Source of the DNA: a virus
Reading direction: 5' to 3' (one strand)
Virus record (IMG/VR): IMGVR_UViG_3300031143_000011
Coordinates: 1-45,797 of that record
DNA: 45,797 bases
Both the position numbers and the translations under genes were made by a program. This document shows, piece after piece, positions 1-45,797 of the stretch (position 1 is its first letter; each line of letters begins with the position of its first letter). A model generated the notes under the pieces. It worked only from the letters and a program-made list of their open reading frames with translations. It was not told where the DNA came from and made no database searches.

Positions 1-82
1 GGGTGTTCGATGTTGTTAGTGACAAAGCGTCACCAACCAAGTCACTACTAGATATAGTAAGTGATGCTGTTGTTACTGCCAT
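1..82 (-). CDS. Virion-like protein, N-terminal fragment (runs off left edge)
   Basis: A minus-strand reading frame opens with ATG at position 82 and is still open at the window edge, giving 27 codons. Its start, MAVTTASLTISSSDLV, closely matches the start of the neighbouring 235-aa protein, MATTTATLTLASADML, so the two look like tandem paralogues. The 36-nt gap upstream is A/T-rich and has no Shine-Dalgarno sequence, like the other leaders here. The function is unknown; position after the tail and envelope block suggests a virion or accessory protein. Confidence 0.7.
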   Translation of the reverse strand, partial: MAVTTASLTISSSDLVGDALSLTTSNT

Positions 83-118
83 AATTTTGTTTTTTGTTTG
101 TTATTATTTATTTACTCG

Positions 119-826
119 TTATTCGTGAAGCAATATATGCTCCAAAGTCATTGTAGTCACCACGCTTGGTACTATCATTATATCTGAACTAGTCGCGGCT
201 CCCATAGCAGCACTAGAAACTACCGAGGTAGCATCTGAACCACCACCTTGCACTATAACCATATCAGCTGTGGCCGTTACAACTGTACCCGCATCCACAG
301 AGTGTCTAGCTGTAAAGGTAACCGCGGCGCTTGATACCGTTGTTGTCCAATTCGGAAAGTGCTCAGCATCAATCTGAGCCGCTATATTTGCCACTGTGGT
401 ATCAGCCGCTGTAACCAAAACCCCATCAAATTCCCAAGTTTCACCTGCCACCCAAGTACCACCTATAGTTGCTATAAAAGTTTCTTTTGTCCCAGCCGTA
501 GCGGTCCAAGGAAAAAATGCCCAATCACCAGCGTATAACCTACCCATCTCTTCTTGATCAATAAATACCGTGAAAAACTCAGCGGCAGTTGTTGACATAT
601 TTTTTAAGTATATTTTATTAGCACCACCAGTAAGAGCGTCATCTGAGCGATAAAGCACTTTAGATTGGATTGGGTCATTAAGGAATGTTGTTCTAGCTAA
701 ACCAGTTGTTTTTGATAAACCCGTAGCGGAACCCGCTGTACTAAGAGTGCTCGCTACTGAGAAAGCAAGGTTGCTCGTGAGCATATCAGCAGATGCTAAT
801 GTTAGAGTCGCTGTTGTTGTTGCCAT
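119..826 (-). CDS. Virion-like protein, tandem paralogue, 235 aa
   Basis: I do not recognise a named family. The protein is rich in Thr, Ala, Ser and Val, almost free of Lys after the first third, and has no signal peptide or membrane segment, a composition typical of beta-rich phage structural proteins. The middle (about residues 75-135) has alternating hydrophobic and aromatic residues suggesting beta strands. The N-terminal 16 residues resemble those of the truncated gene to the left, indicating a tandem duplication. The start follows an A/T-rich leader only 3 nt after the stop of the T9SS-type gene, so it is probably co-transcribed. A decoration or tail-appendage role is a guess. Confidence 0.75.
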   Translation of the reverse strand: MATTTATLTLASADMLTSNLAFSVASTLSTAGSATGLSKTTGLARTTFLNDPIQSKVLYRSDDALTGGANKIYLKNMSTTAAEFFTVFIDQEEMGRLYAGDWAFFPWTATAGTKETFIATIGGTWVAGETWEFDGVLVTAADTTVANIAAQIDAEHFPNWTTTVSSAAVTFTARHSVDAGTVVTATADMVIVQGGGSDATSVVSSAAMGAATSSDIMIVPSVVTTMTLEHILLHE

Positions 827-829
827 GTT

Positions 830-2695
830 TTAGTGTTTTATTAATTTTTTCTCTACCGTACCATCATCATAGATGTAAAAGAGTAGTTTATTTTTTGTTT
901 CTTTTATTGGTCTACCAAGCACGTCCGTGATTGATAGTAATTTCTTTTCTTCTTTAACCCTACTTAATAATGGTCCAATGTAAGTTCCATCACAATAATT
1001 GTAGGTTAACTGGCAAATGTCATCCCACTCGTTGTCACAACAATAATCGTCTACTGAAATTACCCAAGCGTAGCAAGGGTCGTTTAACCAATAGGGATTA
1101 CCCGGACCAGTAGCACAGTTAGCATCATAATAGCAGTTATTATTATTAACATTAGCGCTATCAGAGTAGTTGTAGGCGTTAGGATCCATGCAACCCATAA
1201 TGATAGTAATACACGAGTTGTTTTCTGTATTAGCCAGTGAATCATAATTGAGGGCAGTTGAGTCCATACAACCGTACGCAAATTCAATACAGCTAAAGTC
1301 CTCAGTGTTCGACGAAGGATCGTAGTTAAGCATTGAGGGATCTGTACAGCCGAATAAAAAAGGAGTACAGCTATTATTGTCAGCATTCGCTAGTGGGTTA
1401 TAGTTAAACATTGTTGAATCGATACATCCAAATACATAAGGATCGCAGTCGTTAGTATTGGTATTACATGTATCACAATAATTAAACATTGTTGGGTCAG
1501 TGCATCCATATATAAGCGGTACACAAGTATCAGGAGTATTTGCTAGAACATTAAAGTTAAAAGCTAATGACTCCATACATCCTAAGATCACAGGTATACA
1601 CCCACCGTTATCTATATTTGCAAGCGAATCGTAATTAAATTGAGTGGTATCAATACAACCCCAAATAGCTGGAGTGGTACAACTCCCATCATCGAAGTCA
1701 GCTACAAACCCCTGTGAGTAAAACTCTAAGTAAGAAGAGTTGATACAACCAGGCGTATAATAACAAGTGCTATCGCTAGTGTTTGCTAATGAATCATAAT
1801 TTAACGCTAGTGGATCTAAACACCCAAGCACTTTATCTATACAGGTATTACCACAATAAGTTATAGCACTATAATTAAACAGTGGTTGAATAAATGGAGG
1901 TGAAACCTCTTTTATTATATCACCTATAGGATTTGTTAGTTTGAAACCACAGTGAGCAGTTGTCAGTTGAGCTTGTTGTGTTATAAAGAATTTAAAGCTA
2001 ACCACCTCAGGCGCATTTAAACTTATAGTAAAGTCTTGTGAAAAGCCAGATGTTAATATGAATACATTTGTGTCAATGCCCTGTATAACCTCTAAATAAG
2101 AACCCACCCAACCGTCACCCAGTAGGTCATATAGAGTCAAAGTATAATCGCAGTTAGGTATTAGAGACATCCTGTTTGCTAGTGAATTATAGTTGAACAT
2201 GGTAGAATCTACACAACCCAATACTATTAAATCCAAACAACTTCCGTCATCTAGATTTGCTGTTGGATTGAATTGTAGGTATAAGGAATCCATACAACCG
2301 AGAACTGGAGGGCAACTATCTGATATAAATACATGGGTGGTATCGTGTCCAAAATTTATAGAGTCGTTCCAAACCAAAGTATCGTTACATTGTAGTAGGT
2401 AATACGAACCATCATTTCCTCCCCATAAAGATCCTGCCATCCCATCACCATAAGCATCTTTCATTACAAGGTTTAACTCTCCTTGTGGTAAGCACATCGG
2501 TATATTGAAAGAGTGGTAGTTACCCAAGTAACCATAAGGACCACCCGACCCCAATATAGCTCCACTAGTATCCGTTATTTCCCAAGATGTTTCCATTGGA
2601 AATTGATCTAGGTTTATATGTAACGAAGATGGAACACAATTCTGACTAAATAATAGTGTAGGTAGTAATAATAATAATAGTATTAGTTTCTTCAT
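830..2695 (-). CDS. Secreted Cys-rich repeat protein with T9SS C-terminal sorting domain, 621 aa
   Basis: Residues 1-18 form a Sec signal peptide (MKKLILLLLLLPTLLFSQ) of Bacteroidota type. The body has about eleven copies of a 30-40-residue repeat that starts with GC followed by D/E/N and ends with a Cys, with an NYDSLAN-like core; this is the repeat found in many marine flavobacterial surface proteins and may bind calcium. Two domains with a Y/L-GDGM or GDGW core (near residues 75-125 and 180-270) and a Cys-rich segment (CCDNEWDDIC) are also typical of such proteins. The last about 40 residues, with DVLGRPI, FYIYDDG and a Lys-rich end, match a type A T9SS sorting domain. The inferred fate is export to the periplasm and then to the host cell surface by the host T9SS. 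Its ATG overlaps the stop of the thioredoxin-like gene (TAATG), implying translational coupling. Confidence 0.88.
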   Translation of the reverse strand: MKKLILLLLLLPTLLFSQNCVPSSLHINLDQFPMETSWEITDTSGAILGSGGPYGYLGNYHSFNIPMCLPQGELNLVMKDAYGDGMAGSLWGGNDGSYYLLQCNDTLVWNDSINFGHDTTHVFISDSCPPVLGCMDSLYLQFNPTANLDDGSCLDLIVLGCVDSTMFNYNSLANRMSLIPNCDYTLTLYDLLGDGWVGSYLEVIQGIDTNVFILTSGFSQDFTISLNAPEVVSFKFFITQQAQLTTAHCGFKLTNPIGDIIKEVSPPFIQPLFNYSAITYCGNTCIDKVLGCLDPLALNYDSLANTSDSTCYYTPGCINSSYLEFYSQGFVADFDDGSCTTPAIWGCIDTTQFNYDSLANIDNGGCIPVILGCMESLAFNFNVLANTPDTCVPLIYGCTDPTMFNYCDTCNTNTNDCDPYVFGCIDSTMFNYNPLANADNNSCTPFLFGCTDPSMLNYDPSSNTEDFSCIEFAYGCMDSTALNYDSLANTENNSCITIIMGCMDPNAYNYSDSANVNNNNCYYDANCATGPGNPYWLNDPCYAWVISVDDYCCDNEWDDICQLTYNYCDGTYIGPLLSRVKEEKKLLSITDVLGRPIKETKNKLLFYIYDDGTVEKKLIKH

Positions 2696-3057
2696 TAAAA
2701 ATCGCTCATTAGTATGTTATCTATTTCTTCTTGTACATCTTCTAGCTTTGCTAGCATTTTAAAACTAAGATCGGCTTGAAACCTAGCAACTTCAAACCCA
2801 TCTTTAAATATGATGATAGTCGGTATAACCGCTATCTTATGTCTTTTCTGCATCTTTGGACTTGTCATTATATCTATATAGCTAACAGTCTCGCAATCAC
2901 TAAGGTCTTGAATCCAATCCACAGCGTTAGCCTCGTTCCATTGAGCATTGAATTGAGATACAGATATTTGCCCTGAAGCTTTATTTGAAAATAATATACA
3001 GACAAGTACTAGTATGTACATCCCGAATATTTTCCAAGTAGCTGTAGGCTTTTCCAT
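2695..3057 (-). CDS. Exported thioredoxin-fold protein lacking the CxxC active site, 120 aa
   Basis: An N-terminal hydrophobic stretch (about residues 9-29, ending KASGQ) looks like a signal peptide or membrane anchor. The rest follows the thioredoxin pattern: a beta strand leading to FNAQW, a helix, a DI-containing strand, then the cis-proline strand IPTIIIFKDG and a final helix. In thioredoxins the Trp is followed by CGPC; here the same place reads NEAN, so both redox cysteines are Asn. The single remaining Cys lies in LSDCE. It therefore cannot act as a dithiol oxidoreductase and may be a binding or chaperone-like scaffold. It is coupled by TAATG overlaps to the gene on each side. Confidence 0.82.
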   Translation of the reverse strand: MEKPTATWKIFGMYILVLVCILFSNKASGQISVSQFNAQWNEANAVDWIQDLSDCETVSYIDIMTSPKMQKRHKIAVIPTIIIFKDGFEVARFQADLSFKMLAKLEDVQEEIDNILMSDF

Positions 3058-3341
3058 TATCTTAACGCATCTATTTTATTCTCCATTCTTATTAATCTTT
3101 CTTTCAACTCTAGGACATCCTCTTGAGTTGTAAGGATCGTTTGACGTATCATCTGATCTTTCATATCGAACTCCATACGACTGACGTCTGATGCCACTGG
3201 GGCTGGTAGGGTCCTTGCTTCTGCGATATCAGCCTGTAGCATAAACCACATACTAATCACGGTGGCCATAGCTGCTCCAATACCCACGAGGGTTTTTATA
3301 CTTACCTGGAAGCCTGAGTTTTCGTTTAGTTCTTTTGTCAC
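3057..3341 (-). CDS. Single-span membrane protein with coiled coil (spanin-like candidate), 94 aa
   Basis: The protein has a short polar N-terminus, one hydrophobic segment (about residues 14-36, LVGIGAAMATVISMWFML), and a C-terminal half with a heptad-like charged helix (residues 55-94). This layout fits an inner-membrane protein with a coiled coil on the periplasmic side, as in i-spanins, but no partner o-spanin lipoprotein is evident, so the lysis role is only a possibility. The stop overlaps the start of the thioredoxin-like gene as TAATG, pointing to coordinated translation with the exported proteins downstream. Confidence 0.75.
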   Translation of the reverse strand: MTKELNENSGFQVSIKTLVGIGAAMATVISMWFMLQADIAEARTLPAPVASDVSRMEFDMKDQMIRQTILTTQEDVLELKERLIRMENKIDALR

Positions 3342-3349
3342 GCTAGCTG

Positions 3350-3868
3350 TTATTTCAATTTAGTAAAATCACCCGTATAAGAACCTTTCTTTCCTTGTTT
3401 TTTTGTTGGCTGATCAGCTTTGGCACTTGTAGCCATCATCATTCCAGCTACGCCTAAAGCTTTGCCACCTACTAATTTACCAGCTTTCTTCGCAAATTGT
3501 TTAGCTGTGTTTTTAAACACTTTAGTTGTTCTACCCAAAATTGAAGCAGGTTTTTTAGCTACCTTAGCGAGCTTACCAGCTTTGCTAGTTCCAGTTGTAT
3601 TAAAGTTTTTTGGCAGGGTTGTTTTTGCTGCTGCTTTAGCTGACTTAGTAGTTTTATAACCAGGGGTGGTGGATTTTCCCCCCTTAGCGTTAAAGTTTTT
3701 TGCTTTTTTAATTTCAGCTCGTTTGATAGCGTGTTCAGCTTCCTTCATTTCATTTAATATCATCCCGCCTGGTTTTACCGCTGGTTTTTGAGTATACTTT
3801 TTTCCCTGTTTTACTGGAGAGGATCCCATCATTTTGAAAGGTCCGCCCGAAGGTTGTTTATATGCCAT
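3350..3868 (-). CDS. Lys/Ala-rich basic protein with PFKM motif, 172 aa
   Basis: The protein is extremely rich in Lys, Ala, Gly and Thr, resembling histone H1-like or internal DNA-binding virion proteins in composition. Near its N-terminus it has GGPFKMMGSSP, which matches a PFKM/PFKL element seen in three other small basic proteins at the right end of the window. A short hydrophobic Gly/Ala stretch lies at about residues 132-150 (VGGKALGVAGMMMA). No enzymatic motif is visible. It lies between the beta-barrel gene and the spanin-like gene with 8-nt gaps on each side, so it is part of one transcript. Nucleic-acid binding is inferred from charge only. Confidence 0.75.
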   Translation of the reverse strand: MAYKQPSGGPFKMMGSSPVKQGKKYTQKPAVKPGGMILNEMKEAEHAIKRAEIKKAKNFNAKGGKSTTPGYKTTKSAKAAAKTTLPKNFNTTGTSKAGKLAKVAKKPASILGRTTKVFKNTAKQFAKKAGKLVGGKALGVAGMMMATSAKADQPTKKQGKKGSYTGDFTKLK

Positions 3869-3876
3869 GTTGTTTT

Positions 3877-4983
3877 TTAAAATATTACGTAGTTAATTCC
3901 TAATTTAAAGTCATACCAAGTTCTGTTCCAGTATTTATTGTATTTCCCCTCGAGAAAATATCCAAATGATTTGCTATGCTTAATTCCATATATAAGTCCC
4001 ATTGAGTAATCCACCCATTGTTTACCCTCGTATTTGTGATAAGAGTAATCACTACCCTCGTCGAGATGATAAGGCATGAAACTTCCCCAAACGTGAGACC
4101 AGCTTTTCTTTCTGTATTTATAGTAGTCAAACCCTAAGACAACAGAGTGCTGCAGAGTTTGTTTTAATTCGTTTCTTTTTCTTTCAGAGTAATCAGATAA
4201 TACTTCTGGTATAACTAATACCTCCCAAACCTCTGGACTTGTAGCGACTAGCGTTCCATCTGGAGCGAAGTACTCGCTGCTATACACATCCACATTATAA
4301 CCTTCTTGTAGTGCTAAATAAGTATAATGAATATCTCCATTGTCTAACAACCATTCCTCTAAAGGATCATATCCATACGGTTCAGCAAGTCTTTGGGCAA
4401 TTCCTAGATTCCAAGATAAGTTTTTATTTATCTTCATTCTAAACCTTTCCGATGCTTCAAAGTATTTTATATCCGCAAAACCATTCTCTAGATACTCTAA
4501 CTTAAGTGCGAAGAAGTTTATACATATCTTACTATCACAACCGTCATCAGAGCTATATCTAACGAAATGATGTTGATCTAGATAACTTTCGCCTTCTTGT
4601 CTTGTGTAATTTATTTCAAACAAATATTCAACTCCTTTGGATTTCCCCACAATGGCCGCATCACTGTAGTTTGACTCTGTTCCATCGTAAAATGTTTGGG
4701 CTTTATTTTCGTAGCCGAATCTAGCTATTTTACGTAGACCTATAGCGAAGTTGTAATCGAAAGGAGTTGATATTGTCTGTGTTGTTAGTCCATTGTTTAC
4801 AGAGTAAACATCTATGTCAGAAAGCGATGTACCACCATTTACAGCAGCGTAAAACGTAGAGAACTTAAAAAGCTTCTTAACACTCTCTTTACTAAGCGAT
4901 TGAGCTGTTACTAGGTTTGATACTAGCAAAAGCAATATTATTAATCTTTTCACCATCTTTATATTATCACTTAATTTGTTCAT
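3877..4983 (-). CDS. Predicted exported outer-membrane beta-barrel-like protein, 368 aa
   Basis: After a short N-region, MVKRLIILLLLVSNLVTAQS (about residues 10-29) is a clear signal peptide. The mature part has many alternating polar/aromatic strands, and the last residues, WYDFKLGINYVIF, end in Phe, the classical C-terminal signature of outer-membrane barrels recognised by the Bam machinery. A pair of Cys (DGCDSKIC) sits in a predicted loop. The chosen start leaves 7 nt to the upstream stop and has an A-rich leader; a start at 4956 would be equally good and sits right at the signal peptide. A phage-encoded surface barrel could block re-infection or alter the envelope, but this is inferred from topology, not from a recognised family. 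Confidence 0.78.
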   Translation of the reverse strand: MNKLSDNIKMVKRLIILLLLVSNLVTAQSLSKESVKKLFKFSTFYAAVNGGTSLSDIDVYSVNNGLTTQTISTPFDYNFAIGLRKIARFGYENKAQTFYDGTESNYSDAAIVGKSKGVEYLFEINYTRQEGESYLDQHHFVRYSSDDGCDSKICINFFALKLEYLENGFADIKYFEASERFRMKINKNLSWNLGIAQRLAEPYGYDPLEEWLLDNGDIHYTYLALQEGYNVDVYSSEYFAPDGTLVATSPEVWEVLVIPEVLSDYSERKRNELKQTLQHSVVLGFDYYKYRKKSWSHVWGSFMPYHLDEGSDYSYHKYEGKQWVDYSMGLIYGIKHSKSFGYFLEGKYNKYWNRTWYDFKLGINYVIF

Positions 4984-4990
4984 TTTTTAC

Positions 4991-7900
4991 CTAATCGTGG
5001 TAGTAACAAAAACCGCTTTTCGCAGACGTTTGCATCCCACATCTTTTACCACCCTTCTTGATCTTTTTACACTGGGATTTTTTACCAGTAGAATTTTGAG
5101 TAGCTTTTTCATGCACGGTACAGAATGATTTACCTTCCACTATAACATTCCCGCATCTACTACCGCTTTTACCCACAGCAGAACAAACTCCATCTTTTTT
5201 ACTTTTCTTTTTGTTCTCCTTGATAATAGCTACGTTTTCCTTTGCTTTCTCTTTCTTCTTCTCTTCTTTTTTTACTTTAGCTCTTTTTTTTGTAGCAACT
5301 TTCTTCTCTTCTTTCACCTCTGTCTTGATAGCTTCAATATCTGGATCCTTTATACCTAAGTCCCAAGTGTTTTGCCCTAATACCATAGCAACACGTTGCC
5401 ACCATTCGTGACTTGAATCCATAGCGTTATCTAACTGTAGCATAATATTAGATATTCTACCTAGAGGCGCATTTGTTGCTCCCTCAATAACGTTGCCAAT
5501 TCCAGACCAAGCAGGATTATCCAAAGACAATCCTCTTTTTTCAAACACTCCTCTATTGAACTCCTCAGTCTGTATAGACGAATAAATCTTACGTAATTTA
5601 GATCCTATAGGTGGTGAGAACGACAGTAGGGTTAATATAGTATAAGTGTGGTCAGAGTTAAATCCCTTTTCTCTTTGCTCAAGGTATTCCATTATAGTAT
5701 TCTTAACGGTACCAATAGCTTTCCCACCATAACCAATACCAGTTAACCAAGAGTCAACCATTTGGTTTAATATTCTCTCTTTCTTCCCATCAAACTCTTC
5801 TTCGTCATCTTCTCCTAGTGAAGCGTATATAGCGGATTGTAAAGCTCCAAATATTATACTTTGAACAACTCCGTAATAAACAATCTTAGATACATGTGTC
5901 TTGTAATCACCTCTACCATTAACCAGGTCTCTAGTCGCTTTATTCATTACTCTCGCATACTGCATTGGAGTATTTTGAAACGAAAGAATCAATCTACCAA
6001 GTGGCGATGCTTGTTGTTGAGATATCATATCAGGTCTAGCTGATTGCTGAGATACTTCTGTTGTTTCTCTGAAATCTAAAAATGCTTGTGACTCAGCTTG
6101 TTCTTGAGACATTCCTCCTTTAACATACTTCTTAACTCTATTTCTATAAAATGGAGCTCCACCAATTGATATAGCAAAACTATCCGCTAATTGAGTTGGT
6201 GTAAATCCTTTTTTAAGTAAGTAATTCAAAGCTGCTTTAGCTTTATTCTCAGCACCAGCAACAGCTGCTGAAAGCTCAGCTTCATTTATACCCCTTTGAT
6301 TACCTGATCTCCTTTGTTTTAAGTAGGGAGAATTCCATATCATCGAGAAGTCAGTCCAGAATTGTTTTTGATTCCCAAATGCCGCAGCTGCTTTCAGTGG
6401 GTTATTGTCAGTCCAGTTAATGTAATTTGTAGCTGAAATTGTCTGAAGAGTTGCAGATCGCATGTTAAGGAACATAATAGCTCCAACTGAGTTATTAACC
6501 CAATTCATATACGTATTCACTAATCTACCACCACCGGCAGGTCTGTTCTTACCAGTCCTCATTCGGTATAATATGTCTTCTAAAGCCTCTCTAAATTTAC
6601 TACCATATATAGCTTCGATTTTATTTAAGTTCTCCTTAGAAAACACCTGATCAGCGTTCTGCTGCCACTCAGCCAAGAAATCAGCTCTAACATCACCAAT
6701 CGCTCCATCGCTTAGTAGATCGGAGGTTATATTTTCAGCCAACCAGTAATCACCAGGTTTAGAGTAACCACTTTCTTTTTTAGATATTAAACCAATGCTA
6801 TCTGCGTAAGCTTGTAGGTTAGGACTAGCTTCAACATGCTCTACCAGTGCTTTTAAATCTCTTTTTGATAAACCAGGTACTTCAAAACCAGCTTTATTCC
6901 AAAGATAAACTCTAGCAGCTTGGTCATTAGTAAATTCTAATCCTTTAATTTTTTTATTTATTATCTTTTTTACGTCAGGAAATGCTTTTTGCAAATTAGC
7001 ATAATCATCAGCAGCAGCTTGTCTTGATGAATTAATCTCGTCTATACCTCTAGCAAATGGATCTATTAAGGCTTTTTTAAAGAAAGCCATGTCTTGCTCT
7101 CCTTTCTTACCTTTACCTAAGAAGTTGTACAGTAAACCTACAAAATCTTGAGCTGAAGGAGGAATTATACTTTTGTACTTAGACTTATGACCTCTAATTT
7201 TAGCCTGAGCATCTGAGAATACTTTTTTAGACTCAATACCAGTTGTTTGCTCAATTATGTTATTGAAATTTTCGTTCATTTCTTTACTAAACTTAACCCT
7301 AGCTTGCTGAACTTTAGATTTTACATCGAATTGATTCAGCATGTTCTTCACAGCTGTTACGTTCTGCAAGGCATCATCAGCAAAGTAGAAGTCGTTATAA
7401 CCATCACCAACTTTCTCAGCTATCCAATTAGCTTTTGATTCAGCAGTTGAATTTGCTAACCCAGTGATGTTCTTTAAAGGGATGTTCAACCCATTAGCTT
7501 GTAAGAAAGCAAATATAGCCGGTGCAGCCTCCGCTGGTCTAGCCGTTAACACAAACATGTTCTCGGGACCAAACTTCCCTTGTAATTTCATTGCCTTTTG
7601 AAATAACGGAGCTATCTTACCATCAACAACTTTATTAAACTCTGAGAAATCCCACTTGTAACCTAACTCAGTTAATTCTTGGTATGTGCTAGCATATTGC
7701 TCTGCATTTAAGGTGCCTGTAGTTCCATCTAGCTTGGTAAATCTTATTAAAGATTTGCTTGTCGCCAGTGTGTCATCAAAATCTAGAACCGTAATACCTT
7801 TGGCTGGATTAATAGCTCTAGAGAACATAACAGCATCGCTCTGTGTTTTTTTCTGCACAACCTTAGGCGCTAGTATATCTGTGGCTTTGACAAAGGCTAC

Positions 7901-10900
7901 CGAGGGCAAAAGTGCTTTTCCAGTGTGAACATCCACCAAAGGTCTTAGTCTTCCGCCACTATTCTCTTTCGTTTTACTGTTGAAGGTTCTTATCCAAGAA
8001 GGCATCTCCAAAGTTTGCCCTAAGTATAGTGATTCACCAAGTTTAGATTCCGTGATGACATCATCCATTGTGTTTGGAATTATCTGTATAGTGTAGTTCT
8101 TAAGAAAATCCTTAATATCAAGTATACCTTTTCCATTTATCTTAGCATCCCATATGTTCAAAAGAACAGCAACTCTAGGCTGCATATGCTCGTACTTCAG
8201 TTGTTTACCGGGATTGGTAAAATCATAAGCATTGTCTGATGTGTACTGTACTTTCGCTGCTCTAGCCAAGACAGCATCCATATTCGATAATAATGCCGCT
8301 GACACCATGACTAAATCAACATTGTCAATCTGGCCACTATTGTATAGTTCTGCATAAAAACTAGTAGCCTCATCTAGCAGCTCTTGTGCAGCGTCCTCAG
8401 CTTTACCACGGGCATCAAGCTTAGTGCTGTCTTTAGCATCATTCAAAGCACTTTGGCTACTCTGGGCTGATGTAACAACTTCTAGTTTTATAGGTTTCCC
8501 ATTATAAGTTATACTGTTTTTATCTAACGCTGTTTTACCATCCGTACTTGTCTTTGTTTTAAACTTAATACCAGGTATAGAGCCTAGCGTTGCAGCTAAG
8601 AATTCAGTGTTACCTGGTAGTGGTTGCTTTCTATCCAAATGAGTGTTCTTACTTGACGAGGCTAAATGGCCTTTCATCATCAAGATTTTAGCTATAGATT
8701 TACCGGGGTTTTTAGGATTAAAAAGCTTGTTACTCAAAACACTAGTTGTTGCAATAAAATTCAAAACCCTCAACGGGTCTCTAAAAGCATCAGCAGCGGT
8801 GATATCACTATTAAAAAATTCTTTTACCTTAGACAACTGCCTGTTATTAGTTTCTAATAACTTAACGGTAAGTTTTATTGGATTGTTTACTATAGGGTCT
8901 TTCAGCTTTCTCATCACCTTGTGTAGTGCAACCGCCAACTCTTCAATCTTCCCACTAATCTCAGGTACATCTCCGTACACGTTTTCTAAACCTATCTTTA
9001 TACTCTCTACACTTCTATCCAAGACGTTCTCATTAGAGAATGCAGATATATCGTCCCAGAATAAAACCCTACCTTCTAAACTTAAAGACCTGTCAATAGC
9101 GCCAATAGCTTGTTCTTCTTTACTAAACATCACCTTAGCTTTTCCATCAGCTATATGCCCTAACGCTTGTATTGGTTGCCCTTGATCTATTAGTTCTTGT
9201 CTAACCGCTTGGTTGGTCATCATTTTACCAGTTTGATTAGCTAACGCTAGTACTCTAGACGATGTGTTTCTATCCGTACGAACCGGCACACCATCGATAA
9301 TCCCAAACACCTCTAAGAAATCTTTCTTGCTTATATTGTCATTTTTAACTTGTACAGCTAAACCAGCTTTCGTACCAGTCTTTTCCATCTTAGCTCTACC
9401 AGTTTTAGTGTAAAACGGTTTCAACAAAGTATTGGGAACTCCAGTGGCAGTACCACCTGTTGTAGCTCCTTCTGGTAGCATGGCTAATAATACGTCTGAG
9501 TTTTTACTAATAAACATTTGTGCGGATTGTAACTCCCCCTTTGTTATGTTGGCTCCACTAACAAGCTTCTTAGGCGATATACCAAACATTTCCCCTGTAA
9601 TTTCTGGAGTTTGATCCTTTAAAGTTTTAAAGCTTAAGTTTTCAATGTCCAACCCTGGTAACATTTGTTTTATAGCCCCGTCAACCTTATTTTTAACGCC
9701 TAGCCTATCTGATAGTATCGTTTTCTTTTTCTCGCGTTTAGTTGTAACCTCCACTTCAACTTCTTCCGCGGCTATATCTACTCTCTCATCTACATCATCC
9801 ATAAACTCCTCGCCTAATACTCTTCTAGATGCTTCAATTGCTCTGGACGGTAGATATTTGTTTATGTAAGCTGCTAATGGTACTCCAGAATCTGGATCGT
9901 ACTTAGATATTAAATCTAATATACCTCTCTCACCAATTTCAATTTCACTCATCAAGAGTTCTCTATCGAAATTAGGGGCCTCTCTACGTTTTTCAGTTAT
10001 CCTACTAACTATAGGTTTAAACTCTTCTATTATCTCGTATGCACCAGCCTCTCCTTTCTCCTCATATATACTTTGCACTCTATCGGAAGCCTCTTTAGAG
10101 AAGTAGATTCCCCTACCACCTGGCGCGAAGTCATCAACCTGTTTCTTGAAATCCGCAACCCCTTCCTTTAGTTTACCACCAATTTTAGCGCCTTTCTTGA
10201 TTATTCTAAGTTGCTGTTTGTCGAATGCTTTTCCAGTGGCTATTGATTTATTATAATCTCTCACAAAATTAAATACATCTCTACCATTTTTAAAATCAGC
10301 TCGCACGCCCATAGCTACCAAAACTTTTGAAATTGCGTCACCTATTCTAGTAAACAACGTTTCGTTGTATTGTAAGTCTCCACTAGCTAATGCATCTGAT
10401 AACAATGTTAGAGTTTCCTCTCCAGCTACTAGTGAATCTTGTACTCGACTGCCTTGCAGCGCTTTTTCAGCAACCTTATATTCTTGAGAATCCTTGTCTT
10501 CAATTGACTCTAGCTCTGCCCATTTCCTTAGAGTTTGTTCTCCCACTTGGTATCCCTTTAATCTAGCCCTAAGTTTACTATCTCTAAATTGGTTTGGATC
10601 TAAGTTTTGCAACACAGATTCAAGAGCACTACCTAGTGCGATAGCTGTCTCTGGGTTTTGCCTCATGGTTGTTTGTAAAACCTTATGGAAGAATTCATGC
10701 CCAGCAACATTTATAGCCCCTTTTGAAAGCGCAAAGTTTTTATTGATAATTATCCTTTGACCCTTACCTTTATCTGGCGTTATGAAACCGTGGGTTCCTT
10801 CGAAACCTTTGATAAGGTCATCTCTTTCCTTCTTTAACTCTTCTATCTTAGATATTATTTGTTCGTTACCCTTACGATTAGCCTCACTCTGCACTACTCC

Positions 10901-13900
10901 TTGGGTTCCTTTCATCCTGAACTCTAATTGGTTTTCTAATTCAGCTATCTCAGTAGCGAATTCAATCTCCAATTCTTCAGCTGCCTCGCTAGTCGAGCTA
11001 GCTTCAACAACAGACAATTCATCTCCATATAATTTATTAGCTCTTTTTACAACCTCCTTAACGTTCTCTTTGTATACCTTTAATTTCTTTTTAGCTTCAA
11101 TCCTCTTAACGTAAGGGTCTACTATAGTTTTTATTCGGGCTTTGTTGTTGTCAATGCGTTGCTGTAATTTTTTAACCTCTTCTACTCTAACATCCTCATC
11201 AACGTCTTGATCAAAGGCAACTAAATCTCTTTGTTGTTGCTGTTGTTCTAACTGTAATTCAAGAGCCTCTAGCTCTTTCATAGTTTTAGCAGATTGCTCT
11301 GGAGTGGTATTTCTTTTTATTTGATCTGCTACTTCTAGCTCTGTAGCAGTTATCTTGTCTTGTATCGCTTTGCTAGTACCAGATTCAGACTTAACCAAAC
11401 CTTCAAACCCGAATGAATCAGTTATATCACTTATCTCATCATACGCAGCGAAATCATTGTTGATTTCTATATCAGTGTTAGCCGTTAACAAACCTGCATC
11501 TCTTAGTCTTTCAACTTCTTTTTTCTGAGCTTCTCTAGTGTCATATCTCTTGTGGTCCACGAAGTAACTAGATTGCTTGTTTCCCTTCATCGCATTGTAA
11601 CCCATGTTACCACCAGCAAAGACAAACCCAGTAGCTGACATCGATATAGCTAGTTCCTTGTAGAAATCCAAATCCATCCCAGCACCAAACTCCTGACCAT
11701 TGATAAGATTCTGCATCGGAGTGTTTATAATTTCCTCAGCCATCTCCCCGATAACCCCGTTGTAACCTATTTTTTTGGTTAAAAAGCTACTAACCGCTTC
11801 AGATTTATCCATACCCATCTTTCGCATATATCTACCGATAGCTATCCGCTTCATCCACTCAGGATCACCAAATATCTTTTTTCTCATATATTTACTGACT
11901 CCAGGTAGTTTTTCACCTAAACCCTCTGAGATATATTCTGTCCACGTAGATCCAAATCCCCTCGCAAAAGCCGTATCCCAACTCTGCCCTGAGTTTTCAT
12001 CAACCATAGCCACTAAGCCGGTGCCCTCGTCACTAAGCATTAGTCCCATCTCACTAGTCATATTCTGATATGTCTGATCCATGAACCTCTGGGGACTCGC
12101 AACTGTTCTAGCTAGATTGCCCATTAAATACCCAAATGTCTTAGAAGTTCCCTCAGCAACATTAATAGCTGTTTGCCCCGAGATCTGTAATGCCTTGGGA
12201 AATAAGAACGCTCGCGAGGCGGTTGTTGTTGCCTTACCCACGACACCAGCTAACCCAGAAGTAGCTACCATCTCACCCATAAAAGGCAGCATATCAGCAG
12301 TCATTCCACCAGCGTTGTAAGCATTAGACATCTCCTCTACTTTAGCCCCTGTTTCATTCTTCATAGCCATTATAGATATTAGAGTCTTCTCTTCCTCTGT
12401 TCTATCCTTAGGGTCTTTATCTGTAATCTTTTTAATAGTATAACTATCTCCAGTACTAATGATACCACTTACGAAAGGTAAATACTCGTGACCTTGTTTG
12501 CTAGTTAATCCCCTCCAAAAATTAACCATACCACTATTGTCCATCTTTTCTGGAGAGTTAATAATTTTATCCAAGTATCTCTCAACTTGATTGTAGTTTT
12601 TAAAACTTGGATCTTTTTTACCCAAACTTTCAATAGCAAGCCTCCTTAGGTATTTTACCTCTTCTTTGGCTGTCCGCAAAGGAGATTCTTTATAGTTAGG
12701 CCTAATCTTTTCAATCTCTAAATCAATAGCGTCATTGATTATACCAAGTTGATCCTGGGCAACTCCTTTCATCATGAATTGGGAAAACCTACCTTCTTTG
12801 TCTTTATCTAGTTTAGAGTAATTTATACTCCAAAACTCTTTTTCAGCATTAGCTAGCTCGGTGTCACTCATATCGTCGTCGAGTTGTTCGCTTAGTGCAT
12901 TCCATTGTTTTGTTAGTGCTAGTCTTTTATCACTAATGCTCATGTTGGCGAAGCCGCCATTATCCAGAACCTGACTTATCTCCTCGAACTTAGCTGCTGA
13001 AATCAAATTTGGCTCTGGCTTCCATGTGTTAAAGAATTCCTGTTGAATAGCTTTTATTGCGTTATCTGCATTATTCGAAATCTTCTCCGCAGCCTTTCCA
13101 AAATCACTCTCAGGATCTTCCTGCTCCTCTTTATATATTTTATTTAGATATGCGCTAGCCTCTTCGTTAACCTCATCATATTTGGCTTGCATACCACCTA
13201 AACTACTATTCAGTAGATTGTTTAAGTAAGTGTTAGCCTCCTCATTTACCTTGTCATACTTCACTTGCATCCCACTTAAATGACCATTTAAACGCCTGTT
13301 GAGCTCAGTATTCAGCTCTTCTTGACTCTTGTGATCCCACAACCCAGCATTTATTTCTTTTTGAAATTGACCCCTAACTTCTGGGGATTTTTCCTCTATT
13401 ATAGCTTTTTGCTCTTTCTCTAAAGCATCATATTGGGGTTGAAAATGCTTAGTTGTTTGTTTTTTAGCGCCAGGTGTCGCTTTCTCAATAATAGAATCTT
13501 GCTCTATTTTCAAAGCATCATATTGAGGTTGGAAAAATTCTGTTGTTTCGGTTTGAGCTCCTGGTAAAAAAGCGTCAATAGCAGCTTGTAGCTCGTCATT
13601 CCCCTTCACTCTTTCGTTAGTATATATACCTAGTGCTACTTCTTGAAAGTCTTCGTATGACTCGTCCTTTACAAAGCTACCATAATCAGCAGCTGTAAAG
13701 TCGGTTTCCTCCCCAACGTTTGTCGTTAGAGTTCTGTCTGATTTTCCTCCCCCTTGTTCCGCTTGTAATACGATATTACTCTTATCATCTTTGGAGCCCA
13801 TACTCAAAGATTTTGATCTAATTTCGTCCGAGCGCTTCTTTAAGTCGTGTAGAAACTTCATCTGCTCATACATCACTTTTTCTTCCTGTGTAGCTTCTCC

Positions 13901-14710
13901 ACCCTCTGCGTTGCGGTAGGGATTAGTAGACCTTTTGCCATCAACACTTGGAAGAACCCCTGAATGGTACCTCACCCCACCTATCTCTGTGTACGGAGTA
14001 TAACCACCCTTTACAGTTGGTTCTGTTCTGATAAAAAAAGCTTCATCTGACTCCGGTGCTCCCTCCCCATCGACTTCCTTGTATTTTCCTATAGTCTTAT
14101 CGTGGTAAGCGTTTAATGTTTTATTTACATCTTGTCCCCCAACAAAATCAAGGTACTCTCTATAACCGGACGAGTGATCGGCATTGTCAGTCCACGAAGT
14201 TTGTAGCCTAACCTTAATGCTTTTACCGTCGCTTTTTCTCTTCAGCTTCACGACATCGTCACCAGGTACGGCTTGTTTTATTTCATACTCATTACTGTGA
14301 AGTTTTTTTAGCTTATCCACCATTGACTTCTCGCCGCCCTCGTTGGACTGCCATTGGTTGAAACCTAGAACACTTGATTTCTCGCCCGCGACTCCAACTT
14401 CTTCTAAAAACCCTCCAGTGTAAAGCTCGTCGTCCTCCACCCCAGTGTGTTCACTCTCTTCTACCTCTAGCTTATTACTTGGTATAACCGTAGAATCTCC
14501 CTCCCCATTGGATGCCGTATCTTCTACCTTCACAGGGGCAACCACCTGTGTTAGGTCCCCCTTTACTTCTTCAGTAGGATTATTTGCTAAATAAAGTTTT
14601 TCAACCTCATCAAATCTATCAGCACTATATTTAACCTCTTTACCTAAGTCCGTTAGCTCCTTGTTCTCAGCCTTCATACCCTCAATGATTCTAAGTAATT
14701 CCTCGTTCAT
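4991..14710 (-). CDS. Giant multidomain polyvalent ejection protein, 3239 aa
   Basis: This is the largest gene here. Visible parts in order: a Glu/Lys-rich N-terminus with two tandem repeat pairs (about residues 385-530); hydrophobic Gly/Ala segments (about 840-1070) that may contact membranes; coiled coil (about 1150-1300); a zinc metallopeptidase motif HEFFH at 1338-1342; a sigma-region-2-like helical segment with KYDPDSGVPLAAYINKYLP (about 1595-1640); a HAD phosphatase signature LDFDDTL with Asp 2310 and 2312, followed by LTARP and FADDA; a hydrophobic segment near 2950; and two zinc clusters C-x9-C-x10-C-x2-H at 3176-3238. Short FS-K/R junctions occur at 1537, 1862, 2296 and 2474. Size, position after two smaller coiled-coil proteins and domain mixture suggest a protein packaged in the virion and injected, like T7 gp16 or the 'polyvalent' proteins described by Aravind and colleagues. 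Confidence 0.9.
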   Translation of the reverse strand: MNEELLRIIEGMKAENKELTDLGKEVKYSADRFDEVEKLYLANNPTEEVKGDLTQVVAPVKVEDTASNGEGDSTVIPSNKLEVEESEHTGVEDDELYTGGFLEEVGVAGEKSSVLGFNQWQSNEGGEKSMVDKLKKLHSNEYEIKQAVPGDDVVKLKRKSDGKSIKVRLQTSWTDNADHSSGYREYLDFVGGQDVNKTLNAYHDKTIGKYKEVDGEGAPESDEAFFIRTEPTVKGGYTPYTEIGGVRYHSGVLPSVDGKRSTNPYRNAEGGEATQEEKVMYEQMKFLHDLKKRSDEIRSKSLSMGSKDDKSNIVLQAEQGGGKSDRTLTTNVGEETDFTAADYGSFVKDESYEDFQEVALGIYTNERVKGNDELQAAIDAFLPGAQTETTEFFQPQYDALKIEQDSIIEKATPGAKKQTTKHFQPQYDALEKEQKAIIEEKSPEVRGQFQKEINAGLWDHKSQEELNTELNRRLNGHLSGMQVKYDKVNEEANTYLNNLLNSSLGGMQAKYDEVNEEASAYLNKIYKEEQEDPESDFGKAAEKISNNADNAIKAIQQEFFNTWKPEPNLISAAKFEEISQVLDNGGFANMSISDKRLALTKQWNALSEQLDDDMSDTELANAEKEFWSINYSKLDKDKEGRFSQFMMKGVAQDQLGIINDAIDLEIEKIRPNYKESPLRTAKEEVKYLRRLAIESLGKKDPSFKNYNQVERYLDKIINSPEKMDNSGMVNFWRGLTSKQGHEYLPFVSGIISTGDSYTIKKITDKDPKDRTEEEKTLISIMAMKNETGAKVEEMSNAYNAGGMTADMLPFMGEMVATSGLAGVVGKATTTASRAFLFPKALQISGQTAINVAEGTSKTFGYLMGNLARTVASPQRFMDQTYQNMTSEMGLMLSDEGTGLVAMVDENSGQSWDTAFARGFGSTWTEYISEGLGEKLPGVSKYMRKKIFGDPEWMKRIAIGRYMRKMGMDKSEAVSSFLTKKIGYNGVIGEMAEEIINTPMQNLINGQEFGAGMDLDFYKELAISMSATGFVFAGGNMGYNAMKGNKQSSYFVDHKRYDTREAQKKEVERLRDAGLLTANTDIEINNDFAAYDEISDITDSFGFEGLVKSESGTSKAIQDKITATELEVADQIKRNTTPEQSAKTMKELEALELQLEQQQQQRDLVAFDQDVDEDVRVEEVKKLQQRIDNNKARIKTIVDPYVKRIEAKKKLKVYKENVKEVVKRANKLYGDELSVVEASSTSEAAEELEIEFATEIAELENQLEFRMKGTQGVVQSEANRKGNEQIISKIEELKKERDDLIKGFEGTHGFITPDKGKGQRIIINKNFALSKGAINVAGHEFFHKVLQTTMRQNPETAIALGSALESVLQNLDPNQFRDSKLRARLKGYQVGEQTLRKWAELESIEDKDSQEYKVAEKALQGSRVQDSLVAGEETLTLLSDALASGDLQYNETLFTRIGDAISKVLVAMGVRADFKNGRDVFNFVRDYNKSIATGKAFDKQQLRIIKKGAKIGGKLKEGVADFKKQVDDFAPGGRGIYFSKEASDRVQSIYEEKGEAGAYEIIEEFKPIVSRITEKRREAPNFDRELLMSEIEIGERGILDLISKYDPDSGVPLAAYINKYLPSRAIEASRRVLGEEFMDDVDERVDIAAEEVEVEVTTKREKKKTILSDRLGVKNKVDGAIKQMLPGLDIENLSFKTLKDQTPEITGEMFGISPKKLVSGANITKGELQSAQMFISKNSDVLLAMLPEGATTGGTATGVPNTLLKPFYTKTGRAKMEKTGTKAGLAVQVKNDNISKKDFLEVFGIIDGVPVRTDRNTSSRVLALANQTGKMMTNQAVRQELIDQGQPIQALGHIADGKAKVMFSKEEQAIGAIDRSLSLEGRVLFWDDISAFSNENVLDRSVESIKIGLENVYGDVPEISGKIEELAVALHKVMRKLKDPIVNNPIKLTVKLLETNNRQLSKVKEFFNSDITAADAFRDPLRVLNFIATTSVLSNKLFNPKNPGKSIAKILMMKGHLASSSKNTHLDRKQPLPGNTEFLAATLGSIPGIKFKTKTSTDGKTALDKNSITYNGKPIKLEVVTSAQSSQSALNDAKDSTKLDARGKAEDAAQELLDEATSFYAELYNSGQIDNVDLVMVSAALLSNMDAVLARAAKVQYTSDNAYDFTNPGKQLKYEHMQPRVAVLLNIWDAKINGKGILDIKDFLKNYTIQIIPNTMDDVITESKLGESLYLGQTLEMPSWIRTFNSKTKENSGGRLRPLVDVHTGKALLPSVAFVKATDILAPKVVQKKTQSDAVMFSRAINPAKGITVLDFDDTLATSKSLIRFTKLDGTTGTLNAEQYASTYQELTELGYKWDFSEFNKVVDGKIAPLFQKAMKLQGKFGPENMFVLTARPAEAAPAIFAFLQANGLNIPLKNITGLANSTAESKANWIAEKVGDGYNDFYFADDALQNVTAVKNMLNQFDVKSKVQQARVKFSKEMNENFNNIIEQTTGIESKKVFSDAQAKIRGHKSKYKSIIPPSAQDFVGLLYNFLGKGKKGEQDMAFFKKALIDPFARGIDEINSSRQAAADDYANLQKAFPDVKKIINKKIKGLEFTNDQAARVYLWNKAGFEVPGLSKRDLKALVEHVEASPNLQAYADSIGLISKKESGYSKPGDYWLAENITSDLLSDGAIGDVRADFLAEWQQNADQVFSKENLNKIEAIYGSKFREALEDILYRMRTGKNRPAGGGRLVNTYMNWVNNSVGAIMFLNMRSATLQTISATNYINWTDNNPLKAAAAFGNQKQFWTDFSMIWNSPYLKQRRSGNQRGINEAELSAAVAGAENKAKAALNYLLKKGFTPTQLADSFAISIGGAPFYRNRVKKYVKGGMSQEQAESQAFLDFRETTEVSQQSARPDMISQQQASPLGRLILSFQNTPMQYARVMNKATRDLVNGRGDYKTHVSKIVYYGVVQSIIFGALQSAIYASLGEDDEEEFDGKKERILNQMVDSWLTGIGYGGKAIGTVKNTIMEYLEQREKGFNSDHTYTILTLLSFSPPIGSKLRKIYSSIQTEEFNRGVFEKRGLSLDNPAWSGIGNVIEGATNAPLGRISNIMLQLDNAMDSSHEWWQRVAMVLGQNTWDLGIKDPDIEAIKTEVKEEKKVATKKRAKVKKEEKKKEKAKENVAIIKENKKKSKKDGVCSAVGKSGSRCGNVIVEGKSFCTVHEKATQNSTGKKSQCKKIKKGGKRCGMQTSAKSGFCYYHD

Positions 14711-14712
14711 AT

Positions 14713-15663
14713 TTAACTAAATTTTTTAATTATTTCCTCAGCTGACAATTCAGGCTCTCTTTCTTTTAACGACTCTCTCTTTGCGAACTCTGCATCATGC
14801 ATTCCTAACACTGTATCAACAAACCCATCGTTGAAATCAACACCCGTTTTATTTAGGTTATAAAGTTCTTCGTACTCTTTGGATTTTTTAAATTCAGGTG
14901 TAATTTCTTTTCCGGTTTGATTTGAAATGAACACATCGATTAACTCTGGATGCTGATACATGTAATCCTTAACAGCGGTTTTACCGTCTTTACCTCTAAC
15001 TAATTTGTTTAAGTCTTTTTCTAACGTAGGTCTAGTGACGTTGTTATACTCAGCAACACTTATAGCGCTTTGGCCATGTGCTAGCTCAAGAGTTGCTGCA
15101 ATTCCTTCGTTAACAAGATCCTCTAGATCAAAGTTATAATTACCACCAGTATCTATAGTATCCCATGTACTTCCCGCATACATTAACCTTGGTGTACCAC
15201 TCTCGTCTTCTACTATCTGTCCTTCATCTGCAAGTGTTCCATTAGCGAAGTTATGGAAGTTAGTAGTTTGCTCATTCGTATTTGAATTAGCGTGAGTTTC
15301 ATTAACCTCTGTGTCTAATAGTTCTTTCCTTTTCGCGGCAGCTCCTTCAAGATCACTATTCAATTGAATTAATCCTTTTTCGATATTATTTATTCCGTCA
15401 ATAGCCTCACTATAACCCTCAGCCCCAGAACCCAAAGCAACAACTTTACCAAACTCAGCTAGTTCCTTCTTTTTTAAAGGCAAATATTGAGTTAGTTGAT
15501 TATTAATCGACTCGGAAAATTTAGTTATCGTGGTTCCGTTAGGGTTTTGATTTATTAAATCCTGTGTTTTTTGAGCAGCATCTCGTATAGGTGAATTTTT
15601 TACTTCTTCATCCACTATATTAGACGTACTAAAACCATAACCACCCACTTGTTTATTCGACAT
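14713..15663 (-). CDS. Putative internal virion/ejection protein, 316 aa
   Basis: I do not recognise a named family. The protein is acidic and largely helical, with Asn/Gln-rich N-terminal half, a coiled-coil-like stretch (about residues 60-115), and no signal peptide or membrane segment. It ends in a charged helix (about residues 285-316). It lies directly between a 244-aa Gln/Ala-rich protein and the 3239-aa megaprotein, 2 nt from the latter, which is the position of T7 gp15 between gp14 and gp16. On that basis an ejected inner-core role is plausible; sequence alone does not prove it. Confidence 0.75.
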   Translation of the reverse strand: MSNKQVGGYGFSTSNIVDEEVKNSPIRDAAQKTQDLINQNPNGTTITKFSESINNQLTQYLPLKKKELAEFGKVVALGSGAEGYSEAIDGINNIEKGLIQLNSDLEGAAAKRKELLDTEVNETHANSNTNEQTTNFHNFANGTLADEGQIVEDESGTPRLMYAGSTWDTIDTGGNYNFDLEDLVNEGIAATLELAHGQSAISVAEYNNVTRPTLEKDLNKLVRGKDGKTAVKDYMYQHPELIDVFISNQTGKEITPEFKKSKEYEELYNLNKTGVDFNDGFVDTVLGMHDAEFAKRESLKEREPELSAEEIIKKFS

Positions 15664-15676
15664 ATTATTATTATTT

Positions 15677-16411
15677 TTAAGCGATTTTATCTATGAAAGC
15701 TTTGGTATCGTCTCCACCAAAAGCCGATAAGCCACCCATTACTCCAGAAGCGACTCCACCTAGCATTTGACTAAGACCACCCGCTTTTTGAGCCTGAGCC
15801 GCTGCAACAGCCTCATTGGTTGCTGATAATTCTCCGGAAGCTAACCCCATTAAACCCTCTTGTTTTTGATATTGTAAACCTCTAGCCGCATCAGCTCCAC
15901 CTAATCTCAACCCTTCCGCCGTAGCTTCACCTTGTCTCTCCTGTAATTGGATTTGTCCAGCTGCCTGTGCTGAAAGAGCTTGGTTTTGAGATTCTTGTTG
16001 TCCGATAGACGCAGATGCTTGTCTAGCCGCATTCTGACCTTGATTAGCCATTGCTTGTGCTAAACTAGCAATACCAGATCCTCCAGCTGCACCCTGCATA
16101 CCCTGCATTATGTTAGCTCTATTTTGATTTCCTTGTTCCGCCTCGAACTGAGCTTGTTGTTGGTTAACTGTTAAATCCTCCATAGTGTTCTCCATATTAG
16201 AATATTGGTTCTGAACACCAGCATATATATTACTAGTATCTAGAGCACCATAAGCTTTCTTCTGCTTTTGCATCTCTGCTCTAGCTTTTTCTTGCTCTCT
16301 TTTAGCGGCTTTAGCGGCTTTGTTACCGCCTATCATATTTACAACCCCACCGACTACCCCAAGAGCTGCTCCGAGAAATCTCGCAGGACTTACTTTTCTA
16401 CCTATTGCCAT
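15677..16411 (-). CDS. Internal virion protein, gp14-like, Gln/Ala-rich, 244 aa
   Basis: The N-terminus holds a Gly/Val hydrophobic segment (ARFLGAALGVVGGVVNMIGG, about residues 10-29), followed by a long Ala/Gln/Lys helix with RAEMQKQKKAYG and then Gln-rich, low-complexity helices. A second Gly/Met hydrophobic stretch lies near residues 212-232. This layout (hydrophobic ends, Gln/Ala-rich coiled coil) is common to T7 gp14-type ejection proteins, which form pores in the outer membrane during DNA delivery. The gene begins a run of three putative ejection genes. Assignment rests on composition and order, not on a specific motif. Confidence 0.72.
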   Translation of the reverse strand: MAIGRKVSPARFLGAALGVVGGVVNMIGGNKAAKAAKREQEKARAEMQKQKKAYGALDTSNIYAGVQNQYSNMENTMEDLTVNQQQAQFEAEQGNQNRANIMQGMQGAAGGSGIASLAQAMANQGQNAARQASASIGQQESQNQALSAQAAGQIQLQERQGEATAEGLRLGGADAARGLQYQKQEGLMGLASGELSATNEAVAAAQAQKAGGLSQMLGGVASGVMGGLSAFGGDDTKAFIDKIA

Positions 16412-16460
16412 ATTTTCTTTATTTGTTATTTATAGTCACAGTTTATGCGTTTTTTTTACT

Positions 16461-18236
16461 TTAACTAGCGGTTAGGAACCGCTCGATATCAAAATACAAA
16501 GTTGTATCCACTATTGGCATATTTGTTATATGTATTTTACCCTCTACCAATATCTCTGTACTAAAACCGTCAAAATATAAAGTAGCCCCATCCTCCAATG
16601 TCTGCACACTACTAACCACTATATTAGCCGCTCCAGTTGCAGTAGATTTGCTAACCACTGTAGGATTTGCCAATGTTGGGTTTATACCAGCGCTACGGAC
16701 TGTTTGTCCAACTATGACCTTCGTAGCATCTGTAACTGCTATTGTTGTACTAGCACTACTTGCCGCTGTTGTAGTTGTTGATACTTGTGTTGAAGTTAAT
16801 GTAACACCGCTCACTTTAACCCCCATACCAGTAGCGTCTTCAATTCCACTAGCACCACGTGCTATTATAACCACCCCAGAGTCAGATTTTAAAGCATCAG
16901 CTTGTTTTGTACCAAAAGTTAGGTTACCCGCTCTAGCTGTCACCCTACCATTACGATCAATTACCGTTGCAACATTACCAACATCATCAACCCCACTAAT
17001 AAAGATATCTTTCTCAGTGTAGTCCTTGAAGTCTGTATAATATTTATTTCCTTTATCTATCCTCTGCAAGGTTTTGTTAACCCTATAATCACTAATTATA
17101 GCAGGTGTAGTTGTATTTGCACCGGTACTGGATCTTGATGGGTCTAATTCCATTCCACCAGCTATATTAGCTATATTTGTCACAGGCCATCTATAGTAGG
17201 TCGAACCACTAACGTCTTCACCTTCTATAGCTGAAGCAGCTGCCCCAAAAGTAACGGTGTTAACAGCACATAAATCCTCCACTGTTGGCAGTCTCAATAC
17301 CCCAAAACCCCTACCCGCAACGGAAGATATAGTAATAGAGAATGGATAAGTTCCAGAAGATTGTGAAACCACATCAATAGCTTGGCTACCCGTTGTAGAA
17401 GCTATATTAGGTGTAGTTCCTTGAAATGGCGTGGTAAAAGTCACTGTGACTCCATCGCCAACAGTATCACTAGCACTCATCTCAATCTCATATATGTTAT
17501 CTCCGTCTGGATTTATCTTAGTAACCAAAACTCCAAGAGCAGCTAGAATTCCAGTACAGCTTATTAAATCTCCAATCCTAACAACATTAGAATCTGTCGC
17601 ATTTTGATCTAATATCATCCTGTTACTACTAACAGCTCCATTTGTAGTGCCAGTTGAAGCATAGTTTTGAGATGCCGCGAATGTTGAGATACCAAGGGAT
17701 TTTATCACATCTTGATATATAACTCTAGTTATAATATTACTATTCGAGCCTGTAGACATGTTTTGATTTACACTACCATCTTCATTCCGTACCTCATCAA
17801 AATCAATGTGCCTAGTTCTTATGTTGTCCACGGTTTCCGCATGAACATTTATAGTGAAAGTTTTGAGAGATGATTGCTGCGGGAAGACTATATTAGTACT
17901 ATAGTTACCACTAACCCCTTGTACGTTTGTTTGTTTGTAACTAGCTGCCGTCCATGTTTGTGTTTTAAAATTGTAATAACTAGCCCTGTCACCCTCATAA
18001 ACCTCTACACTAAACACAAAACCTCTATCACCAGTGATCAATACTCTTTTTGTTCCCCCGGTTGGGTTAATATCCCCACTGTCGACAACAACACTCTTTA
18101 TCTTCTTTTCTATATAACCATAAACAGCAATGTGGTCAGCGCTATTCATCAGCTCACCATTAGGCATGTAGTGGAATCCATCAGGAGCATCAACTCCATC
18201 TTTTGTTTTTATAAACTCCTCACCTTTGTATGCCAT
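16461..18236 (-). CDS. Tail structural protein, 591 aa
   Basis: The protein is rich in Thr, Ser, Asn, Val and Ile with predicted beta strands throughout and no export signal. The N-terminus (DAPDGFHYMPNGELMNSADH) looks like a small docking region, after which come repeated beta modules with Gly/Thr-rich turns; residues about 470-560 show an ATTTAASSAS-type low-complexity linker. These are properties of tail spike, fibre-base or collar proteins. It sits between the nozzle-like protein group and the ejection genes, separated from the 135-aa protein by 2 nt. The exact place in the tail cannot be told from sequence alone. Confidence 0.78.
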   Translation of the reverse strand: MAYKGEEFIKTKDGVDAPDGFHYMPNGELMNSADHIAVYGYIEKKIKSVVVDSGDINPTGGTKRVLITGDRGFVFSVEVYEGDRASYYNFKTQTWTAASYKQTNVQGVSGNYSTNIVFPQQSSLKTFTINVHAETVDNIRTRHIDFDEVRNEDGSVNQNMSTGSNSNIITRVIYQDVIKSLGISTFAASQNYASTGTTNGAVSSNRMILDQNATDSNVVRIGDLISCTGILAALGVLVTKINPDGDNIYEIEMSASDTVGDGVTVTFTTPFQGTTPNIASTTGSQAIDVVSQSSGTYPFSITISSVAGRGFGVLRLPTVEDLCAVNTVTFGAAASAIEGEDVSGSTYYRWPVTNIANIAGGMELDPSRSSTGANTTTPAIISDYRVNKTLQRIDKGNKYYTDFKDYTEKDIFISGVDDVGNVATVIDRNGRVTARAGNLTFGTKQADALKSDSGVVIIARGASGIEDATGMGVKVSGVTLTSTQVSTTTTAASSASTTIAVTDATKVIVGQTVRSAGINPTLANPTVVSKSTATGAANIVVSSVQTLEDGATLYFDGFSTEILVEGKIHITNMPIVDTTLYFDIERFLTAS

Positions 18237-18238
18237 AA

Positions 18239-18646
18239 TTATTTGCTATTTATTATTACCTCACTTCCAACACTAAAAATCTCTGCTTTTTCCTTTGAAT
18301 TGTTCACAAACCTAGCTTTTGCATAATAACCTATTAAGTCACCCATTGACTGGTTATACTTTGAGAACATAAGAAAATCACCAACCATAGGAGCATAGTA
18401 GCCGATACCCGCTTCGTCGACAAAAAGTGTCGTAACATCACCCAAAATATCAATACGTCTTAGTATTCCAACCACACCACTTAGGTTAGTTTGAGCATAA
18501 CTTCCTGGGCTAATGCTGTTAGATACCTTGCTTTGCTCTCGATCCTCAGCCCCGTCCTGCATAGAAGTACTCTTCGCATATATGAGATCACCAACCTGCA
18601 ACGAAACATTTAAGTTTGTTATGTTATTTAATGTTATTGTTATCAT
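18239..18646 (-). CDS. Small structural protein, 135 aa
   Basis: The family is not recognised. The sequence is beta-rich with a short repeated pattern of hydrophobic residues and no Cys, signal peptide or membrane segment. It contains VGDLIYAKSTSM and VGDFLMFSKYNQSM, two similar segments suggesting an internal barrel-like duplication. It is encoded directly after the giant nozzle gene (22-nt gap) and 2 nt before the 591-aa tail gene, so it is probably a small tail component. Confidence 0.7.
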   Translation of the reverse strand: MITITLNNITNLNVSLQVGDLIYAKSTSMQDGAEDREQSKVSNSISPGSYAQTNLSGVVGILRRIDILGDVTTLFVDEAGIGYYAPMVGDFLMFSKYNQSMGDLIGYYAKARFVNNSKEKAEIFSVGSEVIINSK

Positions 18647-18668
18647 CTATTTTTTATATTATCAGTAC

Positions 18669-21600
18669 TTACATTATTCCCGCACTAACTACAGCTGTTC
18701 GCTCCACTTCACACCCCCAAACCCCCGTTGCATTATCATACCATTCAAAGGTTGCTGTTAAAGTATAAGGCAATGTCGCTCCGTGGCCAACTACAAAGGT
18801 ATGGAGAAATTGATTGATTGATTGGTTATAATAACCATCAGTAACATCTACTGTTCCACCAGCATATGGTGCCCAGGGATGACTTGCTCCAACACCTTTC
18901 GATAGGAAATCGTTACCGTCAGGCATAATTATCGTCATTCTCCATGCATCATATGATCCTAGGGTTATCCCCCAATTCAAGTCTCCAAGACTATCTACGT
19001 TGAGAAAAGATGTACCATCACAAGTTGCAGGTAATATACAACTTCCGTCATCAGACATGGCAAGTGGGTCATAGTTTAAAGCGTCAGGATCTGTACATCC
19101 ACTAATGTTCGGACCACTAAATGCGCAAGATCCATCATCAATCGTTGCGAGTGGATTGTAGTTTACAGCCTCGGAATTCGTACACCCAGCTACACCCACG
19201 CCAACAACATCACTCACACTTCCAATACCTTGGAATGTAAAATCACCCGCATCAACACTTGTTCTTGGATCAACCAATTTATTTATACCATTAAACCATT
19301 TACCTTCTTTTTCGAGGAACTCATTTATAGATCCCTCCTCTTTGTTAGTTACAATGGACTCTACGCTCCAACCTTTCTTCTCGTATAGGTTATAATATTC
19401 TTGGTCACTATAATCAGTGTCTGGTTGTAGGGGTATAACCATATCTGGTTCATAAGTGAATTTCTCTACAAAAGCTTGACTTCCCTCATAATTTAAAGTG
19501 TTAAACACTTTAACTGCACCGGGGTTATCATTCAAAACCACTTCTAGCGAAGATGGTTCAAATGTACCGTAAAAAGTATTTCTTTCTTCCTTGTCGCTAT
19601 AGTGTAAGAATAGATTTCCTTGATGGAAAGTGTAGTAATCGTTAGCTAAACTCACGGCCAACTGCATACTGTTGAAGGATTTGAAACTCACCCAACCCCC
19701 TACTTTTTCACTAAATGACAATAAGCTAGGTTCAGTTGCTGATTGAATTGTAACCCCAGCGAGTAGAGGGATATCCATGAACCCACCATTAATATCACTG
19801 TTAGGTACAACACCAGTTTGCAAGAATGATGTTGGTGTGACACCAGTTGTTTGGCCTTCAATGTCATTAGATATGTTGACACGCACATAAAACTGAGCAA
19901 AGCCACCCGTGTATTGAACATCTATTCCATTTTCAATGCTGGTTATCGTTGTATTTTGGGGGAGTAAGCTTTCATTTGTAAGCGTATTAATAAGCGTAAC
20001 AGTATCTCCAACACCCACATCACTACTAAATGATAGTTTGCTCCACTGACTCTCGCTAAACCATAAGCTCCTTTGAGACGGCGTTGTTAGTATGAGACTA
20101 GTTTGATTAGGTAAAGCTTTTTGAAGCTTTCCAGTTATTTTTGTTGTGGCTGTAAAGTAATTGTGGTTCGTTAGTAAAATATTATACTCATCGTTCCTAT
20201 CATCATAACTCCCTATTAGCTTGTTATTTAATTTTAGGTTGTCCCTAAACCAGTCTTTCATGCCATGATCTGATATAGGTGTCAAGCCATCCTTAGACAA
20301 CCTCATTACAGCTCCCCTCGCTTTGTCAGTGAAGTAGGCTCTATAAGATTCCGCTGCGAATGACTCTGGATTTGTAGATATACCATACTCTCCTGAGAAT
20401 GGAATTGTCTGTCCAAGAACCCTATTTGTAGCTATCATCTGAGGCTTTCCATCAGCATTATACAAAGCATCTTTATCAGCCGTTACCTTTAATATCTTAT
20501 CTTCACAAAGAACAACTAGATCGGAGTCTCTAGAATGTAGTTTTTGGATACTACCATATATTGGATTAAGATCTTTAGTTATTTTTTCTCCAGCTATAAA
20601 TTGATTCAAATTATTCACCCCAGAGGTGGAGTTATATATACCAGAATATATCAAACCATACTTCCTGTGTTCTTCTTTGTATTCCTGCTCTAATGTTGTT
20701 GAGGCTTTTACCCCATTAGATATATATGGTAGATTAAAATTATCTCTAATCCTATTAGATTCAACGCCATTACCAAAGGAGTAGCAGTTATGCCATGGTA
20801 GTGTGAATTTTTTGTTAACTAAATTCAAATCAACGGTTACTCCCCACTTATTGATACCTTGGGGCGTTATGCTGGTGATTGGCGTTCGTACATTTAAACC
20901 ATCCACCCTTTCAAAAAACCCATCAATTGGAAGGGAAGCTGATGCGGCAGGACCAAGGGTTGGGTCTTCCGTGTTCATGACAATTATTTTATCCCCACTG
21001 TAACCAACAACGACAAAAATTCTTAGGTTTAAAGCCAAGAGCCAGAGCTTAGTTCCAATTGGGAAGGCGCTTGATATAGTATCTTCATTAGATACCATTG
21101 GAAAAGCCCCTGATGCCTCGTAGTATATATCTAACTCTGTTGACTCTTTTGGTTCTGTTTCCCAAATAGCTGGGTTTTCCGATAACACTTCTGTTGGCTG
21201 TATTTCACTCACGAACTCCAACGTATATCCAACCGCGCAAATCGCACCATATGGATTATCACCACTCTTCCTAGATATAGTATTGATATTAAATTCAGAA
21301 TTATCGCTATAACCATTCATACCAACTTGCTTAAAGGTCAATGTACCCCCTATGATTGGTGGCCCAACATTGTTATTTGTTCCCGTTCCACCTAAATCAT
21401 TATGATCATTTTGCACAAGTGGTTGTGAGTAACCACCAAGTAACAACTCAAAATGACCAGCAGGCAGTTTGTTTATTTCCCTAACACACCAAGTAACGCT
21501 ACTAGGAGTATAAGTGCCACCAGCTCTATCAAAACTAGTCAAAGCCATACCCTCATGCAGAGTTACATTAACGTTATTAACAGCCACTGTTATGCCCTGA

Positions 21601-24600
21601 ACGTATACCTTTAAATCCATGGCACTAGGCCCACTGCAAACCGGACCTGTAGCGGTAGCACCACTAGCGCCACCCTCTCCGACACAATCCAACTCCAATG
21701 TTTCCCCATTGATTATAACTCCGGGATCCATAGGATTCCACTCTAGAGCGGGTTTAATGCTATTGATCTTATAATTTTTAGTTAAATTAAAGCTCAACCC
21801 CTCAGCCATGCTACGTAAGTCTCCGTTGGCCTGATGAGAATTCTCACTCCTGAAAGAAGACAAATCATCGTTATTGACAAGTGGTCCAATCATAGGTGTT
21901 AGAGTTGGTCCATCACTATGCCTCATTATGTTACCACCCGCAACAGTTCCGTCGATGGTATATGGCATCCTATCTTTATCTTTATCCTCTTTCCATCTGA
22001 ACTGAAAACCAGTATTTATATTCCTCACAAAACTAGTGGTTAAAGTATCTACGTACCTTGGGTTTGAGTTAGCTAAATTAGTATCCCAATTCCCAACATT
22101 CCAAAAACCATCAATATCACTCACTCCATCCCAGTCCTTTGATGTTATACCACCAAACCCAAGCCTCATATTCCACTTGTTGTTGATAGTTGAGTTTTGT
22201 ATTCCTAAATTAATTGAACCTGGGTAAGCTCCATTTTGGCTGTTCCACTCAAGCTTTGCAATAGAAGTATTTGGAGTACCCTCAAATGGACCAGCATCTA
22301 TAAACCAAACCTCCGTGTCCCTAGCAGCCGCTTCATCTGATTTATATCCAAACCTATTTTCCCTGTACGCGGACTCATTAGATAAAGGTAATCCAGGTGC
22401 TTTTTGCCACATAGATGTTGTGCCTTTGCTACCTTGGTCAATCCATCCAAATGCTCTTTTAGTGGTTTGTGTAGGGTTAGCGTGGTACCCAAACTCCTCG
22501 TTCCATTCTGGCACGTCCCGCCAATACAACCCCTTGTACCCGACATGGGTTGAATTATCAACATTTACACCACTGCTAGTTCCCCCCTTTTTTAAATGTA
22601 CTAAAGCTCTAACATCAAGTGTGTTATTAAGCACGTCAACTACTTGTGATGGCTGTATGAGCCCTATACCTAAATTTGGTAACATCGCAACTTGTGAGGC
22701 ACCATAATCTTCATTTACTGAGGCTGATCCGTTTATTGTATATTCTTTCTCCCTATATCTCCTAAAATACAATGCGTTAGCCGAAAACTCATCAACAGCA
22801 TAGTAGCCATATTGCTTCTGCCCGTGAGCTTGGTTATTATCATCTTGTGGACGCCAAGAAGTGTATATATTACTACGCGTTTCTCCGCGCGTTCTAGTTA
22901 GAAAGCGAGTTAAATCAGATGTGTGTTTAGCTACTAGATTGGAATCCATAGAGTACACTTTTTTAGAACCAGTAACCCTCATTCCCCCACCAACCGTGGT
23001 TGTCTCTATATTATTCCTGAAGACCTCATCAAAATAAATCTTGACAAAAAATCTACCGTCGAATCTATCTAGATTCTCGGTTTTATATCTATATATATTA
23101 ACAGTCGCACCAGCTTCAATCATACTAGGAGCAGCCCCAGTGCTGTCATCTGATATGAAATTAACATCCGCTCCCAACTGTTCGTCAAGCTCTATACTAA
23201 TCACATCAGTTGTGCTCATCGGGGCAGTAGTGTCTACCCATGAATTAGTAGCGGAATTTATCTTGTATCTAGCGGAGATCTCATCCGTTCCAAGTTTGGA
23301 AAATTCAATCCACAATTCGTCTTCGGTTATAGCTATATCTTGTCCAGACGTACCGTGGAACGCAGGGTAGTTCATTTTAAAACTTTTCACCCCCACAAAT
23401 GGCGCATCCTGGGTATTAAATATATTCGTTTGTTGAGTACTAGTCGAATGGTTCTTGGAAAATGTCTTTCTTTTTGTAGTCTTTATAAAGTCAGGAGCCT
23501 CATTTTCAATAGCTAGTACTTTATATCTAGCAGCTTCTGTAACTAAAGTATCTTGATCTGATCCTTTTTTTAAGATTAGAAACGTATCAATGTCTATTTT
23601 GTTCCTATCACTTGACGGGAATGCTAGCCAAATATTACCATCACCCGCGCTGTACCAGCGATCCATAGCCATGTTATAGTATTCAGAGCTCGTTTCTTTA
23701 ACAAAAAACTTAAAATGAGTGAGTGCTTGTGGGTAGTCGTCAGAATTAAACTGCACGTCAAACCTATTAGCTTGAGCCGCTTCTTTCTTTTCGACCCGAG
23801 TTGTAGTTGTAGTATTGGATAGTACAGGTGTCTCCCTACCATACTCATCTAAAAACACTACGCCAAGTTGGTATTCTCTTAGCGATTTAATTGATTTAAA
23901 AGTACTAGTAGTCACATTGGTACTTGGATCTAAAAGATTAATAACACTGAGTAGTTCGTTAGAAACACCAACGCTGAAATTAGGTATATATTTCTTACCC
24001 CCTTTGGATATTAAATCGTAGTTTTGAGTATAATTAGCGTAAACTATCCTATTCCCTGTTATGTCTTGTGCTAAAGCTTTTTTAGGTACGTTATCCCACG
24101 GTCTTAACAATTGATTAGATGGTACTATGTTACTAACGACCTCTCTCTCAATAACAAAAGAACTCTGTGGTAGACTGGGGTTAAGACTAGAGGAAATCAT
24201 GCTATCCCATAAATTATTACCTACAGAACTATAGTCGTCTGGCCTAATGGTGTCTACGACATATATACTTGGTGACGCATCGTCTTTAAACAAAATATCT
24301 ACAGCCACGACATCACTTGGAGTGTCTTTTGTTATAATGTTAAGTAACTCCACTTTACTTAACTTATTTGTCATTCCTATATTATAACCTTTTCTAGGGT
24401 GATAATCAAATGACCCAGGTGAAAATGCTACCTGTGTGAAGGGCGCAAAAGTAGAATATTCTCCATCTTCAAATTTATATCTATAAGAAAATCTAGGAAA
24501 CTTAAATTCAAACAACTTCTCTGTTTCATCAAACAAATCCACAACGTATCTTCTTGTATCGTTTGGCTCTGCTTGTTCTGGAAAACCATCGAGAGTTGTT

Positions 24601-25589
24601 ATTTTTATCTTCAATATCCCATTAGCGTGGGCTTCAGTCACTACTCCCTTCATAACGAAATCAGTCAAGGGCAATCCAGGCGCAGTATCATCTTCGTCAT
24701 AAGCCTGTAAGACAACTTTTGTATTTAAAGGTAAACTAGATAAAGCAGTTGAAGTGCCAAACCACCCAGTTAATCCGGTTATTAGCGAGGTGGAGAGATC
24801 AACGTCATTACCCGCTCCATCCAACCCCTTATTTATCTTTAAAAAGAATTCATTACTACCCTCTTCTGTTGAAACCGTTGAAAAATCATTCCAATCCCAA
24901 CTTACACCCCAATTTGGAAAATCATTATCAACATGATTGACATCTTGAGAAGAAGATATATCTATAACAGCTGTATATATTTTACCTAACTCCCTAGAGG
25001 TGTGAAGTTTAATGTCAGGGGCTATTTGTGGTCCTTTTTTTATAACAGTTATATGTTTTTCTTTCATCTCTGAAAGAGCCCCTGTCGAAGTGTTTAGAAG
25101 TCGAGTTTGGTTGTCTAGTAAAGTACCATCAATACAGCGTTGTATATTTATCTTCCTAGGTTCATTGATATTATCCGTCCAGAATAACATACCATCAATA
25201 ACATTTATACCAGTAACCACCATGTTAGGCGTGAACTTTAAAACATTCTTTTTATAATCAATAAGTACAAGTTTGTGATTAACCCCATTATATGAAAATA
25301 TATAATCAGCTAACGGCGACCACACTAAATAGTACATAGTGTTAATTTTTTCATCAGAAACAGCGCCAACAACAATAGCGTCTCCAGTCAGGGCTGCTTT
25401 TTCTCTTAAAATGCCCTTCAAGCTTCTCAACTCATTACCTAAAATATTCTGAGCCGTACCAACATCAGATCCCTCCGAAGTAGCTACCTGTACGTTCATT
25501 GCATCTCTATATTCTCCATTAGGAACAAGTCTCTCGTCGAGATCCTTATTCATCTTCCCCTTCATGAAATTATGCTTGATTTCTGGCAT
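18669..25589 (-). CDS. Giant tail nozzle/tubular-type protein with C-terminal GCTDP repeats, 2306 aa
   Basis: The N-terminus contains HNFMKGKMNKDLDERLVPNG and a following YRDAMNVQV and GTAQNILGN pattern. In my knowledge this opening (a 'lead strand' then 'R-x-A-x-N' and a closing 'NxLGN') is that of podovirus nozzle or muzzle proteins, which form the tip of the tail. The rest is a long array of beta domains, consistent with propeller or immunoglobulin-like modules carrying host-binding insertions. Near residues 2130-2185 there are two Cys repeats (GCTNSEAVNYNPLATIDDGSC-like and GCTDPDALNYDPLAMSDDGSC-like), the same repeat as in the T9SS-type protein, then a terminal beta domain. No signal peptide, as expected for a virion protein. 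Confidence 0.82.
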   Translation of the reverse strand: MPEIKHNFMKGKMNKDLDERLVPNGEYRDAMNVQVATSEGSDVGTAQNILGNELRSLKGILREKAALTGDAIVVGAVSDEKINTMYYLVWSPLADYIFSYNGVNHKLVLIDYKKNVLKFTPNMVVTGINVIDGMLFWTDNINEPRKINIQRCIDGTLLDNQTRLLNTSTGALSEMKEKHITVIKKGPQIAPDIKLHTSRELGKIYTAVIDISSSQDVNHVDNDFPNWGVSWDWNDFSTVSTEEGSNEFFLKINKGLDGAGNDVDLSTSLITGLTGWFGTSTALSSLPLNTKVVLQAYDEDDTAPGLPLTDFVMKGVVTEAHANGILKIKITTLDGFPEQAEPNDTRRYVVDLFDETEKLFEFKFPRFSYRYKFEDGEYSTFAPFTQVAFSPGSFDYHPRKGYNIGMTNKLSKVELLNIITKDTPSDVVAVDILFKDDASPSIYVVDTIRPDDYSSVGNNLWDSMISSSLNPSLPQSSFVIEREVVSNIVPSNQLLRPWDNVPKKALAQDITGNRIVYANYTQNYDLISKGGKKYIPNFSVGVSNELLSVINLLDPSTNVTTSTFKSIKSLREYQLGVVFLDEYGRETPVLSNTTTTTRVEKKEAAQANRFDVQFNSDDYPQALTHFKFFVKETSSEYYNMAMDRWYSAGDGNIWLAFPSSDRNKIDIDTFLILKKGSDQDTLVTEAARYKVLAIENEAPDFIKTTKRKTFSKNHSTSTQQTNIFNTQDAPFVGVKSFKMNYPAFHGTSGQDIAITEDELWIEFSKLGTDEISARYKINSATNSWVDTTAPMSTTDVISIELDEQLGADVNFISDDSTGAAPSMIEAGATVNIYRYKTENLDRFDGRFFVKIYFDEVFRNNIETTTVGGGMRVTGSKKVYSMDSNLVAKHTSDLTRFLTRTRGETRSNIYTSWRPQDDNNQAHGQKQYGYYAVDEFSANALYFRRYREKEYTINGSASVNEDYGASQVAMLPNLGIGLIQPSQVVDVLNNTLDVRALVHLKKGGTSSGVNVDNSTHVGYKGLYWRDVPEWNEEFGYHANPTQTTKRAFGWIDQGSKGTTSMWQKAPGLPLSNESAYRENRFGYKSDEAAARDTEVWFIDAGPFEGTPNTSIAKLEWNSQNGAYPGSINLGIQNSTINNKWNMRLGFGGITSKDWDGVSDIDGFWNVGNWDTNLANSNPRYVDTLTTSFVRNINTGFQFRWKEDKDKDRMPYTIDGTVAGGNIMRHSDGPTLTPMIGPLVNNDDLSSFRSENSHQANGDLRSMAEGLSFNLTKNYKINSIKPALEWNPMDPGVIINGETLELDCVGEGGASGATATGPVCSGPSAMDLKVYVQGITVAVNNVNVTLHEGMALTSFDRAGGTYTPSSVTWCVREINKLPAGHFELLLGGYSQPLVQNDHNDLGGTGTNNNVGPPIIGGTLTFKQVGMNGYSDNSEFNINTISRKSGDNPYGAICAVGYTLEFVSEIQPTEVLSENPAIWETEPKESTELDIYYEASGAFPMVSNEDTISSAFPIGTKLWLLALNLRIFVVVGYSGDKIIVMNTEDPTLGPAASASLPIDGFFERVDGLNVRTPITSITPQGINKWGVTVDLNLVNKKFTLPWHNCYSFGNGVESNRIRDNFNLPYISNGVKASTTLEQEYKEEHRKYGLIYSGIYNSTSGVNNLNQFIAGEKITKDLNPIYGSIQKLHSRDSDLVVLCEDKILKVTADKDALYNADGKPQMIATNRVLGQTIPFSGEYGISTNPESFAAESYRAYFTDKARGAVMRLSKDGLTPISDHGMKDWFRDNLKLNNKLIGSYDDRNDEYNILLTNHNYFTATTKITGKLQKALPNQTSLILTTPSQRSLWFSESQWSKLSFSSDVGVGDTVTLINTLTNESLLPQNTTITSIENGIDVQYTGGFAQFYVRVNISNDIEGQTTGVTPTSFLQTGVVPNSDINGGFMDIPLLAGVTIQSATEPSLLSFSEKVGGWVSFKSFNSMQLAVSLANDYYTFHQGNLFLHYSDKEERNTFYGTFEPSSLEVVLNDNPGAVKVFNTLNYEGSQAFVEKFTYEPDMVIPLQPDTDYSDQEYYNLYEKKGWSVESIVTNKEEGSINEFLEKEGKWFNGINKLVDPRTSVDAGDFTFQGIGSVSDVVGVGVAGCTNSEAVNYNPLATIDDGSCAFSGPNISGCTDPDALNYDPLAMSDDGSCILPATCDGTSFLNVDSLGDLNWGITLGSYDAWRMTIIMPDGNDFLSKGVGASHPWAPYAGGTVDVTDGYYNQSINQFLHTFVVGHGATLPYTLTATFEWYDNATGVWGCEVERTAVVSAGIM

Positions 25590-25592
25590 GTA

Positions 25593-26909
25593 CTAGTGTT
25601 TTATTTGTTTCGATTTACCTCTTAAAATTTGAGTGAGTTCTTCTAATTTAAGATTTGATAATCTTAGTTTAGCGGTTCTAATTGCAGCGAATCTCTCTTT
25701 TTTAAACCTAAGAACTTGGTATTCTGGGACGTTAGCTTTCCCAGCTAAAATAGCATGTGATATCCACTTATACATTGCTTCTTCAGCAAACTTATGAACT
25801 TGCATCTCTCCATCCGTACCAAGACTATCGCTTATGTAATCTAAGATCACAGTTTTCCCAGAGATATTAGAACTAAAATGGATTTTACCAGACTGATTGT
25901 CTAAGTAAAACGATCCATTTGATTGGGCATGTTGAGGGTCAAGCCCATACCTACTACCGTCCAACGGCCAGTAAGTACCGTCTTGATAATCGTTTTGATT
26001 TTCAGTTGGAGTTCCAGATTTGTAATTAGACCAATTCGTAGAGTTTTCTCCCTCACCTACTCTCACCACTCTTATGTTATCGATCACTCCATCGAAAGTA
26101 GTATCATTCCATAGTTTAATGCTCCCCGTGTTATTTGATCCCTGTAACCATTCGACAGAGTGGGTACCAACTATAGTTTCGTTAATAAGATTAACATTGT
26201 TATCAGTGGGGTCAGAATTTAATGTGCTAGCAATAGTAGTGTGATTGGCTAGTATAAATTGTCCCCCAGTCGATGCAACAACGATGTCATACGTTATTTT
26301 ATACGTTCTTCCCTCTATAATATCAGGGGCCACTATACTCATGTATCCTGCAGTAGTGTTACCTTGGACTACATCTTTATGCGTGTTAAGGTTACCCACA
26401 GCTGTAGTCACTACTACATCTCCAATAGTCCATGCCGCGGTATCCACAGTCCAACCCGTGTTGTTATTAAAATCACCATTAGCAATTAAGTTGGTAGAAG
26501 ATATTAATCCACCATCTTGATCAAAAACATAATCATTATTGGAATCTTGACTTATAGGAAGTGGATTTGAAGTTTTGCTCGCTGGGTGGAGTAAGTGTTT
26601 TATTCCAGCGGAATCTACCCAACTAATCTTAGTGTAGTTAACATAGTCTCGTGGTAACACCATTTGGAGTGACGATGGGAGTGTAATTTCCTGTGATTTG
26701 CAGGATTTCAATGTATCGAATGATAGTTCAGCCAGAGCTCTTTGAGCATGGAAAGCTACATCCACTCTCTTTGCTTTAGGTATTATCTTATCTTCACCAA
26801 CATAGACCAACATAAATTGATTTATAATATCTTTCAGGGAAACAAACTGATAGTTCCCTAAATCGTTTCCATCGTAATACTCTTGCGGAGTGTTGTTCAA
26901 TAATCCCAT
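25593..26909 (-). CDS. Head-tail connector (ring) protein with inserted carbohydrate-binding-like domain, 438 aa
   Basis: Residues about 20-130 and 305-438 form one helical/beta connector domain: a helix with FHAQRALAELSFDTLKS, then a strand leading to LPRDYVNYTKISWVDSAG, and a C-terminal helix bundle with HKFAEEAMYKWISHAIL. This pattern is common in connector or ring proteins of Bacteroidota podoviruses. Between them, residues about 139-284 form an independent module beginning NLIANGDFNNNTGWTVD and ending IDNIRVVRVG. The NGDF...GW opening and the ID-N-I-R-V closing strand are hallmarks of CBM4/9-like jelly-roll modules. The interruption looks like a domain insertion on the surface of the tail neck. 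Confidence 0.78.
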   Translation of the reverse strand: MGLLNNTPQEYYDGNDLGNYQFVSLKDIINQFMLVYVGEDKIIPKAKRVDVAFHAQRALAELSFDTLKSCKSQEITLPSSLQMVLPRDYVNYTKISWVDSAGIKHLLHPASKTSNPLPISQDSNNDYVFDQDGGLISSTNLIANGDFNNNTGWTVDTAAWTIGDVVVTTAVGNLNTHKDVVQGNTTAGYMSIVAPDIIEGRTYKITYDIVVASTGGQFILANHTTIASTLNSDPTDNNVNLINETIVGTHSVEWLQGSNNTGSIKLWNDTTFDGVIDNIRVVRVGEGENSTNWSNYKSGTPTENQNDYQDGTYWPLDGSRYGLDPQHAQSNGSFYLDNQSGKIHFSSNISGKTVILDYISDSLGTDGEMQVHKFAEEAMYKWISHAILAGKANVPEYQVLRFKKERFAAIRTAKLRLSNLKLEELTQILRGKSKQIKH

Positions 26910-26915
26910 TTATTT

Positions 26916-27668
26916 TTATTGTTTTTCTTGTTGAATTTGTGTTTGCTCTAAAGCTTGACCAACTTGAACTACTTCTTGTGCTTTTAAGTTTACGCCAGCA
27001 AGTTTCAGTATTTTATATACTAATTCAGTCTCTTCAGAAGAGTGGAGTTTAAAATCTACAGATATATTATCATTATATAAGGGTTTGTCGTTAATAACAA
27101 CATATGCCCATTGAACGTTTGGCGGCCTCATAATATAATTAACACTCATGTCAGGGTGTAGCCCAGCTATAGCATTTGCTGGAGTAGCATCTAATGGATT
27201 TGGATTACCCGCGATACTAACCCTAATCCCAAGATTGGTCAACCTGGCTATAGGTCTCTCAAGTGTTGGAGATGTTAATGGTGATCGTATTGCTGCATTA
27301 AAATCTTTTCTATTTAACATTTCAACAGCGTGTGTACCAACTTCAAACTCCCCCATTCTATAGATTTCGTTCCAAGGGACGTCTAAAGAATCTCCACCCA
27401 AAGGCATGTTTGTATCCATCCAAGCATTATCACGGGTCACCTCAAACTCCCCAACTTTCTCATACAGGACTGTTAGCATATCAGAGTGTTCCTGTGTGTT
27501 ACCCGCCACTCTATTAAATTGATTTATATCATAAAAATATTGTTCAAATATTTCCATTTGAGCGTGGTTAGCTAGTAAGTTAAATTCTTGAGGTGTTATG
27601 TAGCCTCTCTGCTCTTTGTTAGCTAAGACTAATACTCTCTGATATACTGTATCTATACTTACTGCCAT
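26916..27668 (-). CDS. Head-tail connector protein, 250 aa
   Basis: The N-terminus (VLVLANKEQRGYITPQEFNL, then LANHAQMEIFEQYFYDINQF) is a helix-turn-helix-like pattern I associate with connector or ring proteins of Bacteroidota phages. The middle carries beta strands (LDVPWNEIYRMGEFEV) and the end is a Gln-rich helix (about residues 228-250). No enzymatic motif is seen. Order in the gene cluster (after capsid, before the other connector and the nozzle) supports a neck role. It lies downstream of the 27685-27723 hairpin, 17 nt from its 3' arm. Confidence 0.75.
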   Translation of the reverse strand: MAVSIDTVYQRVLVLANKEQRGYITPQEFNLLANHAQMEIFEQYFYDINQFNRVAGNTQEHSDMLTVLYEKVGEFEVTRDNAWMDTNMPLGGDSLDVPWNEIYRMGEFEVGTHAVEMLNRKDFNAAIRSPLTSPTLERPIARLTNLGIRVSIAGNPNPLDATPANAIAGLHPDMSVNYIMRPPNVQWAYVVINDKPLYNDNISVDFKLHSSEETELVYKILKLAGVNLKAQEVVQVGQALEQTQIQQEKQ

Positions 27669-27684
27669 AATTTCTTTTTAGTTT

Positions 27685-27723
27685 TGTAGTTTACGATCGC
27701 CCCGAAGAGCGACCGCATCTACA
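27685..27723 (-). other. UUCG-capped intergenic hairpin
   Basis: On the minus strand GCGGTCGCTC pairs with GGGCGATCGT across a TTCG loop (with three G-U pairs), extended by TGTAG/CTACA around a small internal loop. No T-tract follows, so it is more likely an RNA-stability, processing or attenuation element than a simple terminator. It lies in the 61-nt gap between the 290-aa and 250-aa genes. Confidence 0.65.
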
Positions 27724-27729
27724 GTTAGA

Positions 27730-28602
27730 TTAATTTAATCTTTTTTCAATATTGGAGTAAATCTCCATTCCTTCGTCAGTCTTAAACCAAGCAGCTAAAG
27801 CTGAATAAGGGTGCTCGTCAAATGGTACATTTACTAGTTTTCTATCATTAGAAGCCCAAGTAAATGTTCTTTGGTCAGACGATAGTTTTAATATACCCCT
27901 TTCAGTTGCCTTGATACCAAAGTTTCTAAGTACAACATTCTCATCATTTACTAACTCTAAGAACAAAGCTGGGTTTCTCTTAGCATATAATAGTAAATCT
28001 CTTTTGAGCTCCTTAGAACTCATGTTTGATACCTTAGATCCTATCTCGACACGCATAACAGCTTCCGCCATATCGATATCTAGATTTTGGGCGGCATTTA
28101 AAGCTGCGATTTCCATTTCTATAACTTCAACTTCATCAGCCGCTATAGCTTGAGGCTTATGTTCTACGAACAATCTACCCTTGTGAGGATGATATATCGA
28201 TAGTAGTTTCTGTAAAACTGTTTTGTTTTTAGGAACGAATAAAGAACCATTTTTGAATATAATGTGTTCTAGCCTTTGGTCTCCTTTCATTTCATCAACA
28301 AATGAAGTTCTTTGGTTAGAGGTATGCTTCAACTCTCTTTCATACCCTAGCTCCTCATCAAAATAATGTATATTACTACCTCTTATTAGGTAGGTTAACG
28401 GGGATTTCCTCCCAGTTAAATAATACATTCTATCCTTGATTTCCCAAGCGTCTTTCTTTGGTTTTGGAATTTCCACAACCGGTTTTGTAATCTTTGGTTC
28501 CATAACTACAGTATCTTCAAAAAAGTCTGTAATTACTTCTTCCATTGTTTCGATTTGAGGTTCTACCTCAACTTTCTCTGTTTTTTTAGCTTTTTTAGCC
28601 AT
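27730..28602 (-). CDS. Virion-associated protein of unknown role, 290 aa
   Basis: An N-terminal linker of about 50 residues is alternately Lys- and Glu-rich (MAKKAKKTEKVEVEPQIETM), followed by a beta-rich domain with WEIKDRMYYLTGRKSPLTYL and a KNGSLFVPKNKTVLQKLLSIYHPH segment, and a helical C-terminal half (about residues 155-290). No catalytic motif is apparent. The gene is the first after the capsid terminator and has the same 25-nt A/T-only leader as the scaffold gene, so it probably shares their timing or expression level. Its position suggests a head-completion or capsid-associated role. Confidence 0.72.
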   Translation of the reverse strand: MAKKAKKTEKVEVEPQIETMEEVITDFFEDTVVMEPKITKPVVEIPKPKKDAWEIKDRMYYLTGRKSPLTYLIRGSNIHYFDEELGYERELKHTSNQRTSFVDEMKGDQRLEHIIFKNGSLFVPKNKTVLQKLLSIYHPHKGRLFVEHKPQAIAADEVEVIEMEIAALNAAQNLDIDMAEAVMRVEIGSKVSNMSSKELKRDLLLYAKRNPALFLELVNDENVVLRNFGIKATERGILKLSSDQRTFTWASNDRKLVNVPFDEHPYSALAAWFKTDEGMEIYSNIEKRLN

Positions 28603-28627
28603 AATATAATATAATAATAATTAATAA
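28599..28627 (-). repeat. Conserved 25-nt A/T-only leader, copy 1
   Basis: The 25 nt upstream of the 290-aa gene start, together with its ATG (and one flanking base), are identical to the leader of the scaffold gene (31301-31329). The sequence contains only A and T and no Shine-Dalgarno sequence. It may act as a shared translation-initiation enhancer. Confidence 0.75.
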
Positions 28628-28632
28628 AAATA

Positions 28633-28662
28633 AAAGGACCGAGGCCGAAGCCCCGGTTCTTT
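28633..28662 (-). terminator. Intrinsic terminator after the capsid gene
   Basis: Read on the minus strand, a stem of 13 positions (AAAG, one A-C mismatch, ACCG, GGGC pairing with GCCT, CGGT and CTTT) closes on a perfect UUCG tetraloop and is followed by a T-rich tail. It begins 15 nt downstream of the major capsid stop codon. It is the strongest hairpin I found in the window and is a classical rho-independent terminator. Confidence 0.85.
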
Positions 28663-28677
28663 AAATATAAATAGTGC

Positions 28678-30111
28678 TTAGTTCATTAACATGAAATTGT
28701 TAGCACCTTGAGTAACTAAACATCTTTCTGATAAGTAATGTACTTGCATAGAATCAACACCAGAAGTTAAAGCTCCAACAGAACCAGTAACCCAAGTTTT
28801 TAATTTTCTACTTTCCATTTCAGAAGCTCTGTAACGTACGTGTAAGAAAGGACGTTTCATGTTCTTCCCTAATTGCTCGTCATAAACAGAAGATACACCA
28901 GCTGGAACGACAACACCTCTAATAGCGTTAACTGTATCGTTTAAACCACCTCTTGTTCCTTTGTCATTTAAGTATTTGAAATCAGACTTGTAGAAGTCGT
29001 AAGAACCTCTTCTGAAACCAGAGAAACCTAAGTTTAAAGCCATATCTTCAGAATTATCAAATACTCCGTAAGAAGTACCTCCAGCTCCGTAAGAATTCAT
29101 AGAAGCTAACATGTCATCGATTGCTAGAGAAGTTCCTCTATCAACAAACATCATATTTTCTTCAATTGCTCCATTTTGATCGAATACCGCTAACATAGCA
29201 TCAAACTCAGCTAAATCAGTCGCAGCATTAACACCAGTAACACCAGTAGTTTGGTGACCTCTAGTAGTAATAGCCTGGAATAAACCTTGCGTACCATCTT
29301 GTAAAGCACCACCATCAGTACCACCAATTGCACCAGCATCAGCATGAGCAGTCTCAGCCTCTAACATAGTCATTTCTAAATAATCAGAGAAACGAGCTCT
29401 AGTATCACCTTCAGCTTTTAAGTACCATAAGAATCCGTTTTGTCCTTCTTCACCTGAAACTTCAACCCATCCAATAGAAGTTGCATCAGATCCAGAAACC
29501 TCATAGTAATCTCTCATAATCAAATGCTTATTAGAGTGAGATTTGAATTGTGGAGCGTTTGCAGTTGTTCTTGCAACAGATCCTTTTTCAAACTCAGAAC
29601 CAATAACTAATAATCTAGTATCGCCAGCAGCAACAGTCGTAGAGTTCAAAGCATCAGCAGAAACCATATGGTCATCAGCATAAGCTAAAACTGTAACGTC
29701 ATCACTAGATACAGCTGATACGTAACCCTTAGCTGTAGCTGAAGCATTAGACATAACCACTATATCACCTATACGAACACCGTGGTCTGCACCAACAGAG
29801 TTACCGTCCATGTCGTTTATAATAGTGTATACATTATTAGAGTCTTTATACGTAACCGTATAAGCCAAATGTAATCTACCTTGTTCAGACCAAATTACTC
29901 TATCTGATGCAGAAGCTTCTTCAGCGCCTACTTGAGCTAAAAATCCTGCTATTGTTCTTTTACCATAAACCTCAGCTTCTTTTGCCATAAGGTCCGGTAA
30001 ATATTGTTGAGCCCATCCTTCCGTAGCCGCAGACGTAAAGTCTACGTAGTTGGATGCCAACGTTTGTTTTCTTGGAGCAGCATCTATACCGCTCGCACTT
30101 GTAATTGCCAT
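28678..30111 (-). CDS. Major capsid protein, 477 aa
   Basis: Position after the acidic scaffold gene and before connector genes, and a typical length, point to the major capsid protein. The sequence is Ala/Ser/Gly-rich, has no signal, and contains extended strands, a glycine/acidic central loop, and a closing segment SERCLVTQGANNFMLMN that recalls the conserved C-terminus of HK97-fold capsid proteins of Bacteroidota podoviruses including crAss-like phages. A possible long N-terminal arm spans residues 1-70. It is the only gene here followed at once by a strong terminator (28633-28662), which suits a very abundant transcript. The leader upstream is A/T-only (20 nt after the scaffold stop). Confidence 0.9.
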   Translation of the reverse strand: MAITSASGIDAAPRKQTLASNYVDFTSAATEGWAQQYLPDLMAKEAEVYGKRTIAGFLAQVGAEEASASDRVIWSEQGRLHLAYTVTYKDSNNVYTIINDMDGNSVGADHGVRIGDIVVMSNASATAKGYVSAVSSDDVTVLAYADDHMVSADALNSTTVAAGDTRLLVIGSEFEKGSVARTTANAPQFKSHSNKHLIMRDYYEVSGSDATSIGWVEVSGEEGQNGFLWYLKAEGDTRARFSDYLEMTMLEAETAHADAGAIGGTDGGALQDGTQGLFQAITTRGHQTTGVTGVNAATDLAEFDAMLAVFDQNGAIEENMMFVDRGTSLAIDDMLASMNSYGAGGTSYGVFDNSEDMALNLGFSGFRRGSYDFYKSDFKYLNDKGTRGGLNDTVNAIRGVVVPAGVSSVYDEQLGKNMKRPFLHVRYRASEMESRKLKTWVTGSVGALTSGVDSMQVHYLSERCLVTQGANNFMLMN

Positions 30112-30131
30112 AATTAATTTTTTTTAAATTG

Positions 30132-31304
30132 TTATTTTTTAAATTTGTTATTTTTAAACTTAAAATCAGAAGAATCTTGGCCTAACACTTTAAACTTTAA
30201 ACCTCCGGTTTCAATTTTCCCATGACTTTGTCTTGGGTTCATATCAACGTTTTTAGATTTAGCAATGCTATTTTTCATAGCATCCGCTTTACCTTGTTCA
30301 TAAAAGTGACTAGCGACAGCATCGGGATTCATAGCTGTATATAGAGATTTGTGGTAGCCCTTGGCATCTGACATTTCATTATTTTTGTTCAAAAACTTTT
30401 TGACAAAATTATTGATGTCGCTTTGGTTATTCTTAACCTCCCCAGCGTTATTGACATTAAACCTATACTTCTTATCCCCGACGTTGTATTCAAAACCTTT
30501 GAATTTGTCGTTAAAAACTTGTTCAGTTTTATTTAAGAAAGTAGATTTTTGTGCCTCTGCTATCTTTTGAGTCTCTCCTGACTCCTTATTGTACCTATCA
30601 AAGAAATTAACTGCTTTTTGTTGCTCGTCAGTGAGTTTCGATCCAGCTTTAATCTCTTGATAGTATTTAGACTTTTGCCCGTCTAGGTGGCTTTTAGCGC
30701 TGGCAACTTGCTCTTTAAGCGCTAATTTTTTTCTACGTATATCTCTATCGTCGTCTACATCTTCGTCGAATGAGAATGTATCTTCCATTAGGAAGTTAAT
30801 TTCTTCATTGTTTAAATGAGGTTTTGTTTGCTTATAGAACTCGTGTAGTAGATCATCATTATCCATTTCGCTGTAATCTTGATTAAGCTTAACATAATCA
30901 TTTATATCCCCACCAGTCTCCTCTATGAAGTCGACTAGCTTTTGAATATTTTCTGGTAAAGGTTTTCCAGTAGCTTCAGCTTCCGCCATAGCTTCTTCAA
31001 CTTGCTCTTCAACCTCAACAACTTCCTCATCAGTAATTTCTTCTAATACTGGAGTTTCTTGTGCTTGAACTTCCTCGTGTACTTCTTCTTGTTCTTGTGT
31101 GGTGTCGGCATTTTCAACGCCATCAACCACTCCGCTGTCGTCAGCGTTACTTTCTTTAACTTCATCTTCTTTTGGTGTTGGGGGTTTACTTAAATCCACT
31201 TTTATAACGCTATCGTCTGCAGCGGATTCAAATTTAGTTTCATCAACCTGTACGGTTGTTTCTTGTGTAATCTCTTCGACTACGTTTTCATTTTCTTCTT
31301 CCAT
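30132..31304 (-). CDS. Acidic scaffolding protein, 390 aa
   Basis: The first about 160 residues are extraordinarily acidic (Glu, Asp and Val runs such as EEVVEVEEQVEEAMAEAEAT), followed by a helical, mixed-charge region and a basic C-terminal tail (GGLKFKVLGQ...KFKNNKFKK). An acidic, helical protein with a basic C-terminus directly between portal and capsid genes is the classical layout of a scaffolding protein, whose C-terminus binds the capsid protein. No protease triad is visible. The gene carries an A/T-only 25-nt leader identical to that of the 290-aa gene. Confidence 0.85.
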   Translation of the reverse strand: MEEENENVVEEITQETTVQVDETKFESAADDSVIKVDLSKPPTPKEDEVKESNADDSGVVDGVENADTTQEQEEVHEEVQAQETPVLEEITDEEVVEVEEQVEEAMAEAEATGKPLPENIQKLVDFIEETGGDINDYVKLNQDYSEMDNDDLLHEFYKQTKPHLNNEEINFLMEDTFSFDEDVDDDRDIRRKKLALKEQVASAKSHLDGQKSKYYQEIKAGSKLTDEQQKAVNFFDRYNKESGETQKIAEAQKSTFLNKTEQVFNDKFKGFEYNVGDKKYRFNVNNAGEVKNNQSDINNFVKKFLNKNNEMSDAKGYHKSLYTAMNPDAVASHFYEQGKADAMKNSIAKSKNVDMNPRQSHGKIETGGLKFKVLGQDSSDFKFKNNKFKK

Positions 31305-31329
31305 AATATAATATAATAATAATTAATAA
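31301..31329 (-). repeat. Conserved 25-nt A/T-only leader, copy 2
   Basis: Second copy of the same leader as at 28599-28627, directly upstream of the acidic scaffold gene. The two copies diverge immediately beyond the 25 nt. The coding sequences they precede are unrelated. Confidence 0.75.
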
Positions 31330-31331
31330 TT

Positions 31332-33743
31332 CTAACTAGGATCAAATCTACCCAAACCGAAGTTACCACCTAGTATATCATTACCTGATGACTCAAAGTT
31401 TTTAGCTGGTTTGTTGTTTTGTTTTTGATCTATAAGTTCACTTTGTTGTGAAGCCTGCATTTTTGTTCTACTATCTTTACGATCTTCTTTTACCGTATCC
31501 TTCATGTCAACTTCTTTCATATTCATCTGCTGAAGCTGTTGGTTAATCTCAAACTCAAATTGCATTAACTTCATTTTATGCTGAACTTCTAAATCCATTT
31601 GCTCTGTTTTTAACCCAGCTTTTATTTGTTCTAATTGAGCTTGGCTTTGAGATATTGCTTGATTTTTCTGAACCTCACTTTGAGCAGCCGCTTGTTGAGC
31701 TTGTTGATTAGCCTGTGATTGTACTTGTATGTTTTCTTGTTGCAGCTTTTGGTCGCGCTCCATTTTCTTTTTCCTTCTAATCTTTAACACTTGATTAGCG
31801 AGTTTTACATTTCTAATTTCTCTAACATCAATAGCATCTTCTAAATCTATTATCTTTTGTTGAAGCGCCATTTGTATATTATTTTCAAGTAAAGCTTTCT
31901 CCTCTTCATCTGGTAACAACTCCAAGAATATACCGAAATCATATAAGTGTAACTCCGACATCTCATCTAACGTCGCTAGATTATGTCCACCAATAGCCTG
32001 CATGAACGCGTTTTTAGAAGGAGAATACTCTAGTATATCAGATATTCTAAGAGACAAGCACTCACAAGTTTCAGCCGTCAAGAACAAACCAGCTTGTAAC
32101 ATATGTCTAGTGGCCGTATTTGAATTTGCAGCCGCTAATTTCTGAACACCAACCAAAGCATTTTTATCTGGCATACTACCGTCTCTAGCCTCGTTAAGTC
32201 CAGTCACATCTCTTATCATCTGTAGATAATAATTGTATGTAGCGATTAAAGATTGCATTTTGTTTCCACCAGATCCAGATTGTATTTCTTGAATAGGTAT
32301 TTTACCAGGATTTTGATCACCTTCACTCGTAAAACTTCTACCAATAACAGATCCTGTTTGGAAGAACATGTTTAAAGCTTCTTGTGGACTGTAGTTTGTT
32401 CCATTTCCCAAATCGATTTCAGCTAGACCATCAGCATCAAGATAAACTCCATCTGGAACCATTCTTGACATAACTTGCTGTAACTTTAAATGTGTCAACT
32501 GAATCATATCTGCAAATCCAGTAATTTTTTTAACAAGTGAGTCAATCTTTCCATTATACATCCTAGGTGCAACAATAGAATAATTCATCTTAACCTTAGT
32601 ATAATCGCTTTTAGGCCTCATCATGTTTTTAGCCATCTCCCACTTAAGTAACTTATCTGTACCTAAAATCATGGCACCATCGTAAAGGCACTCTATAGAT
32701 CTCTGTAGCTTAGAGTAGTTGAAGTCCACGTTTTCAGGTGGGTTAAATGAGTCGTCTTTTTCTATAACCTTCATAGAACCACTACCAGTCTCCTTAACTT
32801 TGTAAACCTCATTCATATAGGTTTTGTAGTTGAAATATACAACTTGGATGGTATTAGTGTCTTCTTGGTGCTGAGAGTTATTATTCGATCTATTAGTAGA
32901 CTTGTTCTTCATTATGTCCTCTAGATCTTCCTCTGTTAAGTGGGGAAACTGCTTTGCTAACTCGTTAACCGGGATAGTCTTTACCTCACCAACGTAGTAT
33001 ATATCATCGAAATAAGGGGAATCTGTATAAGAGTATACTAGATTTGCTGGGTCAACATAATCAATCACAACTCCCTCAGAAGTGTTAAAGCTAGTTTTAG
33101 TAGCTCCAATACCTATGACGGTAAGATCGTGGTAAAATCTTTTCTTTATTAACTCAAATTTATTACCATCTAACAAGGTATTTATAGCTTGTTCTTCGGC
33201 GATCTCTACAGCTTGTTTGTAAGACAACTGCATGTGCAACGCTAATTCTTCTTCGGAATCAGGTAGCGTCTCTTCGTTATGCTCTGATATCTGTATTCCA
33301 AAAGCATCCTCTGTAAAAGCATTTAAGTCCTTTGTTCGCATATCAGCTAATATAGAATCCATGTATGCTGTTCTTTTGCTTACACCATAAGGATCTTGAG
33401 AATATGCTTTTATATCGTACATTCTCTCGCTCATACCGTTGACTACAATGTCAACAAACTTTGAAATTATAGGGACTGGCGTCCAATCTAAATTAAGATA
33501 GGACAAATCACCGTTTATCGACAACTCATCCTTATACTTTTGAATAGACTGCTCGCCTCGAGCGTACAATCTTAAATTATGAAAATCGTTTTGATTAGAT
33601 CTATATCTACTAGAACTCCTATCGTTATTAAACCATTCTTGCTCTATAGCTTTACCAACTTTTAAACCATACTCGTAACTTAGCTTTTCAGCGTCACTCA
33701 CGGTTTGACTTGGGAAATAACTTTTAATGCCAGACTCTGCCAT
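31332..33743 (-). CDS. Portal protein, 803 aa
   Basis: The sequence is of podovirus portal type: an N-terminal stretch with LRLYARGEQSIQKYKDELS and LNLDWTPVPIISKFVDIVVNGM, beta-rich wing region (about residues 180-330), then stem and crown helices, and finally a long Gln-rich coiled coil (about residues 640-740, ...QQENIQVQSQANQQAQQAAA) that would form a barrel. The position immediately downstream of the large terminase supports the assignment. Length (803 aa) is within the range of portals of Bacteroidota podoviruses. It is preceded by TerL with a 5-nt gap. Confidence 0.9.
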   Translation of the reverse strand: MAESGIKSYFPSQTVSDAEKLSYEYGLKVGKAIEQEWFNNDRSSSRYRSNQNDFHNLRLYARGEQSIQKYKDELSINGDLSYLNLDWTPVPIISKFVDIVVNGMSERMYDIKAYSQDPYGVSKRTAYMDSILADMRTKDLNAFTEDAFGIQISEHNEETLPDSEEELALHMQLSYKQAVEIAEEQAINTLLDGNKFELIKKRFYHDLTVIGIGATKTSFNTSEGVVIDYVDPANLVYSYTDSPYFDDIYYVGEVKTIPVNELAKQFPHLTEEDLEDIMKNKSTNRSNNNSQHQEDTNTIQVVYFNYKTYMNEVYKVKETGSGSMKVIEKDDSFNPPENVDFNYSKLQRSIECLYDGAMILGTDKLLKWEMAKNMMRPKSDYTKVKMNYSIVAPRMYNGKIDSLVKKITGFADMIQLTHLKLQQVMSRMVPDGVYLDADGLAEIDLGNGTNYSPQEALNMFFQTGSVIGRSFTSEGDQNPGKIPIQEIQSGSGGNKMQSLIATYNYYLQMIRDVTGLNEARDGSMPDKNALVGVQKLAAANSNTATRHMLQAGLFLTAETCECLSLRISDILEYSPSKNAFMQAIGGHNLATLDEMSELHLYDFGIFLELLPDEEEKALLENNIQMALQQKIIDLEDAIDVREIRNVKLANQVLKIRRKKKMERDQKLQQENIQVQSQANQQAQQAAAQSEVQKNQAISQSQAQLEQIKAGLKTEQMDLEVQHKMKLMQFEFEINQQLQQMNMKEVDMKDTVKEDRKDSRTKMQASQQSELIDQKQNNKPAKNFESSGNDILGGNFGLGRFDPS

Positions 33744-33748
33744 ATTTA

Positions 33749-35965
33749 TTACTTGATTATTTGTGAATTGTTTCCAGTGTTCGTGTACCTAGAAACACTT
33801 ATGTTTAATTTGGGTTTTTCAACCTTTGCGTTTGGTGCGTATAAATGTCTGTTGTTAGCCATAATCGCTAATCCAGAACTTATTGATGCATCGTGCTTTG
33901 TTCTTTTGTTTATATCGAACTTCGTCCAATCATTCAGGAGTTCATTAAAATAACAATCTCCGTGAGTTCCATCTTGTTTAATACCTACGTGACCCTGTAT
34001 ATACATTTCAATCGCAGCGGCATGTGCTTGTTTTATATCTTCACTTGAATTGGGTATCCCACCAACCTCTTTTTCTGCTACAGATAATTTGTTCCAAATT
34101 TTATCAGGTCTGTTCATGCTAAACCCTCTATATCCTCTTCGTCTTAGATAGTACAGTAGACGTGGTTTGTTGTTCTCCGCTAATATTGGCATTCCATAAA
34201 AAACTAAAGCCATTAGAACGTCTTCAAAGAACATCTCAGCTGTTGGGGGTCTTGATAGGTATTCTAAAAAAAAGCTGTTCGCTGGAGCCTCTTCCATTGA
34301 GAATCTAGTTAAACCGTGCAGAGCTCCTTTTGATCCAATTCCATCTACTGTCCCTGATATATCGTAACTATCACAACCAAAAGCTCCCATGTGTTCGTTT
34401 CCTGGGTGTTTAACGCCATTCTTCAGTACAACTCTATTTTGTAACTCTTGAGGTGGAACCCAGCTTACTTTGAATCTGCCTTTTGGATCTGGATAAAATA
34501 TAACTTGGGAATCTTTGATCCCATTAACCCATTGAAAATTCCCTTGAGTAATTCCTAGAGTATTTTTCATCTCTTCGTTATAATCGATCTGCTCGTATAG
34601 TTTAACTAAGTTAAATATACTTCCCTTAGTCTCGTCTCTAAACGCATGCTCTGTTGTTCTTGGGAACTGACGGTAGAATTCATTTAATCCATCTGAATCG
34701 TCTTTTAAACCATCAACCTCATTTTGCCAGTTATCTATTACACCTACATCTATTAATTCACCGTTTGGGTCGAATCGATCGATATCAGGAGTAGTAAAGA
34801 CTGGAACTCCGTACTCGTCAATAAACCCTTCGTAGTTCCACTCCATTGGGATAAAAAGAGAGTATAAGCCAGACTTTGTCTGACCATTTCTATTTCGCTT
34901 CGTGACATCTGATGAGTTGTATAATTTCTTAAAGTTCTCCCCTCCTTTATCTAAAGCATTTGACGTTGATCCCATCATACACTTACCGATAATCCTCGAT
35001 CCTAATCTTAAACAAGTTTTTGTAACTCTCCAGTTATTTAATATATTATCTGGTCTTTCCCATTTACCACTTTCATCATGTACTAGTAGAGCTAATTTTT
35101 CACCATCATAACTATTGTCTCCAGTATTCTTCCAGTCAATTGTTGTATCTAATCCTTGTATGTCCTCCAGCTTTTCATTAGCCGTAATCTTTTTTCTCGT
35201 AAACTTACTAGCAGGTACACGGTAAGCAAGCTCGGACTTTGGGCGATCCATACCATCTTGGACAGGTTTGAAAAAGAATGGGTAGTTAATTGATATAGGG
35301 ACAACTTTGTCGGTAAACATTTTTTTAGCATCTGCTCCTGATTTAGATAGTATTCCATATCTACTATCACTCGCGAGAGTGGCTAAATTAACGGTTTCCG
35401 CTGAAGACATAAAAGAAAATCCAGATCTTCTATTCTTAAGGTAGCACATCCCATAACATCTTTTATCTGCTTTACAAGCTTCCCAAAATATAAAGAACAA
35501 TCTATTTGCTTCTCTAAAGTCTGGTGCTCCAACGTCAATCTTACTCCATTGTAAGTACATGTATTGAGTACCTGTTATCCAAACCGGTTTACCATCATTT
35601 GTAAACCAAAATCCTTCCTCTCTTCTTCTAAACTCTTCGTCTATATAATCGTGCCACTGGTCCTTTTGATCCTCTGGATAAGCACGCCAATCAAAGATGT
35701 TCTTTAAGCGCTCTAATTCCTTCGGTTGAGTAAACTTAACCCATTTATCTTTCGGGTCCTTATACACGTCCTTAGGTACCTTAGGTAGAGCGATAACTAG
35801 GTTTTGTATCTCTATGATTTCTCCTATTTGACCGTTGTGAGATAGTATTATTATGTCATGCTCTTTGTCATAACCATACTTCCACTTCTTACCTTTATTC
35901 ATCCTATGAATAGTGGTAGTTTTTATCGGTTCAACCGTTTTAACTAATGTTTGTTCGTAGATCAT
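33749..35965 (-). CDS. terL: Terminase large subunit, 738 aa
   Basis: The ATPase domain has a Walker A-like segment at about residues 177-184 (KNRRSGFS, in place of GxxxxGK[T/S]) and a Walker B-like segment LALLVHDE at 291-298 with Asp 297 and catalytic Glu 298. The C-terminal nuclease domain shows Asp 532 in FGCDSYD, and Asp 692 in KHDASISSG, fitting an RNase H-like nuclease. Together they package phage DNA through the portal. The gene overlaps the putative small subunit gene by 4 nt (ATGA), as terminase pairs often do. The P-loop is degenerate, lacking the usual terminal Lys-Ser/Thr. Confidence 0.93.
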   Translation of the reverse strand: MIYEQTLVKTVEPIKTTTIHRMNKGKKWKYGYDKEHDIIILSHNGQIGEIIEIQNLVIALPKVPKDVYKDPKDKWVKFTQPKELERLKNIFDWRAYPEDQKDQWHDYIDEEFRRREEGFWFTNDGKPVWITGTQYMYLQWSKIDVGAPDFREANRLFFIFWEACKADKRCYGMCYLKNRRSGFSFMSSAETVNLATLASDSRYGILSKSGADAKKMFTDKVVPISINYPFFFKPVQDGMDRPKSELAYRVPASKFTRKKITANEKLEDIQGLDTTIDWKNTGDNSYDGEKLALLVHDESGKWERPDNILNNWRVTKTCLRLGSRIIGKCMMGSTSNALDKGGENFKKLYNSSDVTKRNRNGQTKSGLYSLFIPMEWNYEGFIDEYGVPVFTTPDIDRFDPNGELIDVGVIDNWQNEVDGLKDDSDGLNEFYRQFPRTTEHAFRDETKGSIFNLVKLYEQIDYNEEMKNTLGITQGNFQWVNGIKDSQVIFYPDPKGRFKVSWVPPQELQNRVVLKNGVKHPGNEHMGAFGCDSYDISGTVDGIGSKGALHGLTRFSMEEAPANSFFLEYLSRPPTAEMFFEDVLMALVFYGMPILAENNKPRLLYYLRRRGYRGFSMNRPDKIWNKLSVAEKEVGGIPNSSEDIKQAHAAAIEMYIQGHVGIKQDGTHGDCYFNELLNDWTKFDINKRTKHDASISSGLAIMANNRHLYAPNAKVEKPKLNISVSRYTNTGNNSQIIK

Positions 35966-36240
35966 TTAGATCTACCTTCAGCGAATCCTTTAAAGGTTTT
36001 ATCCTTAACGTCTTCTATTACTTTTCCTTCTAAAAGGTTCTCCTCCTCCTCAATCCTAGTAAGTATTTCAAAAGCATCAAAAATAGCTAGTTTTTTAGAG
36101 GCAGCTGCATTCTTTAACTTATCAGCTGTCAAATCATCTTCCGAGTCAGTGACTATAGCTTCTTTCGCTACTTTAATTAACTCCTCCACTGCTTTGTGCC
36201 CAGCTAGGATTATACTCCTCTTCGTCTCCTTGATGTTCAT
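35962..36240 (-). CDS. Putative terminase small subunit, 92 aa
   Basis: The chosen start (MNIKETKRSIILAGHKAVEE) is the second Met in a longer frame that begins at 36309; the longer version would overlap the upstream gene by 137 nt and adds an unrelated hydrophobic stretch, whereas this start gives a compact helical protein. The protein is alpha-helical and charged (VAKEAIVTDSEDD, KKLAIFDAFEILTRIEEEE) and ends in a basic tail. Its position just before TerL with a 4-nt overlap is the main reason for the small-terminase call; no DNA-binding motif is decisive. Confidence 0.7.
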   Translation of the reverse strand: MNIKETKRSIILAGHKAVEELIKVAKEAIVTDSEDDLTADKLKNAAASKKLAIFDAFEILTRIEEEENLLEGKVIEDVKDKTFKGFAEGRSK

Positions 36241-36775
36241 ATTTGATTGTAATAAAATTAGATAAAACTCGATATAGTCTCTCGCCATCAACGATAAACT
36301 CGTATTCACTACTTGGACGAAAACCGACTAAGTCGTTTTTCTCAACTGTACCGTCGGAATACTTAACGATACCTTGTAATGGTTTTTCAGATTCAATATT
36401 AAATTGATCTATAGCTTTTAATGGAGCTACAAAGCAATATCCCTTGGGACAAATCCATTTGTCATCTCTTTTGTATAAAAAGATCTGATCTTTCCCTATG
36501 AAGTAAGTTGATTCATTAAAATAGCTTCTACTATTCTTTTCTACCCCCTTTACGTTATGCCATCGTCTAAAGACGTTATGGTGTACTAAAACCGTATCAC
36601 CAGCTTTAATTTCCGCGTGACCAACAATCGGGGTAGATACTACGACAGCTTCTCTGTTAACATACTCATGATTAAAAATCTCGGTATTTAAGATTAGCTC
36701 TCCACCATCTAGTTTCTTGGTGTTATTGTATCTCTCTCCTTTTGGTGTCACGACAAAGTCGTAAACACTTTTCAT
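36173..36775 (-). CDS. GroES-like beta-barrel protein, 200 aa
   Basis: The core (about residues 35-140) has the strand and turn pattern of a co-chaperonin 10 barrel: AVVVSTPIVGHAEIKAGDTV, LVHHNVFRRW, then SYFNESTYFIGKDQIFLYK. The 'G-x-V-x-x-x-x-x-x-G-D-x-V-x-x-x' rhythm parallels GroES. It has no clear mobile loop, so a direct GroEL contact is unproven. It is distinct from the true GroES gene at 42971-43228. Context: just before the terminases, coupled by a TAATG overlap with the 73-aa gene upstream and overlapping the 92-aa gene downstream by 68 nt. Chaperone role during capsid assembly is an inference. Confidence 0.6.
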   Translation of the reverse strand: MKSVYDFVVTPKGERYNNTKKLDGGELILNTEIFNHEYVNREAVVVSTPIVGHAEIKAGDTVLVHHNVFRRWHNVKGVEKNSRSYFNESTYFIGKDQIFLYKRDDKWICPKGYCFVAPLKAIDQFNIESEKPLQGIVKYSDGTVEKNDLVGFRPSSEYEFIVDGERLYRVLSNFITIKYEHQGDEEEYNPSWAQSSGGVN

Positions 36776-36996
36776 TAGTATTCGAGGTTATATTCGACTG
36801 ACACTGCCATATTCTTATTGAAGTCCTTCCACGGTAGTACGTCATTCTTTTTTTTAATGTAGATAGAGAATTTTGATTCTTCTTCTACTATATCGCAGAT
36901 AGTGTGTCCACCATACACTTCTTGCCCCACGGCATAGTGCATAGCGTCACTCTTATAATCCTTGCCGATACTTATCTTACGAATTAACTTCGCCAT
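36775..36996 (-). CDS. Small hypothetical protein, 73 aa
   Basis: A mixed-charge small protein (MAKLIRKISIGKDYKSDAMH...VGQEVYGGHTICDIVEEE) with a beta-strand pattern and one central Cys, but no recognisable family. It overlaps the upstream 99-aa gene by 20 nt and its stop overlaps the next start as TAATG, so it is translated as part of a coupled cluster leading into the terminase genes. Confidence 0.65.
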   Translation of the reverse strand: MAKLIRKISIGKDYKSDAMHYAVGQEVYGGHTICDIVEEESKFSIYIKKKNDVLPWKDFNKNMAVSVEYNLEY

Positions 36997-37276
36997 TTTC
37001 TGGGTAGTTTATTGTTCCGTTTTTGATATCAATATCAATCGTACCATATTGTTTTGCTAACTCATCTTGTAAGACTTCAAGCTCACCTCTAAGTAAAGTT
37101 ACTCCATGCATATTCTCGTGCTTTTGTAACTCCATAGCTCCAACTTCTAGTTGACCTCTATTTATACTATTAATAAGTTTTTGAACGTTCTCCAACTGCT
37201 CTGCAGTTATTTTCTCAGGCTTAATACCTTTAAGTTCTTTAATCTTTGCGTTTGTTCCTTTTGTTTTTGTTGTCAT
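36977..37276 (-). CDS. Small helical hypothetical protein, 99 aa
   Basis: The protein is charged and mostly helical (KIKELKGIKPEKITAEQLEN, then a helix with VGAMELQKHENMHGV), ending in a short beta/turn region. It is not a recognised family. The leader is a 24-nt run of AATTT repeats, unlike other leaders. It probably belongs to the small-protein cluster before the terminases and may be a head or packaging accessory factor. Confidence 0.65.
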   Translation of the reverse strand: MTTKTKGTNAKIKELKGIKPEKITAEQLENVQKLINSINRGQLEVGAMELQKHENMHGVTLLRGELEVLQDELAKQYGTIDIDIKNGTINYPENGEVNS

Positions 37277-37300
37277 AATTTAATTTAATTTAATTTAATT
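37277..37300 (-). repeat. AATTT pentanucleotide microsatellite leader
   Basis: The 24 nt directly upstream of the 99-aa gene consist of four AATTT units plus AATT. Copy-number slippage would change only the leader length, not the reading frame. The tract doubles as the A/T-rich leader of that gene. Confidence 0.8.
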
Positions 37301-37301
37301 G

Positions 37302-37493
37302 TTATACTACGTATTTATCGAAAATTGATAAATCTTCTGTGGTCCAAAAGTCTTTGGCCAGCATTATTTTAAGATGTTCTACATTGCGCTCGACTACTCC
37401 ATCTTCATCTGTAATACCTTCCATTGAATCGATTAAGGTAGCGCTATCTAACATTGCTGAATAGTGTTGTGCTATTTGTTCTTCTTGTGTCAT
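37302..37493 (-). CDS. Small acidic hypothetical protein, 63 aa
   Basis: Acidic, helical and without motif (MTQEEQIAQHYSAMLDSATL, then EGITDEDGVVERNVEHLKIM). It has the A/T-rich leader typical of this genome. No function can be assigned; its place among the small genes before the terminase genes suggests co-expression with them. Confidence 0.6.
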   Translation of the reverse strand: MTQEEQIAQHYSAMLDSATLIDSMEGITDEDGVVERNVEHLKIMLAKDFWTTEDLSIFDKYVV

Positions 37494-37529
37494 TCTTATT
37501 GTTTTTATAATTGTTATTTTAATTCTGAC

Positions 37530-37772
37530 TTAAGATGGTATATCTTCTTCAACCCAATCGGTTCCAGCTAAAATAGTTAGTATCTCACCGTGGTTATACA
37601 CTGTCTTACCACTTAAAAAACTTGGAGTGTCGCCTTCGAATTTTACAAAAGTTTGTGAATCGTCAAGCGAATACCTTAAGGTGCTTTCAGATGTTTCGTT
37701 TACTTGTGAGAAATCAACCGAGCCAACCTCTGAAGCATTTATTATTACGTATCTTCTATTTTTGTATGACAT
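37530..37772 (-). CDS. Small beta-rich hypothetical protein, 80 aa
   Basis: A beta-rich, acidic small protein (RYVIINASEVGSVDFSQVNE, then RYSLDDSQTFVKFEG), with no Cys and no export signal. It is not recognised. It sits 17 nt downstream of the LamG-type adhesin gene, so a role as a small fibre-associated or assembly factor is possible but unsupported by any motif. Confidence 0.6.
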   Translation of the reverse strand: MSYKNRRYVIINASEVGSVDFSQVNETSESTLRYSLDDSQTFVKFEGDTPSFLSGKTVYNHGEILTILAGTDWVEEDIPS

Positions 37773-37789
37773 TTTTATTGATTTTTATT

Positions 37790-38575
37790 TTAAGACGGTA
37801 CGTCTGCTACTATATCTCCTGCATCCATATTTGTCATCGTTCCATTAAGACCACCCTCACCGTCCACTATAGTAGGGTGTGTGTCCCCATCCCCCATTCT
37901 CCACCAATGTTGTAGTGTCCCACTACTAGTATAACCACCCCCATCAACATCTAGGTCGATAGGTACTCCACTATTATATACTGTGGATGCCTCCGAAGCA
38001 GTCAGCACGTTGGTCCAAAAAGATATCTCATCTAAATTACCACCTAAATAATAACCACCCCAAACCGCTGAGTGAGCCACGCTCAGAGCAATTGTGCTGG
38101 CGGTATAAGTGTTAGGTGTGCCTGGACCGGCTTTCACAAGATCTGAACTTCCATCTATATAAAGGGTCACTGTACTTGCTGTTCCACTACCTCCTTCACA
38201 AGTAACTAATAAATGATGCCAAGCGCCATCATTAATTATGGTAGCACTATTTAATGTCCCTGAGATCATAGGGTGTTGTACTCGTATCTTTCCACCAGTG
38301 AGGTATAAGTACCATGCAGCGTCTTTTTGTAGTATTATTTTCCCACCAGTTGTAGTTGTCTTTATCCACACAGAATAACTACCAACATCAAATGTGACAT
38401 TCCCCATAAGAAGTTTGTCATTAGCCCCGTCAAATATAACTGAGTAATTGTTGACAATTTCGGATGCGAGAGATGCCCCAGATGTATTAGTGACCTTGCT
38501 TATATTCGCCTTTGCTCTACCGCAAACCTTAGCTATATTAGCGCTAGTTACTGAATTTATTTTTGCGTATGCCAT
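37790..38575 (-). CDS. LamG/concanavalin-like adhesin, 261 aa
   Basis: A short N-terminal region with repeated A-K-I/V pattern (AKINSVTSANIAKVCGRAKA) probably anchors the protein to the virion. From about residue 50 a LamG/concanavalin-A-like jelly roll starts (YSVIFDGANDKLLMGNVTF...YSVWIKT), and continues with WHHLLVTCEG and GGNLDEISFWTNVLTASE, all diagnostic of LamG-type modules that bind sugars or peptides. It ends in a Gly/Asp-rich tail. The protein lies directly after the YadA-like fibre gene and is likely a receptor-binding protein or fibre tip. Confidence 0.83.
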   Translation of the reverse strand: MAYAKINSVTSANIAKVCGRAKANISKVTNTSGASLASEIVNNYSVIFDGANDKLLMGNVTFDVGSYSVWIKTTTTGGKIILQKDAAWYLYLTGGKIRVQHPMISGTLNSATIINDGAWHHLLVTCEGGSGTASTVTLYIDGSSDLVKAGPGTPNTYTASTIALSVAHSAVWGGYYLGGNLDEISFWTNVLTASEASTVYNSGVPIDLDVDGGGYTSSGTLQHWWRMGDGDTHPTIVDGEGGLNGTMTNMDAGDIVADVPS

Positions 38576-38582
38576 ATTTATA

Positions 38583-39992
38583 TTATGCTAGTTCTATATA
38601 AGTACTGTCTGGATTGAACCATATTTCTCCTTGAGTTGCGTGATTAACTTGATACCCTATAACACGGACTATATCAGCGGTACCTGCTGGAGCCGTTGCG
38701 GTGGCATCGCCGTTTGATGCGGCAGATAAATATAATACATCTCCAATAGCACCTGGATCGTGATCAAGTGTTACCATACCTCTTAATAACATTCCGTTAG
38801 TATCTGAAGCGGCTCCTAAAGCCACTCCTAGTAAACCATCACAAGTTGCGACTGCATTTGCATTTGTTGCCTCCCAAGTTCCATCTGATTTGTAATGATA
38901 TATTGTACCAATAGTCATTGACGTTGTACCACCGAAGTAAACTACATCTCCATCACTAGCCCCGACAGTACTACCTGATAATTTTATTTTTCTACTATCA
39001 ACAGTGAGTTCTCCGTTTATAGTTAATTCACTTGATAAAAAATTACCGTGTATTAATGGAGTTGCTGTATCTGTATTTGCTATGTAAAGTGAATTAGCCA
39101 CGGAATTTCCATATCCCGCTTTGTAACCTAAAAATACACAAGCGTCTCCTGAAGAATTCTCGCCGGCACTCTCCCCTATAGCAACACTCAATTGCCCTGC
39201 TGTATTACCCTTTAATGCTCGAGCTCCTATAGCGACAGCTGAATTACAACTATTATTACCTTGTAATGCCCAAGTTCCTATCGATACGTTATAATTATTA
39301 CTTGCTCTTGCATTATTAGCGCTTTTTCCTATTGCAATATTCCCAAAACCACCTTGATTGGCTGAAAGAGTTTCAAATCCTACCCCTATATTAGCTGACC
39401 CAGTTGTTGTGGCAAGAAGAGAACTCGCTCCTATTCCCACGTTATCTTGGGCCGTGGTATTAGCCCTCATAGCCCAATAACCACTAGCCACGTTATTAAT
39501 CCCAGTTGTATTGGAGAGTAGCGCTTCATGTCCAAAAGCAGCATTTCGATTATCTGATAAATCATCATTTAATCCTGCATCTTCCCCAAAGAAAGTAGAA
39601 TTACCTAACCCCGTTTGCGATACTCTACCTGCGAATGTAGCTAAGTTGTCGCTATTTAATGTTAAAGCCACGGATTCTGAAGCATCTCCGTCTGTAGTAT
39701 AAAATTGTAGTGAAGCCCCATTCTCGGTTCCTGACCATCCCGCATCTGTTATTGCTTGTATTCTAGCACCAACAGTTGAAGCCGATGCACTCTCAGTTCC
39801 TTTAAATTCTATAACCCCAAGCCTACTACCGCTTTGCATAGCCGCTCCATCATCCCCTGCTAGAACTAATTTACCTCCTTGAGTTGCACTATCTGCTGTT
39901 GTATTTGTTATAAATGCTTTCCCCCAACCCTTCGCTGCGGTTCCTAAACCACCCTCGCCTTTGGCTCTAGGTACTATATTTGGTGTTGCCAT
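38583..39992 (-). CDS. Trimeric fibre with YadA-head-like repeats, 469 aa
   Basis: The N-terminal about 40 residues resemble tail-attachment regions of phage fibres (MATPNIVPRAKGEGGLGTAAKGW). From about residue 145 to 290 the sequence holds a series of short repeats of the form 'AIGxxA' and 'VAIGxxA' (AVAIGARALKG, SVAIGESAGEN), which is the left-handed beta-roll pattern of the YadA head. A distal beta-rich domain follows (about residues 305-460). Such proteins are trimeric, virion-attached host-binding fibres. No Peptidase_S74 motif is visible at the C-terminus. Confidence 0.85.
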   Translation of the reverse strand: MATPNIVPRAKGEGGLGTAAKGWGKAFITNTTADSATQGGKLVLAGDDGAAMQSGSRLGVIEFKGTESASASTVGARIQAITDAGWSGTENGASLQFYTTDGDASESVALTLNSDNLATFAGRVSQTGLGNSTFFGEDAGLNDDLSDNRNAAFGHEALLSNTTGINNVASGYWAMRANTTAQDNVGIGASSLLATTTGSANIGVGFETLSANQGGFGNIAIGKSANNARASNNYNVSIGTWALQGNNSCNSAVAIGARALKGNTAGQLSVAIGESAGENSSGDACVFLGYKAGYGNSVANSLYIANTDTATPLIHGNFLSSELTINGELTVDSRKIKLSGSTVGASDGDVVYFGGTTSMTIGTIYHYKSDGTWEATNANAVATCDGLLGVALGAASDTNGMLLRGMVTLDHDPGAIGDVLYLSAASNGDATATAPAGTADIVRVIGYQVNHATQGEIWFNPDSTYIELA

Positions 39993-40012
39993 ATTTTCTT
40001 TTTATTTTTTTG

Positions 40013-40270
40013 TTAAACGTCTAATGGACGTATGTCTGTTCCATCTAAATCCCAGTAACCCTCAGCTCCATGAGTTGTCGTGTCTTGGGGTATGTAATCA
40101 GTACCAGATAAATCCCATGTATCATGGAAGTCACTAACCGAGCCTGTTGATGCCGGTCTTAACTCACCGGCGACTACACTTTCCCACATGTGATCCTCTG
40201 CAAATATGACAATGCGATTACTCCCGTAACCAGCACCACCTATCATCATCCCTAAACCTAGAGCTGCCAT
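40013..40270 (-). CDS. Small virion-like protein with WDL-GTD repeat, 85 aa
   Basis: A Gly/Met-rich N-terminus (LGLGMMIGGAGYGSN) is followed by two short similar elements, WDLSGTDYIPQD and WDLDGTDIRPLD. No family is recognised. The Trp/Asp/Gly pattern might be a linear docking element. Its start overlaps the stop of the 112-aa gene (TAATG), so both are co-translated; it is directly upstream of the fibre gene and could be a fibre-attachment factor. Confidence 0.68.
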   Translation of the reverse strand: MAALGLGMMIGGAGYGSNRIVIFAEDHMWESVVAGELRPASTGSVSDFHDTWDLSGTDYIPQDTTTHGAEGYWDLDGTDIRPLDV

Positions 40271-40608
40271 TATCTACCGAAGTAACAAATTATACCATCA
40301 GTATCAGCGGTAGCACCAGTAGTAGTCACTGTAGACCATCTACCGAATAGAGTGATTCCTTTTGGGAAAACAGTTGTACTAGATATAGGTTCTGAATTAC
40401 CACCATTTAAAGCTACTTGCGTAACGGTACCCATATAAGCCGCATCAGCAACCACCTCAGGTGTTAGCGTAGCAATACTAGTATCTGCAAGCATTTGGAT
40501 TGCTACAATAACCATTCCAGCTGGTGGAGTAAATGCCCCATTGTCATCTACGAACCCGCTACCTAGTTGTCCAAAGCCATAAGAGACTTCTGTTGAATTT
40601 ATTCCCAT
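40270..40608 (-). CDS. Small beta-rich virion-like protein, 112 aa
   Basis: The protein has a Gly/Ala/Thr/Val composition (YGFGQLGSGFVDDNGAFTPP, VIVAIQMLADTSIATLTPE), no charged clusters or export signal, and a beta-sandwich rhythm. It is not a recognised family but its composition is that of phage decoration or structural proteins. It is co-translated with the 85-aa gene through a TAATG overlap. Confidence 0.68.
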   Translation of the reverse strand: MGINSTEVSYGFGQLGSGFVDDNGAFTPPAGMVIVAIQMLADTSIATLTPEVVADAAYMGTVTQVALNGGNSEPISSTTVFPKGITLFGRWSTVTTTGATADTDGIICYFGR

Positions 40609-40612
40609 TGTT

Positions 40613-41005
40613 TTATTTTTTTACTTTTTCTAATGATCTACCGCCGAAATAGGCTCCAATCACGGTTATTAATACTAATTGTAATAAATCTACCCATGAA
40701 GCTTTAACCTCAAAAGCGATTACACCAGCATCGATAAAAACTAACAGTATCGTAGATACTACTAGGAATATTAAAACTAGTGGTCTTATATTTTTACTAA
40801 GCCACGAATCGGATTGCATATCCATCTTCCAACGCTCAGTTACTTGTTTTTGCATTTCCGCTTCATAACCCATTACTAGGTCTTTGATTTTGGCTTCAGC
40901 AGCAAGTTTCTCTTCCTTCGATGTAGTTAGGTTATCTAAAACTCCACCTACACTCTCAACGAGTTTAGCCGCGCCACCGGAAAGTATATTAGTTAATATA
41001 CTCAT
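40613..41005 (-). CDS. Holin, three-segment GTA type, 130 aa
   Basis: The N-terminus (ILTNILSGGAAKLVESVGGV) and amphipathic helix are followed by DMQSDSWLSKNIRPLVLIFL, one transmembrane segment (about residues 75-95), a second (about residues 105-120) and a basic tail YFGGRSLEKVKK. The SDSWLSKNIRPL-type motif with these segments is the signature of the GTA-type three-TM holin family (GTA_holin_3TM). It would permeabilise the inner membrane at the end of infection. It overlaps the upstream 92-aa gene by 4 nt. No endolysin gene is evident nearby. Confidence 0.85.
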   Translation of the reverse strand: MSILTNILSGGAAKLVESVGGVLDNLTTSKEEKLAAEAKIKDLVMGYEAEMQKQVTERWKMDMQSDSWLSKNIRPLVLIFLVVSTILLVFIDAGVIAFEVKASWVDLLQLVLITVIGAYFGGRSLEKVKK

Positions 41006-41280
41006 TTTCCCTGAGCATCTTCTATGCGTTCCTGCTTATTAGCATCGTAACTTCGTTTTTTGTTTTGAGCCTTCTTTTTATCTAAAGAAATCTTAGTATC
41101 TTTATGTAAGTTAGATATGTTAAAATCCCCTTTATTTTCCATGTCAGCACTCGTGAATTCATCACTAGTATTAAACTTTCTATTAACCGCTTTTGTTGTT
41201 GTGTTAGGTTTCTTTACTAACATGTTCTTATCTTTAGATTTGAATCCTCCAAACCCCTTCATTTTAAATGGTGTTTTCAT
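41002..41280 (-). CDS. Basic PFKM-motif protein, 92 aa
   Basis: A very basic, low-complexity small protein with MKTPFKMKGFGGFKSKDK at its start and KISLDKKKAQNKKRSYDANK near its end. The PFKMKG element is shared with at least three other small basic proteins of this window. The family function is unknown to me; a role as an internal DNA-condensing or virion-assembly protein is suggested by charge. It overlaps the holin gene by 4 nt. Confidence 0.7.
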   Translation of the reverse strand: MKTPFKMKGFGGFKSKDKNMLVKKPNTTTKAVNRKFNTSDEFTSADMENKGDFNISNLHKDTKISLDKKKAQNKKRSYDANKQERIEDAQGK

Positions 41281-41287
41281 AATTTAT

Positions 41288-41704
41288 TTAATCGTTTCCG
41301 TTATTTGCGTCATTTTCCCAAGGAAAACCAGTGTCTCCAGCCTCCTTCCATTGTCCATCTACTAATATAGAGTCTATTCCATTTATATCAGTTCTTTCAA
41401 ATCTCTCTCCATTATATGTAATATGGTCATCATCGTAAGTTAACTTACCAAGCTTCATATCTGTGGCGTGTCTCATTTCATGATTCACAGTTTGCCTGTA
41501 CTCAAAGCTATTAGGGTTAAGCTTGTCGCTCACATATATACTCCCGTCCATATTAGCCTCGCCTAAGATGCCGTCACCAAGTGGTTTAACTATAATAGGT
41601 GTTCCAGGAATAGTAGTTTCCTCGTTGCGAATAAAGCTAAGTTTAGATTTAATTTCTCCGTTACTTGCTTGTAAACCTCTTTCTTTCCCTAGTTTAAAAG
41701 CCAT
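41288..41704 (-). CDS. Small HExxH metallopeptidase-like protein, 138 aa
   Basis: The segment TVNHEMRHATDMKLGKL carries a canonical zinc-binding HExxH motif (HEMRH) followed by HATD, three residues later Asp, as a third ligand candidate. The N-terminus MAFKLGKERG resembles the PFKL proteins nearby. A beta region with DGSIYVSDKLNP precedes the motif. Peptidase activity is plausible but unproven; at 138 aa it is small, so it could be a virion-processing protease or a lysis-related peptidase near the holin gene. Its ATG overlaps the stop of the preceding basic protein (TAATG). Confidence 0.75.
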   Translation of the reverse strand: MAFKLGKERGLQASNGEIKSKLSFIRNEETTIPGTPIIVKPLGDGILGEANMDGSIYVSDKLNPNSFEYRQTVNHEMRHATDMKLGKLTYDDDHITYNGERFERTDINGIDSILVDGQWKEAGDTGFPWENDANNGND

Positions 41705-42084
41705 TACTTCTTTTTATTTTTCTTACCAGTTTTCTTCTTAACAGTTCCAATTGCACTATAGTTAAACCTCTCGTTCCATGGCACGTTAGCGAGCTTACCG
41801 TTGACCATCACACTAGCTGTTCTAGCGATTTTCTTGGCTTTAGGTTTTGTTGTAGGTATAATCGGTTCTTCCTCTATCTCACTTTCTTTTTTCTTAGGAG
41901 CCGTGTAATATTTGCTTGGATCTACAGATGCGAATGCGTTATCTGCATTTGCACTTGTTTTAGAATTACCTAAAGACCTACCCATAGCCATGAATCTACC
42001 GAGAATACTTTCTTTCCCTGCACGAAACGGAGTTTTTTTAGAGAATCCTTGAGCGAATGAATTTCCTTTCTTAAAGTTTGGCAT
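41704..42084 (-). CDS. Basic PFR-motif protein, 126 aa
   Basis: Highly basic, low-complexity protein. Near its N-terminus it has KKTPFRAGKESILGRF, which is a variant of the PFKM element. The second half is Lys/Glu/Pro-rich (KKESEIEEEPIIPTTKPKAK) and it ends in KKKTGKKNKKK. Nucleic-acid binding or a packaged internal role is inferred from charge only. Stop overlaps the start of the HExxH protein gene. Confidence 0.7.
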   Translation of the reverse strand: MPNFKKGNSFAQGFSKKTPFRAGKESILGRFMAMGRSLGNSKTSANADNAFASVDPSKYYTAPKKKESEIEEEPIIPTTKPKAKKIARTASVMVNGKLANVPWNERFNYSAIGTVKKKTGKKNKKK

Positions 42085-42086
42085 AA

Positions 42087-42527
42087 TTATCTGTCTTTGT
42101 CTTTTATCATATCATCTATAGATTTATTGAAAACCTTATCAGTATATGTTGTATTTTTATAGAAAACACTTCTTTCTGAAGTAGGTAAATCTTCTTCACC
42201 CAGTAGAACTCTATATATCCTACTTATTACTTGTGAGCATTTAAATGATGTCTTAAATACAGAATACTTTATAGTAGTTCTGTTCCTGTGTCTCCACGTT
42301 TCAATCCATCCTGCTTTCTTAAGTTTCACCCAACGATTGTTGTCCCAACTCATTGTGTAGGTACCATCCTTAAAACCTTGCCGTGTAAATCTTCCTTTAC
42401 AATCTAAATAAATTAATAGTTCTAAATCTGCATCTGTTAACCCGTAAGTCTTACAAGCCCACTTTCTAGTGAGCCTGTAATACTTCAGGATATTCATATC
42501 ACGCAGATCCTGCGCGGTTAGTCTCAT
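42087..42527 (-). CDS. MarR-like winged-helix DNA-binding protein, 146 aa
   Basis: The protein begins with helices leading to YYRLTRKWACKTYGLTDADL, a likely helix-turn-helix with LELLIYLDCKGRFTRQGFKD, then WVKLKKAGWIETWRHRNRTT, a 'wing' and dimerisation helix resembling MarR-family regulators. It ends in charged helices. No ligand site is visible. A winged-helix protein in a late-gene cluster may control late transcription or switch the order of gene expression. It is encoded 5 nt after the 106-aa gene and 2 nt before the basic protein. Confidence 0.75.
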   Translation of the reverse strand: MRLTAQDLRDMNILKYYRLTRKWACKTYGLTDADLELLIYLDCKGRFTRQGFKDGTYTMSWDNNRWVKLKKAGWIETWRHRNRTTIKYSVFKTSFKCSQVISRIYRVLLGEEDLPTSERSVFYKNTTYTDKVFNKSIDDMIKDKDR

Positions 42528-42532
42528 TCAGA

Positions 42533-42853
42533 CTATGCGGCAGCTACATCAGCAGTAACACTAGTGATACCAGTAATACCAGCCACTAAGTATGAAGATG
42601 CTTGGTCGTCAGCAACCACCACTAATTTTCCGTGATTAAATTTAGACATTGGAGATAAAGCTTGCATTAAAAGCTTAGCTACAGCATCTGATGCTCCATC
42701 AGCACAAGCTAATACTACGTTATGCAATACACTACCTTGTCCAAAATATAGAGTTACTATATCGTTTCCAGCTATGCAAGCTGAGAATGTTTCTAATGGA
42801 AAAGCGCCTGTAGCTTCATTTCCATTATCGAAATACAAAATTGGTCCGTTCAT
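42533..42853 (-). CDS. Small virion-like protein, 106 aa
   Basis: Ala/Gly/Val-rich, weakly acidic, with alternate hydrophobics (PILYFDNGNEATGAFPLETF, then VVLACADGASDAVAKLLMQA) and no export signal; two to three Cys/Ala-rich strands. Similar in composition to small capsid-decoration or structural proteins. A 117-nt gap upstream (after groES) contains an A/T-rich leader and a hairpin. No family recognised. Confidence 0.65.
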   Translation of the reverse strand: MNGPILYFDNGNEATGAFPLETFSACIAGNDIVTLYFGQGSVLHNVVLACADGASDAVAKLLMQALSPMSKFNHGKLVVVADDQASSYLVAGITGITSVTADVAAA

Positions 42854-42942
42854 TTTTTCTTTTTTTTGTTAATTAATTAATTGTGTTTGTTTGTTTCTAA
42901 GTTTAAGGCTTAGGGTTTGTGGTTTGGGTTAATCTATATCTA

Positions 42943-42964
42943 ATATCACACGTAAAGGTGATAT
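42943..42964 (-). other. Small hairpin downstream of groES
   Basis: An inverted repeat ATATCAC/GTGATAT with an 8-nt loop lies just downstream of the groES stop. No T-tract follows on the minus strand, so termination is doubtful. It sits in the 117-nt gap before the 106-aa gene; the rest of the gap holds A/T-rich sequence with no other feature visible. Confidence 0.5.
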
Positions 42965-42970
42965 AATAAG

Positions 42971-43228
42971 TTATTCTACTAAGACAACGTCTCTTGACTG
43001 TATAACTTGGTATAAATCATCTTTCCAAGATATAGCGTGTCCAGCGTGTTTGTCATAGAATATAGTATCTCCATCTTTTAATCCTTCGACTAGATTTCCA
43101 GTGGATATTATCTTTGCTTTAATGTATCTGTTATCTACATCAGTATCATCAGTCATTATAAGACCGGCAACCGTTTTAGGTTCTGTTTTTATCTTATCGA
43201 CTATTACATAGTTATTTATCGCTTGCAT
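42971..43228 (-). CDS. groES: Co-chaperonin GroES, 85 aa
   Basis: The protein begins MQAINNYVIVDKIKTEPKTV and carries a mobile-loop-like segment VAGLIMTDDTDV that corresponds to the GGIVLT loop of GroES, then KAKIISTGNLVEGLKDGDTI, the barrel strands, and ends VIQSRDVVLVE. Length is slightly shorter than bacterial GroES (about 97 aa), the roof loop being reduced. A longer frame begins 27 nt upstream, but this ATG overlaps the groEL stop exactly (TAATG), which decides the start. It forms the lid for the GroEL ring encoded next to it. Confidence 0.93.
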   Translation of the reverse strand: MQAINNYVIVDKIKTEPKTVAGLIMTDDTDVDNRYIKAKIISTGNLVEGLKDGDTIFYDKHAGHAISWKDDLYQVIQSRDVVLVE

Positions 43229-44787
43229 TATTGTCTCATGTTTGAAATTACACAATCAGCAGAGATGATAGTAAGAACTACACTCACGGCATTTTTTAAC
43301 GCGGACTTGGTCACAAGTACCGGATCTATTATCCCAGCATCGATCATCTTAACTCTCTCACCAGTTATACAGTCAACACCATAACCCTCGTGATCCTCCG
43401 TACCTTCCATGATATGTATACCAGCATTGTGAAGAACCGTGTGGAAAGGAGCTTGAATAGCTTTCATTAGTATCTTTTCACCAACCGCTTTAGCGGAGAT
43501 TTTGTTAGATGCATTTAACAGTGCCACTCCACCACCTGGGACGATACCTTCTTTCAAAGCTGCTTTTGTAGCGTAGATAGCGTCTTCTATTCGATCTTTC
43601 TTTTCTTTGAGCTCTATCTTTGAATCAGCACCTACTTTAACCATACCAACAGATCCTGACAGCATAGCTAGTCTCTGTCTGTGTTTCTTTTGGATAAACG
43701 GGTTCTTATCCCATTCTTCAATAGTTTTCTTAATACTAGCTATTCTCTCTTCCATCTGTTCTTCTGGAGTCTCTATAGTAAGTACTGTGTTTCTGTCATC
43801 AGTGATAGCTGTATAAGCTTCACCTAAGCAATCTATATTTATAAGATCTAAATCATCGCCTAACTGTTCGTCAATAACCTTAGCACCCACTAGAAATGCT
43901 AGGTCAGCAACGGTGTCGTCTTTAGTAGGACCAAAGCCTGGTAAGTCGATTATATTAACCTTAATGTTACCCTTGACCTTATTCATAAGAAGAGCAGCCT
44001 TAACTTGTTGTCCGACTGGGGCAACGATAAGTAATGGTCGCTTAGTCTTTATAACATGCTCGAGTACTGTTTGTATTTTTCTTACGTTAGGAATTTCTGA
44101 AGATACTATTAATACTAATGGGTTGTCAAGCTCAGCTATCTGCTTGTCCTTATCAGTAACGAAATGTGGTGATGTAAGTCCTGAATCTATCTGAACTCCG
44201 TCGACGATCTCGACATATGTTTCTTCAGTTGGGGACTCTTCCATTAATACCACACCATCTTTACCTACTTTAGTATAAGCTTCCGCTATAATCTTTCCAA
44301 GCTCTTCGTCATTGTTACAACTAATAGAACTTACAGATTTCAGCATATCGCCTTCGATCTTGACAGAAACTTTATCTAGGTAATCATTCACCTTCTTAAG
44401 ACCGGATCTGACTCCGTCTTTGACTTCTCTCATTGATGCTGTAACATCTTTGTGAGTAATTTCTTTTAACAGCGCCTCAGCAAGGACGGTAGCCGTTGTG
44501 GTACCATCACCTGCTTCTCTCACTGTGTTTCTGGCAGCTTCTTTAATAAGGGTTGCACCCATATTTTCAACCGGGTCAAATAAGACTACAGATTCTGCTA
44601 CTGTAACGCCGTCTTTTGTTATAACCGGTAAACCTCGAGCATCTTCATAAATTACGCATTTACCTGACGCGCCTAAAGTTGATTTCACTGCCTTAGCTAG
44701 CTTTTCCACGCCAGCAATTATTTTTGAATTAGCGTCGTTGCCAAAACTTACGTCTTTGACAATCTCGCTTGGACTTGTATATTCCAT
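43228..44787 (-). CDS. groEL: Chaperonin GroEL, 519 aa
   Basis: Full-length chaperonin 60. The ATP-binding and hydrolysis parts are intact: VITKDGVTVA, the AGDGTTTATVLAEAL motif, and RIEDAIYATKAALKEGIVPGGG with its catalytic Asp. The apical domain is present (VDGVQIDSGLTSPHFVTD...PLLIVAPV), but the substrate-binding residues differ from bacterial GroEL: E. coli YLSPYF becomes LTSPHF. The C-terminus ends in ISNMRQ without the Gly-Gly-Met tail. The gene reads with groES through a TAATG overlap. It likely folds capsid or other large virion proteins of this phage. Confidence 0.98.
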   Translation of the reverse strand: MEYTSPSEIVKDVSFGNDANSKIIAGVEKLAKAVKSTLGASGKCVIYEDARGLPVITKDGVTVAESVVLFDPVENMGATLIKEAARNTVREAGDGTTTATVLAEALLKEITHKDVTASMREVKDGVRSGLKKVNDYLDKVSVKIEGDMLKSVSSISCNNDEELGKIIAEAYTKVGKDGVVLMEESPTEETYVEIVDGVQIDSGLTSPHFVTDKDKQIAELDNPLVLIVSSEIPNVRKIQTVLEHVIKTKRPLLIVAPVGQQVKAALLMNKVKGNIKVNIIDLPGFGPTKDDTVADLAFLVGAKVIDEQLGDDLDLINIDCLGEAYTAITDDRNTVLTIETPEEQMEERIASIKKTIEEWDKNPFIQKKHRQRLAMLSGSVGMVKVGADSKIELKEKKDRIEDAIYATKAALKEGIVPGGGVALLNASNKISAKAVGEKILMKAIQAPFHTVLHNAGIHIMEGTEDHEGYGVDCITGERVKMIDAGIIDPVLVTKSALKNAVSVVLTIISADCVISNMRQ

Positions 44788-44816
44788 GTATTTAATTAAA
44801 TTTGATTAAAGTGTAC

Positions 44817-44930
44817 TTATTTAATGAACCCTACGTATAACCCGGCAAAAGCAAGGTAATAAAGACAGCACGTTACTATTACTCCAGTCCATATAAACGC
44901 TATCCATCCTATTTTTTCAAGCAGTTTCAT
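44817..44930 (-). CDS. Small single-span membrane protein, 37 aa
   Basis: A 37-codon frame encodes MKLLEKIGWIAFIWTGVIVT followed by CCLYYLAFAGLYVGF and a basic end. It is a hydrophobic membrane peptide with a positive N-terminus. The ATG overlaps the stop of the 96-aa gene as TAATG, the same coupling used elsewhere in the window, which supports it as real. It lies 29 nt before groEL. Its role is unknown; small membrane peptides of this kind can act in lysis or superinfection control. Confidence 0.65.
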   Translation of the reverse strand: MKLLEKIGWIAFIWTGVIVTCCLYYLAFAGLYVGFIK

Positions 44931-45220
44931 TATTCGAATGTCTTAACGACTTTTGGGCCTTTCGTAGCCTCTAATTTACTTGCGAAGTGAGTTATGCTAC
45001 CATCTATAGCTGATTCTGCTCCTTCCATTGTCTCTCTACGCGTGACATCGTGCCATTGGGTCAAATCCTCTGGATTTAGACACTCTGTTTGGTAAAATCC
45101 GTTCGGTAATTGGGTGATCCTCCAGTTCTTCTTCTCTGATAGGTGTTGCCATTGGTTAATAGTTTTTTCATTCGGTTTAACGGTGCCAGTTGAACTGGTC
45201 TTATAGTACAAATAAGTCAT
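44930..45220 (-). CDS. Small hypothetical protein, 96 aa
   Basis: The family is not recognised. The protein has mixed charge, with YKTSSTGTVKPNEKTINQWQ near the N-terminus and WHDVTRRETMEGAESAIDG later, one Cys, no signal peptide. It starts after an A/T-rich leader and is followed by the coupled 37-aa membrane peptide. It may be an early or regulatory factor of the operon since it precedes the chaperonins. Confidence 0.65.
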   Translation of the reverse strand: MTYLYYKTSSTGTVKPNEKTINQWQHLSEKKNWRITQLPNGFYQTECLNPEDLTQWHDVTRRETMEGAESAIDGSITHFASKLEATKGPKVVKTFE

Positions 45221-45270
45221 TGTTATTGGTTTTAGGTTATTGACTTGGTATTAGGGTGTATCCCTATATA

Positions 45271-45504
45271 TTACTCATTCTTGGTTCCATTACCGAAATT
45301 ACCTCGGTTATTCTTTATAGATACTCTTTTAATACTAGATCCATTGTGGTGTAGATCCGAATCAGGTCTTTGCCCTATTGCTTGATTCTGTTTTTTCTTA
45401 AGCCTTCTAGCTGGAGTCTTAGCAAATGCAAGGTCTCTAACAGCTTTAGCTTCTGCTGCCTTTGGTGATAACTTCTGCTTAAGTTTAAATGGTGTCCCTT
45501 TCAT
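45271..45504 (-). CDS. Small basic PFKL-motif protein, 77 aa
   Basis: The preferred start, ATG at 45504, gives MKGTPFKLKQKLSPKAAEAK, directly comparable to the PFKM proteins of the 41-42 kb and 3.8 kb regions. A longer frame starting at 45543 would add an unrelated 13-residue extension and is less likely. The protein is Lys/Arg-rich (RRLKKKQNQ) and Asn-rich at its end. Function unknown; it is the first gene of the leftward cluster after the noncoding end. Confidence 0.68.
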   Translation of the reverse strand: MKGTPFKLKQKLSPKAAEAKAVRDLAFAKTPARRLKKKQNQAIGQRPDSDLHHNGSSIKRVSIKNNRGNFGNGTKNE

Positions 45505-45555
45505 ACATAGTATGATTACATGCTTATGTAGTGATTTACACACATTGGATAAAAG

Positions 45556-45601
45556 TGTGACACTAGCCTGCTACTCTAATACTTAACTACCTAATGTCAC
45601 A
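45556..45601. repeat. Long inverted repeat upstream of the leftward cluster
   Basis: Arms TGTGACACTAG and CTAATGTCACA are inverted complements over 11 positions with one T/C difference (a G-U pair in RNA), separated by 24 nt. It lies 52 nt upstream of the first gene start (45504). It may be a leader hairpin or an operator bound by a dimeric regulator. Confidence 0.6.
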
Positions 45602-45660
45602 GTATTCGATAATGCATATTTTCGTAAAAAAAATATTATAAATATTGGAGGGTTGTGCTG

Positions 45661-45775
45661 CCCCCTCTCTCTACCACCCCGCCCCCTCTATCAAAAACGA
45701 AATAATTCACCCCACCCCCACCTTCATCATAATCGCCCCCATACATCGTTATCCCTACCCCCACCCCCACCTCCT
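45661..45775 (-). promoter_or_regulatory. G-rich tract in the right-end noncoding region
   Basis: On the minus strand this stretch holds about nine runs of three to five G, including GGGGGTGGGGGTAGGG, in a genome that is otherwise strongly A/T-rich. This could form G-quadruplexes or be part of an end or packaging region. The remaining noncoding DNA from 45505 to 45797 holds an A/T-rich block near 45625-45650 and no gene that I can see. Confidence 0.55.
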
Positions 45776-45797
45776 GGGTGTATACATATCATTCTAA

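Follow-up and report, generated by a model that had tools for sequence, protein, structure and literature searches.

A conserved four-gene phage cassette encoding a putative cargo for type IX secretion by the host

The window, a virus record of 45,797 bases, carries on its minus strand, at positions 830-2695, a gene for a 621-amino-acid protein with 37 cysteines that has more than 100 viral orthologs. This protein, here called the cargo, is encoded by one gene of a conserved cassette whose order is outer-membrane beta-barrel, single-transmembrane (TM) coiled-coil protein, thioredoxin-like protein and cargo. Comparison of the sequences suggests that the cargo is a phage-encoded substrate exported by the type IX secretion system (T9SS) of the host, a reading to which we assign a probability of about 0.87. 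Three independent lines of evidence point to its C-terminal tail as a T9SS sorting signal: the exchange of tails among viral orthologs, the distribution of the same tail in cellular genomes, and a profile-profile alignment. A phage-encoded T9SS substrate was the central claim of the original prediction, and it is well supported through orthologs rather than through a direct domain match.

The open reading frame is real and its N-terminus obeys the Q rule, as expected of the Sec signal peptide originally proposed. By this rule the signal peptidase I of Bacteroidetes exposes a glutamine (PMC5837995). The N-terminus reads MKKLILLLLLLPTLLFS, followed after the predicted cleavage site by QNCVPS, and the signal peptide comprises residues 1-17 (positions 2645-2695, minus strand) with cleavage predicted before Q18. 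Signal peptides were called by hydrophobicity and the Q rule across the cargo family, and all 84 non-redundant orthologs had both a hydrophobic N-terminus and a Q-rule-like site. Positions 1115-2299 encode about 10 units of a disulfide-type repeat, GCxDxxxxNYxxxANxxxxxC, with one beta-sandwich domain inserted among them, as judged from the sequence and an AF2 model (mean pLDDT 74). A Cys-rich domain, CYAWVIxVDxYCCxNxWDxIC, near-invariant in the alignment, lies N-terminal of the tail (992-1117), and the putative short sorting signal, of about 47 residues, is encoded at 833-973; all of these features are on the minus strand. A fold search with the cargo model gave scattered C2-like and beta-sandwich matches of low TM-score that were not interpretable, and a PHROGs search with the cargo, the barrel and the thioredoxin-like protein gave nothing useful. 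The cargo gene adjoins a gene at 119-826, and related phages have two or three homologs of that gene in tandem at this position.

The C-terminus of the cargo reads LLSITDVLGRPIKETKNKLLFYIYDDGTVEKKLIKH and follows the tail pattern DVLGR...FYIYDDGTVEKK. The strings on which a T9SS type A sorting domain had been proposed (DVLGRPI, FYIYDDG and a Lys-rich end, here VEKKLIKH) are exact in the sequence. The match to TIGR04183 or PF18962 by which that proposal was to be checked was absent: the whole cargo and its last 69 residues hit no Pfam or NCBIfam family, these two included, at E≤10. Read literally, this is the outcome that had been named in advance as refuting the proposal. Like T9SS type A cargo, the protein combines a Sec signal with a C-terminal sorting domain, but its tail, of about 45-48 residues, scores below both models and has neither the YPNP motif nor the first strands of the type A domain. 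In the AF2 model the tail forms three strands only (pLDDT about 80), and the type A CTD fold is a 3+4 beta-sandwich. A PDB search with the tail profile returned no match. The tail reads as a shortened type A sorting domain, to judge from its relatives, and no model in Pfam or NCBIfam covers it. Of the proposed domain assignment, then, a sorting signal homologous to CTDs stands, on the alignment and the exchanges described below, but a standard type A domain does not. In HBP35 the final 22 residues have been identified as the T9SS signal, which indicates that a short tail can suffice; CTDs can also be species-specific (PMC11285876).

Because the tail itself matched no curated model, its role as a sorting signal was tested through its viral and cellular relatives. 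One scan yielded 131 related viral places. With repeats removed there were 112 distinct cargo sequences, 99 of them 3'-complete. The short tail closes 66 of the 99, and a canonical tail of the form YPNP...GxY...KxIIK closes 32; the remaining one has no tail in frame, its gene being split by a frameshift with the short tail present in another frame. All 23 canonical tails tested match both TIGR04183 (best E value 2.3e-13) and PF18962 (best 1.8e-13). The two types exchange at the same point of the cargo, and the bodies that carry them can be closely similar: L201, with a canonical tail, and L183, with a short one, are 87.6% identical over 428 core residues. On a tree of 85 cargo cores 14 tail switches are needed, at least 12 of which are forced by well-supported branches. 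Since the two tail types have been exchanged repeatedly on a constant body, the simplest explanation is that both do the same job.

The two tail types also resemble one another directly. An hhalign comparison of a short-tail profile (n=124) with a canonical profile (n=39) aligned them in C-terminal register with E=5.1e-5 and a probability of 67%. The score of 26.2 exceeded those of all 60 column shuffles, which reached at most 14.9. An earlier comparison with shallower profiles had been weak (probability 2.4%).

A 48-residue tail query found 188 confirmed places in bacterial genomes, well beyond what chance would give, and the best 80 of these lie almost all in metagenome-assembled genomes (MAGs) of marine Flavobacteriales. 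Against single genomes the short-tail profile reached E values down to 1e-22. The short tail occurs in 57 of 148 sampled Flavobacteriales genomes, mostly small ones, and in each of ten host-type MAGs the short tails number 22-51 and the TIGR04183 domains 31-64. SprA, the T9SS translocon, was found in 7 of the 10 MAGs that bear the short tail; it was not found in the other 3, where incomplete assembly is likely. The cellular open reading frames that end in the short tail have differing bodies, and 72 of the 77 that are 5'-complete begin with a signal peptide. The many copies per genome, the C-terminal position, the signal peptides and the varied bodies suggest that the short tail serves exported proteins as a modular tag at their C-terminus. 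As an observation in its own right, these tails (L091-L166) constitute a class of short sorting signals, dozens per marine Flavobacteriales genome, that TIGR04183 and PF18962 miss. The repeats of the cargo, too, have cellular counterparts in long secreted host proteins. A signal peptide is present in 14 of the 15 such proteins that are 5'-complete, and a sorting domain ends about 11 of the 15 that are 3'-complete when judged by eye (5 by a strict script rule). Because such repeat proteins of the host are secreted, the phage cargo appears to be fitted out as a surface protein of the host would be.

The partners of the cargo are conserved in kind and order. Among 99 distinct four-gene sets, 90 are arranged as barrel, TM, thioredoxin-like, cargo; in 8 the barrel gene follows the cargo gene, the other three keeping their order, and in 1 the cargo gene comes first. 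TAATG stop/start overlaps join the last three genes. The barrel gene (3877-4983, minus strand) is the most conserved of the cassette, with 77% mean column identity and 423 viral matches. Its AF2 model has 12 strands at moderate confidence (pLDDT 68), and a fold search with it gave generic porin-like matches without a named family. The TM protein (3057-3341, minus strand) has a predicted periplasmic coiled coil and, by inspection, an i-spanin-like layout; it is kept in the cassette and matched no family in Pfam or NCBIfam. The thioredoxin-like protein (2695-3057, minus strand), whose gene overlaps both neighbours, is predicted to be exported and has a weak match to thioredoxin. Q-rule signals are found on it and on the barrels, some of which have a lipobox-like start. 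An invariant WNxxN replaces the WCxxC of thioredoxin, so that disulfide exchange by the usual chemistry is not open to this protein; its C-terminus (FQADLSFKM...MSDF) is nearly invariant. A Lys/Ala-rich protein encoded inside the cassette of the window (3350-3868, minus strand) is mostly missing elsewhere. In L248, a phage contig within a MAG, the order is cargo, barrel, TM, thioredoxin-like, and genes of queuosine type and an amidase endolysin gene adjoin the cassette.

These features suggest the following route. The cargo would be made during lytic infection, would cross the inner membrane by Sec with its Q-rule signal peptide, and would fold in the periplasm with many disulfides. The host T9SS would then carry it over the outer membrane by way of the short C-terminal signal, so that it would end up on the infected cell's surface or outside it. 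It may act with three presumably co-transcribed partners: the beta-barrel in the outer membrane, the single-TM coiled-coil protein, and the thioredoxin-like protein that has no catalytic cysteines. The likeliest benefit to the phage would be superinfection exclusion, in which the cassette alters the outer surface and blocks the adsorption of further phages. A membrane barrel together with a surface protein fits such a function, to which we give somewhat less than even odds. A more elaborate version, less likely than not, is a horizontally exchanged surface-remodelling system of marine crass-like phages, in which barrel, TM protein and Cys-less thioredoxin would form a dedicated relay in periplasm and outer membrane that delivers or anchors the T9SS cargo as a defence-like coat on the infected cell, with tails swapped between phages to fit different hosts.

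The cassette might instead serve egress, breaching or loosening the outer envelope to let progeny out of a host whose surface layer is built by the T9SS. The i-spanin-like layout of the TM protein and the amidase endolysin beside the L248 cassette are consistent with this. On other phage backbones the cassette lies about 0.5-7 kb from a DUF5675 (Tlde1-like) gene at 38 of 142 loci and at a similar distance (again about 0.5-7 kb) from a gene for a 3-TM holin-like protein at 44 of 142, both counts standing without a baseline from random late genes. In the window, however, about 37 kb separate the cassette from the holin-like gene, and no lytic domain of Pfam or NCBIfam occurs in any cassette protein, so that a role in egress seems rather unlikely.

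The phage of the window is probably Crassvirales-like. Its 2306-residue protein encoded at 18669-25589 matches crAss muzzle models (PF25731, 35.5 bits with a cut-off of 27; PF25729, 36.2), and a muzzle match of this kind was found on 38 of 50 carrier contigs. This muzzle-like protein bears two cargo-type GC repeats near its C-terminus. That repeats in the muzzle always mirror those of the cargo was considered and rejected, as two complete muzzles, L264 and L265, have none; most of the muzzles compared were cut. The terminase of the window is nearest, among annotated records, to that of an unclassified spring podovirus and then to those of Flavobacterium elemo, Cellulophaga and Tenacibaculum phages. 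The terminase matches on 37 of 50 carrier contigs range from 94% down to about 25% identity, which indicates that the cassette spans several phage lineages. In annotated phage records there was no barrel gene, no TM gene and no significant match to the tail. The window also encodes adjacent GroES and GroEL (42971-44787) and a small protein (41288-41704) that contains the motif HEMRH (HExxH), is possibly a zinc metallopeptidase and has no Pfam match.

The muzzle repeats bear on another explanation, that the cargo is a secreted adhesin or decoy by which infected cells, or virions, adhere to particles or to other cells, or which soaks up competing phages. The same repeats are found in long host proteins that are secreted and in the muzzle of the window, and an S-CAM3 protein annotated as virion structural bears repeats too, all of which agrees with this. 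We nevertheless consider it unlikely, since the repeats are not a constant feature of muzzles and the constant company of the barrel and the thioredoxin-like protein would be left unexplained.

That the cargo is itself a virion (tail) protein, whose host-derived C-terminus was gained by recombination as a passenger and is never used for secretion, is improbable. Its gene does lie within the late structural region and related repeats do occur in virion proteins, but signal peptides are found across the whole cargo family, the barrel and thioredoxin-like partners carry them too and are predicted to be exported, and the tail is kept, or exchanged only for another sorting domain, in 98 of 99 orthologs. 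Least credible is a lysogenic conversion factor, or a host gene on a misassembled contig, because, although cellular proteins share the repeats and the tail, no integrase was found on 44 carrier contigs, a terminase match is present on 37 of 50, and of 148 Flavobacteriales genomes a single one has the barrel, its contig also bearing phage genes.

Export by the host T9SS is thus the preferred reading, and it has precedents. Cryophage likewise has genes with T9SS sorting domains, there of type A, for which hijacking of the host system and possible superinfection exclusion were suggested (PMC7468147). Those are three variable genes (endoglucanase, GH39 and PA14) of one phage, whereas the system of the window has a single repeat protein, conserved and part of a fixed cassette, known from about 100 distinct sequences in several lineages, with exchanged sorting domains. 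The crass-like Bacteroidetes phages of crAss-BACON cluster 2 also encode proteins with T9SS sorting domains near head genes; those contigs have BACON domains and come from the gut, and they are not known to have barrel, TM or thioredoxin partners or a short tail (PMC6949934). Given these two, the original suggestion of a new way to remodel the host surface was too strong. The effects it named, a block to re-infection, changed gliding or aggregation of cells, are candidate functions. Q-rule signal peptides occur on proteins of P. gingivalis phages as well, for which envelope modification was suggested and T9SS is unmentioned (PMC10367356). A looser parallel, by analogy alone, is superinfection exclusion of the T5 Llp type (PMC9586334), in which the phage makes a protein that is exported during infection to the outer membrane of the host. 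Llp is a small lipoprotein that acts on FhuA, and neither T9SS nor a surface repeat protein is known to be involved. Searches of open-licence papers turned up no account of the cassette, of the exchange of tails or of the short tail. Phage-encoded T9SS cargo was already known, and what is new here, and absent from the original prediction, is the conserved four-gene cassette, the swapping of tails and the wide occurrence of the short tail.

The surface of Bacteroidota is the work of the T9SS, for which phage cargo genes had so far received only passing mention. With a conserved cassette present in many ocean phages, the hijacking of T9SS by phages becomes a general, testable claim. Since current models miss a shortened sorting signal that is present in dozens of copies per genome, the sizes given for T9SS secretomes of these bacteria are probably too low. 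The cassette also provides a handle on the surface biology of uncultured marine Flavobacteriales, in which the infected cell is probably re-dressed by the virus.
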